A stretch of DNA of 37,625 nucleotides from a virus (IMGVR_UViG_3300047445_000039:1-37625); one strand, 5' to 3'; counted from the first letter of the stretch, positions 1-37,625 are shown. The notes: generated by a model from the letters alone, not told the origin. Program-made: numbers and translations.

Positions 1-2
1 TC

Positions 3-959
3 GCTGAGGTAACTGAGCTAGCCAAGGCTAAGGGCGGCCCCCATGGCAAATGGAAGAAGGGCAAGGACCGCTCCCTGATGCAGCGCCTGGAATACTGTGT
101 CGCCGTCATTGGTAGCTACGAGATACAGCGGGTAACTAGAGCCGTTCTGGGCAAGATTGCCGAGAGCCTACAGGGCCGCTCCAAGAGCGCCACACGGTAC
201 GGCGAGCCCCTCAGTAACGCCACCATCAACCGCTACCTGTCGGCCGCCTCTGCCGTGCTGGCGTTCGCTCACAATGAGGAAATCATGACCGAGCGGCCCC
301 CGGCTGCTCCCTATCTGGACGAGGAGGAGACCAAGAAGGATAGGGACGTCCTCCAGCCCGAGCAGGACGAAGTAATCCTGCGGCTAATGCGCGAGGCGGG
401 GGACAAGCTGGAAGCGCTGTGCGTCGAGGCCATAAGCCACACGGGCTTGCGCCGGGGCGAACTGTGCGAGCGCCTGACGCCCGAGCAGATCACGATAGAA
501 CAGGTGGAGGATGAAGACGGAACGCTTGTTCACATCGGGGTCATTCGCTTGCATAAGGGACAGACGAAGAACGGAAAGGGGCGCATTGTAACCCTTCCGC
601 CCGAATTGGCTAAGCAGATCAGGGCGCTGATAGCTACCGGCTCCATGCCAAAAGGTAACCGTGTGCTAACTTGTTTCAAGCGAGCGGTAAAACGCGCGGG
701 GGTCTCCGGCAACATCGTCATACACTCGCTGCGCCATGCTCGCGTTAGGCGACTGCGGAAGGCGGGGGTCGAAAAGGGAATTCGCAAGCAATTACTTGGG
801 CATATGGACGATGATGTCCATGATGACTACGACGACCTAGACCTTGAGGATCATCTGGAAGTTGCGAAAAAAGTTGAGAAGTACGCGGGGGGCCGGGCCG
901 AAAAACTGGCTAAGAGGGGGTCGCAAGTCATTGATTTTGCTAAGGTCAACGAAGGCTAA
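3..959 (+). CDS. int: Tyrosine recombinase (phage integrase), 5' end outside window
   Basis: Catalyses site-specific integration and excision of the phage genome through a covalent 3'-phosphotyrosine intermediate. The frame is open from the left edge, so the N-terminus is missing; the first internal ATG is at 78. Numbered from that Met, the catalytic set is complete: Arg125 in HTGLRRGEL, a lysine near 164-167 in the beta-hairpin, His216 and Arg219 in HSLRH, His242 in LLGH and nucleophile Tyr251 in HDDYDDL. An SAM-like core-binding domain occupies roughly residues 1-80. It lies upstream of the phage RNA polymerase, as in integrase-bearing T7-like phages of marine bacteria. It is predicted active; att sites were not identified. 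Confidence 0.93.
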   Translation, partial: AEVTELAKAKGGPHGKWKKGKDRSLMQRLEYCVAVIGSYEIQRVTRAVLGKIAESLQGRSKSATRYGEPLSNATINRYLSAASAVLAFAHNEEIMTERPPAAPYLDEEETKKDRDVLQPEQDEVILRLMREAGDKLEALCVEAISHTGLRRGELCERLTPEQITIEQVEDEDGTLVHIGVIRLHKGQTKNGKGRIVTLPPELAKQIRALIATGSMPKGNRVLTCFKRAVKRAGVSGNIVIHSLRHARVRRLRKAGVEKGIRKQLLGHMDDDVHDDYDDLDLEDHLEVAKKVEKYAGGRAEKLAKRGSQVIDFAKVNEG

Positions 960-1145
960 AACGGGCCTGCGGAGGACGGAACCGAATTGGTGACTGTTGC
1001 CTATTGCAATCTAATTAAAACGCCCTATGTAGGCGACGAACGACAAGGCAAGCACGGTAATTAGGTTGTTGCGGGTAACTATCCAACAAAACCAACCACT
1101 TGCTCAAAAATGGCACTGACGTACTACAGACACGAAGGGGAACAG
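960..1145 (+). other. Intergenic leader between integrase and RNA polymerase genes
   Basis: No convincing ORF. It contains a near-perfect inverted repeat: CAATCTAATTA at 1007-1017 and TAATTAGGTTG at 1058-1068 (10 of 11 pair). A small CGCC/GGCG hairpin (1021-1035) lies between the arms. There is no U-tract, so it is not an intrinsic terminator. It is a reasonable place for a promoter or operator for the RNA polymerase gene, or for integrase arm sites, but neither can be shown. The last bases carry the GAAGGGGA ribosome binding site (1134-1141) of the next gene. Confidence 0.4.
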
Positions 1146-3668
1146 ATGGAACATGTGCAGATAGCTGAGGCCCGGGAATACCAACTGGCCGCAGCTTCCC
1201 TGAAGAAGCGGGACAAGCGACAGGCCGCCAGCTTCGGCAGGGGTTCAACTAGCGGCGCCATGGCCCTTAGCAAGCAGATGCTGCCGCGCCTCACTGAATA
1301 CCTATCCGAGAAGTGGAAGGAATACCTCCACGCCAACGACAAAGCCTACAACCTTGAGCGCCTGCTGCGCCAGTTGGGCCCAGAACTCGTGGCTCTGGTT
1401 TGCTTGCAGACCGGCCTGCATGTGGTTGCCGTCCAACCAAAGAAGCAGGTGAAGGCAATCAAGCTGTTCGCTGACAACCTTGAGGCCGAGTGCTTCTACG
1501 CGGGGCTGATGAAGTCCAACAGGAAGCTCGCTGAGCGGGCCACCAAGTATGCGGAGAAGCGCCACGCCAACCAGAAAATGCGCCATGCAGCCGCCCGCGC
1601 TGTAGCTAAGAAGGCCGGGTTCACGAACGACGATTGGTCCGAGGAGGAGCGCATCATTGCGGGAGTGTGGTGCTCCAACCTGCTCACCCAAGGGCTCCCC
1701 GATGTGTTCCGTTGGGACGAGTACACCGAATGGAACAAGGCGCTCGGCATCCCCGAGAAGCACAAGGTTCTGACCGTCTCCGAGGAGGCGCAGGGGTTCA
1801 TGGCTGATGCCGTCAAGGACATGGTGGTACGCAGGCCGGTTTGGCTCCCACGGCTGACCCCTCCCGATCCATGGGTTAGCTACAAGCAGAAGCCGTCCGA
1901 GGACAGCCGGGTGCTAGCTCAGAAGTCGCTGCTCAAGGCGTACAACAACGACCAGATTGCAGAGGTCAAGAAGGCGATAGCTGACGGCACGATGGCGCCC
2001 GCGCTGAAGGGCGTCAACACGCTGCAAGCCGTCCCGTTCAAGATCAACACTTGGCTGTTGGACGTGATGGATCAGGTGCAGGAGAGGGGCATCGTTGTCC
2101 CCGGGTTCACCGTGGCCGATAAGGTCGAGGTGCCCGAGAAGCTGACCGAGGAGCAGTGGCAAGCCTTGGGCCAGGACGAGCGCAAGCTAGCTAGCGAGGA
2201 GCGCTACTCCGCGCAGAAGCTCAACCGGCAGCGACACAGCGACTTGACGCTGTTGGCTCTGGACATGGCCGAGGCGCACCGGCTGGCCGAGGTGCCCGAG
2301 TTCTACATGGGGATGACGATGGACTTTCGGGGCCGCGTGTATCCGTTGCCGCGCTTCAATTTCCAACGGGGCGATCATGTGCGCAGCCTCTTCCTGTTCA
2401 AGAACGGGCTTCCGATTGGCGAAAAGGGTACACATTGGCTACGAGTACACGTTGCCAACTGTTGGGCGCAGAAGGCCCCCGGCGAGGATACCGGGCTCGA
2501 CAAGAAACCAATAGCTGAGAGGGTGCAATGGACGAAGGACAACGCGGACCTACTGGCAGACTACGCAGCCAACCCGCTTACCAATTTAGGTTGGACGCAG
2601 GCAGACAGCCCGTTCCTATTCCTAGCTGGATGCCGAGAATTGTCGAATGCGACTTCAGCAGGATCGAGCTACGTGTGCTCGCTGCCTGTCAGCTTCGACG
2701 GGAGTTGTTCGGGCCTTCAGCACATGGCGGGGGCAATGCTGGCGGAAGAAGGCCGCTTCGTGAACCTGACGGACAACGAAGCGCCGCAGGACATCTACGC
2801 CATTGTGGCTAAGGTGGCCCGCCGTATGGTCGAAGAGGACGCAGGGGGCCAGGACGAAAAGAAGCGCGGCTTTGCCCAGCTGTTCCTTAGCTACAAGGAT
2901 GGCAAGGGCATCGACAGGAAGCTGCTGAAGCGCTCGACAATGACGTTCTGCTATTCGTCAGAGGCCAACGGGATGGGCGATCAGTTCTTTGAGGACCTGA
3001 TGGCGCCATTGCAAGCCGATGCCGTGCGCAACAAGACGCCCCATCACTTCGGGACCGTCAAGGAGCAGGCGGCAGCGGCGCGCTACATGGGCCGCGTGGC
3101 CTATGCGGCGATCACCGAGGTAGTCCGCAAGCCCGCAGAGGCCATGGACTTCCTGAAGGCTCTCGCGGGCGTTATGGCGCACGAGGGGAAGCCGGTTAGC
3201 TGGGTGACACCGGCGGGGATACCGTGCGTCAACCGCTACCACGAGTCAAAAACGAAGACGCTTGAACTATGGCTCCATAATGAGCGCCTGCAATTGACCG
3301 TAGCTACTGGCAAGGAGGCTCCGCTCTTGAAACGCAAGTGTCAGCAGTCGATTGCGCCAAATTGGGTCCACTCGCTGGACGCGGCGCATTTGCTACTGAC
3401 GGCAGGTGCCTGCGCCGACGAGGGCATTACTGACATCGTGACCGTCCATGACTCATTTGGTTGCCTTCCGACACATGCCGACAGGTTCAATGAGATCATT
3501 CGAGAGCAATTTGTGCTGATGTATCAACAACATGACCAATTATCGACCTTACGTACTACAGCAAGCGCTCAGTTGTCAGAAGCAAACCAAAAGCGACTGC
3601 CGCAGCTTCCGACGAAGGGCAAGCTGGATTTAGACGAAGTCCACCGGGCGAAGTACGCCTTTGCCTGA
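1146..3668 (+). CDS. T7-type single-subunit DNA-dependent RNA polymerase
   Basis: Phage transcription enzyme of the T7 gp1 family, about 840 aa (T7: 883). Numbered from 1146, visible active-site residues are Asp518 in FDGSCSG (T7 Asp537), Lys595 and Tyr603 in the O-helix (T7 Lys631, Tyr639) and Asp769 in VHDSFG (T7 Asp812). The protein ends in YAFA, matching the T7 C-terminal foot FAFA. I chose ATG 1146 because GAAGGGGA lies just upstream; an in-frame ATG at 1110 lacks a ribosome site. In the promoter-specificity loop the Arg-Leu-Gln element (T7 Arg756/Gln758) is kept, but the T7 Asn748 position appears to be Glu, so promoters should differ from T7. Expected to transcribe the replication arm and perhaps the virion arm. 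Confidence 0.97.
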   Translation: MEHVQIAEAREYQLAAASLKKRDKRQAASFGRGSTSGAMALSKQMLPRLTEYLSEKWKEYLHANDKAYNLERLLRQLGPELVALVCLQTGLHVVAVQPKKQVKAIKLFADNLEAECFYAGLMKSNRKLAERATKYAEKRHANQKMRHAAARAVAKKAGFTNDDWSEEERIIAGVWCSNLLTQGLPDVFRWDEYTEWNKALGIPEKHKVLTVSEEAQGFMADAVKDMVVRRPVWLPRLTPPDPWVSYKQKPSEDSRVLAQKSLLKAYNNDQIAEVKKAIADGTMAPALKGVNTLQAVPFKINTWLLDVMDQVQERGIVVPGFTVADKVEVPEKLTEEQWQALGQDERKLASEERYSAQKLNRQRHSDLTLLALDMAEAHRLAEVPEFYMGMTMDFRGRVYPLPRFNFQRGDHVRSLFLFKNGLPIGEKGTHWLRVHVANCWAQKAPGEDTGLDKKPIAERVQWTKDNADLLADYAANPLTNLGWTQADSPFLFLAGCRELSNATSAGSSYVCSLPVSFDGSCSGLQHMAGAMLAEEGRFVNLTDNEAPQDIYAIVAKVARRMVEEDAGGQDEKKRGFAQLFLSYKDGKGIDRKLLKRSTMTFCYSSEANGMGDQFFEDLMAPLQADAVRNKTPHHFGTVKEQAAAARYMGRVAYAAITEVVRKPAEAMDFLKALAGVMAHEGKPVSWVTPAGIPCVNRYHESKTKTLELWLHNERLQLTVATGKEAPLLKRKCQQSIAPNWVHSLDAAHLLLTAGACADEGITDIVTVHDSFGCLPTHADRFNEIIREQFVLMYQQHDQLSTLRTTASAQLSEANQKRLPQLPTKGKLDLDEVHRAKYAFA

Positions 3669-3694
3669 ATAGTCACACATAGGGAACTAATACC

Positions 3695-3874
3695 ATGCGC
3701 AATACTTCGACCCCCGACAACTTCGAACGCATCTCGGAAGACCTTGTTGACCTCCTCATCCGCGCCATCGGCTCGCTTACCGAGCAGGACGAGCAGGAGC
3801 GGAAGGCTGCGAAGCTCGTCCTCTCCATGGCCGCCGAGGGCATCTGCAAGCGCGCCATCGCACTGACCGCGTGA
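3695..3874 (+). CDS. Small hypothetical protein, 59 aa
   Basis: ATG 3695 follows AGGGA at 3681-3685. The product is mostly helical and charged, with Leu/Ile-rich helices (around residues 15-27) and a Lys/Ala-rich C-terminal half. No family was recognised. It is the first of three 59-residue ORFs in a row after the RNA polymerase gene; its stop overlaps the next start (GTGA at 3871-3874), suggesting translational coupling. By position it corresponds to the small host-takeover genes of T7-like phages, but that role is only inferred from location. Confidence 0.6.
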   Translation: MRNTSTPDNFERISEDLVDLLIRAIGSLTEQDEQERKAAKLVLSMAAEGICKRAIALTA

Positions 3875-4050
3875 GCATCGCGGCCAACGTCGGGGAGATT
3901 ATCCGCCTCGACCATCTGCTTGAGGAGATTGCCGGGAAACCGGTTGTCTCCCTTGCAGACCTGAATGAGTGGCGTTGGCTGAAGCAGCAGCGCCGCTATC
4001 AGGTGCGAGCAATCCGTAATTATCAACCTCCAACATCGAGCATCAGATGA
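3871..4050 (+). CDS. Small hypothetical protein, 59 aa
   Basis: GTG start overlapping the previous stop by four bases. The sequence has an acidic/hydrophobic N-terminal helix (residues 8-21) followed by a Trp- and Arg-rich stretch (NEWRWLKQQRRYQVRAIRN, about residues 31-49), which could bind nucleic acid or a partner protein. No family recognised. Its stop overlaps the next ATG (ATGA at 4047-4050). The continuous chain of overlaps supports real translation; the function is unknown. Confidence 0.55.
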   Translation: MSIAANVGEIIRLDHLLEEIAGKPVVSLADLNEWRWLKQQRRYQVRAIRNYQPPTSSIR

Positions 4051-4226
4051 ACGGCGACGTTTTCGAAACAACTGGCGAATGTGGTGCCACCCTGCGCCTT
4101 GAGGCGGTCTCAGTGCCTCACGTTGGCGTCAATATCAGTGTGAGGGACGATACCACTGCCATCATCACGCTCAGCTATGAGCAGGCGCGGGCGCTCGCCA
4201 ATGCCTTGGTTGATGCGGGGTTCTGA
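4047..4226 (+). CDS. Small hypothetical protein, 59 aa
   Basis: ATG overlaps the preceding stop. Predicted beta-rich N-terminal two thirds and a C-terminal helix (LSYEQARALANALVDAG, residues 42-58) of a kind common in small phage proteins that end in an amphipathic helix. No named family recognised. It closes a three-gene coupled cluster; a structured non-coding region follows before the SSB gene. Confidence 0.55.
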   Translation: MNGDVFETTGECGATLRLEAVSVPHVGVNISVRDDTTAIITLSYEQARALANALVDAGF

Positions 4227-4381
4227 CTACAACGGCAATGACCGCATCGGAGAGGGTTCGCCATCTTTTCCCGATGCGGTCCCGTCGCCGCTAAGGCGCG
4301 GCTGAAACGCATCCATTAACGGGGGCAGCGGACTTCGCTGCACTCAGCAACTAAAGCTTACTAACGGTACTAAATTTCTAA
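4227..4381 (+). promoter_or_regulatory. Structured leader upstream of the SSB gene
   Basis: This 155-base gap has no ORF but holds three hairpins: a perfect 11-bp inverted repeat GACCGCATCGG (4240-4250) with CCGATGCGGTC (4271-4281); GCCGC/GCGGC (4287-4302); and GCAGCG/CGCTGC with a 5-base loop (4325-4341). None is followed by a U-run, so termination is unlikely. The region then turns AT-rich up to the ATG at 4382, without a clear Shine-Dalgarno sequence. Candidate roles are RNase processing, a promoter or operator, or translational control of the SSB gene. T4 gp32 is a known precedent for SSB self-regulation through a folded leader, but the link here is inference. Confidence 0.5.
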
Positions 4382-4948
4382 ATGGCGAAGATTACTAAGA
4401 CGCTCCCCGTGGGGACCGCAGTGTTTCCGAAGCTCGACAAGGTCGATGTCTACACTCCCAAGAATGCGAAGGGTCAGGCAACCGGCCCCGAGAAACGCAC
4501 TTGGAACACTCGTGTCAAGTACGGGGACGAAGACCACCGCGCAATTGATGCGTGGCTGAAGAAGCTGGCTAAGGACGCTGGCCTTTCCTCAGTGGCCAAC
4601 TGGCCGTGGAAGAAAGACAAGAAGACCGGCGAACTCACGCTGATGGTTAGCTCCGGCGAGGAGTACAAGCCGGGTCTCTACGACGCGAAGAACAACAAGC
4701 TCCCTGAGGGTACCGTGATCGGCGGCGGATCGCAGATCAAAGTGAACGTGTCGCCCTTCGTTTACGAGGGTCTCGGCGGCGGTATCAAGCTGTACCTCAA
4801 CGCGGTGCAGGTGATTAAGCTTGAGCGCGGTGGCGCCAATGGCGTTAGCCCGTTCGAGGAAGAGCAAGGCTACGAGGCTCCGGCAGTTGCCGAGGACAAG
4901 TCGCCCTTCGATCCGTCCGCAGCTAAGGACGATGACGAGGCGTTCTGA
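4382..4948 (+). CDS. Single-stranded DNA-binding protein, T7 gp2.5-like
   Basis: Binds ssDNA at the replication fork and during recombination. At 188 aa it is shorter than T7 gp2.5 (232 aa). It is a lysine/aromatic-rich beta-sheet protein with a flexible acidic tail from about residue 153, ending DDDEAF. An acidic tail with terminal Phe is the gp2.5 hallmark that contacts polymerase and helicase. It precedes the endonuclease I gene exactly as in T7 (gene order 2.5-3). The stop overlaps the next ATG (TGATG at 4946-4950). No strong ribosome site is visible before ATG 4382. Confidence 0.88.
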   Translation: MAKITKTLPVGTAVFPKLDKVDVYTPKNAKGQATGPEKRTWNTRVKYGDEDHRAIDAWLKKLAKDAGLSSVANWPWKKDKKTGELTLMVSSGEEYKPGLYDAKNNKLPEGTVIGGGSQIKVNVSPFVYEGLGGGIKLYLNAVQVIKLERGGANGVSPFEEEQGYEAPAVAEDKSPFDPSAAKDDDEAF

Positions 4949-5403
4949 TGACCAAGAAACCTGCGCTGGCGCGTAGGTATCGGTCAGGTCTCGAAGAGAA
5001 GCTTGCAGAGCAGTTGGACGCGGCGGGGATTGGCTACGAGTACGAGTCTGAAAAGATTCCGTACACGATCCCCGCCCGAGTGGCGAAGTATCTGCCCGAC
5101 TTTCCGATTTCCGGAACCAACATCTATCTAGAAGCTAAGGGCCATTGGGGCGGCGGCAAGTTCGGAGGCATCAAGCAAGCTTCCGCAGAACAGCGCCAGA
5201 AGATGTTGCTCCTCAAAGAGCAGCACCCCGGCCTTGATATTCGCGTCGTGTACGAACGCGCCAGCACCAAAATCTATCCCGGCAGTCCGACCACCAACGC
5301 CATGTGGGCAGAAACCCATGGGTTCAAGTGGGCCGACAAAGGGACCATTCCGCAAGAATGGATCGATGAAATCAAACTTCAACAGAAGAGGAAGAAGACA
5401 TGA
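4948..5403 (+). CDS. Endonuclease I (T7 gp3-like Holliday junction resolvase)
   Basis: Resolves branched DNA and degrades host DNA in T7-type infection. At 151 aa it is close to the T7 enzyme (149 aa). Catalytic residues align with T7 Glu20, Asp55, Glu65 and Lys67: Glu16 in YRSGLEEK, Asp51 in LPDF, and Glu62 with Lys64 in LEAKG. Family segments EQHPGLDIRVVYERASTK and YPGSPTT follow. The C-terminus is Lys-rich. Coupled to the SSB gene upstream and, through ATGA at 5400, to the next gene. Confidence 0.96.
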   Translation: MTKKPALARRYRSGLEEKLAEQLDAAGIGYEYESEKIPYTIPARVAKYLPDFPISGTNIYLEAKGHWGGGKFGGIKQASAEQRQKMLLLKEQHPGLDIRVVYERASTKIYPGSPTTNAMWAETHGFKWADKGTIPQEWIDEIKLQQKRKKT

Positions 5404-5633
5404 CGAACTCGCAGTTTTTCCGCTCGGTCAGCCTTAGCCCGCAGCAGAGGACCATCCTTGGCCATCTGGCTAGCGGTCGCACTATCTCCACCATGGAGAG
5501 CAATATCGTCTACAAAATCGGCCGCCTCTCTGACGTGGTCCTGAAGCTGCGCCGCAAGGGCTTCAACATCGAGACCGATGTGCGCAAGGACGAGACCGGA
5601 ACCAAGTACAGCCGCTACTCGCTGGCTGCGTAA
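5400..5633 (+). CDS. Small winged-helix (HTH_39-type) DNA-binding protein
   Basis: 77 aa. SLSPQQRTILGHLASGRTIS followed by a recognition-helix-like segment and RRKGFNIETDV then a beta wing (TKYSRYSLA) matches the layout of the phage HTH_39 helix-turn-helix family: two helices, a helix ending in LRRKGFNIET, and a two-strand wing. The ATG overlaps the endonuclease I stop by four bases. A DNA-binding or regulatory role is likely by fold; the target is unknown. No other regulator-like gene is obvious in the window except possibly 9959-10207. Confidence 0.75.
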   Translation: MTNSQFFRSVSLSPQQRTILGHLASGRTISTMESNIVYKIGRLSDVVLKLRRKGFNIETDVRKDETGTKYSRYSLAA

Positions 5634-5636
5634 TTG

Positions 5637-6083
5637 ATGGTGGGTAAAAGGAAGCCGCTCGCAGATAGGTTCTGGCCAAAGGTTAGACGTTCTGCGGGCG
5701 GCGGATGTTGGGAGTGGACTGGAGCGAAACTCCCTCGCGGGTATGGGGTGATGGGCTCTGGCGGTAGCGCAGGAAATAACATAGGGGCGCATCGCGTTTC
5801 ATATGAGTTGCACAAAGGCCCTATTCCTGATGGGCAACTGATCATGCACACCTGCGACAACCCAAGCTGCGTCAACCCCGAGCATCTGGTCGCAGGCTCT
5901 GCGCAGGATAACAGTTGGGACATGGCGCGGAAGGGTCGCGGCAACACGGTCAAGCTAACTGCCTCCGATGTTATTGCAATTAGGAAGGCAGAAGGCACGC
6001 ACGCCAGCTTAGCTCGCGACTACAACGTCTCCCCAGAAACAATCGGCTATATAAGAAGAGGATTGACGTGGCGGCATACTTGA
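5637..6083 (+). CDS. HNH homing-type endonuclease
   Basis: 148 aa. The central HNH module reads AHRVSYELHKGPIPDG, then MHTCDNPSCVNPEHLVAG, giving the His, Asn and His metal/nuclease residues and two structural Cys (HNH_3-type). The C-terminal 45 residues (SDVIAIRKAEG to YIRRGLTW) look like a NUMOD-type helix-turn-helix for target binding. ATG 5637 is used; a TTG lies one codon earlier at 5634. No good ribosome site is visible. The gene lies between replication genes and overlaps the primase start by 16 bases, which fits a free-standing selfish endonuclease that inserted there. Confidence 0.9.
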   Translation: MVGKRKPLADRFWPKVRRSAGGGCWEWTGAKLPRGYGVMGSGGSAGNNIGAHRVSYELHKGPIPDGQLIMHTCDNPSCVNPEHLVAGSAQDNSWDMARKGRGNTVKLTASDVIAIRKAEGTHASLARDYNVSPETIGYIRRGLTWRHT

Positions 6084-7669
6084 ATCACGGCCCGTGCGAT
6101 AAGTGTGGGTCCAGTGATGGGCGCGCATCCTATGAGGATCAGAGCTTCTACTGCTTTGTCTGTGAGACATACACAGCACCTAGCGGAGCGGAGGGGCATC
6201 ACGATGTAGCGTTCACGCCGATGCGTGGCGAATACCGCGCGATGACAACGCGTGGACTAAAGGAAGAGACACTCAGGAAAGCAGGTTATCAGTACGACCG
6301 AGCCACTAAAACCCACATCATGAATGTTAGGGACAGCGGCGGAAAACTAATAGCGCAGAAATTCAGAACACCGGAGAGCAAAGGCTCGTGGATCGGGGAC
6401 GCAAAGGACCCACCGATTTACCTTAGCTGGCTGTGGCCGTCCAAGGGCCGGAGTGTACTGCTGACCGAAGGCGAGATTGACGCTCTGTCCTTCTGGCAGG
6501 CGTGGGACTGTAAGTATCCCGTCGGGTCTCTACCTAACGGTACGGGATCAGTGCGCAAGGCTATTTTGAAGCACTACGAGCAATTGTGTGCATTCGATAG
6601 TATCTATCTGAGCTTCGATAACGACGAGCCGGGGCAAAAGGCGCTGGAGCTAGCTTGCCAGCTATTGCCTGTTGGTAAGGTCAAGATCATCCGGCTCCCG
6701 GAGGACTGCAAGGACGCCAATGAGTGCCTGATCAAGCACGGGCCACAAGCTCTCATTCGCTCTTACTACGACGCCAAGGACCACCGGCCCGATGGCATCC
6801 GCGAGGGACGCGAGTTCACCAAGGAGCGGCTGAAGAAGAAGCGGCGCGCAGGGTTCAAGCTGCCGTGGCCGAAGCTAGATGAAATGTGGATGGGTCTCCG
6901 AGATGGAGAAGTCACGACTATCTGCGCCGGTAGCGGTATCGGCAAGTCAACTATCGCAAGGCACATCGCCTACCACCTCCGAACAGAGCACAAGCTCAAA
7001 ATCGGCAATATCTATCTTGAAGAGGACAACGATACCAGTGTGTCCGCTTACGTCGCACTGCATCAGGGTGTTCCCCTAAAGAACGTCTTAGCTAATCCTG
7101 AGTCCATCAGTGACGAGGATTGGGACGCAGCGCTAGCCGCTGTTGTTTACGACGGTATGTACTTTTTCGATCACTTCGGTTCGCTGGAGAGCGACCGACT
7201 GCTGACCATGATGCGTTTCATGGCCGCGAGTGGCTGCCGGTTCATTGTGCTTGATCACATCAGCATCGTTCACAGCGGCACCGAGACCAACGACGAACGC
7301 AAAGACATCGATATCCTGATGACCAAGCTAGCTAGCTTCGTCAAGGAGACCGGCGTTGGCGTGATTGCCGTTGTCCATCTGAAGCGAGGGAAGAATTACA
7401 ATGAGGGTGACGCCATTAGTCTCACTGATATGCGTGGATCAGCGAGCATTGAACAGCTTTCGTTCAACGTTCTTGGCTTGGAGCGCGATCAGCAGGACAA
7501 CGACCAGAAGCTATTCGCGCAAATGCGGTCGCTCAAATGCCGCATCACTGGCGAGACCGGTGAAGCGGATAGGCTCAAATGGAATGTAAAGAGAGGACAG
7601 TATGAAGTTGCAGGACCTGAGTGCTTCGATCCCACCGGAGCAGCGGCAGACGATGACGCGCCGTTCTAA
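6068..7669 (+). CDS. Bifunctional DNA primase-helicase, T7 gp4-like
   Basis: Primes lagging-strand synthesis and unwinds DNA. 533 aa (T7 gp4A 566). The N-terminal zinc ribbon has Cys10, Cys13, Cys29 and Cys32. The TOPRIM primase centre has Glu134 (LLTEGE) and Asp184/Asp186 (FDNDEPG). The RecA-like helicase domain has Walker A GSGIGKST (288-295) and Walker B with Asp396 (FIVLDH), then a DMRGS motif near residue 455. The acidic C-terminus ends DDDAPF; a terminal Phe is what T7 gp4 uses to touch the polymerase. GTG 6068 follows AAGAGGA. It overlaps the HNH gene upstream, and a 41-aa ORF begins inside its 3' end. Confidence 0.96.
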   Translation: MAAYLNHGPCDKCGSSDGRASYEDQSFYCFVCETYTAPSGAEGHHDVAFTPMRGEYRAMTTRGLKEETLRKAGYQYDRATKTHIMNVRDSGGKLIAQKFRTPESKGSWIGDAKDPPIYLSWLWPSKGRSVLLTEGEIDALSFWQAWDCKYPVGSLPNGTGSVRKAILKHYEQLCAFDSIYLSFDNDEPGQKALELACQLLPVGKVKIIRLPEDCKDANECLIKHGPQALIRSYYDAKDHRPDGIREGREFTKERLKKKRRAGFKLPWPKLDEMWMGLRDGEVTTICAGSGIGKSTIARHIAYHLRTEHKLKIGNIYLEEDNDTSVSAYVALHQGVPLKNVLANPESISDEDWDAALAAVVYDGMYFFDHFGSLESDRLLTMMRFMAASGCRFIVLDHISIVHSGTETNDERKDIDILMTKLASFVKETGVGVIAVVHLKRGKNYNEGDAISLTDMRGSASIEQLSFNVLGLERDQQDNDQKLFAQMRSLKCRITGETGEADRLKWNVKRGQYEVAGPECFDPTGAAADDDAPF

Positions 7670-7778
7670 CGTTGCCGCATGGCACGGGGAGCAGGCGGTC
7701 AAGGCGTATCGCCGTAAGGATATGGTTGCCTATGTGCGACATACCCAGATTGCGGACTACCTGTGGAGTACGTGGTGA
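7653..7778 (+). CDS. Possible 41-aa small protein overlapping primase end
   Basis: Starts within the last codons of the primase gene and ends with TGA overlapping the next ATG (TGATG at 7776-7780). The predicted peptide is basic and aromatic (AWHGEQAVKAYRRKD, ending LWSTW) and probably helical. GGAG lies about 12 bases upstream of ATG 7653. Evidence is the overlap geometry on both sides and the otherwise empty gap of about 110 bases. No family recognised; it could be a chance ORF. Confidence 0.45.
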   Translation: MTRRSNVAAWHGEQAVKAYRRKDMVAYVRHTQIADYLWSTW

Positions 7779-7984
7779 TGGAGAGCGCATTCCCGATACC
7801 GGTTCATACCGAAGACGGGCACTACCTCTACACCGAGGATGGCATGACGCTCCGCGACTACTTCGCGGGGCAAGCGCTGGCGGGCATCTTGTCTAACAAC
7901 AGTGCCTACTCCGACCCTGAAACCCATGCGTGGCTCGCCTACTCACACGCAGACGCGATGCTGAAGGCGAGGCCCGGTGAGTAG
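7778..7984 (+). CDS. Small hypothetical phage protein, 68 aa
   Basis: ATG 7778 is preceded by GGAG at 7765-7768. The segment GMTLRDYFAGQALAGIL near residues 22-38 and a C-terminal helix around YSHADAMLKARPGE match a type of small protein often found in phage replication regions, function unknown. The stop overlaps the polymerase GTG by eight bases, suggesting coupled translation. An upstream in-frame GTG at 7763 is less likely because it would place the ribosome site inside the gene. Confidence 0.7.
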   Translation: MESAFPIPVHTEDGHYLYTEDGMTLRDYFAGQALAGILSNNSAYSDPETHAWLAYSHADAMLKARPGE

Positions 7985-9959
7985 GCTCCTATTCGACATC
8001 GAAACGGATGGCCTTCTCTACGTAGCTTCCAAAATTCACTGCATCGGCATCGTTGACGTTGATACTGGCGTCGAGAGTAGCTACGGCCCCGCCGAGATTG
8101 CTAGGGCCGTGAAGCGGCTTGAAGAGGCCGACGAACTCATTGGTCACAACATCAAAGCGTTCGATATCCCGGCCCTGAAGAAGCTCGCGGGCTTCAATCC
8201 CAAGGCGGGCCAGAAGGTCACAGACACGCTTGTTGTGTCGCGGCTGATGTACCCGGCCCTGAAGGCCAACGACGTCAGCGTGCCTTCCGAGTACGTCGGG
8301 AAGCATTCGCTGGCCGCGTGGGGCCACCGGCTAGGCGAACACAAAGGCGACTATGCCGAGCAGAAGCGCAAGGAAGCGGTAGCCCTTGGCTACACGGACG
8401 AGGTAGCCATCCAACGGTTCATCTGGGCCGAGTTCTCGGATGCCATGATGGACTACATGATGCAGGACGTTCGCTTGAATTTCCTGCTCTACAAGAAGTT
8501 CAACCCCGACAAGTACCCCCAGAAAGCTATCGTGCTGGAGCACCGCATAGCTGACCTTTGCGAGCACATTGAGGAGTCAGGCTTCCCTTTTGACTTCGCC
8601 GCCGCAGGGCGGCTCCACGTCGAACTGTTAGAGAAGCAGTACCAGCTGGAGCAGAAGCTGAAGGCCGAGTTCGGCTCATGGGAGCAACCTATCTCCCCTG
8701 ACCCAGCTAAGGCGTGGTTCGTCCCCAAGAAGGACGATGCGAAGCGCGGGTACAAGAAGGGCGTCGGCTTCATCAAGCTGAAGACCGTCGAGTTCAACCC
8801 GGGCTCACGCCAACACATCGCCAAGGTGCTCAAGGAGCGCGGGTGGAAGCCCACCAAGTTCACGGACGGCGGCAGCCCCCTGTTGGACGAGGAGACCATT
8901 GAGGGCGCGGTAGCTAAGTTTCCAGAGCTACAGGGTGTGGGCGAGTACCTCATGCTCACTAAGCGCCTCTCGCAGCTGACCGGCTCGAAACAGAGCCTCA
9001 TGGCAGCAGTGCGAGAAGACGGAAGGATACATGGCCGCATCAACCCTATGGGGACCATCACGGGGCGGGCCGCCCACTACTCACCAAACTTGGCTCAAGT
9101 CCCGTCAGCTAAGAAACTCTACGGAACAGACTTCCGGCGCCTGTTCAAGGTGCCCGCTGGCTACAAGCTGGTGGGGGCCGATATGCAGGGCTTGGAGTTG
9201 CGTGGCCTAGCCCACTATCTCTCATACTTCGACGGAGGGGCCTATGGCCGCACGCTTCTTGAAGGCGACCCGCATTGGGCTGCTGTTATCTCTCTGGGTT
9301 TGCTTCCTCCGGGGACGGCCCGAGATAAGCACAACAAGCTACACATCATCCTTAGAGAAGAATGCGCCAAGGTGTTCGTCTATGCCACAGTCTACGGCGG
9401 CGGCGACCTCCAAGCTGGGACTATCATTCACGAAGCTCTCCTGAATGCCCGCAACAACGCGGGGCCCGAAGGGGTAGCGGTCTACAGTGAGTTCTTTGGC
9501 TACGAGTTGGCGCCTAGCGAAGCCACCCTTAGACGGGTTGGCGGTAAGGCTAGACGCGGGTTCGCAGCTGGCATCGAAGGATACGAGGCTCTCCAAGCGC
9601 AGCTGAAGGAGCGCGTAGCTAAGCGGGGTGCGGTTAAGGGCCTTGACGGGCGCCTGATCCCGCTGCGCAAGGACTACGCGGCGTTCTCAACGCTCAATCA
9701 GAATGCGGGCGCCATTCTCTGCAAGGAGTGGGGCTGCAACGCATTTGACGAGATGGCGGGGATGATCCTGCCGGGTCGTGACTTCTTTGTGTGTGCTTGG
9801 GTTCACGACGAATACCAAGTGGCAGCAAAGGAAGAGTTCGCTGACTTCGTTGGCGAGACGCTTGTAGCTACCGCACAGAAGGCGGGCGTGCCCTACGACT
9901 TCCGCATTCGCCTCGATAGCGAATACAGCATTGGGGACAGTTGGGCGGATACCCATTGA
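7977..9959 (+). CDS. T7-like family A DNA polymerase with 3'-5' exonuclease
   Basis: Replicative polymerase, 660 aa (T7 gp5 704). Exonuclease residues Asp7 and Glu9 (FDIETDG), exo II around Asn58 (GHNIKAFD). Polymerase motif A Asp402 (GADMQGLEL), O-helix Lys465 and Tyr469 (AKVFVYATVYGGGD), motif C His610-Asp611-Glu612 (VHDEYQ). It ends GDSWADTH, like the T7 C-terminus that sits in the active site. Tyr469 corresponds to T7 Tyr526. One oddity: the O-helix Arg (T7 Arg518, four residues before the Lys) is five residues before it here (REECAK), as if one residue were inserted. GTG 7977 overlaps the preceding gene. Confidence 0.96.
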   Translation: MSRLLFDIETDGLLYVASKIHCIGIVDVDTGVESSYGPAEIARAVKRLEEADELIGHNIKAFDIPALKKLAGFNPKAGQKVTDTLVVSRLMYPALKANDVSVPSEYVGKHSLAAWGHRLGEHKGDYAEQKRKEAVALGYTDEVAIQRFIWAEFSDAMMDYMMQDVRLNFLLYKKFNPDKYPQKAIVLEHRIADLCEHIEESGFPFDFAAAGRLHVELLEKQYQLEQKLKAEFGSWEQPISPDPAKAWFVPKKDDAKRGYKKGVGFIKLKTVEFNPGSRQHIAKVLKERGWKPTKFTDGGSPLLDEETIEGAVAKFPELQGVGEYLMLTKRLSQLTGSKQSLMAAVREDGRIHGRINPMGTITGRAAHYSPNLAQVPSAKKLYGTDFRRLFKVPAGYKLVGADMQGLELRGLAHYLSYFDGGAYGRTLLEGDPHWAAVISLGLLPPGTARDKHNKLHIILREECAKVFVYATVYGGGDLQAGTIIHEALLNARNNAGPEGVAVYSEFFGYELAPSEATLRRVGGKARRGFAAGIEGYEALQAQLKERVAKRGAVKGLDGRLIPLRKDYAAFSTLNQNAGAILCKEWGCNAFDEMAGMILPGRDFFVCAWVHDEYQVAAKEEFADFVGETLVATAQKAGVPYDFRIRLDSEYSIGDSWADTH

Positions 9960-10207
9960 TGGAACGCCTGAATACCCTGCTGCAAACCATCTACATCAAG
10001 CCCCTAGCAATCCAAAGTAACACGGCCCGCCGAGACGCGGACCTTGTAGCTATGGCTGCGTCTATGGGGCTCATCACAACAGAAATTACCCCTCACACGT
10101 TCGGCCGAGACTGGCGCGTGACGAGCAGGGGGCTGGTACTTCTAAACGAGGGAAACAATGCAATATCTCATTCTGTCGAAGGAACAGGCGAAGGAGCTTG
10201 TGGCTGA
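9959..10207 (+). CDS. Hypothetical protein with possible winged-helix fold, 82 aa
   Basis: ATG 9959 overlaps the polymerase stop (TGATG). Residues about 24-67 (RRDADLVAMAASMGLIT then TFGRDWRVTSRGLVLL) have the pattern helix, helix, and a wing with R-V-T-S-R-G-L, seen in small winged-helix proteins. The C-terminal tail overlaps the next gene by 50 bases. Function unknown; a DNA-binding role is only suggested by the predicted fold. Confidence 0.65.
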   Translation: MERLNTLLQTIYIKPLAIQSNTARRDADLVAMAASMGLITTEITPHTFGRDWRVTSRGLVLLNEGNNAISHSVEGTGEGACG

Positions 10208-10499
10208 GGTTGAGGCTCTGGCTGAGGAGGCTTTCCAAGCGGGCGTTAAGGTTGGGCGCGGTGACGTGGCTCAGCTGTCGGACGAACAAGAGGCGGATGC
10301 CTACGACACGGGCTACGATGACGGCAAAGCTATCGGCTACGATGAAGGCTACAACGACGGCGCCGCAGATAGCTACGACGATGGCTATGAGGATGGCCGG
10401 GCAGAGGGTGAACTTCGCGCCGCTGAGGCCGCAGCCTACCGCGATGCCTTCGATGAACAGCCCCGCATCCATAATTGGACCGAGGGCTCCGAGCACTAA
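10158..10499 (+). CDS. Acidic protein with Gly-Tyr-Asp repeats (deca-GX3-like)
   Basis: 113 aa. ATG 10158 follows GAGGGA. An N-terminal acidic helix (residues 7-30) is followed by a four-residue-period repeat around residues 49-85, e.g. YDTGYDDGKAIGYDEG then YNDGAADSYDDGYEDG. This resembles the deca-GX3 pattern of the Yae1/Lto1 N-terminal family, in which small residues every fourth position let helices pack closely. The ORF overlaps its upstream neighbour by 50 bases and the next gene by one. No catalytic motif. Function unknown; a protein-protein or metal-binding role is possible. Confidence 0.75.
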   Translation: MQYLILSKEQAKELVAEVEALAEEAFQAGVKVGRGDVAQLSDEQEADAYDTGYDDGKAIGYDEGYNDGAADSYDDGYEDGRAEGELRAAEAAAYRDAFDEQPRIHNWTEGSEH

Positions 10500-10669
10500 T
10501 GGACGGCTATCATGAGTACGCGGGTGGCCAATTCGATGTGCAGGCTACCCGCGTGGACAACAAGGTAACGCTCAGCTTCTACCGCAACGGTGTGCTGCTT
10601 ATGCAGGCCGATACGACCCGCGAGGGAGCTATGGGCATCGTGCAGCGCATTCTGGGGGTGCTCTCATGA
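10499..10669 (+). CDS. Small hypothetical protein, 56 aa
   Basis: ATG 10499 overlaps the preceding TAA (TAATG). Predicted beta-beta-alpha layout: two strands (VQATRVDNKVTLSFYRNG) and a C-terminal helix (EGAMGIVQRILGVL). The last bases overlap the exonuclease ATG by four. No family recognised; the position between polymerase and exonuclease genes matches the small gene 5.x ORFs of T7-like phages. Confidence 0.65.
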   Translation: MDGYHEYAGGQFDVQATRVDNKVTLSFYRNGVLLMQADTTREGAMGIVQRILGVLS

Positions 10670-11415
10670 CCACCCTTCTGATCGACGGCGACGAGTACCT
10701 CTTCAGGGCCTGCGTAGCTAACGAGCTGGACATCCGATGGGACGAGCAGAACCACGTCCTCCAGGCTAACGAGGAGGCGTGTTGGTCTGACTTCGCTGGC
10801 TCTATCGACAAGCTGGCGCAGAAATTCCACACGCAGGATATCAAGCTCTGCTTCTCCGGCACCTACGAGACGCCGAACTTCCGGCTAGCTATTGATCCTT
10901 CCTACAAGGCGAGCCGACAGGAGAAGCGCAAGCCCCTCTGTTACGCCGCGCTCCGGCAGGAAGCGGACGACGCCTACAGCACCCAAGCATTCCCGGGCCT
11001 TGAGGCCGACGATGTCATGGGCATCCTAGCTACCAAGCCGGGAGCTAACTGCATCATCGTCAGCCAGGACAAGGACATGAAGACCATCCCGGCCAAGATT
11101 TGGACAGGGGACGAGATGTTGACCGTCTCCGAGGACGAGGCCGACTTCTGGCACATGTTCCAAACGCTGACCGGCGATGCCGTGGATGGCTTTAAGGGCT
11201 GCCCGGGCATGGGGCCTGTTGGGGCACAGAAGCTGCTGGGGGAAGCCATGGCGACCGATGACGGCATGTGGCCCTACGTGGTCAAGGCTTTCGAGAAGAA
11301 GCAGCTGACCGCTGACGACGCAATCCGCAACGCCCGCTTGGCCCGCATTCTCCGCTGGGACGATTGGGACAAGAAGAAAAAGGAGCCCATTCTGTGGACA
11401 CCTACATCCAACTAG
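10666..11415 (+). CDS. 5'-3' exonuclease, T7 gp6 / FEN-like
   Basis: Removes RNA primers and degrades dsDNA from 5' ends. 249 aa. Acidic metal-site residues are visible: Asp7 and Asp9 (LLIDGDEYLFRA), GLEADDVMG near residue 107, VSQDKDMKTIP near residue 127, and the helix-hairpin-helix region GDAVDGFKGCPGMGPVGAQK around residues 172-191. The order polymerase-then-exonuclease follows T7 genes 5 and 6. The start overlaps the previous stop (ATGA). A 68-aa membrane-protein gene begins within its 3' end. Confidence 0.94.
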   Translation: MTTLLIDGDEYLFRACVANELDIRWDEQNHVLQANEEACWSDFAGSIDKLAQKFHTQDIKLCFSGTYETPNFRLAIDPSYKASRQEKRKPLCYAALRQEADDAYSTQAFPGLEADDVMGILATKPGANCIIVSQDKDMKTIPAKIWTGDEMLTVSEDEADFWHMFQTLTGDAVDGFKGCPGMGPVGAQKLLGEAMATDDGMWPYVVKAFEKKQLTADDAIRNARLARILRWDDWDKKKKEPILWTPTSN

Positions 11416-11603
11416 CGGCCTCTGCGTTCACGATAGCCAGCACATGGTTCTACGGCAACAAGACGAAGACAGGCCCAATCATAGGGCTAGTCGGGCAGGC
11501 GCCGTGGTTGTTCATCATGGTCTCAGGGGGCCTCTGGGGATTGCTCCCCGTCAATGCACTGATGTTCGTTATTCACGGACGTAACCTTTGGAAGATGAAA
11601 TGA
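11394..11603 (+). CDS. Small membrane protein resembling part of PnuC-type transporters
   Basis: 69 codons, GTG 11394 preceded by AAGGAG at 11381-11386, inside the exonuclease 3' end. Two or three hydrophobic segments: IQLAASAFTIASTWFYG (about residues 5-21), IIGLVGQAPWLFIMVSGG (31-48) and LLPVNALMFVIHG (52-64), then basic RNLWKMK. The pattern of a polar KTKTG turn and G-Q-xx-W helix recalls one fragment of nicotinamide riboside transporter PnuC, though far too short to be complete. It probably sits in the inner membrane. The stop overlaps the next ATG (ATGA). Confidence 0.65.
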   Translation: MDTYIQLAASAFTIASTWFYGNKTKTGPIIGLVGQAPWLFIMVSGGLWGLLPVNALMFVIHGRNLWKMK

Positions 11604-12076
11604 CACTCTATCTCGACCTTGACGGGGTCTTAGCTGACTTCGACAAGGCAGCGGGCGCCGCAATGGGCACCGACAACATCTACAAGTACGAGTTCGTCTG
11701 GGGCTCCGATAAGTTCTGGGACAAGATCAACGAGGACCCGGGGTTCTTCGCCAACCTCAACCCCATGCCGGACTGCTGGGACCTGTTTCACCCGGTCTGC
11801 CACCTCAATCCTGTGATCCTCACGGCGATCCCGAGCACCAACGGCGAGAGCGTAGCTAAGCAGAAGCGGGAGTGGGTTGAGGATTACCTTGGGGACTACA
11901 CCGTCATTACCTGTCTGACCAAGGACAAGCCGAAGTTCTGCCAGCCGGGGGATATCCTGATCGATGACCGCGCGGTCAATCGAGATGCATGGGTAGCTAA
12001 GGGCGGCACCTACATCATTCACACGACAGCCGCGCGCTCCATTGGGGCGCTGCAAGCATTGGGGATTATTGACTGA
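11600..12076 (+). CDS. HAD-family 5'(3')-deoxyribonucleotidase-like phosphatase
   Basis: 158 aa, start ATG 11600 overlapping the previous stop. Motif I is YLDLDGVLADF (nucleophile Asp and acid/base Asp two apart). Motif II is in VILTAIPS near residue 75, motif III Lys probably in CLTKDKPKF, and motif IV ILIDDRAVN near residue 123. This matches the NT5C/5'-nucleotidase deoxy group, which dephosphorylates nucleoside monophosphates. In a phage it could tune dNMP pools during host DNA breakdown. Alternatively, given the RNA ligase gene downstream, it could act as an end-healing phosphatase; that is speculation. Confidence 0.85.
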   Translation: MTLYLDLDGVLADFDKAAGAAMGTDNIYKYEFVWGSDKFWDKINEDPGFFANLNPMPDCWDLFHPVCHLNPVILTAIPSTNGESVAKQKREWVEDYLGDYTVITCLTKDKPKFCQPGDILIDDRAVNRDAWVAKGGTYIIHTTAARSIGALQALGIID

Positions 12077-12525
12077 TGGCTAAATGGGACCACGACGACC
12101 TTAAGAGCAAGTACGATCAGTATGCCTACCTGCCTTACGTAGAGGCTGTGGAGGCCGCGACGCCCTCCCTATTGGTCCGCACGTTCTCTACCGGGGCCAC
12201 CCGCGACCTTGACGAGAACAAGCTGGACTTCGAGGGCTTCTTCTCGCCCCTCGTGATGGAAGAGTTTGCCAAGTACATGCACGGCAAGCGCAAGATGGCC
12301 GATGGCTCCATGCGTGACAGTGACAACTGGCAGAAGGGCATCCCCACAGACGCCTACATGAAGAGCATGTTCCGCCACTTCTTCGCGGTCTGGAAGAGCT
12401 ACCGCAGAGACCCCAAGCGGGGCGCGGGGTACGACTACGCTCCCTTCGTGGAGGAGTTGCTCGCGCTGTTCTTCAACGTGCAGGGCCTGACCCACGAGGT
12501 TCTGAAGGAAGCGGGTAAGCGATGA
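12076..12525 (+). CDS. DUF5664 / dATP-dGTP diphosphohydrolase N-terminal-like protein
   Basis: 149 aa. The block FSTGATRDLDENKLDFEGF, then SPLVMEEFAKYMHGKRK, DGSMRDSDNWQKGIP and YMKSMFRHFFAVW is the signature of a phage family I know as DUF5664. From memory, Pfam describes it as the N-terminal domain of a dATP/dGTP diphosphohydrolase. It is all-helical with conserved Asp/Glu/His. A nucleotide-pool role fits the adjacent nucleotidase. No PurZ homologue is visible, so it is not evidence for 2-aminoadenine DNA. Overlaps its neighbours by one and four bases. Confidence 0.8.
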   Translation: MAKWDHDDLKSKYDQYAYLPYVEAVEAATPSLLVRTFSTGATRDLDENKLDFEGFFSPLVMEEFAKYMHGKRKMADGSMRDSDNWQKGIPTDAYMKSMFRHFFAVWKSYRRDPKRGAGYDYAPFVEELLALFFNVQGLTHEVLKEAGKR

Positions 12526-12707
12526 TTTACGATCCGCCATCGGGTTGGCGCTACGGCTTCCCAAAGGCATACCGGCCCCTCCCCGGGGAAACCTTGGCGC
12601 AGACGCTATTGCGGGACGGCTATCCGCAGCGAGAGATTGACCAAGGAGGCGACAAGCATGTCCGCTTCCTAGGTACAAAGGAAGAGCTTGATGCCCTGTC
12701 TCGTTAA
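12522..12707 (+). CDS. Small hypothetical protein, 61 aa
   Basis: ATG overlaps the preceding TGA (ATGA). Pro- and aromatic-rich N-terminus (MIYDPPSGWRYGFPK), then a short helix (GETLAQTLLRDG) and a C-terminal RFLGTKEELDAL helix common in small phage proteins. No named family. The next gene starts inside its last codons. Confidence 0.65.
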   Translation: MIYDPPSGWRYGFPKAYRPLPGETLAQTLLRDGYPQREIDQGGDKHVRFLGTKEELDALSR

Positions 12708-12954
12708 TCGGGACGCGCACGGCACTAGCTACCAAATACCAGCAGCAGAGACCATCAAGACCCCGGGGGCCAAGACGCTTCCGGGGTCTCCGCTGTTGGA
12801 CTGCTGGTGGGCTAGGCGCTTCAAGAGCCGCGCTGACGAAACCCTTATCATCAAACAAGAGAACCAATCGGATCGCGCTGACGTGGTCGAGCTAACGCTT
12901 GGCCAAGTCTACGACCTGATTGATGCTCTCAACAAGGCAGTAGAGAACACATGA
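12691..12954 (+). CDS. Small hypothetical protein, 87 aa
   Basis: ATG 12691 has AAAGGAAG about seven bases upstream and overlaps the previous gene by 17 bases. The C-terminal part (ETLIIKQENQ, then VVELTLGQVYDLIDALNKA) is a beta strand pair plus amphipathic helix, typical of small phage proteins of unknown role. Its stop overlaps the RNA ligase ATG by four bases. Confidence 0.65.
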   Translation: MPCLVNRDAHGTSYQIPAAETIKTPGAKTLPGSPLLDCWWARRFKSRADETLIIKQENQSDRADVVELTLGQVYDLIDALNKAVENT

Positions 12955-13556
12955 CTGTTTTCCAGCCGTTCCCGAAGCTTGCCCGACTTTCAAGGGGCTG
13001 CACGATTACCGAGAAGCTCGATGGAACGAATGCACAGGTCTACCTCGTGGACCCTGACGCCGCCGGGCCTGAACTTTACGAAGCGCTCGCGCAGGAGAAC
13101 CCCCTCGCTGTCGTGGGGCCGGGGCTTTGGCTGTACGCAGGCTCCCGCACGCGCCTCATTACCCCGGGTAAGGAGACCGACAACTACGGTTTCGCTAGCT
13201 GGGTGAAGGAGCACGCCGAGGAGTTGGCGGAGCTGGGCGAAGGCCGACACTTTGGTGAGTGGTACGGCCGGGGCATCCAGCGCAACTACGGCTTAGCTGA
13301 GCGCCGCTTCGCTCTGTTCGACACCAGCCGTTGGCCCCCAGAGCGACCGCGCCCCGCGTGTGTCGATGTTGTGCCTGTGCTCCACAACGGCGAGTTCTCA
13401 AGCTCCGCTGTCGAGAACGCCATGGACGAACTGAAGCAGTACGGCTCCGTAGCTGTCCCCGGCTTCATGAATCCCGAGGGCGTCGTGGTCTACCACAGCG
13501 CCTCTCGCGCATCCTTCAAGAAAACCTTCGATGACCGGCACAAGGAGGCCGCATAA
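12951..13556 (+). CDS. RNA ligase, minimal Rnl2-like nucleotidyltransferase
   Basis: 201 aa. Motif I EKLDGTNA with adenylated Lys22, motif Ia-like AGSRTRLI near residue 64, motif III FGEWYGRG near residue 101, motif IV PEGVVVY near residue 182 and motif V FKKTF near residue 192. These are the covalent nucleotidyltransferase motifs of the RNA ligase family including T4 Rnl2 and RNA-editing ligases. The C-terminal domain of T4 Rnl2 is absent, so it is a stand-alone catalytic domain. In T4, RNA ligases repair tRNAs cut by host defences. Such a role here is plausible but not shown. Confidence 0.92.
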   Translation: MTVFQPFPKLARLSRGCTITEKLDGTNAQVYLVDPDAAGPELYEALAQENPLAVVGPGLWLYAGSRTRLITPGKETDNYGFASWVKEHAEELAELGEGRHFGEWYGRGIQRNYGLAERRFALFDTSRWPPERPRPACVDVVPVLHNGEFSSSAVENAMDELKQYGSVAVPGFMNPEGVVVYHSASRASFKKTFDDRHKEAA

Positions 13557-13558
13557 CT

Positions 13559-13741
13559 ATGAACAAGTTCAACATGGACCACGCTATCCCTATCGACGGC
13601 GACGAAGTCGCTGAGCGCCTCAAGGGCATCCTTAAGGCCACTGGCGTCAAGATGCTTATCACCGACGCTCGCGTGTCGGCCATCTTCCCTGATGGCTCCG
13701 TTGCGCGCTACCAAGAACTCCACATGGACACCGAGCAGTAA
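13559..13741 (+). CDS. Small hypothetical protein, 60 aa
   Basis: ATG 13559 preceded by AAGGAGG. Predicted alpha-beta-beta fold: helix GDEVAERLKGILKATG followed by strands VKMLITDARVSAIFPDGS and ARYQELHM. No family recognised. Co-directional, three bases after the RNA ligase stop and two before the next ATG. Confidence 0.65.
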   Translation: MNKFNMDHAIPIDGDEVAERLKGILKATGVKMLITDARVSAIFPDGSVARYQELHMDTEQ

Positions 13742-13743
13742 CA

Positions 13744-14106
13744 ATGACCTCTGATGTGGAAGCCGTCCTAAAGACGCTTCCTCGCAGGATCAAGGTTGGG
13801 GCTTACGATTGGCGCATCAAGGTCGATCCGGGTCCGAGTGAGGACTACGGAGAGACCAACTACGACAAGGCCGAGATAACTATTTGGCCAGCTAACCATC
13901 AGTCTCCCGAGCGCCTCGTGGGTACCGTTATCCACGAGCTGCTTCATGTCATCTATGACAACGAGCAACTCGCGGGCGCTGGCGTGGTTAGCAAGGACCC
14001 GGAGGAGACCATCGTGTGTGGTTTCGAAACCGGCCTTGTCTCCCTGTTCCGCGACAATCCCAAGCTACTCAACTGGATCAAACGAGGACTGAAGAAATCA
14101 CCATGA
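13744..14106 (+). CDS. Zincin-like putative metallopeptidase with HELLH motif
   Basis: 120 aa. GTVIHELLHVIYD (about residues 60-72) is a canonical HExxH zinc site; a third ligand may lie in the following helix. An N-terminal beta region (IKVGAYDWRIKV, then AEITIW) fits a small zincin, and the C-terminus holds a helix with FRDNPKLLNWI. Similar small phage proteins resemble SprT- or ImmA-type peptidases. Substrate unknown; host-takeover proteolysis is possible. Overlaps the next gene by four bases. Confidence 0.75.
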   Translation: MTSDVEAVLKTLPRRIKVGAYDWRIKVDPGPSEDYGETNYDKAEITIWPANHQSPERLVGTVIHELLHVIYDNEQLAGAGVVSKDPEETIVCGFETGLVSLFRDNPKLLNWIKRGLKKSP

Positions 14107-14258
14107 ACACCATCCAAAAGTTCTACTTCGCTGGCGCGGGGCTCCTGACGCTTGCGTGCGCTTCCGAAGGCGGCCTCACGGCTGCGTGCGTTATGGCTGG
14201 CGTTACGCTGCTGGTCTATGCGGTGGGCCTCTTCATCGCAGCTGACATCAACGGCTGA
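14103..14258 (+). CDS. Small membrane protein, 51 aa
   Basis: ATG overlaps the metallopeptidase stop (ATGA). Two hydrophobic segments: FYFAGAGLLTLACA (residues 7-20) and AACVMAGVTLLVYAVGLFIAA (27-47), with few charges, so probably a hairpin or a single spanning helix in the inner membrane. No family recognised. It is the first of several membrane microproteins leading into the TerB/TerC cassette. Confidence 0.65.
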   Translation: MNTIQKFYFAGAGLLTLACASEGGLTAACVMAGVTLLVYAVGLFIAADING

Positions 14259-14261
14259 AGC

Positions 14262-14375
14262 ATGATCTTCGCGCTGCTCCTCAACCACATTCTCGATGTG
14301 ATCGGCATCTTCGCCATCATCACCACCACCGTCAAAATCGCGCTCCGGTATCCGGTCAAGCGCTGGTTCTTCTGA
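14262..14375 (+). CDS. Membrane microprotein, 37 aa
   Basis: ATG 14262 four bases after the previous stop. One hydrophobic helix (residues 2-25, FALLLNHILDVIGIFAIIT) followed by a strongly basic tail (KIALRYPVKRWFF), which fits a single-pass protein with a cytoplasmic C-terminus. A GCCGC-AAA-GCGGC hairpin (14377-14389) follows. No family; support is composition and spacing. Confidence 0.55.
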   Translation: MIFALLLNHILDVIGIFAIITTTVKIALRYPVKRWFF

Positions 14376-14407
14376 AGCCGCAAAGCGGCAATGAAAGGAA
14401 CACTACA

Positions 14408-14842
14408 ATGGGTTTTCTCTCCAATCTTCTCTCGACCGCCAAGACCAAGATCAACAGCTATGCGGGCGACGCTGCTTTCCTGAAGGGCGTAGCTAGCGCT
14501 GCGGCCAACGTGACCGCCGCCGACGGCTCCATTGATGACAGCGAAATCGAAGCTGCCATTTCGGGCATGCAGGCCAACCCTATCGTCTCGGCTTCCTATA
14601 GCTCCTCGCAGATTGAGGAGGCGCTCAACGGCGCCCTCAGCCGCGCCAAGTCCCGCGCGGGCCGCATGGAGAACAAGCGCTTCATTGAGGCTCTGATGAC
14701 CCGCGACGTCACCGCCCGTCAGGACGTGTTCCTGATCGCTGCGGACGTGGCGGATCAGGGTGGCATCGGCCAAGAGGAGCAGGTTGTGCTCAACGACATC
14801 GCCAAGCTGCTCAACGTGGACGGCGCGAAGCTTCTGTCGTGA
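14408..14842 (+). CDS. TerB-like tellurite-resistance family protein
   Basis: 144 aa, ATG preceded by AAAGGA. The segment VASAAANVTAADGSIDDSEI (about residues 28-47) is the TerB signature: a helix, then an acidic A-A-D-G-x-I-D loop and another helix. A second acidic loop (VADQGGIGQEEQ, near 118-129) is followed by helices ending in LLNVDG, so the whole TerB all-helical fold seems present. TerB proteins are acidic cytoplasmic partners of TerC in stress and metal-linked systems. A TerC-family gene lies 400 bases downstream on the same strand, which strengthens the call. Its stop overlaps a 25-aa ORF. Confidence 0.85.
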   Translation: MGFLSNLLSTAKTKINSYAGDAAFLKGVASAAANVTAADGSIDDSEIEAAISGMQANPIVSASYSSSQIEEALNGALSRAKSRAGRMENKRFIEALMTRDVTARQDVFLIAADVADQGGIGQEEQVVLNDIAKLLNVDGAKLLS

Positions 14843-14916
14843 GCGCTGACATTCTAGGCGTGGCAGTCATCGCGGTAGCCATTCTCTTCGGATACCTCAT
14901 GGCCGAGTGCCGCTAG
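14839..14916 (+). CDS. Possible 25-aa membrane microprotein
   Basis: GTG overlaps the TerB stop (GTGA). The encoded peptide is almost entirely one hydrophobic helix (ADILGVAVIAVAILFGYLMA) with a short charged end (ECR). Support is the overlap geometry, the membrane-helix composition and its place among other membrane microproteins. Ribosome site weak. Could be a chance ORF. Confidence 0.4.
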   Translation: MSADILGVAVIAVAILFGYLMAECR

Positions 14917-14931
14917 CTAACAAGGAACACC

Positions 14932-15165
14932 ATGTTCTCCAAGATCAAAGCATTCTTCGTCGGCGTCGAGCACGATGTTGAGGCGATCATCGCCAACTTC
15001 ACCAATACCGTGGCGCGGCTGGAAGCTGCGGCCGAGGCGAAGGCGAAGGAGGCGGCCGAGCACTTCCGCACTTCGACCAAATACGAGCAACTCAGCGACG
15101 AGGCGGCGGCTGCGGCCGAGAAGGCCAAGGACGTTGCTGCCAAGATCAAGGCCCTCGTGGCCTAA
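14932..15165 (+). CDS. Small helical (coiled-coil) protein, 77 aa
   Basis: ATG 14932 has AAGGA upstream. The protein is almost wholly helical and Ala/Glu/Lys-rich (TVARLEAAAEAKAKEAAEHF and DEAAAAAEKAKDVAAKIKA), with an amphipathic N-terminal FSKIKAFFVGV that could touch a membrane. It lies between the TerB- and TerC-like genes and probably shares their transcript. No family recognised; an adaptor or scaffold role in that cassette is inference. Confidence 0.65.
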   Translation: MFSKIKAFFVGVEHDVEAIIANFTNTVARLEAAAEAKAKEAAEHFRTSTKYEQLSDEAAAAAEKAKDVAAKIKALVA

Positions 15166-15251
15166 GAGGCATCCATGGGTCGCGCCCGTGGCGACGAGTG
15201 AAATCGTGACAGGAGGGGAGAGACCCTCACATCAATTCAAAAGGAAACACT
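15166..15251 (+). promoter_or_regulatory. Short leader upstream of TerC-like gene
   Basis: 86 bases without a convincing ORF. Two small hairpins: GTCGC/GCGAC (about 15179-15195) and GAGGG/CCCTC with a 6-base loop (about 15213-15228), then AT-rich sequence and AAAAGGA before ATG 15252. TerC-family genes in bacteria are often preceded by the manganese-sensing yybP-ykoY riboswitch; this leader is short and I do not see that consensus. It may simply be an untranslated spacer. Confidence 0.35.
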
Positions 15252-15914
15252 ATGGACACTATGTTCTGGGCCGCGCTTCTTGGCATCGTCTGGATTGACT
15301 TGCTGCTCTCCGGCGACAATGCGCTGGTTATCGCTATGGTCAGCCGTCAGCTGCCAGCTAATCAGCAGAAGTGGGGCATCATTGGGGGCACCGTTGCCGC
15401 TATCGGCCTCCGGGTGGCCATGGCGTTCTTCGCTGCGGCCCTGCTAGGCGTACCCGGGCTCAGCCTGATCGGCGGCGCCTTCCTGCTCTACGTGGCAGCT
15501 AAGCTCGTCATGGGCGGGGACGAAGAGGAGGGCTCCCTGAAGCCCGCAGTGACCCTATGGGCCGCCATCGGCACCATTGCAGCTGCGGACGCCAGCATGA
15601 GCCTTGACAACGTCATGGCCATTGCTGCGCTGTCTCACGGCTCTCAGTTGCTCATGGCGCTGGGCGTGCTCCTGTCGATCCCGCTGGTTATCGCGGGCGC
15701 CGCAATCATCTCAAAGCTCATTGGTCGCTTCCCGGTCCTCGTGTGGGCCGGTGGCGCTCTGTTGGCTTGGGTTGCTGGCGGCATCATCGCGGCTGACCCG
15801 TGGGTGGCGCCTTACGTCGATCACTACATGGCGGCGGCGGCCTGCGTAGCTGCGGTGCTTGGTGTTGGTTGGTTTGCAAAGATGGATAAGGACGAGGTCG
15901 CTAATGAAACCTGA
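15252..15914 (+). CDS. TerC-family integral membrane protein
   Basis: 220 aa with about seven hydrophobic helices. Two internal repeats carry the family acidic motifs inside membrane segments: IDLLLSGDNALVIAM (about residues 14-28) and ADASMSLDNVMAIAA (about 114-128). The Asp residues are the likely metal ligands. The family includes TerC and the Alx/YkoY/YjbE group, linked to metal (manganese) export and tellurite resistance. ATG 15252 follows AAAAGGA. With the TerB-like gene upstream this forms a reduced ter-type pair. The gene end overlaps the next start by 11 bases. Confidence 0.92.
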   Translation: MDTMFWAALLGIVWIDLLLSGDNALVIAMVSRQLPANQQKWGIIGGTVAAIGLRVAMAFFAAALLGVPGLSLIGGAFLLYVAAKLVMGGDEEEGSLKPAVTLWAAIGTIAAADASMSLDNVMAIAALSHGSQLLMALGVLLSIPLVIAGAAIISKLIGRFPVLVWAGGALLAWVAGGIIAADPWVAPYVDHYMAAAACVAAVLGVGWFAKMDKDEVANET

Positions 15915-16080
15915 GTTCATACTGATCGATTGGTCGCGCGGAAGCGTGGTCGGCGTCGGTTCGGAAGCTGAGTGCCGCGAGCAACTGACGAAGGCTAAGC
16001 GCAACAACGACCACTTCAACAACACTTACCTCATCTGCGAGGTCAAGGTGATGTCCGAAATGAAGAGAGTGGAGAGCTAA
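15904..16080 (+). CDS. Small hypothetical protein, 58 aa
   Basis: ATG 15904 lies inside the 3' end of the TerC-like gene; AAGGACGAGG lies upstream. Pattern beta-beta-alpha-beta (FILIDWSRGSVVGVG, a helix with AECREQLTKAKRN, then TYLICEVKVM) is common in small phage proteins. No family named. Its TAA overlaps the next ATG (TAATG). Confidence 0.65.
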   Translation: MKPEFILIDWSRGSVVGVGSEAECREQLTKAKRNNDHFNNTYLICEVKVMSEMKRVES

Positions 16081-16280
16081 TGTTAGAGCTACCGGTTGAC
16101 TGGAATGATCCGACGCCGACCCGCGCCACACATGCTCCTTATGACGTACAGCGGACCCCACGAGGGTCCGTAGTCGTTTGTGCGGACCATGTGGTCACGG
16201 ACGAACTCAAGGAAGGCGAGGCGCGTGCGCTAGCTATCGCCCTCAACATGGAATTCGAGACAAGGATGCTACGCAAATGA
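16080..16280 (+). CDS. Small hypothetical protein, 66 aa
   Basis: ATG 16080 overlaps the previous stop. Predicted short strands (DVQRTPRGSVVVCADHVVT) followed by an acidic helix (KEGEARALAIALNMEFETRM). Unknown function. The stop overlaps the next ATG (ATGA at 16277-16280). Confidence 0.65.
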   Translation: MLELPVDWNDPTPTRATHAPYDVQRTPRGSVVVCADHVVTDELKEGEARALAIALNMEFETRMLRK

Positions 16281-16501
16281 ACGAACGCGAACACGCGCCA
16301 TACCACGAGCGGCGGCTGGAGCAGCAGCAGCTGGACGCACTCCTGCGCATTGAGGAGCTGCTCAAGGCTTTCCTTGTGCTGCTGCCGGTGCAGGAAGAGG
16401 CCGACGAGCCCGAAGAGCTTAAGAAGCTGTATGCGGAGGCAGAAAAAGAGCTGGAGGAGCGAGCGGCTCCGCCGAAGCCTAATAGGGCCAAGCGCAAGTG
16501 A
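16277..16501 (+). CDS. Small charged coiled-coil protein, 74 aa
   Basis: Starts by ATGA overlap. Charged helices: HERRLEQQQLDALLRIEELL, then acidic EEADEPEELKKLYAEAEKEL, and a basic Pro/Lys tail ending KPNRAKRK. Looks like a helical oligomerising protein with a nucleic-acid- or membrane-contacting basic tail. No family recognised. The next gene starts by GTGA overlap. Confidence 0.6.
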   Translation: MNEREHAPYHERRLEQQQLDALLRIEELLKAFLVLLPVQEEADEPEELKKLYAEAEKELEERAAPPKPNRAKRK

Positions 16502-16677
16502 AGCTACAGCAGTTCGACTGCTCCGAGCTGGTCGAGCAGCTAGCCGAGGTTATCGAGGAATACATGGAGACGCACCCGGAATCCTCGCATGACGAAGTCG
16601 CAGCGACTGTCAGCTACGTGCATGGGTGCATCTTCCGGCTGGCTAAGGACGCACCGCCAGCTAACAAATTGCATTGA
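16498..16677 (+). CDS. Small hypothetical protein, 59 aa
   Basis: GTG overlaps the previous stop. Mostly helical: ELVEQLAEVIEEYMETHP then HDEVAATVSYVHGCIFRLAK. Such small helical proteins occur widely in phage accessory regions without known roles. Eight bases separate its stop from the next ATG, whose ribosome site GAGGAAG sits at the end of this gene. Confidence 0.6.
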   Translation: MKLQQFDCSELVEQLAEVIEEYMETHPESSHDEVAATVSYVHGCIFRLAKDAPPANKLH

Positions 16678-16684
16678 GGAAGAC

Positions 16685-17074
16685 ATGGGTTACTACGATT
16701 ACGACTACAGTTACCGCGACGGTTTCGAAGGGCTCAAGGGGCGCACCGTCGTTGATATTCTGCGCGGCGACGACGAGCTGACGTTCTACACAGACAGCGG
16801 CGATGCGTTCCGCATGTGTCACCATCAGTCCTGCTGCGAGAGCGTCTATATCGAGGACATCTGCGGAGACCTCGAAGACCTGATTGGCACGCCGATCCTC
16901 GTTGCCGAAGAGCGCACGCAGGACGAGGAGTACGAGTACGGCGATGCCATGTGGACGTTCTACGAGCTGCGGACCATCAAGGGCTCCGTGACCATCCGTT
17001 GGCACGGTAGCTCGAATGGCTACTACAGCATCGGCGTCAGCTTCGACAAGCTGAAGCGGGCCGAGGCAGCGTGA
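16685..17074 (+). CDS. Conserved phage protein of unknown function (DUF7448-like)
   Basis: 129 aa. ATG 16685 preceded by GAGGAAG. The order of motifs GRTVVDILRGDDELTF, a Cys-rich CHHQSCCESVYIEDICGDLE, then GTPILVAEE, WTFYELRTIKGSVTIRWHG and SNGYYSIGVSF is one I recognise from many phages as a domain of unknown function (I believe DUF7448). The clustered Cys/His could bind a metal. Tyr/Asp-rich N-terminus. The next small ORF starts by GTGA overlap. Confidence 0.75.
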   Translation: MGYYDYDYSYRDGFEGLKGRTVVDILRGDDELTFYTDSGDAFRMCHHQSCCESVYIEDICGDLEDLIGTPILVAEERTQDEEYEYGDAMWTFYELRTIKGSVTIRWHGSSNGYYSIGVSFDKLKRAEAA

Positions 17075-17193
17075 GCCGCTGGCTATACCAATGGCACAAC
17101 GGTTGTTGGGCCCACCACCTTGTACAGAACGCGCTCATTGAGAAGGCGTGGGGCAAGGGCTGGCGCAATAGACTAAAGGTGCGGCTAGGCTAG
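17071..17193 (+). CDS. Small basic Trp-rich protein, 40 aa
   Basis: GTG overlaps the preceding stop. The peptide has six Trp and many basic residues (SRWLYQWHNGCWAHH, AWGKGWRNRLKVRLG). This is the last + strand ORF before the convergent terminator. Support is overlap geometry only. Confidence 0.5.
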   Translation: MSRWLYQWHNGCWAHHLVQNALIEKAWGKGWRNRLKVRLG

Positions 17194-17251
17194 TAGCTGA
17201 GGCTGTCCAAAGGCCGGAAGGCCAACTCCGCGCAGCAAACGGTGCCGCACG

Positions 17252-17296
17252 AAAAAACCCCCTAGGAATCCGTAATGGACCCTAGGGGGATTTTTT
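17252..17296. terminator. Bidirectional intrinsic terminator between convergent arms
   Basis: AAAAAA (17252-17257), stem CCCCCTAGG (17258-17266), a 14-base loop, stem CCTAGGGGG (17281-17289), one A, then TTTTTT (17291-17296). The 9-bp perfect GC-rich stem is flanked by an A-run on one side and a T-run on the other, so it terminates transcription on both strands. It lies exactly where the + strand early arm ends and the - strand virion arm ends. A short GGCC-GGAA-GGCC hairpin (about 17212-17223) lies just before it. Confidence 0.95.
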
Positions 17297-17319
17297 AGTG
17301 GCGCAGCTAGGCGCTGCTC

Positions 17320-17676
17320 TTAGCCTTTAGCTGCCATAGCGGCGGCAACCTGGGCCATGGTGTCTGCGACCCCAACGGGGCCTGCTACTCCCACAGCCAC
17401 CGGAGGAACCGAGATAGCCGTGTCGATGACGGCTGTGGCTGCGGGTTCGATAGGAGAGACGGGCGCAAGGGCCGCAGCTACCGCAGTGAGACCGGCGGCC
17501 TCAGCGGGGGTAGTGGCAGCGGCAACCAGCTGCGCCGTAAGGGCGTCAACGTCGGCCTGCGCCTGCACGAGTTCTGCCTTGGCAGCATCGCGCTCAGCGG
17601 CCACAGAGGCCACCGAGGAGGCGAGAGAGGCTACCTTGGCAACCGCGTCAGTGAGTTTAGAAAGGTCGAGAGGCAA
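17320..17676 (-). CDS. Ala/Val-rich coiled-coil protein, last gene of virion arm
   Basis: 118 aa. TTG 17676 with AAGGA eight bases upstream. The N-terminal half is a coiled coil (KLTDAVAKVASLASSVASVA, ERDAAKAELVQAQADVDAL). The C-terminal half is rich in Ala, Val and Pro, with a final helix. It follows the propeller fibre gene, so it could be a fibre chaperone, a small fibre subunit or a spanin-like lysis protein. There is no signal peptide or lipobox, so a spanin call is not supported. Confidence 0.65.
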   Translation of the reverse strand: MPLDLSKLTDAVAKVASLASSVASVAAERDAAKAELVQAQADVDALTAQLVAAATTPAEAAGLTAVAAALAPVSPIEPAATAVIDTAISVPPVAVGVAGPVGVADTMAQVAAAMAAKG

Positions 17677-17691
17677 TAGAGTTTTCCTTAG

Positions 17692-19842
17692 TTAGATTGT
17701 GCCGCGTCGGCGGAACCAGCCGTAGAGCACGCGGTAGAGGAACGTTTCCTGCGTGGTGGTGAGGGAGCCACCAATGAAGAACGCGCCGAGAGGGCGGGCC
17801 GAGAATTGTGGCGTGGCTAGGTTCACACCACCCACCCAAAGCGTGCGGCCAGCAGTGCTCTCCCGCGCTACAGATGCTCCCGTGCCGGATGCTATCTGCG
17901 CCGCATTCTTACGCAGCGCCATGGCGGTCGAGCCGGTTCGAAACACAGACGTGAGGAACGTGTTGTCCGAATTAGAGACGTTGAGCGTCGTCGCTTGGTT
18001 GATGCGACCAAAGGTCAGGTTGCTAGCGTCTCGGAGCCGCAGGTATACGTCAGACGTCCCATAAGCCTGTCCGCAGTCCGCAGCGGCGCCCTGTGCGTTG
18101 GTGGAGCACCAAAGCCCCATCCCGGCGTCATTCTGCGTGAAGTTCGTTAGCGAGGACGCGAGCACTCCCGTATTGTGGTAGCTGTCCGTACCGTTGCCGG
18201 TAAAGCCAGCCTGAGACCACGTGGGGCCTGCGCCGCCGTTGCCTACGGGCGTCAGGTTGAACGAGTTCTTCCAGCCTAAGCGTGAGGACTGCGCGTCCAC
18301 CCCACCCATTAGGAACAGATCATCCAGCTTCGCCCATACGCCGGTAGCCTTTAGCACCCGTATCATGCCGTTGAGTTCGCTCTGTAGGGCCGCAGAGGGC
18401 GTTACAGAGAAGCGATTAAGGAAGGCTACTGTCTCCGGCTCGAAAGAACTGGAGAGCATATTAGGGCCCCACAGCCGCACAGAAGCGACGTTCGCGCTCG
18501 TGGCATCTCGTACCCAGCCGTTGTAGACGAGCTTTGCCGTCGAGCCGTAGTCCTTGACCAAGGCGCCCGAGTTGAACAGGTGCGTCTGGTCCGGGGCGGT
18601 GACAACCGTGTTAGTCTTTGACCAGCTCGCTAACCCCGCCGACGAGGTCCATTCTTCGATGTTTCCGCCACGATCAAACTGGTTCGTGTCGAAGTCGCCA
18701 TTCGTACCCGGAGAGCCACCCGTCGTGACATAGGCGCGGAGCACGGCATTGCCTCCCACCCGCGTGCCTGAAACTACTTCCCAATTGTATTCATCCAACG
18801 TGTAATCGGTCGTCGTGATGATGCTGGACGAGACCGACGAACCATTCCACCACAGCGCCGTATAATTGTGGGGAATAGCAGTTGAGCCATCCGAGACGAT
18901 GTTGCTCAGCAGGAACGGGACGCTGTTGGCATCGACCGCCACAACAGGGACGTTGGCGTACTTGAACGACGCCTGCGTGTTGAGGACGAGACACTCTGAG
19001 TTAGAGCTAGCCAGCGTGGGCGGATAGGTGCCGAGCGTGGTCCCTGCAATGTTGGTCGCTACGCCAGCCGCCGTCAGCTTGAAGTAATAGATGTTGTAGC
19101 GGTTGACGATGGTGCTGGCGTTGAACGGGTTCGCTATCGAGTTGTTCTCGTCCTGCCAAGTGTAGCTGATGTGGAAAGCGTCAGAGTACGGGTCTTTAGT
19201 GACGTAAGGATACGCGGTGTCGTTAGCCGCCTGCCCGAACAGAAGGAAGTTCGTCGGGGCGCTCCAAGTTGCACCGCTGTCGGTCGAAGTCTTGTAGGCC
19301 CACGGGCTGAGATGCCCGTTGGTCCGATAGAACATCCACAGCTTGAAGTCTGACGTTTGGCGGATACAAGGGTACGAACAAATCGCCACTGGCGAAGTCT
19401 GCACCGTAATCGTCGAGATATCGCCGCCCGTGAACTTCGCATAAGTCAGTGCAGTGACGTGGCAGTTGCCGACGACATGCCCCGTTCCCGCGTTGGGGCC
19501 CGAGGTCTCAATGTGAATGTAGGGCGTGCCGTGGGCATCCCCGATCAGGGCACCCTTAGCGTACCAGTACGGACCTTCAATCGCTCCCGTGGAGTTATTG
19601 TAGGTCATGATGTAGTGGTCGTACTGCGAGCCTTGGAAGACGATGTAGGTTTTGCCGTTGTAGTAAGCTGAGCTAGGGCCCGCGATGATGGCACCGACCG
19701 CGTTCTGTGCGCCGAAGGTCGCAAGCTCAATGGACGACGTAACCGGGCCGCCACCACCGCCCCCGGTCACCGGGAGGAGCACACGACGCCGCCCGCGCCC
19801 AATAGACGGAACGCCCGGAACATAGATGTTCGTCGGCGCCAT
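17692..19842 (-). CDS. Tail fibre/spike with BNR-type beta-propeller and C-terminal lectin-like domain
   Basis: 716 aa. After a short Gly-rich linker, residues about 30-400 form a repeat-rich beta domain (GKTYIVFQGSQYDHYIMTY, GDAHGTPYIHI, FKLWMFYRTNGH, DAFHISYTWQDE) resembling BNR_4 propellers. One canonical Asp-box, STDSGATW, lies near residue 190. A helix-rich linker (about 500-540) leads to a C-terminal domain resembling the LamG-like module of alphaproteobacterial phage tail proteins. Expected role: host surface glycan binding and perhaps cleavage. ATG 19842 overlaps the upstream TAA; an in-frame upstream start at 19863 is less likely. Confidence 0.8.
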   Translation of the reverse strand: MAPTNIYVPGVPSIGRGRRRVLLPVTGGGGGGPVTSSIELATFGAQNAVGAIIAGPSSAYYNGKTYIVFQGSQYDHYIMTYNNSTGAIEGPYWYAKGALIGDAHGTPYIHIETSGPNAGTGHVVGNCHVTALTYAKFTGGDISTITVQTSPVAICSYPCIRQTSDFKLWMFYRTNGHLSPWAYKTSTDSGATWSAPTNFLLFGQAANDTAYPYVTKDPYSDAFHISYTWQDENNSIANPFNASTIVNRYNIYYFKLTAAGVATNIAGTTLGTYPPTLASSNSECLVLNTQASFKYANVPVVAVDANSVPFLLSNIVSDGSTAIPHNYTALWWNGSSVSSSIITTTDYTLDEYNWEVVSGTRVGGNAVLRAYVTTGGSPGTNGDFDTNQFDRGGNIEEWTSSAGLASWSKTNTVVTAPDQTHLFNSGALVKDYGSTAKLVYNGWVRDATSANVASVRLWGPNMLSSSFEPETVAFLNRFSVTPSAALQSELNGMIRVLKATGVWAKLDDLFLMGGVDAQSSRLGWKNSFNLTPVGNGGAGPTWSQAGFTGNGTDSYHNTGVLASSLTNFTQNDAGMGLWCSTNAQGAAADCGQAYGTSDVYLRLRDASNLTFGRINQATTLNVSNSDNTFLTSVFRTGSTAMALRKNAAQIASGTGASVARESTAGRTLWVGGVNLATPQFSARPLGAFFIGGSLTTTQETFLYRVLYGWFRRRGTI

Positions 19843-20117
19843 TAGAAATTCTCGACGGCGCAAACCACCTGAGTGCCCGAGGCAACAATGCCATACACGG
19901 CATCCGTGGTCTCAAGGGCAACGCTCGCACCGAGGACGCCGGGGAGCAGGAGGCCGTTGTTCACGGTCACGCTGGAGTTGCCAAGGTAGACCGCAGTGGT
20001 ACCAGTGTTCTCGATGACAACCGTGTCACGGCCGGAGCGCTGAGCGACGATAATGGTAGCAGTGACACCGACAGTAGCCTGAGAGGTGGCGAAGTTGGCG
20101 TTAAGGTTCTTGCTCAC
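19842..20117 (-). CDS. Small beta-sandwich virion-associated protein
   Basis: 91 aa. GTG 20117 with AAGGA seven bases upstream, overlapping the previous stop. The pattern RSGRDTVVIENTGTTAVYLG, then VTVNNGLLLPG and SVALETTDAVYGIV is an all-beta small protein often seen next to tail or head genes in phages, where similar products decorate virions or cap fibres. The exact role is not determined. Overlaps the fibre gene by one base. Confidence 0.65.
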   Translation of the reverse strand: MSKNLNANFATSQATVGVTATIIVAQRSGRDTVVIENTGTTAVYLGNSSVTVNNGLLLPGVLGASVALETTDAVYGIVASGTQVVCAVENF

Positions 20118-20275
20118 TTAGGGTCCTTCTTGAACCATTTATGGAATATCTGCGTACCGACCCACACGATAGACACGAGCAGGAATACAGTTTGCAGATA
20201 CGGATTAATGTTGGGGGCGGAAATGAAGTACTGAAGAACCCCAGCGCTCGCCGTAGCGTGGGTAACGTTATCCAT
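20114..20275 (-). CDS. Putative holin-type membrane protein, 53 aa
   Basis: ATG 20275 overlaps the stop of the HNH gene (TAATG). A single strong membrane helix (YLQTVFLLVSIVWVGTQIF, residues 28-46) is followed by a basic tail (HKWFKKDPK). This resembles small single-span class III or II holins. It lies in the lysis region after endolysin and other membrane genes. The holin label is inference from topology and location. Confidence 0.6.
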   Translation of the reverse strand: MDNVTHATASAGVLQYFISAPNINPYLQTVFLLVSIVWVGTQIFHKWFKKDPK

Positions 20276-20715
20276 TATTGTCTCGCTTCGTGGCATGTGA
20301 GGTACTCGATGGCGCGCGTTAGCGATGCCAGATTGTCTCTAAAGTGACCGAGGCCGACGTTGCAGCTGTGGCACAGGATGCCGCGTACCGTACCCGTCTC
20401 GTGGCAGTGGTCTGTGTGCCAGCCTCTTGCGCCGGGAGTGTCAGCCTTACAAATGGCACACACAGAGCCCTGCGCAGCAAACAGCGCATCGTATTGCTCT
20501 TGTGTAATACCGTACCGATGCTTTCGGCCCGCAGCGGCCATCTTTTCAGGATTTGCCTTCTGCCATGCCGCATTGGTAGCAAGCCGCTGCTTCTTGTTGG
20601 CCTTTTTCCAAGTCGCGCTGTTCTCTTTGATCTTGTCTTTGTTGGCCGCGTAGTATTCGGCGTTATATGCCCGCGTACGCGCCTTTCGCTCGTCTGTTAG
20701 CTCCGCTTTGCCCAT
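20275..20715 (-). CDS. Endonuclease VII-like HNH endonuclease
   Basis: 146 aa. Basic N-terminal arm (residues 1-65, e.g. RTRAYNAEYYAANKDKIKEN) and a C-terminal zinc/HNH core: YGITQEQYDALFAAQGSVC, CAICKADTPG, WHTDHCHETGTVRGILC and CHSCNVGLGHFRDN. The CxxC...CxxC pair plus D-H-C-H matches the recombination endonuclease VII family (T4 gp49 type) that also includes mobile HNH genes. It sits between membrane-protein lysis genes and overlaps its upstream neighbour by 19 bases, so a mobile endonuclease is the likelier reading. Confidence 0.9.
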   Translation of the reverse strand: MGKAELTDERKARTRAYNAEYYAANKDKIKENSATWKKANKKQRLATNAAWQKANPEKMAAAGRKHRYGITQEQYDALFAAQGSVCAICKADTPGARGWHTDHCHETGTVRGILCHSCNVGLGHFRDNLASLTRAIEYLTCHEARQ

Positions 20716-21110
20716 ACGTTCGCGATCCCGGCGACCACCGAGGACGCACCAGTAAGAGTAAAGACGGATTTGACGATAAGGTCGGCGTAAGCCAGCTCTT
20801 CCGTAGGCACCTTCAGAACGGTCCAGCCGAGGGCCGGGAAAGTGCTAACGAAGAAGATACAAGCGTGATAGCCGAGCACAGGGATAACCCCGAGGCCCCA
20901 CGCAATCCAAAATACCTTATGGCTGTGCATGGATAGCGCGACATCACGTAGGGCGCTCTGCCTAGCTATCTCGGCCTGGACAACAGCTGTAGCTACGTCC
21001 TTAGCGTTCCCGTTCTGGATAGCTGCGGTGTCCTGCCGCTTGTTGAGGTACGCGAGGAGCCCGTTGAGGAAGCCCGGGAGACTAGTGAGGAGTCCGAAAA
21101 GTACACTCAT
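20697..21110 (-). CDS. Putative holin-type membrane protein, 137 aa
   Basis: ATG 21110 overlaps the previous stop (TAATG). Membrane segments near residues 3-20 (LFGLLTSLPGFLNGLLAYL), 68-90 (FWIAWGLGVIPVLGYHACIFF) and 110-131 (LIVKSVFTLTGASSVVAGIA), with a charged helical stretch between the first two. This three-segment layout resembles the GTA-type 3TM holins of alphaproteobacterial phages. It directly follows endolysin and a smaller membrane gene, which supports a lysis role. Confidence 0.65.
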   Translation of the reverse strand: MSVLFGLLTSLPGFLNGLLAYLNKRQDTAAIQNGNAKDVATAVVQAEIARQSALRDVALSMHSHKVFWIAWGLGVIPVLGYHACIFFVSTFPALGWTVLKVPTEELAYADLIVKSVFTLTGASSVVAGIANVWAKRS

Positions 21111-21358
21111 TATTCGGACGGCCCCTTCTGCGACTGATAGGCAGACAGGAGGACCGCGAGCGTGCGGAAGACCACCTTAGCTAGACCAACCGTAGCTACG
21201 ATGGCCGGGGCGTACTTGCCGAGGTAGGGGACCGCTGACAAGTCAATGGCCCCGAGTTGGTCGCACGCCTCAGCAAGTCCGCTGAAGACAATAAGCAGGG
21301 CGCCCGCCTGAAGGAGCTTAGAACTCTTCAGGGCGTCCCAGATTACATGGAGGTGCAT
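21110..21358 (-). CDS. Small membrane protein in lysis cassette, 82 aa
   Basis: ATG 21358, two bases after the endolysin stop. Two hydrophobic helices (LLQAGALLIVFSGLAEA and YAPAIVATVGLAKVVFRTLAVLL) and polar ends fit a two-span holin or antiholin. No sequence family recognised. Coupled to the next membrane-protein gene by overlap. Confidence 0.6.
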   Translation of the reverse strand: MHLHVIWDALKSSKLLQAGALLIVFSGLAEACDQLGAIDLSAVPYLGKYAPAIVATVGLAKVVFRTLAVLLSAYQSQKGPSE

Positions 21359-21360
21359 TG

Positions 21361-21993
21361 TTATCGCTTGAACAGCCGCAGGATGGCGTTGAGGAGGGTG
21401 AGGAGCGTGTTGAGCAGCGATGGCTTCACAGGGGCAGCCGGAGCAGCCGGAGGCGCCGAGGGGGCCTGTGCGGGCGGCGTGCCCATTACGAAATACTTGG
21501 ACACGTCTAGCTGATAGCCTTTGCTGTAGACCGGTTTGTGAGAAGCGCTCACGGGGAAGACAAGCACCTTGCCGCTGGCCGAGTAGACGCCAGACTGAAA
21601 CAGCCGCTTCTCTTTGTTGCGGCGCTCAGTGATTTCGACAGGCTTGTGGTAGAGGTCGAACGCTTCGCCAATCTGAGCGACGGTGCGCCCACGGCAAAGG
21701 TTAGCTAGGTTCTGCGGGCCCACGTTGTAGCAGAAGGACACGAGAGCATCGAACTGCGCCTGAGTGAGCGCAAGCCCGAGCTTCTGCACCGGAGCTACGT
21801 AAGTGGCGATGCGGTCCTTGAACATAGCTATGGCTTGGTCAATCGAAATGGTCCCCATGGTCTGGGGGTCCTTGCCGTCGTGCTTCGTGATGCCGACGCC
21901 GATTGTCCAAACGCCAACCGAGTCAAGGTAGGGAGAAAGGCAAACGCCTTCGTGGCTCATGATTTCAATGAGCCCCTTGGTAGAGATGTTCAT
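21361..21993 (-). CDS. T4-type lysozyme (GH24 endolysin) with C-terminal cationic amphipathic tail
   Basis: 210 aa. Cleaves peptidoglycan glycan strands. Residues Glu15, Asp24 and Thr30 (HEGVCLSPYLDSVGVWTIG) have exactly the 9- and 6-residue spacing of T4 lysozyme Glu11/Asp20/Thr26. FDALVSFCYNVGPQNL follows at about residues 81-96. After the catalytic domain comes a Pro/Ala linker (residues 172-188) and a final amphipathic cationic helix (LLNTLLTLLNAILRLFKR), unusual for GH24 and possibly membrane-active. No N-terminal signal-anchor is present, so release should depend on a holin. Confidence 0.93.
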   Translation of the reverse strand: MNISTKGLIEIMSHEGVCLSPYLDSVGVWTIGVGITKHDGKDPQTMGTISIDQAIAMFKDRIATYVAPVQKLGLALTQAQFDALVSFCYNVGPQNLANLCRGRTVAQIGEAFDLYHKPVEITERRNKEKRLFQSGVYSASGKVLVFPVSASHKPVYSKGYQLDVSKYFVMGTPPAQAPSAPPAAPAAPVKPSLLNTLLTLLNAILRLFKR

Positions 21994-22005
21994 TAGGTTC
22001 TTTAG

Positions 22006-23265
22006 CTAGCCTTTGATTTCGGTGATCGTGAAGACGGTCGGGGAGCTGAAAACAGTGTCAGAACCGCGCCTGCCAAGATAAGCGGTGGCAGCAGATGTTA
22101 CGGACATGTACAGCTGATAGGTCACGGGAAGGGCTGTGGCCGGACTATCGATGAAGTCGATATTCAGAGGCTGCGGGAACGATGAGCCTGTGACCACCTG
22201 ACCCTGAAGTTCGGTAGAGCCTGCGGGCGTGATGTCTGTGTACGCACCGCCGTTGATGGAGCGGAACAACGTCACATGCACGCCGATGGCGGTGGATGCT
22301 CCGAGAACACCCGAAACCTGAATACGCAACTTGTTGGACGCCGATTGCGGAGTTATCGCCGTAGAGATTGACCCGGTTGCCGCGTAGCTCGTGGACGAGG
22401 TTGACCTGTTGGTCGTGTCCACAGTCTGCTGCTCCTTGAGTGGAGCACCTGTAGGAGGGGTCACCCCTGCAATAGCCGTCGTGACGAACGCAGTTGTGGC
22501 AACCTTCGTGGTGTTGTCCCCAGCGGTAGGCGTAGGAGCCGCAGGCGTCCCGGTGAACGTGGGAGATGCAAGAGGCGCCCGCGAGGTGTCCGTAGGATGA
22601 ACGTGATCCTGACGGGACCACTTCAGAGACGATCCGGCGCTCGCAGTGCCGTCCATTGCAGGCGTCGAGGCCCCGGCCTGCTGCTGCACGTATGCGGTCG
22701 TGGCAATCGCGGTGCTGTTGTTGTCCACGGCAGCCGTAGGGGCCGTGGGGGAGCCTGTGAACGCCGGGGAGGCGAGAGGGGCCTTCAGGGCCAGCTGTGT
22801 GTTCACATAGCTCGTGTCGGCCTTTGTAGCGTCCTGCGTATCAACGTAGGTCTTGTCGGCCTTGAGAGCCAACGCCGTCACAGAGGCGCGCGAGGTATCC
22901 GTAGGGTGGACGTGGTCCTCATGGGCCCATTTGGTGCTAGTGCCTACAGTTGCCGTTCCGTCCACGAGGGGCGTAGCCGTTCCAGCTGCGGCAGCGATGC
23001 CAGCTAGTACGGTAGCTTCGCTAGCCGCCGCGTTAGCCGCGCTAGTAGCTGCCGCCGTTGCATTAGCTAGCGTGGCGTCCACTAGTCCTTGCAGCTGCAC
23101 CAACAGCGGATCGCTGGAATTCAGGAAAGCGTAGATGCCGCCGTTCGGGTAGAACGAGCTAGGCGCCTGTACGTTGCCGTCGGCAGGCTGGGTGTTGCCG
23201 TCGTTCTGCGTGGGGAAGTCGGTAGCGTAGTTAGGCGTATCGCCGTAGAACGAGCTTTGCGTCAT
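22006..23265 (-). CDS. Tail fibre/collar protein with tandem repeats
   Basis: 419 aa. ATG overlaps the preceding stop region. An N-terminal virion-attachment part is followed by an Ala-rich helical stalk (residues 55-95). Then come repeats typical of phage fibres: KWAHEDHVHPTDTSRA and KWSRQDHVHPTDTSRA, each linked to a SPTFTGTPAAPTP-type unit ending in ATTAFV/ATTAYV. The C-terminal 150 residues are beta-rich and may bind the receptor. It lies between the adaptor gene and the endolysin, and is a second fibre besides 17692-19842. Confidence 0.8.
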   Translation of the reverse strand: MTQSSFYGDTPNYATDFPTQNDGNTQPADGNVQAPSSFYPNGGIYAFLNSSDPLLVQLQGLVDATLANATAAATSAANAAASEATVLAGIAAAAGTATPLVDGTATVGTSTKWAHEDHVHPTDTSRASVTALALKADKTYVDTQDATKADTSYVNTQLALKAPLASPAFTGSPTAPTAAVDNNSTAIATTAYVQQQAGASTPAMDGTASAGSSLKWSRQDHVHPTDTSRAPLASPTFTGTPAAPTPTAGDNTTKVATTAFVTTAIAGVTPPTGAPLKEQQTVDTTNRSTSSTSYAATGSISTAITPQSASNKLRIQVSGVLGASTAIGVHVTLFRSINGGAYTDITPAGSTELQGQVVTGSSFPQPLNIDFIDSPATALPVTYQLYMSVTSAATAYLGRRGSDTVFSSPTVFTITEIKG

Positions 23266-23934
23266 TTACCAGCCCATTCCGTCAGACTGAGACCAGTCGT
23301 TGTTGAAGAGGAGCGCGGGGCGCACAGCGGCGTCTGCGGTCAACTCGTCTCCGTCGGCCATGGCCTGAAGGTTCTGAGTAATCTGGCTGTAGCGCGCCTC
23401 GAAGACTTGGCTGCGGTCGTCGTTGTAGTAGTCCGCCGCTGCGGAGAGGGCCCCGTACACCACAGCGTCCCAAGCAATCCTTGAGATGGTGTTGGTGTCC
23501 GTGCCGTTCACCAGCGGGGCAAATTCGGCGTAGTAGACAATCTCGATAACAGAGCCCACTTTGGGCTGCGGGCCGAGCACCCAATAGCCGCCGCGCCTTG
23601 CGAAGACTTTGGGAATGTCGAGTAGCTCTGCGCGCGTCATAGCTTCCTTTAGCTGCACGCGCTGAAGCGGGTAGTCGATGTATCCGGTGTTGTCGCTGTC
23701 AACGTTGATGTCGATCAGCTCCAGAAGGTCCGAAGGGATCACGAGGCCCAAGGTTGGGTCGAAGGTGTCGGGGATCGTGTAGCGGACAATCTTCTCCATG
23801 AAGGGAACGCGAAGCTCGCGCTGCAACCACATGATCGACTGAGAGATAAAGGTGGTCGCAAGCGCCGGATTGGCATTCAGGTCACTGCGGTTCATCAGCG
23901 CAAGAAATTGCGCCGTTAGCTGGCTGAGGTTCAC
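23266..23934 (-). CDS. Head-to-tail adaptor/connector protein (gp4-like)
   Basis: 222 aa, GTG 23934. An N-terminal helical region (LSQLTAQFLALMNRSD, then ATTFISQSIMWLQRELRVP) and later YWVLGPQPKVGSVIEIVYYAEFAPL with a helix-rich AWDAVVYGALSAAADYYND segment. This is the general pattern of the tail-accessory/adaptor proteins of podoviruses (P22 gp4 or T7 gp11-type). Assignment rests on pattern and on its place downstream of the capsid; the exact family is uncertain. Confidence 0.65.
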   Translation of the reverse strand: MNLSQLTAQFLALMNRSDLNANPALATTFISQSIMWLQRELRVPFMEKIVRYTIPDTFDPTLGLVIPSDLLELIDINVDSDNTGYIDYPLQRVQLKEAMTRAELLDIPKVFARRGGYWVLGPQPKVGSVIEIVYYAEFAPLVNGTDTNTISRIAWDAVVYGALSAAADYYNDDRSQVFEARYSQITQNLQAMADGDELTADAAVRPALLFNNDWSQSDGMGW

Positions 23935-24043
23935 TTAAGTATCCGTTGGGAGAATGGGCGACGTGCGCCGGGCAACATTTGTGGCTTTGGCCCGTTAGGG
24001 TGCCGCCCCACTCAATGGGTTGTTCAGGGCGAACCCCGCTGCG
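23935..24043 (-). other. Intergenic gap between connector-type gene and adaptor gene
   Basis: 109 bases with no convincing ORF on either strand and only weak short inverted repeats (for example CCCA/TGGG near 24015-24023). It carries GGA about eight bases before GTG 23934. It could hold a promoter or processing site for the tail-lysis genes, but nothing specific is recognised. Confidence 0.3.
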
Positions 24044-24370
24044 TTAGATGCGCTTCTGCGTTGACAGGAACTGGTCCAGCTCAAGCTGCTTCAGCATCCG
24101 CAAGGTCTCGCGGACGGGCGCCGTCATGACGTCGAAGCCGTAGTGGGTCAGAAGGTGGTCAACGACCGCGATGGGGATTGAGGCCACCTCGTAGAAGTCA
24201 GTGGCGCGCTCGTTCGTGCTAGCTAGCCGTTTGTCGGCCTGCGCCCGCAAGAAGTCGTCGGGGATTTCTTGAGTTTTGTTGACGTAGAGGGTCTTGCCGT
24301 CTGCGTCCTGTTCAAAGCTAACCAGCGCGTTGATTAGCTGGGGCTCTTCGTAGAAAGTTTCTTGAGACAT
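24044..24370 (-). CDS. Hypothetical head-associated protein, 108 aa
   Basis: 108 aa, acidic and mixed. The C-terminal half (ASIPIAVVDHLLTHYGFDV, VRETLRMLKQLELDQFLSTQKRI) matches a kind of small protein found beside capsid genes in many podoviruses, probably involved in head completion; no named family. ATG 24370 directly abuts a seven-base U-tract of the upstream terminator, so no Shine-Dalgarno can lie in the usual window. Expression may be low or depend on readthrough. Confidence 0.65.
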   Translation of the reverse strand: MSQETFYEEPQLINALVSFEQDADGKTLYVNKTQEIPDDFLRAQADKRLASTNERATDFYEVASIPIAVVDHLLTHYGFDVMTAPVRETLRMLKQLELDQFLSTQKRI

Positions 24371-24409
24371 AAAAAAAGTGAGGGGGCCCGCCGTCGCGGG
24401 ACACCCCTC
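24371..24409 (-). terminator. Intrinsic terminator after the major capsid gene
   Basis: On the - strand: stem GAGGGG (24409-24404) pairing with CCCCTC (24385-24380), inner stem of five pairs (24400-24396 with 24391-24387) and a GACG loop, then a seven-T run (24377-24371). It sits 29 bases past the capsid stop and ends one base before the next ATG. In T7, a terminator also follows the capsid gene and sets the ratio of capsid to tail proteins, so a similar role is likely. Confidence 0.88.
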
Positions 24410-24437
24410 GTATCCTCATGAGAAGGAAAAGGTTGGC

Positions 24438-25346
24438 TTAGAAGCCGGTGGTGGCGTTGTCGATCACCATGGCCGAAGCAGCGTAGTTCTTGTGCTTCAG
24501 CGAGAACTCACCGACGATCATCTGCTTCTCAGCATCGCCGGTCTTAGCCAGCGTCTGCCGGGTCCACGGACGAAGGGTGGCCTGCGTCCACATCGCCGGT
24601 TCGAAGATCAGCGTATTCTTCGCCTTGAGGAAGCGGTTGATTTCCACCTTCTGCTCACCGAACGGCGAGACGTACAGGTTCACCGCGTTGACGATGTTGT
24701 TCGACTTCGGGTCGGTGAACGTCCGGTAACGACCGGCCGCCGACGCGAACGCGGCAACGACAATCGAGTTCGACGGGGTGACATGAATGCGGTCGGGGTC
24801 AGCGCCAGCGGTGAAGGCGTTCTGGAGGCCGATAAGCAGGCCCGCCTCGCTAAGCGCGGTGGCCGCGCCCATGTAGTTGATGTTGCCCGCAGCGACCTGC
24901 TGCTGCACGCCAGCCATGTTGCGCGCGGTCGAGGACGAACCCGCAGCCAGAACCTGAGCGGTACCGACGAAGGCGTTCTCAAGGTCGCGCTTGAGGGCTG
25001 CCGAGGTCTTGCTCATCTGGTACGCAAGCTCCTTCGCGCGGCCATAGGCCAGAGACGCCTGCGCGGTCTCGGAGACCTTCACGGCTTCCACGAAGATTTG
25101 CGTCTGGTTGTTGCGCATGACCGTGGGGGTAACGGTGATGTCGGACGGGTCAGCACCTTCAACAGCCGCAGCCGCCGTGCCGTTCACAGAGCGCAGCGAG
25201 TCTTCCTGCCACTGGAACAGCGGCTGATGGATTTTCTCGTTGCCGATTGCGGACAGGAACGGGGTCTTGCGCGGGCTGATGTTGGTGATGATGTCGGAGA
25301 TGTTCTCCTTCAGGCCGACTTCCTGAAAGGTCTGATAGGTAGCCAT
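24438..25346 (-). CDS. Major capsid protein, SU10-type (DUF5309)
   Basis: 302 aa. The N-terminal segment ENISDIITNISPRKTPFLSA, then FQWQEDSLRSV, VEGADPSDITVTP, RNNQTQIFVEAVKVS and the long-helix region ELAYQMSKTSAALKRDLENA with STARNMAGVQ follow the conserved layout of the SU10-type capsid family (DUF5309), an HK97-fold capsid. It is preceded by the scaffold and followed by a strong terminator, typical for the most expressed virion gene. The ribosome site (AAAGA) is weak for so abundant a protein. Confidence 0.93.
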   Translation of the reverse strand: MATYQTFQEVGLKENISDIITNISPRKTPFLSAIGNEKIHQPLFQWQEDSLRSVNGTAAAAVEGADPSDITVTPTVMRNNQTQIFVEAVKVSETAQASLAYGRAKELAYQMSKTSAALKRDLENAFVGTAQVLAAGSSSTARNMAGVQQQVAAGNINYMGAATALSEAGLLIGLQNAFTAGADPDRIHVTPSNSIVVAAFASAAGRYRTFTDPKSNNIVNAVNLYVSPFGEQKVEINRFLKAKNTLIFEPAMWTQATLRPWTRQTLAKTGDAEKQMIVGEFSLKHKNYAASAMVIDNATTGF

Positions 25347-25388
25347 AGTAAGTAAGTGTCTTTCTGAAAATAGATAGGTAGTGCGAGA

Positions 25389-26417
25389 TTAGTTGTTGTC
25401 GCCGCCAAACAGCGTCATGAAGGCGTCTTGGGCTGCATCCATGGAGCCGCCGGACTTCTTGAGCTTAGCTACAGCCTGTGCTCGGCCGACAGCGCGGTTG
25501 GTGTCCTGGCTAGGCGGTGTCGAGACGGTCGAGGACTTCACAATCTTCTTTGGAGCCTTGTTGACCTTCTGCGTCACAACCTTCTGCGTCCCCTTGTGGA
25601 ACTGCATGGCCATGTGGATCAGCTTGAATGCGGACGGGTCAGTGAGACCGTCCACCATCTGCTGATTAGCTCCCATCGAGACAGCGAAGGTTCGCATGTC
25701 GTTGTAGAGCTTCTGGTCCCAACCTTTGATGTAGGTGGGCGACGTTTCGTCAGTGAGCGCTTTGATGCAAGCCTGCGCAGCTTCCGCGCGTGCGGTCGTC
25801 TGCTGGGCCTGAATCTCTTGCATGAAGCCGTCCAGCTGGGCCGTGAGGAACGTTTCGTTCTCAAACGCCGCCTTAGCTGCTTCTTGCAGGGCGCCAACGT
25901 CCTCAGCGGAAACGGCGGGGTCCTTCATCAAGGCTGCCCAATTCACGTTCCGGTAGGGGTTAGCTGCTTCCTGCGCACGCTTCACCATGACGTCGAGCGC
26001 AGCGAGGCTCTTGGCCTGCGCCTGCTCAGCGGCTTTGGAGCGCTCAGCGACTTCTTGGGATTTCTTCGTCAGGCTGGCCTCTTGGCCAAACAAACGCTTG
26101 AGGTCTTTTACGGCAACCTCGTGCTCTTCCTCACCTACTTTGACCTTGACGTATGTTCCCTCATCGTCAGCGTACTTCTTCTCAGTCGCTTCGGTCTCTT
26201 CGGCTTCGCCTTCGGTCTCTTCAGTGTCTTCGGATGGCGTTTCCGCGTCCGTCGTTTCACCGTCGTTCTCGTCAGCTTCGGTATTCGCTTCCGTGTCCTC
26301 AGCCTTACCGGCTTCGGTCTCGCCCTCTTTGCGCTCGTCTTCGGATGGCGTTTCCGCGTCCATGAGCTTCAGAAAGGCATTAACTCCGTCGTCTTCAAAA
26401 TCTTCAGTAACGTCCAT
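25389..26417 (-). CDS. Capsid scaffolding protein
   Basis: 342 aa. Residues 1-85 are highly acidic and low-complexity (Glu/Asp/Thr/Ala repeats, including two DAETPSED blocks). The middle is helical and coiled-coil-like (LTKKSQEVAERSKAAEQAQ), and the C-terminal 60 residues are basic (TQKVVTQKVNKAPKKIV), the end that usually binds capsid. Placement directly before the capsid gene supports the call. No clear ribosome site precedes ATG 26417. A 25-base direct repeat lies in the acidic part. Confidence 0.85.
   Translation of the reverse strand: MDVTEDFEDDGVNAFLKLMDAETPSEDERKEGETEAGKAEDTEANTEADENDGETTDAETPSEDTEETEGEAEETEATEKKYADDEGTYVKVKVGEEEHEVAVKDLKRLFGQEASLTKKSQEVAERSKAAEQAQAKSLAALDVMVKRAQEAANPYRNVNWAALMKDPAVSAEDVGALQEAAKAAFENETFLTAQLDGFMQEIQAQQTTARAEAAQACIKALTDETSPTYIKGWDQKLYNDMRTFAVSMGANQQMVDGLTDPSAFKLIHMAMQFHKGTQKVVTQKVNKAPKKIVKSSTVSTPPSQDTNRAVGRAQAVAKLKKSGGSMDAAQDAFMTLFGGDNN
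26226..26361 (+). repeat. 25-bp direct repeat inside scaffold gene (111-bp unit)
   Basis: Identical 25-base copies at 26226-26250 and 26337-26361, start-to-start distance 111 bases (37 codons, in frame). They encode the two DAETPSED blocks of the acidic N-terminal part. Shorter related TTCGGTCTCTTC-type repeats lie between them. Slippage would add or remove 37 residues without breaking the frame. Confidence 0.9.
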
Positions 26418-26434
26418 AAGGATAGTTAGCTCTG

Positions 26435-26698
26435 TCAGTCAGTAGGTTGGTTTTCGAGAGCCTGCTGTTTAGCTAGGGTCTCTGCGGCCTCAGCGAATTT
26501 GCTCATGAGGTCGGTGAACTCGGTAAAGCCCGAGTAGGCTGCGTGAATGCCCTCACGTTTCTTTGCTTCGTGGGGCAGGGTGGCGAGCATGTCGGCAGCC
26601 ATCTGCTGTCCGAATAGCTGCATTAGCGCTTGGAAGCGCTCGTCCCCGAGGAGTCCTTTGCAGAACTCCCCGAGGGTCATAATGGTGTCGTCGTTCAA
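26435..26698 (-). CDS. Small hypothetical head-region protein, 87 aa
   Basis: TTG 26698 overlaps the preceding TGA (TTGA); an ATG six codons in (26680) is an alternative. All-helical prediction: TLGEFCKGLLGDERFQALMQ, then QQMAADMLATLP and a C-terminal helix of the form FAEAAETLAKQQ. No family recognised. Lies between portal-side genes and scaffold, so a head-assembly accessory role is likely by position. Confidence 0.6.
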   Translation of the reverse strand: MNDDTIMTLGEFCKGLLGDERFQALMQLFGQQMAADMLATLPHEAKKREGIHAAYSGFTEFTDLMSKFAEAAETLAKQQALENQPTD

Positions 26699-27210
26699 GC
26701 GGTGTCGGCCTTGTTGTGGAGATAGCCCAACATCTTCTTGATGATGGAGCCTTGGTCTCCGGCAGCTGCGGCGCCCGAGGGATCAATGAAGGACCCCGTG
26801 ACAGGGTCGCGCATCATCGCCGCGTTGCGCTGGAAGAAGCTCATTTCCGGCTGAGGCGGCGGGGCTTGCGCAGGCCGGGGAGAGGGCACAGGCACACTTG
26901 GCGCCTGCGGGGCCTGCGTAGGGGCCGGGGCCTGCGCCATGGCCTGCGGGAAACGAGCGGCTATCTGTTGAGCCGGGTCTGGCATCGGTGACGGAGGCTG
27001 CATCCCGCCGAAGCGGTTAGCTACCTGCGCGGCCGGTGTCGGCTGCATACCTGGCTGGCTTTGGCTAGCCATGGGCGTCGGGTTGAACATGCCCGGGCCG
27101 CCGAACGGCATAGGCGCCACCATGCCGGAGCCGGATGAACCGGCCCCACGCAGAGTAGCGGCGGCCCTTTCCAGAGCCGCCTGTAGTTCACTTAGTCGGT
27201 TTTCTTGCAT
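26695..27210 (-). CDS. Pro/Gln/Met-rich protein of head region, 171 aa
   Basis: ATG 27210 overlaps the portal 3' end by 23 bases and has AGGG six bases upstream. A short N-terminal coiled coil (NRLSELQAALERAAATL) leads into a long disordered Pro/Gln/Ala/Met region (residues 30-120), then a conserved-looking end (FFQRNAAMMRDPVTG and a basic helix). Low complexity argues for a flexible linker or assembly factor. No family recognised. Confidence 0.65.
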   Translation of the reverse strand: MQENRLSELQAALERAAATLRGAGSSGSGMVAPMPFGGPGMFNPTPMASQSQPGMQPTPAAQVANRFGGMQPPSPMPDPAQQIAARFPQAMAQAPAPTQAPQAPSVPVPSPRPAQAPPPQPEMSFFQRNAAMMRDPVTGSFIDPSGAAAAGDQGSIIKKMLGYLHNKADTA

Positions 27211-29239
27211 TGATTACCCTGTCCTCTTCAGCGTTGTGGTGCTGAAGGGCGGTCTGCGCCTTCTGCAACTGCAACTCGGCTTGGTCGTGCAGGATACGAT
27301 GGGTCGTATCTGCGTCCTGCCGGTTGTTGTCGCGGTCGTGGTCGAGCGCCTTCATCACAAGGTCACCCTGCTTCAGCTCGTGCTTCTGCTGACCTTCGAT
27401 AACGAGACGCTGCTCCTTCGCCTGCGCGCTCTGCGCAGTGATGACAGCCGCCTGTGCGGTGGTCGCCTTGGCCTTAGCTTCCTCAACCTTGACAGGGTCG
27501 GGCTGCTGTTGGACCGGAGGGGCGTTCGGATCGAGATACGCGGGCCAGCGCGTGAAGCTCTTCAGCTTCGCGATGTCCGAGAGCAGCTGATAACGCTGCT
27601 GCGGTCCGAACATGTTGCCAAGCGCCGGGTCCTTAGCCAGCATCTGGTAGCCCTGACCAAGCTCCGCTGCCGCCATGTCCTTCTCGCCGTAGCCGAGGTG
27701 TTGGCTAACGGTGCAAGTCTTGCGGTCGGTCCAGAGGTGGACGTCGCACTTAAGCGGAGCACCGGCAACCTCGATAAACTCAGGCTGCTTGACGTGCAGG
27801 ATGGCCAGCCGGATGACTTCGATCATCAGGGGCACAAGGAAGTTGTTGGCGAAGTTGCGAGCCATAATCTTAGCCCGCTGCCCGCTGGCCTTCATCATGT
27901 TGTCCACGAGACCCTGAGAGTTCTGGGTGCTGATGGCGTCCTTGCTGAGACCCTGAGACAGCGCCGAGATGCCCGTGGACTTCTCGTTAGCTGCGTCCAG
28001 AAGCGTGAGCGTCTGATAGATGTACGGATTGAGGTTCGCTTGCGGGAGGGCCGCAACGCTGTCAGGACGCCGAACGTTCACGATGCCGCCGAGGCGGTTA
28101 TCAAGAAGCTCGCGAGGGTTCATCAAGCCACCATTGACGACCGCATAGCGCGGGTTCGTGGTGATGGCAGTGTGATCCAGCACGCCGCGCATGAGCACGG
28201 TCTTTGCGTTCTGCACGGGCACTACGCGAGCAGCGAAGTTGTCACCGTAGAAGACGCCGGGAACGGGGAGCGGAACGTAAGCGATGAAGGGGGCCTTATC
28301 GACCTCCTGCGGCTTATCGAGCAGCTTGTTTCCAGCGTGGCAAACCTTGTAGAGACGGACGCCCTTGTCCTCGTAAATCTTCATGCGGACGTAGCTCTCG
28401 TAGTACACGAGGTAGTCCATCTCAGACTGAATGGCGCTGTCGTAAGTCTCGGCCGCCTTGGTGGGGCCGGTCCTAGCTAAGACTTCCGGGGAGAACAGAA
28501 GCTCCTTGGCGTCGTCCGTCGGGAGCGCCATTATGAGCTTCTTGTCGTAGCCCATGTCGATCAGGTCCGCTCGCGTCTTAGGCGTGCGGTGGGCGCAATA
28601 GCTGGCGTCAAGGACGCACCGGGCCAGAGGTTCAATCAGGAACTCTTCCGGCATCAGCACATCGATATCAACCTTGCTGCAATCCTTCTTGCGGAGCAAA
28701 GTGCCGCTGTAGGTCCCCGTTGGGTCCTGCGTAGCGTCGAACTCGTCAACATCCTCCTGCGCGGCGATGCCGTAAGCCGTAGCTTCGTCAATAGGGCCGA
28801 ACTTCTCTTCAGTAGTCTCGAACTTCTCTTCCCAATAGACCTTAGCTACGCCTGCGCGTGCCGTGAGTCCGTTGTAGATAACGTCGGAGAAAAGCTGGTA
28901 GCCGTTGTTCTTGCGGAAGATGGCGTAAGAGGCGTACTCGGTAGCAACCAAGCAGTCCGCGACGTTCATCTGATTGTCGGGGTCGAACTTGGCGATATGG
29001 TCGCCGGTAGCGAACACCTCAAGCAACTGCGCCTGCTGCATTTTAACGCTGTCGTAGACGTCTTGCGAAGTGAAGCTGGAGGAACCCTCAGAGTTACGCT
29101 TGGGCCATTCGCCATTCAGATACTTGGCAACGCGCTCGCGCTCGATGCTCAGTTTCTGCTGCGCCCAGCCAACGGCATCTTGTGATTTGCTTAGGACGCG
29201 AGACAGAATCTCGTCGTCCGTCAGTTGGCCTTTAGCCAT
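27188..29239 (-). CDS. Portal protein, P22-like family
   Basis: Dodecameric vertex ring through which DNA is packaged and ejected. 683 aa (P22 portal 725). ATG 29239 has GAGGA four bases upstream. N-terminal helical clip region with VYDSVKMQQAQLLEVF, core with MDYLVYYESYVRMKI and FIAYVPLPVPGVFYGDNFAA, then the conserved VLMRGVLDHTAITTNPRY and the NSQGLVDNMMKASGQRAK segment. The C-terminal 130 residues are Ala/Gln/Lys-rich helices that would form a barrel into the head, as in P22. It follows TerL, the usual packaging-gene order. Confidence 0.9.
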   Translation of the reverse strand: MAKGQLTDDEILSRVLSKSQDAVGWAQQKLSIERERVAKYLNGEWPKRNSEGSSSFTSQDVYDSVKMQQAQLLEVFATGDHIAKFDPDNQMNVADCLVATEYASYAIFRKNNGYQLFSDVIYNGLTARAGVAKVYWEEKFETTEEKFGPIDEATAYGIAAQEDVDEFDATQDPTGTYSGTLLRKKDCSKVDIDVLMPEEFLIEPLARCVLDASYCAHRTPKTRADLIDMGYDKKLIMALPTDDAKELLFSPEVLARTGPTKAAETYDSAIQSEMDYLVYYESYVRMKIYEDKGVRLYKVCHAGNKLLDKPQEVDKAPFIAYVPLPVPGVFYGDNFAARVVPVQNAKTVLMRGVLDHTAITTNPRYAVVNGGLMNPRELLDNRLGGIVNVRRPDSVAALPQANLNPYIYQTLTLLDAANEKSTGISALSQGLSKDAISTQNSQGLVDNMMKASGQRAKIMARNFANNFLVPLMIEVIRLAILHVKQPEFIEVAGAPLKCDVHLWTDRKTCTVSQHLGYGEKDMAAAELGQGYQMLAKDPALGNMFGPQQRYQLLSDIAKLKSFTRWPAYLDPNAPPVQQQPDPVKVEEAKAKATTAQAAVITAQSAQAKEQRLVIEGQQKHELKQGDLVMKALDHDRDNNRQDADTTHRILHDQAELQLQKAQTALQHHNAEEDRVINARKPTK

Positions 29240-29255
29240 ACGTCCTCAAAACTAA

Positions 29256-30905
29256 TTAAATAGCGTGTGTGTAAAAATCGTCGGTGACGTTGATGGCTTC
29301 CCACTTGCCATCGCTGGCATAAGCGGCTAGCGCTAGGCTCATCACGCAGTCATCGTGCGCGCCGCCTTCGGCTTCCATCTTGCCGCTCTCGGTGACCACA
29401 AAGGTCAACATCTCTTCGAGCGTTTGCTTGTCGTTGATTTCGATTTCCTTGTTGCGGTCGAATGCGCGCAACTTGTCGATCATCAGCGGCTTAGTCTTCT
29501 CGCTCGTGAACACGCCGATATTCAGCGTTTCCTTGTCGGGCTCAATGGTGCCCTCCGTCACGTCGAGATAGAGATTGGGGTACTGTTGGTCCCGCAGTTC
29601 AACACAGGTTACGAGCCCGTGGTTGTTCCGCTCCGGCACCAAAAGCGCTTCGTTGTAGTGGTAGCCGAGCGCTATCAGGATATCCGCGAAGACGTCCGGG
29701 TGAACGGTCCCGCGCCACACCGCTACTTGCCGTAGCTGGCTATCGAGTACCTGGGCGACAGAAGGATCAGATGGGCGCCCTTTGACGCCTGATCTAAGTC
29801 CCATGCCGACGTCGGCGCCGATGGTGTACGTTTCTTTCTCGTCGCGCTCCCGGTAAATCTTCAGCTCACCGCGAGGGTGCTCGCGAAGCTTGCGCAGCGG
29901 TAGTCGCTTTCCGGTGTCGTGGTCGTAGACCTCCTCAACAGCCATCGTCTTGATAGGCGCCTTGGGGGTCTTCAGTCTCTCAACGATATAGTCAGGATTG
30001 AAGATGGGGCGGCCGGTCGAGATGAAAGCCTCTTCCGGCGTCAGCGGGTATTCCTGCTTGAACATGTCGGCGCCGTTGAGCGCAATCTTGCGCCTGCGCC
30101 ACCACAGCTGCTCGTTATCGACGTCGATGTCATAGAGAAGCTTAGCTGTAGCTACGACGGCATCCTCTTCAGGGACGCGCACGAAGTTTGCGGGCACAGT
30201 GGAGTTACGGTAATCGTCGGATTCCACCCATGCGCTGAAGAATAGCTCGTAGCCACTCTCGCCACTCTTGGCGACTTTGTACTGTTCGTAGAACACGCCG
30301 GTCATACCGTTAGCTGTGCTCTCAAGGAACGCAGCGGTACCCGGCTTGTCAGGCACGGCCTGAATGAGACCGTTGAAGTTTGTTTGCGCGAACGTGTCGG
30401 GCCAGAATGCCACCTCAGACAGATGCACGACGTTGAGCATTTCGCCACGAGCAACGCCTTTGCCGCCCGCCGTAGCCACACGCAATGCGCTGTCCAACTC
30501 AGAGAACACCAACTCGGTACGCGAGGAGTACTTGGTGGACGGCTGGACAACCTTCGGGACGTTCTGATGAATACGGTGGTACATGTCGAAGAGCGTCGTG
30601 GTGCTCTCGGCAACGTGGGCCATAACGAGACCCTTCTGGGCCTTGCGCTGGCTAAGCCACCAATACTGCCAAGCGGAGATAACGGTGCTCAGTCCCTGCT
30701 GTCGTGCCTTGACGACAACGAAGCGGACCTTTCCGGTTCTCATTAGCTGGTCGGTGATGCGCTCAACGAAGCGCCGCTGCACGCGGTTGAGGATCAGCGG
30801 GGCAATGGTGCCCTCTTTGGTTCTGATCTTTACGCAGTGCTGGCAGTAGTAGGCGAAGTCGTCACGGAGGCGCTTGCGCGTCTCAATCTGCTTCGGCGTC
30901 ATCAT
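29256..30905 (-). CDS. terL: Terminase large subunit (packaging ATPase-nuclease)
   Basis: 549 aa. The N-terminal ATPase has a deviant Walker A KARQQGLST (about residues 66-74), a Walker B-type NVVHLSEVAFW near 159-169 and a coupling region SANGMTGVFY near 196-207. The C-terminal RNase H-like nuclease shows Asp in IGADVGMG, the PERNNHG block and GGAHDDCVMSLALA near the end. It overlaps the small subunit by 23 bases. The family looks closer to headful-packaging podovirus enzymes than to T7 gp19, but the packaging mode cannot be settled from this alone. Confidence 0.95.
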   Translation of the reverse strand: MMTPKQIETRKRLRDDFAYYCQHCVKIRTKEGTIAPLILNRVQRRFVERITDQLMRTGKVRFVVVKARQQGLSTVISAWQYWWLSQRKAQKGLVMAHVAESTTTLFDMYHRIHQNVPKVVQPSTKYSSRTELVFSELDSALRVATAGGKGVARGEMLNVVHLSEVAFWPDTFAQTNFNGLIQAVPDKPGTAAFLESTANGMTGVFYEQYKVAKSGESGYELFFSAWVESDDYRNSTVPANFVRVPEEDAVVATAKLLYDIDVDNEQLWWRRRKIALNGADMFKQEYPLTPEEAFISTGRPIFNPDYIVERLKTPKAPIKTMAVEEVYDHDTGKRLPLRKLREHPRGELKIYRERDEKETYTIGADVGMGLRSGVKGRPSDPSVAQVLDSQLRQVAVWRGTVHPDVFADILIALGYHYNEALLVPERNNHGLVTCVELRDQQYPNLYLDVTEGTIEPDKETLNIGVFTSEKTKPLMIDKLRAFDRNKEIEINDKQTLEEMLTFVVTESGKMEAEGGAHDDCVMSLALAAYASDGKWEAINVTDDFYTHAI

Positions 30906-31407
30906 TGATGGGGGCTCGTACTTCCGCGATCAGGTCGAGGAAGTCTTCAGCCTTCTCAACGCGCAGCTTGGTGCTGCTCTCCGGCTTCGGCTTGGTGTAA
31001 GCCAGCACGGTATTAATTGCTTTCATCTTTTCAGGGATTGCAGTGGGACCTACAGCTAAGAGGAAGGCTTCGCGTAGCGCGATAACAGCCATCTCTTCGT
31101 CGTTGTCCGGCACAACCATTTCGGTGTGCGGGATAATGTTGGGTCGCTCAACAACCGTCACGTCCATATCGGATGGTGCTTGGTCTGTCTTCTTCATGTA
31201 ATCCAAATATTTGTCGGCAAGCTTGTGGGCGGCCCGCCAAAGCGGGATGGCCTTTTTCTTGCCACCTATTCCGAGGGGGACGCCCCAAGTCTTCACTGCC
31301 CAAGGATCATCCTTGCGTAGCTGCTTGGTCTTGGCGTCCCGCTCTTTCATTCGAGCGCGGTATTCGGGGTTCTCCCAATCCGCCTTAGTGAATTTAGTTG
31401 CTGCCAT
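30883..31407 (-). CDS. terS: Putative terminase small subunit
   Basis: 174 aa from ATG 31407; an in-frame upstream start at 31461 would run into the preceding gene. Basic N-terminus (KFTKADWENPEYRARMKERD), a central helical part (LWRAAHKLADKYLDYMKK), the block EMAVIALREAFLLAVGPTA, and a C-terminal helix with KLRVEKAEDFLDLIAEV. Placement immediately upstream of TerL, with a 23-base overlap, is the main evidence for the small-subunit role. Confidence 0.7.
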   Translation of the reverse strand: MAATKFTKADWENPEYRARMKERDAKTKQLRKDDPWAVKTWGVPLGIGGKKKAIPLWRAAHKLADKYLDYMKKTDQAPSDMDVTVVERPNIIPHTEMVVPDNDEEMAVIALREAFLLAVGPTAIPEKMKAINTVLAYTKPKPESSTKLRVEKAEDFLDLIAEVRAPINDDAEAD

Positions 31408-33013
31408 AGTTGCGGAGCATGAGCTGCTGGAGCAGTACGTTTGGAATTGCGCTCCGGCCAATCGCCTGCGAATAGGCGGCCGAGTTAGCTGCCCGGGTGG
31501 CGTTGTTGCGCGCTACGATGCCCGCGTTGACAGGGGCCCTCGCGAGGAGCTGGTCTTGCACCCGCCGCGCCGCGTTGAGCGTGCGTGAGTTAGCTGCTAC
31601 GCGGAGTAGCTGACCTGGAGCCGCACCTAGAACGGTGCCTGCAACCATGCCGGGGAGACCACCTTCGTGGTAGCCCGCTGCACCGCCCGCGCCACTGGAT
31701 AGACCGTGGCCGATGATGGTAGAGGCGATACCGCCGCCGCCGCCGAGCATGTTGCTAGCCCTGCGGAGTGTGTTAGTGGCGAAGTCGCCCTGCGTAACCT
31801 GACGGACAGAATCAATCACGTCATCGCCGTGGCCCATGGCCCTCAGCTTAGCTGCGTCGTTCTTGAGAAGCGGCAGGAACGTCTGGCGAAGTTTGTTGCC
31901 GAGGTTCATTGCGGAGTGCGTGGAGGCGTTGGACTCAATGGCATTGCCAATCAAGTCACCTACCTTCTTCGCGCTCGACTGCGCAGCCCAATTGCGGTTG
32001 GCGCCCCGCAGAGCGTCCACAGCGTCGATGGGATTACCCTGTGCGACATCGCGGGACGGTATGTTGTCCAAGTACCGATCAAGTACGCGCTTAGCTGTGC
32101 CAGCTGCGACGGCCTGCTCAGTGGGCTTGAAGTCCTGCGTCTCTTTGCCGATGGTGCCCAGCGTCTTGCGGAAGCTGTGTAGGTCTTCGATGCTGACAGG
32201 AGCCGGGGGACCGACGGCGGGGCCGGGGTTCGCGAGCCTGTCAATTGCCGCGTGTACTTCAGGCGCCTGCGCCGGAGCGAAGCGCGAGCGGGCGTTTGCC
32301 AGTGCTGCGCTCATGTCCCCAGCAACGGCCTGCGCGGCCTGCGGAGTGACAGTGGTGTCTCGGATCAGCGGGTCCGCGTAGGCAGCGTTGGCCGCCGCCT
32401 TTACCTGCTGTGCGTCGTGCAGGGGCATCATGGCCTGTCGGCCGTAGCGGGCGAGCGCGACCGGCGCAAGGATAGAGCCCGCGAGGTTGCCGCCCGCTTC
32501 CGCGAGGTGGCTCCCGGTGGCGTCGTAGGCCGCTTGGCCTGCAACAGCGCCCGTGAGGGTCGCGGGGAGGCCCATGCCCGTAGCGAGCCCGGGGCCCGCG
32601 TTCTTGGCGATGGCCTGCGAGTAGCGACCGGCCGCCGACTGCGGCTGATAGTTAGGATCGACAAGCGGATCAGAGGCGCTGTCGAGGATGGCCTGTCGGC
32701 CGGGTAGATGGTCGTAGAGAAACTTAGCGCCCGGTACGGCCTTCACAGCGTCAATGACGCGCTGCGGGGCTACAGAGTGCGCGAGGGACGCAGCGTCACC
32801 CGGGAGACCGAGCGCAGTAGCCGTGCCCTGCTCAAGCCCCGAGCCGACGCTCTTAGCTACGTCAGAGCCGAGGCTTTCTTGGGGAGCGGCGGGGGCGCTT
32901 TGGCCCCCGAGCTTGAGTTGTAGCATTTGGAATGCCTGCTCTCGCGTTGCGCCTTCCGGGCCTTCGATAGAGTGGGTCTTTCCGTCAGGTGCAGTAAAAT
33001 CGAAAGTAGGCAT
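31394..33013 (-). CDS. Ejected virion protein, Ala/Gly-rich (P22 gp16/gp20-like)
   Basis: 539 aa, ATG 33013 with AGGA upstream. N-terminal ubiquitin-like-looking segment FDFTAPDGKTHSIEGPEGAT (residues 4-23) shared by many podovirus ejection proteins, then long Ala/Gly-rich helical stretches and a Gly-rich hydrophobic region (MLGGGGGIASTIIGHGL, GLPGMVAGTVLGAAPG) that could insert into a membrane. This suits a DNA-transfer protein that forms part of the ejection channel. It overlaps TerS by 14 bases. Confidence 0.7.
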   Translation of the reverse strand: MPTFDFTAPDGKTHSIEGPEGATREQAFQMLQLKLGGQSAPAAPQESLGSDVAKSVGSGLEQGTATALGLPGDAASLAHSVAPQRVIDAVKAVPGAKFLYDHLPGRQAILDSASDPLVDPNYQPQSAAGRYSQAIAKNAGPGLATGMGLPATLTGAVAGQAAYDATGSHLAEAGGNLAGSILAPVALARYGRQAMMPLHDAQQVKAAANAAYADPLIRDTTVTPQAAQAVAGDMSAALANARSRFAPAQAPEVHAAIDRLANPGPAVGPPAPVSIEDLHSFRKTLGTIGKETQDFKPTEQAVAAGTAKRVLDRYLDNIPSRDVAQGNPIDAVDALRGANRNWAAQSSAKKVGDLIGNAIESNASTHSAMNLGNKLRQTFLPLLKNDAAKLRAMGHGDDVIDSVRQVTQGDFATNTLRRASNMLGGGGGIASTIIGHGLSSGAGGAAGYHEGGLPGMVAGTVLGAAPGQLLRVAANSRTLNAARRVQDQLLARAPVNAGIVARNNATRAANSAAYSQAIGRSAIPNVLLQQLMLRNYGSN

Positions 33014-33025
33014 TCTATGTCCTAG

Positions 33026-34717
33026 TTATTTCCAACCGGCCTTCTGTGCGTCAGCCCAGCTAGAGGGGGCAGCGCCAGGTGTAGCTGCGGGGGCGTCATT
33101 AATTGCCGGGCCGCGCCGGAGTTCTTCCAGCTTCTGCTTTGCCTTAGCCAAAGCTTCTTCTTGCTTCGCAAAGCGGGGATTCTGCGCAACAAAAGCCTCG
33201 CCCATGGTGTCTTTCACGCGGTCCAATGTCGCTTGACGCTTGTTGATCGCATCCATGAGTTCGGCCTCCAGAGCAGCGGCTTGCGTCGAAGGGGCTCCGT
33301 TGGGCTGGTTGATCAAGTCCACGCGGCGCTGCCGTTCTTCCTGACCACCGGGGGCGCCAGAAAGCTGCTTCGTGACTTCGCCTGAGAAGTTCATGGAGTG
33401 GGTGGCGATAGACTTCAGTAGCTGGTCGCGTTCGCTGCCAGAGGCTGACGTGAAGTTCTTAGCTCCGTTGAGAAGCGTAGCTCCGTAGCCGCTGCTGTTG
33501 TGCAGCTTAATGTAGTCGTCGGCCAAATCGGTAACGTGGCTAATCATAGCCGCGCTGCTGTCCAGCTGGCCGCCTAGGCTGCCCGGGGTGGACTGTGCCA
33601 GCCCGCCAACCGTCTTCTGCCGCGCGGCATACTTTGCCGTGTCGAATGCGGGGTCTACAGCCCGAGCCGCCTCATAGCGCGCACGCAATTTCGGGTCGCG
33701 AAGGCTCAGCGAAGTCAGTGGCTGTCCGCGCCCCTCTAGCATCGCCGTGACTTCACGCTGATCTTCGGGGGACATGCTGGCTAAGCGCTCTTGGCCGGTC
33801 AAGTTGGGGTCGCCGCCGATCTGCGGGCCCGCCTGTGAGCCGGTGGCCTGCGAAGCGTAAGGCGCGTATTCGCCCGTGTCATGATTGATCTTGCCGAGCG
33901 GAACGGGATTGCCAACGCTATCCTTGCCCATGACGACGCCGAAGTTACCCTTCTGGCCGCCCGGGATTGCGATGCTGTCAACAGTGCCCGTCTCTTTGTT
34001 GATGCGGACAAGCTGACCGTTGGCGCCCATCTGGTATTGGTACTTGCCTTGACCCTGCGAGGAGATGCCCTGCGCAATGGCGCGGAGGTTCGCTCCGGCG
34101 CCCGGGTTGCTGATGCCAGCGATAGCTGCGCCAGCATTGGCCAGCATGGCGCCAACCTGCATCGTCTTGTTCGGGCCTTCGCCCTGAAACAGAACACCCG
34201 GAGCGTCCTGCGCCCCGCCCGTAGGCTGTGCTTGGGGTCCGGCAGGAGCATCACCAGAGAAGGCGAGGGCACCCTGCGGCATCCCGCCGCCCGTCGGCGC
34301 TGCGTTCTGGATCGCAGCTAAAGCGCCGCCGTCTTGGCCCAGGTGCCGATTGAACTTGTCTACGTACTGGTTGCCGGTGATGTAGCCATCACTCGACTTG
34401 CCACCTTGGGCCAGCGGGCGCCCGGTGAACCAAGTAGACGCCGCGTCCTGCGGATTGCCGTACTTGCTCACGTAGCCGCCGAACTCGCCGTTGAACACAG
34501 CGTCCTGCGCTTCTTTGTTAGCTAGGAACTGCTGAGGCGTCAGCGATTGGCCGAAGTGCTTCTGGGTCCAGCCGGGAATGTTGTTGCCCATGACCTGATA
34601 CGCACCGTAAGCACGGTCGCCGTTCCGGGTAACAGGCCCCGTGAGCCCGTAGTTGCCACCAGAGCTTTCGATGCTCTTGATGGCGTTCTGGTAGTTGATT
34701 AGGTCAGTGGGGTTCAT
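33026..34717 (-). CDS. Ejected virion protein with lytic transglycosylase domain
   Basis: 563 aa, ATG 34717. Residues 8-115 form an SLT/lysozyme-like domain: catalytic Glu17 in IKSIESSGGNYG and the downstream AYGAYQVMG motif (about residues 36-44), followed by FTGRPLAQGG. Residues 150-560 are Gly/Ala/Gln-rich with helices and a C-terminal Pro/Ala linker. Such proteins are carried in the virion and open peptidoglycan during genome entry, like T7 gp16 or P22-type injection proteins. Confidence 0.82.
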   Translation of the reverse strand: MNPTDLINYQNAIKSIESSGGNYGLTGPVTRNGDRAYGAYQVMGNNIPGWTQKHFGQSLTPQQFLANKEAQDAVFNGEFGGYVSKYGNPQDAASTWFTGRPLAQGGKSSDGYITGNQYVDKFNRHLGQDGGALAAIQNAAPTGGGMPQGALAFSGDAPAGPQAQPTGGAQDAPGVLFQGEGPNKTMQVGAMLANAGAAIAGISNPGAGANLRAIAQGISSQGQGKYQYQMGANGQLVRINKETGTVDSIAIPGGQKGNFGVVMGKDSVGNPVPLGKINHDTGEYAPYASQATGSQAGPQIGGDPNLTGQERLASMSPEDQREVTAMLEGRGQPLTSLSLRDPKLRARYEAARAVDPAFDTAKYAARQKTVGGLAQSTPGSLGGQLDSSAAMISHVTDLADDYIKLHNSSGYGATLLNGAKNFTSASGSERDQLLKSIATHSMNFSGEVTKQLSGAPGGQEERQRRVDLINQPNGAPSTQAAALEAELMDAINKRQATLDRVKDTMGEAFVAQNPRFAKQEEALAKAKQKLEELRRGPAINDAPAATPGAAPSSWADAQKAGWK

Positions 34718-34723
34718 TGTCTC

Positions 34724-35722
34724 TTAGCCGAAGGGCTTCCAGCCCATGCCGCCGAAGCCGCCCATGACTGAGCCTGCGCCTCCGAGGAGGCCGCCGATGA
34801 TTCCGAGGGCGCCGGGGTCGTTCTGGGACGTGGTGGTGCCGGTGCTGTTGCTGCCGTACAGCTGCGAGCCGACGAGCTGCATGTAGGGCTGTAGGGAGGC
34901 GTAGGGGTTGTTGATGCCTGCCTGATACTGCTGCTGCTGGTTGGTAAGGTTCGCCTGCTGAGCCGCAGTGAGACCCTGACCCGCATTCGTGCCGATGCCG
35001 TACAGCGAGCCTTGGCCGCTGATCGCGCCTTGGACAGCGTTGCTGCCCGCGTTGAGTGCGCCGGTACCTGCGTTAGCTGCGTTCGTAGCTGCCGAGAGGG
35101 ACGCTTGGTTGTTCGCGTTGGCGTTGTTCGATGCCAACTGCAAGCCGTTCTGGAATGCGCTGTTGCGCAGCGTTGCGCCGAGGTCGGCAGACTGCTGTGC
35201 GAGGCCGCGCTCAACGAGACCCTGCGCAATACCGGATCGCGAGCTATCGGTATTGCCGGTAGCCGCCGCATTCTGCTGAATGCCGGGTAGCGTAACGTCA
35301 CGCGCCGTCTGCGTAGCGCCGAGCATCGAGTTGCGAACCTGCGCGTCGATGTCTTGGCCGGCTACGTACTTGTTAGCTTGGTCGATCAGGGTGGAGGAGT
35401 TGTTCGCCTTGGTCGGGTCGTAGCCCGTCAGCTGCGACAGGGCAGCCGAGGAGGCGTTAGCGCCGTTGGTGGCGCTGTTGTTGCCTGCGCTGTTGAGTCC
35501 GTTGGTGTTGTTGCCGTTGGCATATCCCAACATGCTCTGAAACTGGCCGAGAAGGGCCGGATCGAACTGAGCAGTATAATCCTTCGGGGCGCCGTTAGCT
35601 GCCGCAGCCTGCGACTGCTGAAGGGCCTTACCGGCAGCGTCAAAGCCCGTCTGTAGCGCACCGGCCTGCGGTGCCCACGGAGTCGTGCTCGACTGCTGGG
35701 TCTGGGTGGTGGAGCTTCCCAT
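34724..35722 (-). CDS. Ejected virion protein, Asn/Gln/Ala-rich (P22 gp7-like)
   Basis: 332 aa. I chose ATG 35722 (GGA seven bases upstream) rather than the in-frame upstream start at 35860, because residues before it match the antisense frame of the neighbouring gene. Highly Asn/Gln/Ser/Ala-rich with FDAAGKALQQSQAAAANGA, LVERGLAQQSADLGATLRN and a Gly-rich end (GLLGGAGSVMGGFGGMGW) of the kind seen in injection proteins. Seven bases separate it from the transglycosylase-domain gene. Role by context. Confidence 0.72.
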   Translation of the reverse strand: MGSSTTQTQQSSTTPWAPQAGALQTGFDAAGKALQQSQAAAANGAPKDYTAQFDPALLGQFQSMLGYANGNNTNGLNSAGNNSATNGANASSAALSQLTGYDPTKANNSSTLIDQANKYVAGQDIDAQVRNSMLGATQTARDVTLPGIQQNAAATGNTDSSRSGIAQGLVERGLAQQSADLGATLRNSAFQNGLQLASNNANANNQASLSAATNAANAGTGALNAGSNAVQGAISGQGSLYGIGTNAGQGLTAAQQANLTNQQQQYQAGINNPYASLQPYMQLVGSQLYGSNSTGTTTSQNDPGALGIIGGLLGGAGSVMGGFGGMGWKPFG

Positions 35723-36050
35723 AGTGTATCCAAATGGGCCTCGTCTCCCCGTCGTTGCACGGGGCCGCTGCAATGAGCGGTTGGAAGCCAAATAACGTAA
35801 CGAATTTCTCCCACTTGGCGTCATGTACCTGTGGGGAAGCGAAAATAGGCTGAGGCACAACGGAGCGGAGTAGCTCCCATTGCTTCAGTGTCTCTTTGAA
35901 AATCTGCGGAGACCACCGCGCGCAGCGGGCGTGGATCATGAGCATGGAGGCCCCGTCGCAGGGTCTCCGCAGTTCTTCTAGCTCAAACACAACGTCATCG
36001 TTCTTGATGACAGTGTGGTAAGCTACGTGGTTAAAGCCCTCCGGCGACAA
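35640..36050 (-). CDS. GNAT-fold-like small virion-region protein, 136 aa
   Basis: TTG 36050 with GAGG six bases upstream; no ATG is available before residue 30. The core reads FNHVAYHTVIKNDDVVFELE, then SMLMIHARCARW, FKETLKQWELL, FASPQVHDAKWEKFVTLFGF, typical of a GNAT acetyltransferase-like fold (beta strands, a helix and the KWEKF..LGF end). T7 gp13 is a similar size and location. The last 83 bases overlap the next gene in another frame, so the true C-terminus could be shorter or altered by a frameshift. Confidence 0.6.
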   Translation of the reverse strand: MSPEGFNHVAYHTVIKNDDVVFELEELRRPCDGASMLMIHARCARWSPQIFKETLKQWELLRSVVPQPIFASPQVHDAKWEKFVTLFGFQPLIAAAPCNDGETRPIWIHYGKLHHPDPAVEHDSVGTAGRCATDGL

Positions 36051-36201
36051 GACGAGCCTCAATGGCTCTAATGGCCGCGTTGAGCGTGGAGATGGCGTTA
36101 GAGATAGAAGCCAGCTGCTGCTGTAGGTACAGCTGGTCCCCGCCGAGCGTAGGCTGCGGAGGGGGTACATAGGAGACAAGTTTAGCTGGGGTGGCGGGCA
36201 T
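36031..36201 (-). CDS. Small coiled-coil virion protein, 56 aa
   Basis: ATG 36201, GAAGG upstream. The peptide has a Pro-rich N-terminus (VSYVPPPQPTLGGDQ) and one long coiled-coil helix (YLQQQLASISNAISTLNAAI), a design seen in small podovirus tail accessory proteins. The ORF is short but has a good ribosome site and lies in a gap that otherwise has no gene. It overlaps the GNAT-like TTG start by 20 bases. Confidence 0.65.
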   Translation of the reverse strand: MPATPAKLVSYVPPPQPTLGGDQLYLQQQLASISNAISTLNAAIRAIEARLVAGGL

Positions 36202-36202
36202 G

Positions 36203-37625
36203 TTACCTTCGTCCAGTCGTCTTGATGTCGAGGTCCATGCCGGTCATCGTGAAGGTGTGCCAATCATCCCAGAGGACTCTGATGGCAATCCAGCGTCCCG
36301 CCGCGTTCACGTCGAGCTTGTACTTCGTCACGCCGTCATAGGGCTGATAGTCGCCCCACGTCGGGTTGAGGTCGTTAGGGTTATCCGAGGCGCCGACAGC
36401 TATCTGAAGCATCGCGCCGCCCGAGGTGTCCACACGAGCCTGTGGGTACACAGTGCTGAGGTTCTTGTAGTCCCGCAGGCTGGCGTCTAGCTCGTCCAAA
36501 TCGATACCCACGCGCTCAAACCGAACCGGAGCGGTTGCGTTGGCGTCTACAGGGTAGGGGGCGACAGAGCCCGGGCCCTCTAGGTCGAATGCGTACAAGG
36601 ACGGCACGAGGCCGTAGGGCGTACTGGCGTCACCAATGGCCACAACGATACGCTTACCGCCGTCTTCCTGATCCTGATACGAGCCGCCCATGGTGTCATA
36701 GGTAGTCGTGGTAGTGGCGTAGGTCAGTATGTTCGATACAGGGCCGTTATCGGTGTTGAAGATGGACGGAAGGTCGTCAAACGTCCACGTCTGAGTCGTC
36801 ATGTTGTAGACGGCTTGCCGATTACACCCATTGACGCCTTGGAAGTTGACGAGCTGGTCGCCAGAGACGTAGCCGAAATAGATTTCGTTGAGCCGTGGGT
36901 TATACTGGACCCAACACCTGTTCGCCTTCGACTGATTCAGCGAGCCGAAGATGTAGTCGCGGGTGGTCGTGTCACACAGGCTCTGCTCTGAGATACCATC
37001 ATGGACCCAGATATCATCAATACCGAACACGTAGTTCTTGCCGTCCAGCTCAATGGCACAGTTGGAGTTGATCGAGCCCTTGGCGTAGCTAAGCTTGGTG
37101 TAGCTATACACAAAGGTCGATCCGTCCGCGTGCATACGCCATGCTTCACGCTGCCCATAGATAATCAGGTCCTGCCCGAGCTGACAGGCGTCCATGATCT
37201 GGCCGTCCATCGACTGAAGAATGTTCTCGGTAGCGAGCGTTGCAGGAACGGTGATGTCCCACGAGGCCGGAATGTTGTCCGAGGAGATGATGGAGGAGGT
37301 CTTGACCATCGTTGGGTAGCTGGAAGCGCCCTTGGTCACGTTGAGGGCCACGAGGGCGCCACCGCATTGTGCAATGACCTTGGCCCGCCAGGACGAGTCC
37401 CATTTGTCGGCAGGGGTCGCGTAGCTAGCTGCGCTCAAGTCCGCGAACTGAGACCCGGTCGGCAGCAGGTACCAAGGAGGCCGGTCGGCACGATTGACGT
37501 ACACGACGTTGCCAATGGTGTAGCTCGTCCAATTAGTCTCAGCGTCGGAAGCTACGTAGCCCGAGGGGCTGTAGAGCGTCTCGGTGCCGTTGCTGTAGTA
37601 GTAGACGTTACCGGACAGATAGCCG
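36203..37625 (-). CDS. Tail/DNA-stabilisation protein (P22 gp10-like), 5' end outside window
   Basis: The frame stays open to the right edge (a GTG at 37504 is internal), so the N-terminus is missing. The visible part is at least 474 residues, mostly beta: WRAKVIAQCGGALVALNVTK, SMDGQIMDACQLGQDLIIYG, YVFGIDDIWVHDG and LNEIYFGYVSGDQL. The IDDIWVHDG pattern and repeated strands resemble the beta-propeller of podovirus tail hub/plug proteins such as P22 gp10. It precedes the other tail and ejection genes in the direction of transcription. Confidence 0.75.
   Translation of the reverse strand, partial: GYLSGNVYYYSNGTETLYSPSGYVASDAETNWTSYTIGNVVYVNRADRPPWYLLPTGSQFADLSAASYATPADKWDSSWRAKVIAQCGGALVALNVTKGASSYPTMVKTSSIISSDNIPASWDITVPATLATENILQSMDGQIMDACQLGQDLIIYGQREAWRMHADGSTFVYSYTKLSYAKGSINSNCAIELDGKNYVFGIDDIWVHDGISEQSLCDTTTRDYIFGSLNQSKANRCWVQYNPRLNEIYFGYVSGDQLVNFQGVNGCNRQAVYNMTTQTWTFDDLPSIFNTDNGPVSNILTYATTTTTYDTMGGSYQDQEDGGKRIVVAIGDASTPYGLVPSLYAFDLEGPGSVAPYPVDANATAPVRFERVGIDLDELDASLRDYKNLSTVYPQARVDTSGGAMLQIAVGASDNPNDLNPTWGDYQPYDGVTKYKLDVNAAGRWIAIRVLWDDWHTFTMTGMDLDIKTTGRR

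Follow-up and report, generated by a model that had tools for sequence, protein, structure and literature searches.

The terB-terC locus

We analysed a 37.6-kb virus record, called the window below (the whole stretch of DNA under analysis), in which profile searches found an integrase and T7-like replication genes. Besides the integrase and RNA polymerase genes of Table 1, the + strand encodes SSB, an endonuclease, a primase-helicase, a DNA polymerase, an exonuclease and a nucleotidase, and the profiled structural genes are on the - strand. Because of the integrase, the T7-like gene set and this strand layout, the window is probably a temperate T7-like podovirus. A DNA search for an isolate relative returned only RNA-ligase and short matches, and the RNA polymerase is at most ~31% identical to those of the listed isolates. 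The terB and terC genes come late in the block of + strand genes, surrounded by replication and nucleotide-metabolism genes; their immediate neighbours are short phage ORFs and an RNA ligase. All six ORFs that a first-pass annotation had placed here (51 aa, 37 aa, TerB, 25 aa, a helical protein and TerC) are present on the + strand.

Table 1. Features of the terB-terC locus and profiled genes of the window.
Feature	Position	Strand	Description	Basis or remark
Tyrosine integrase	78-959	+		profile search
T7-like RNA polymerase	1110-3668	+		profile search
51-aa ORF	14103-14258	+	hydrophobic protein, neighbour only	ORF call
37-aa ORF	14262-14375	+	membrane protein, ends RWFF	dN/dS 0.26
terB	14408-14842	+	144-aa predicted helical protein, two acidic motifs (AADGSIDDSE and ADVADQGGIGQEE)	PF05099, PHROG 632
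Micro-ORF	14839-14916	+	25 aa, single-TM, VSADILGVAVIAVAILFGYLMAECR	GTG start; GTGA overlap with terB stop
Helical protein	14932-15165	+	77 aa, between terB and terC	close podovirus relatives only
terC leader	15166-15251	+	small hairpins and Shine-Dalgarno sequence	fold z = -2.3
terC	15252-15914	+	220-aa YjbE-type integral membrane protein, Asp-Asn motifs LLLSGDN and MSLDNV	PF03741, TIGR03717

TerB and TerC family assignments

TerC matched PF03741 (E=4e-41, 141 bits; cut-off 27.8) and the YjbE profile TIGR03717 (184 bits; cut-off 134.8), which bears out the first-pass call of a TerC-family membrane protein. Judged by its sequence, its subfamily is YjbE, which has a link to divalent-metal transport, and not the larger TerC of tellurite operons. 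The Asp-Asn motifs LLLSGDN and MSLDN are invariant among 14 homologues and the gene is under purifying selection (median dN/dS 0.22). An AlphaFold model of TerC was poor (pLDDT 58).

The profile search run for TerB also matched, weakly for the window copy alone: it scored 21.4 bits against PF05099 (E=3e-4), below the curated gathering cut-off of 24.4, and matched PHROG 632 ('tellurite resistance') with E=3e-20. Two other phage TerBs lie above the PF05099 cut-off, those of L016 (46.5 bits) and L128 (41.9 bits). Because L016 TerB is 50% identical to the window protein and reaches 46.5 bits, the assignment of the window protein to the TerB family is, at the sequence level, sound. Both acidic (A)DGxI/V...E motifs are conserved, with D39, G40 and E46 and D113, D116, G121 and E124 invariant among 16 homologues, and terB is under purifying selection as well (median dN/dS 0.26). 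We found no solved structure that matched by sequence. The AlphaFold model (pLDDT 83) had as its top Foldseek match the tellurite protein 2ou3 (COG3793; prob 0.98, E 0.25), and VIA gave Z 8.2 against 2ou3 (rmsd 3.5, 118 aligned) and 11.1 against 2h5n, a range common among helical bundles. The TerB fold thus agrees with the predicted structure, helical-bundle similarity being no proof. Globin-like and ferritin-like rows of the fold searches were set aside as common helical arrangements.

The names of both families raise the possibility that the genes are carried to make the host tellurite-resistant, and ter clusters do confer tellurite resistance in enterobacteria. We searched 13 carrier records, some of them fragments, for TerD (PF02342) and TelA (PF05816) and found neither in any of them. 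Because the TerC here belongs to the YjbE type and neither TerD nor TelA turned up in these records, we consider tellurite resistance very improbable. TerC-TerD is described as the minimal functional unit for tellurite resistance (cited in PMC12054061), which also argues against it.

Pairing and exchange of terB and terC among viruses

We scanned a viral collection of 2.9 million contigs with TerC, with TerB and with an alignment of each, and verified the candidate pairs by tblastn and HMMs. The TerB-TerC pair was present in 37 viral contigs, and in all 37 terB lies directly upstream of terC on the same strand, with a gap of 15-731 nt. Every viral contig with a TerC of at least 50% identity has an adjacent upstream terB (36/36); L123 supplies the 37th pair. 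More distant viral TerBs (at most 41%) and TerCs (at most 40%) had no partner nearby, and the isolate phage RHph_I1_18 has both genes, yet 18 kb apart. The first-pass annotation had proposed a reduced ter pair and a survey of related phages; the pair is real and strongly conserved as such, and in each related phage that we found TerC is the neighbour that is conserved.

The backbones that carry the pair are diverse. Some are window-like podoviruses, others form a second podovirus lineage whose DNA polymerase is only ~46% identical and whose gene order differs, and others again are contigs of up to about 120 kb; several of the large carriers have RNR, DHFR or thyA nearby. In the family of large RNR-bearing phages, terB and terC are flanked by the RNR gene on one side and by a short 'VAKRH' gene or its neighbour on the other (L007, L008, L010, L011, L012 and L017; RNR lies off the contig in L017, and L007 has a further ORF beside the pair). 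Six relatives (L219, L222, L223, L228, L238 and L239) have an empty site, where RNR directly abuts VAKRH with an overlap of a few nt (TGATG in L238 and L239).

The two genes do not share one history. A second TerB subtype (L001, L003, L004, L014 and L042-L044; support 100/100) spans two TerC clades: the TerB of L001, L003 and L004 clusters with that of L014 and L042-L044, and their TerC clusters with that of the window. L013 combines a window-type TerB with an L019-type TerC (support 100/99). Judging from these sequence comparisons, terB and terC alleles are exchanged independently, the pair is unbroken in the 37-contig sample, and terB-terC is a mobile, phage-borne module of two genes.

Could two unrelated accessory genes simply be chance neighbours in related phages? 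The carriers may recombine within a common host group, and their sequences are phylogenetically non-independent. Such hitch-hiking predicts many phages with one gene alone at the same site, and there were none among the 37 contigs. Furthermore, the pair persists in unrelated backbones although either gene has been replaced independently, both genes were inserted together at one site, and both are under purifying selection. Neutral hitch-hiking is therefore an account to which we give very little credence.

Four of the phages (L014, L031, L042 and L044) have terminator-like hairpins between terB and terC, so that a single transcript is not assured. In some other relatives, the site of the terC leader holds a different, covarying structured RNA that is unclassified and has a core that did not occur elsewhere in the viral collection. 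Neither the yybP-ykoY element nor another known Mn riboswitch was matched in Rfam by the window leader or the related leaders, relaxed thresholds included, and no tRNA was found in the terC leader.

Small ORFs around the pair

Of 17 podovirus loci, 15 have a hydrophobic micro-ORF that overlaps the stop codon of terB, a count inflated by the relatedness of the loci. Among ~840 further ORF ends from these loci, the background is 12 (1.4%), and such an overlap was seen at none of 45 bacterial terB ends. The podovirus micro-ORFs are 23-31 aa long and start on the terB stop codon via NTGA or TGATG; in L043 the start lies a few nt further upstream, and L014 has no micro-ORF at this position. At least four unrelated sequence versions occupy the slot, which suggests selection on a property of the peptide rather than on its sequence. 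The window version shows no codon-level sign of coding (pN/pS 0.93). Five large phages have a 32-39-aa single-TM ORF that overlaps the terC stop instead, with a pN/pS of 0.45 in frame versus >1 in the other frames. We did not find the micro-ORF in seven of the more distant terB-terC pairs tested.

The first-pass annotation had linked three tiny membrane proteins and the helical protein to the pair. Among the three, the 25-aa ORF alone seems to belong to the module. The 37-aa protein also occurs in eight further contigs with no terBC in the stretch searched, and TerC was not found in the whole records of three of these eight (G495, G496 and G497); we take it to be a separate conserved phage gene. 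The 51-aa protein is confined to close relatives (98% in L002, about 55% in L003 and L013) and absent from most others. With its variable middle, a dN/dS of 0.49 and its restriction to close podovirus relatives, the helical protein is a lineage-specific passenger, and we no longer count it as part of the cassette.

A three-part device can be drawn from these data, in which TerB and a YjbE-type TerC act with a rapidly replaced single-TM micropeptide, the micropeptide being a real subunit that retunes the metal transporter. We raise tentatively that this may be a self-contained phage metal-control or exclusion system of a kind not described before.

The probable host

Among 385 Alphaproteobacteria, the TerB HMM matched only two, both of which also belong to the Methylobacterium genus sample. 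Within Methylobacterium, it matched 110 of 111 genomes with 1-4 copies each, and a YjbE-type TerC is present in 46 of the 111. No terC lies within 6 kb of any of 45 bacterial terB loci, where the contig allows, and no terB within about 1.5 kb of any of 24 bacterial terC loci; we found no adjacent pair in the Methylobacterium chromosomes examined. Phage and bacterial TerCs are separate, sharing no more than 65% identity. The 128-kb Methylobacterium indicum plasmid pVL1_2 has the gene order RNR-MazG-terB-terC-DHFR-thyA. Because it also carries tape measure and tail genes, pVL1_2 is probably a phage-plasmid, and because it carries the pair, the host of the window is probably Methylobacterium, a match that is no proof. 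With the T7-like RNA polymerase as query, we found no integrated window-like prophage in the 111 genomes, only a single match of 29% identity.

The abundance of host TerB bears on another reading, counter-defence, by which phage TerB or TerC would bind or mimic host TerB proteins and disarm a host Ter-linked response. TerB is near-universal in Methylobacterium and rare in other Alphaproteobacteria, the anti-phage system Shango includes TerB domains (PMC10250203), and the TerB subtypes of the phages turn over and reassort. A decoy, however, would have no need of strict pairing, or of a complete TerC that keeps its two Asp-Asn motifs and is under purifying selection. We thus judge counter-defence to be unlikely.

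Discussion

Possible roles in metal homeostasis, stress or exclusion

We observed that both proteins belong to their families, that they are strictly paired, that the two genes were inserted together at one site and that they reassort with the pair retained. Adjacency is restricted to phages, the micro-ORF slot recurs, and the pair is located among replication and nucleotide-metabolism genes. Taken together, these results suggest that the pair gives the viruses a means of controlling metal or stress in the cells that they infect. The best explanation is that the pair is a small mobile metal-homeostasis or stress module (a 'moron') of Methylobacterium-infecting phages, and we hold it with about as much confidence as doubt; the metal, the TerB-TerC complex, the role of the peptide and the benefit are what we infer.

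In such a module, TerC, a member of the TerC/LysE superfamily, would sit in the inner membrane and export a divalent cation, Mn2+ being the likeliest, from the cytosol or load it onto exported proteins; the movement is predicted to pass via the two Asp-Asn motifs. TerB, acidic and helical, would bind metal on the cytosolic side and dock on TerC as a sensor or feeder. The single-TM peptide may modulate or stabilise TerC, and it would be produced by translational coupling to terB in the podoviruses and through the overlap with the terC end in the large phages. The module would keep the metal and redox balance of the infected or lysogenised cell permissive during phage replication.

TerC proteins have Mn efflux activity and take part in the metalation of exoenzymes (PMC10550928). 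A TerC-TerB complex was detected in E. coli by proteomics (Turkovicova 2016, as cited in PMC11003894 and PMC12054061); the reported direct TerB-TerC binding concerns the larger TerC of ter operons and not YjbE types. Klebsiella TerC is argued not to be itself a Zn/Mn efflux pump (PMC12054061), which counts against a role in metal homeostasis. Also counting against it are the lack of a known Mn riboswitch ahead of terC, the terminator-like hairpins inside some of the pairs, and the micro-ORF, which gives no codon-level sign of coding in the window and was not found in seven distant pairs.

The strongest rival to metal homeostasis, already raised by the first-pass annotation, is superinfection exclusion or envelope protection. 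A TerB-TerC complex would alter the inner membrane and block DNA injection or completion of infection by other phages, protecting the lysogen or infected cell. Phage Ter systems have been proposed to act against superinfection in jumbo phages (Iyer et al. 2021; PMC7824862), the R478 ter cluster inhibits phages (as cited in PMC12054061), and deletion of the host terC in Klebsiella gives larger plaques, a mild phenotype (PMC12054061). Like exclusion genes, the cassette is accessory, and lysogeny is plausible in view of the integrase of the window and the apparent phage-plasmid nature of pVL1_2. However, the cassette lies amid replication and nucleotide-metabolism genes, with no adjacent repressor or lysogenic-conversion genes. 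The proposed Ter exclusion machinery includes TerD and TelA, which are missing here, and PADLOC defence models gave no match to TerC and only a marginal, partial ThsA match to TerB (E=0.0014). No feature of the locus singles exclusion out, and we consider it a doubtful reading, if one with a real chance of being right.

Comparison with known systems

Phage ter genes themselves are already known. They have been reported from jumbo phages (PMC7824862), the Pseudomonas Otagovirus VCM, Paracoccus phages (PMC6536676) and P. syringae phages (PMC11256456). In the available text of these reports, they are accessory there too, and they comprise TerB alone, TerC alone, or TerC with TerD, TelA or vWA, whereas here we find a TerB-YjbE pair. 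In the literature searched, as far as its available text goes, we found no description of a dedicated TerB-YjbE cassette that travels as one unit between Methylobacterium-type phages and includes a membrane peptide made by translational coupling.

What the Ter proteins do physiologically, and above all how TerB is linked to TerC, has long been a puzzle. The phages have reduced the system to a TerB-TerC core, usually with a membrane peptide, which they move as a unit between unrelated genomes. This offers a minimal, tractable system to discriminate whether Ter serves metal homeostasis, stress tolerance or phage exclusion. A cultured carrier is at hand, M. indicum VL1 with pVL1_2, from the plant-associated genus that is the apparent host.

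The micro-ORF invites an analogy, and only an analogy, with CydX, AcrZ and KdpF, which are ~25-50 aa long, have one TM helix and are partners of membrane complexes; they have no sequence link to the micro-ORF, whose putative function we infer from its position. CydX tolerates wide sequence change (PMC6005532). Shango shares the TerB-like domain but needs an ATPase and a helicase beside TerB, and neither is present at the window locus. With the TerC-family Mn exporters and metalation proteins (B. subtilis MeeF, MeeY and YjbE; E. coli Alx), the phage protein shares a family match above the TIGR03717 cut-off and two Asp-Asn motifs; unlike them, the phage pair has no yybP-ykoY match, has a dedicated TerB partner and is phage-borne. 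The canonical ter operon terZABCDEF (R478, pKL53) has a TerC of 346 aa, whereas the phage TerC is of the short YjbE type with 220 aa. The phage pair further differs in that it is phage-borne, was found without TerD or TelA and has an extra single-TM micro-ORF. Common to both are the same families and a terB directly upstream of terC.

A structured RNA upstream of terC

Five relatives of the window type have a structured RNA of ~125 nt immediately 5' of terC. Its predicted fold holds 28 pairs, and double changes were found at 4 of them. Differences between two terBC-carrying contigs, L001 and L013, in a 14-bp stem are mostly compensatory. The RNA had no match in an Rfam search, and an exact search of the viral collection (2.9 million contigs) with its core returned these 5 contigs only.

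Genomic and host context of the cassette

A tyrosine integrase adjoins the T7-like RNA polymerase (window 78-3668), and this gene order suggests that the window phage is a temperate T7-like podovirus. The HELLH ORF just 5' of the cassette is conserved in close relatives of the window. The RWFF membrane protein is conserved, with a fixed length, in podoviruses and large phages and occurs independently of terBC. Several further hydrophobic micro-ORFs in terBC podoviruses begin on the stop codon of the gene before them. Coupled membrane proteins of this very small size may be common in the group. In Methylobacterium, the probable host genus, TerB homologues are near-universal and multi-copy (L049-L093; genus-wide search), and at the threshold used they were absent from almost all other Alphaproteobacteria sampled.

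Features in the window and compared records
Feature	Record	Position	Family
5'-3' deoxyribonucleotidase-like gene, upstream of cassette	window	11588-12076	
RNA ligase, upstream of cassette	window	12951-13556	PF09414
120-aa ORF, HELLH zincin-like motif	window	13744-14106	PHROG 1233 (function unknown)
37-aa membrane protein, C-terminal RWFF	window	14262-14375	
Structured RNA upstream of terC	L116	5788-5915	
Structured RNA upstream of terC	L117	5517-5640	
Structured RNA upstream of terC	L122	5507-5630	
Structured RNA upstream of terC	L245	6915-7037	
Stop-codon-overlapping hydrophobic micro-ORF	L003	4566	
Stop-codon-overlapping hydrophobic micro-ORF	L015	4798	
Stop-codon-overlapping hydrophobic micro-ORF	L019	8951	
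Stop-codon-overlapping hydrophobic micro-ORF	L031	3969	
Stop-codon-overlapping hydrophobic micro-ORF	L006	3761	
Separate phage ter cluster	L048 (Pseudomonas phage VCM)	3061-6270	

Comparison with another phage ter cluster

Pseudomonas phage VCM carries, in a single run, a 'tellurite resistance' gene, a vWA gene, a YjbE-like TerC and general stress protein 16U (TerD-like), a cluster that differs from the window-type terBC cassette.
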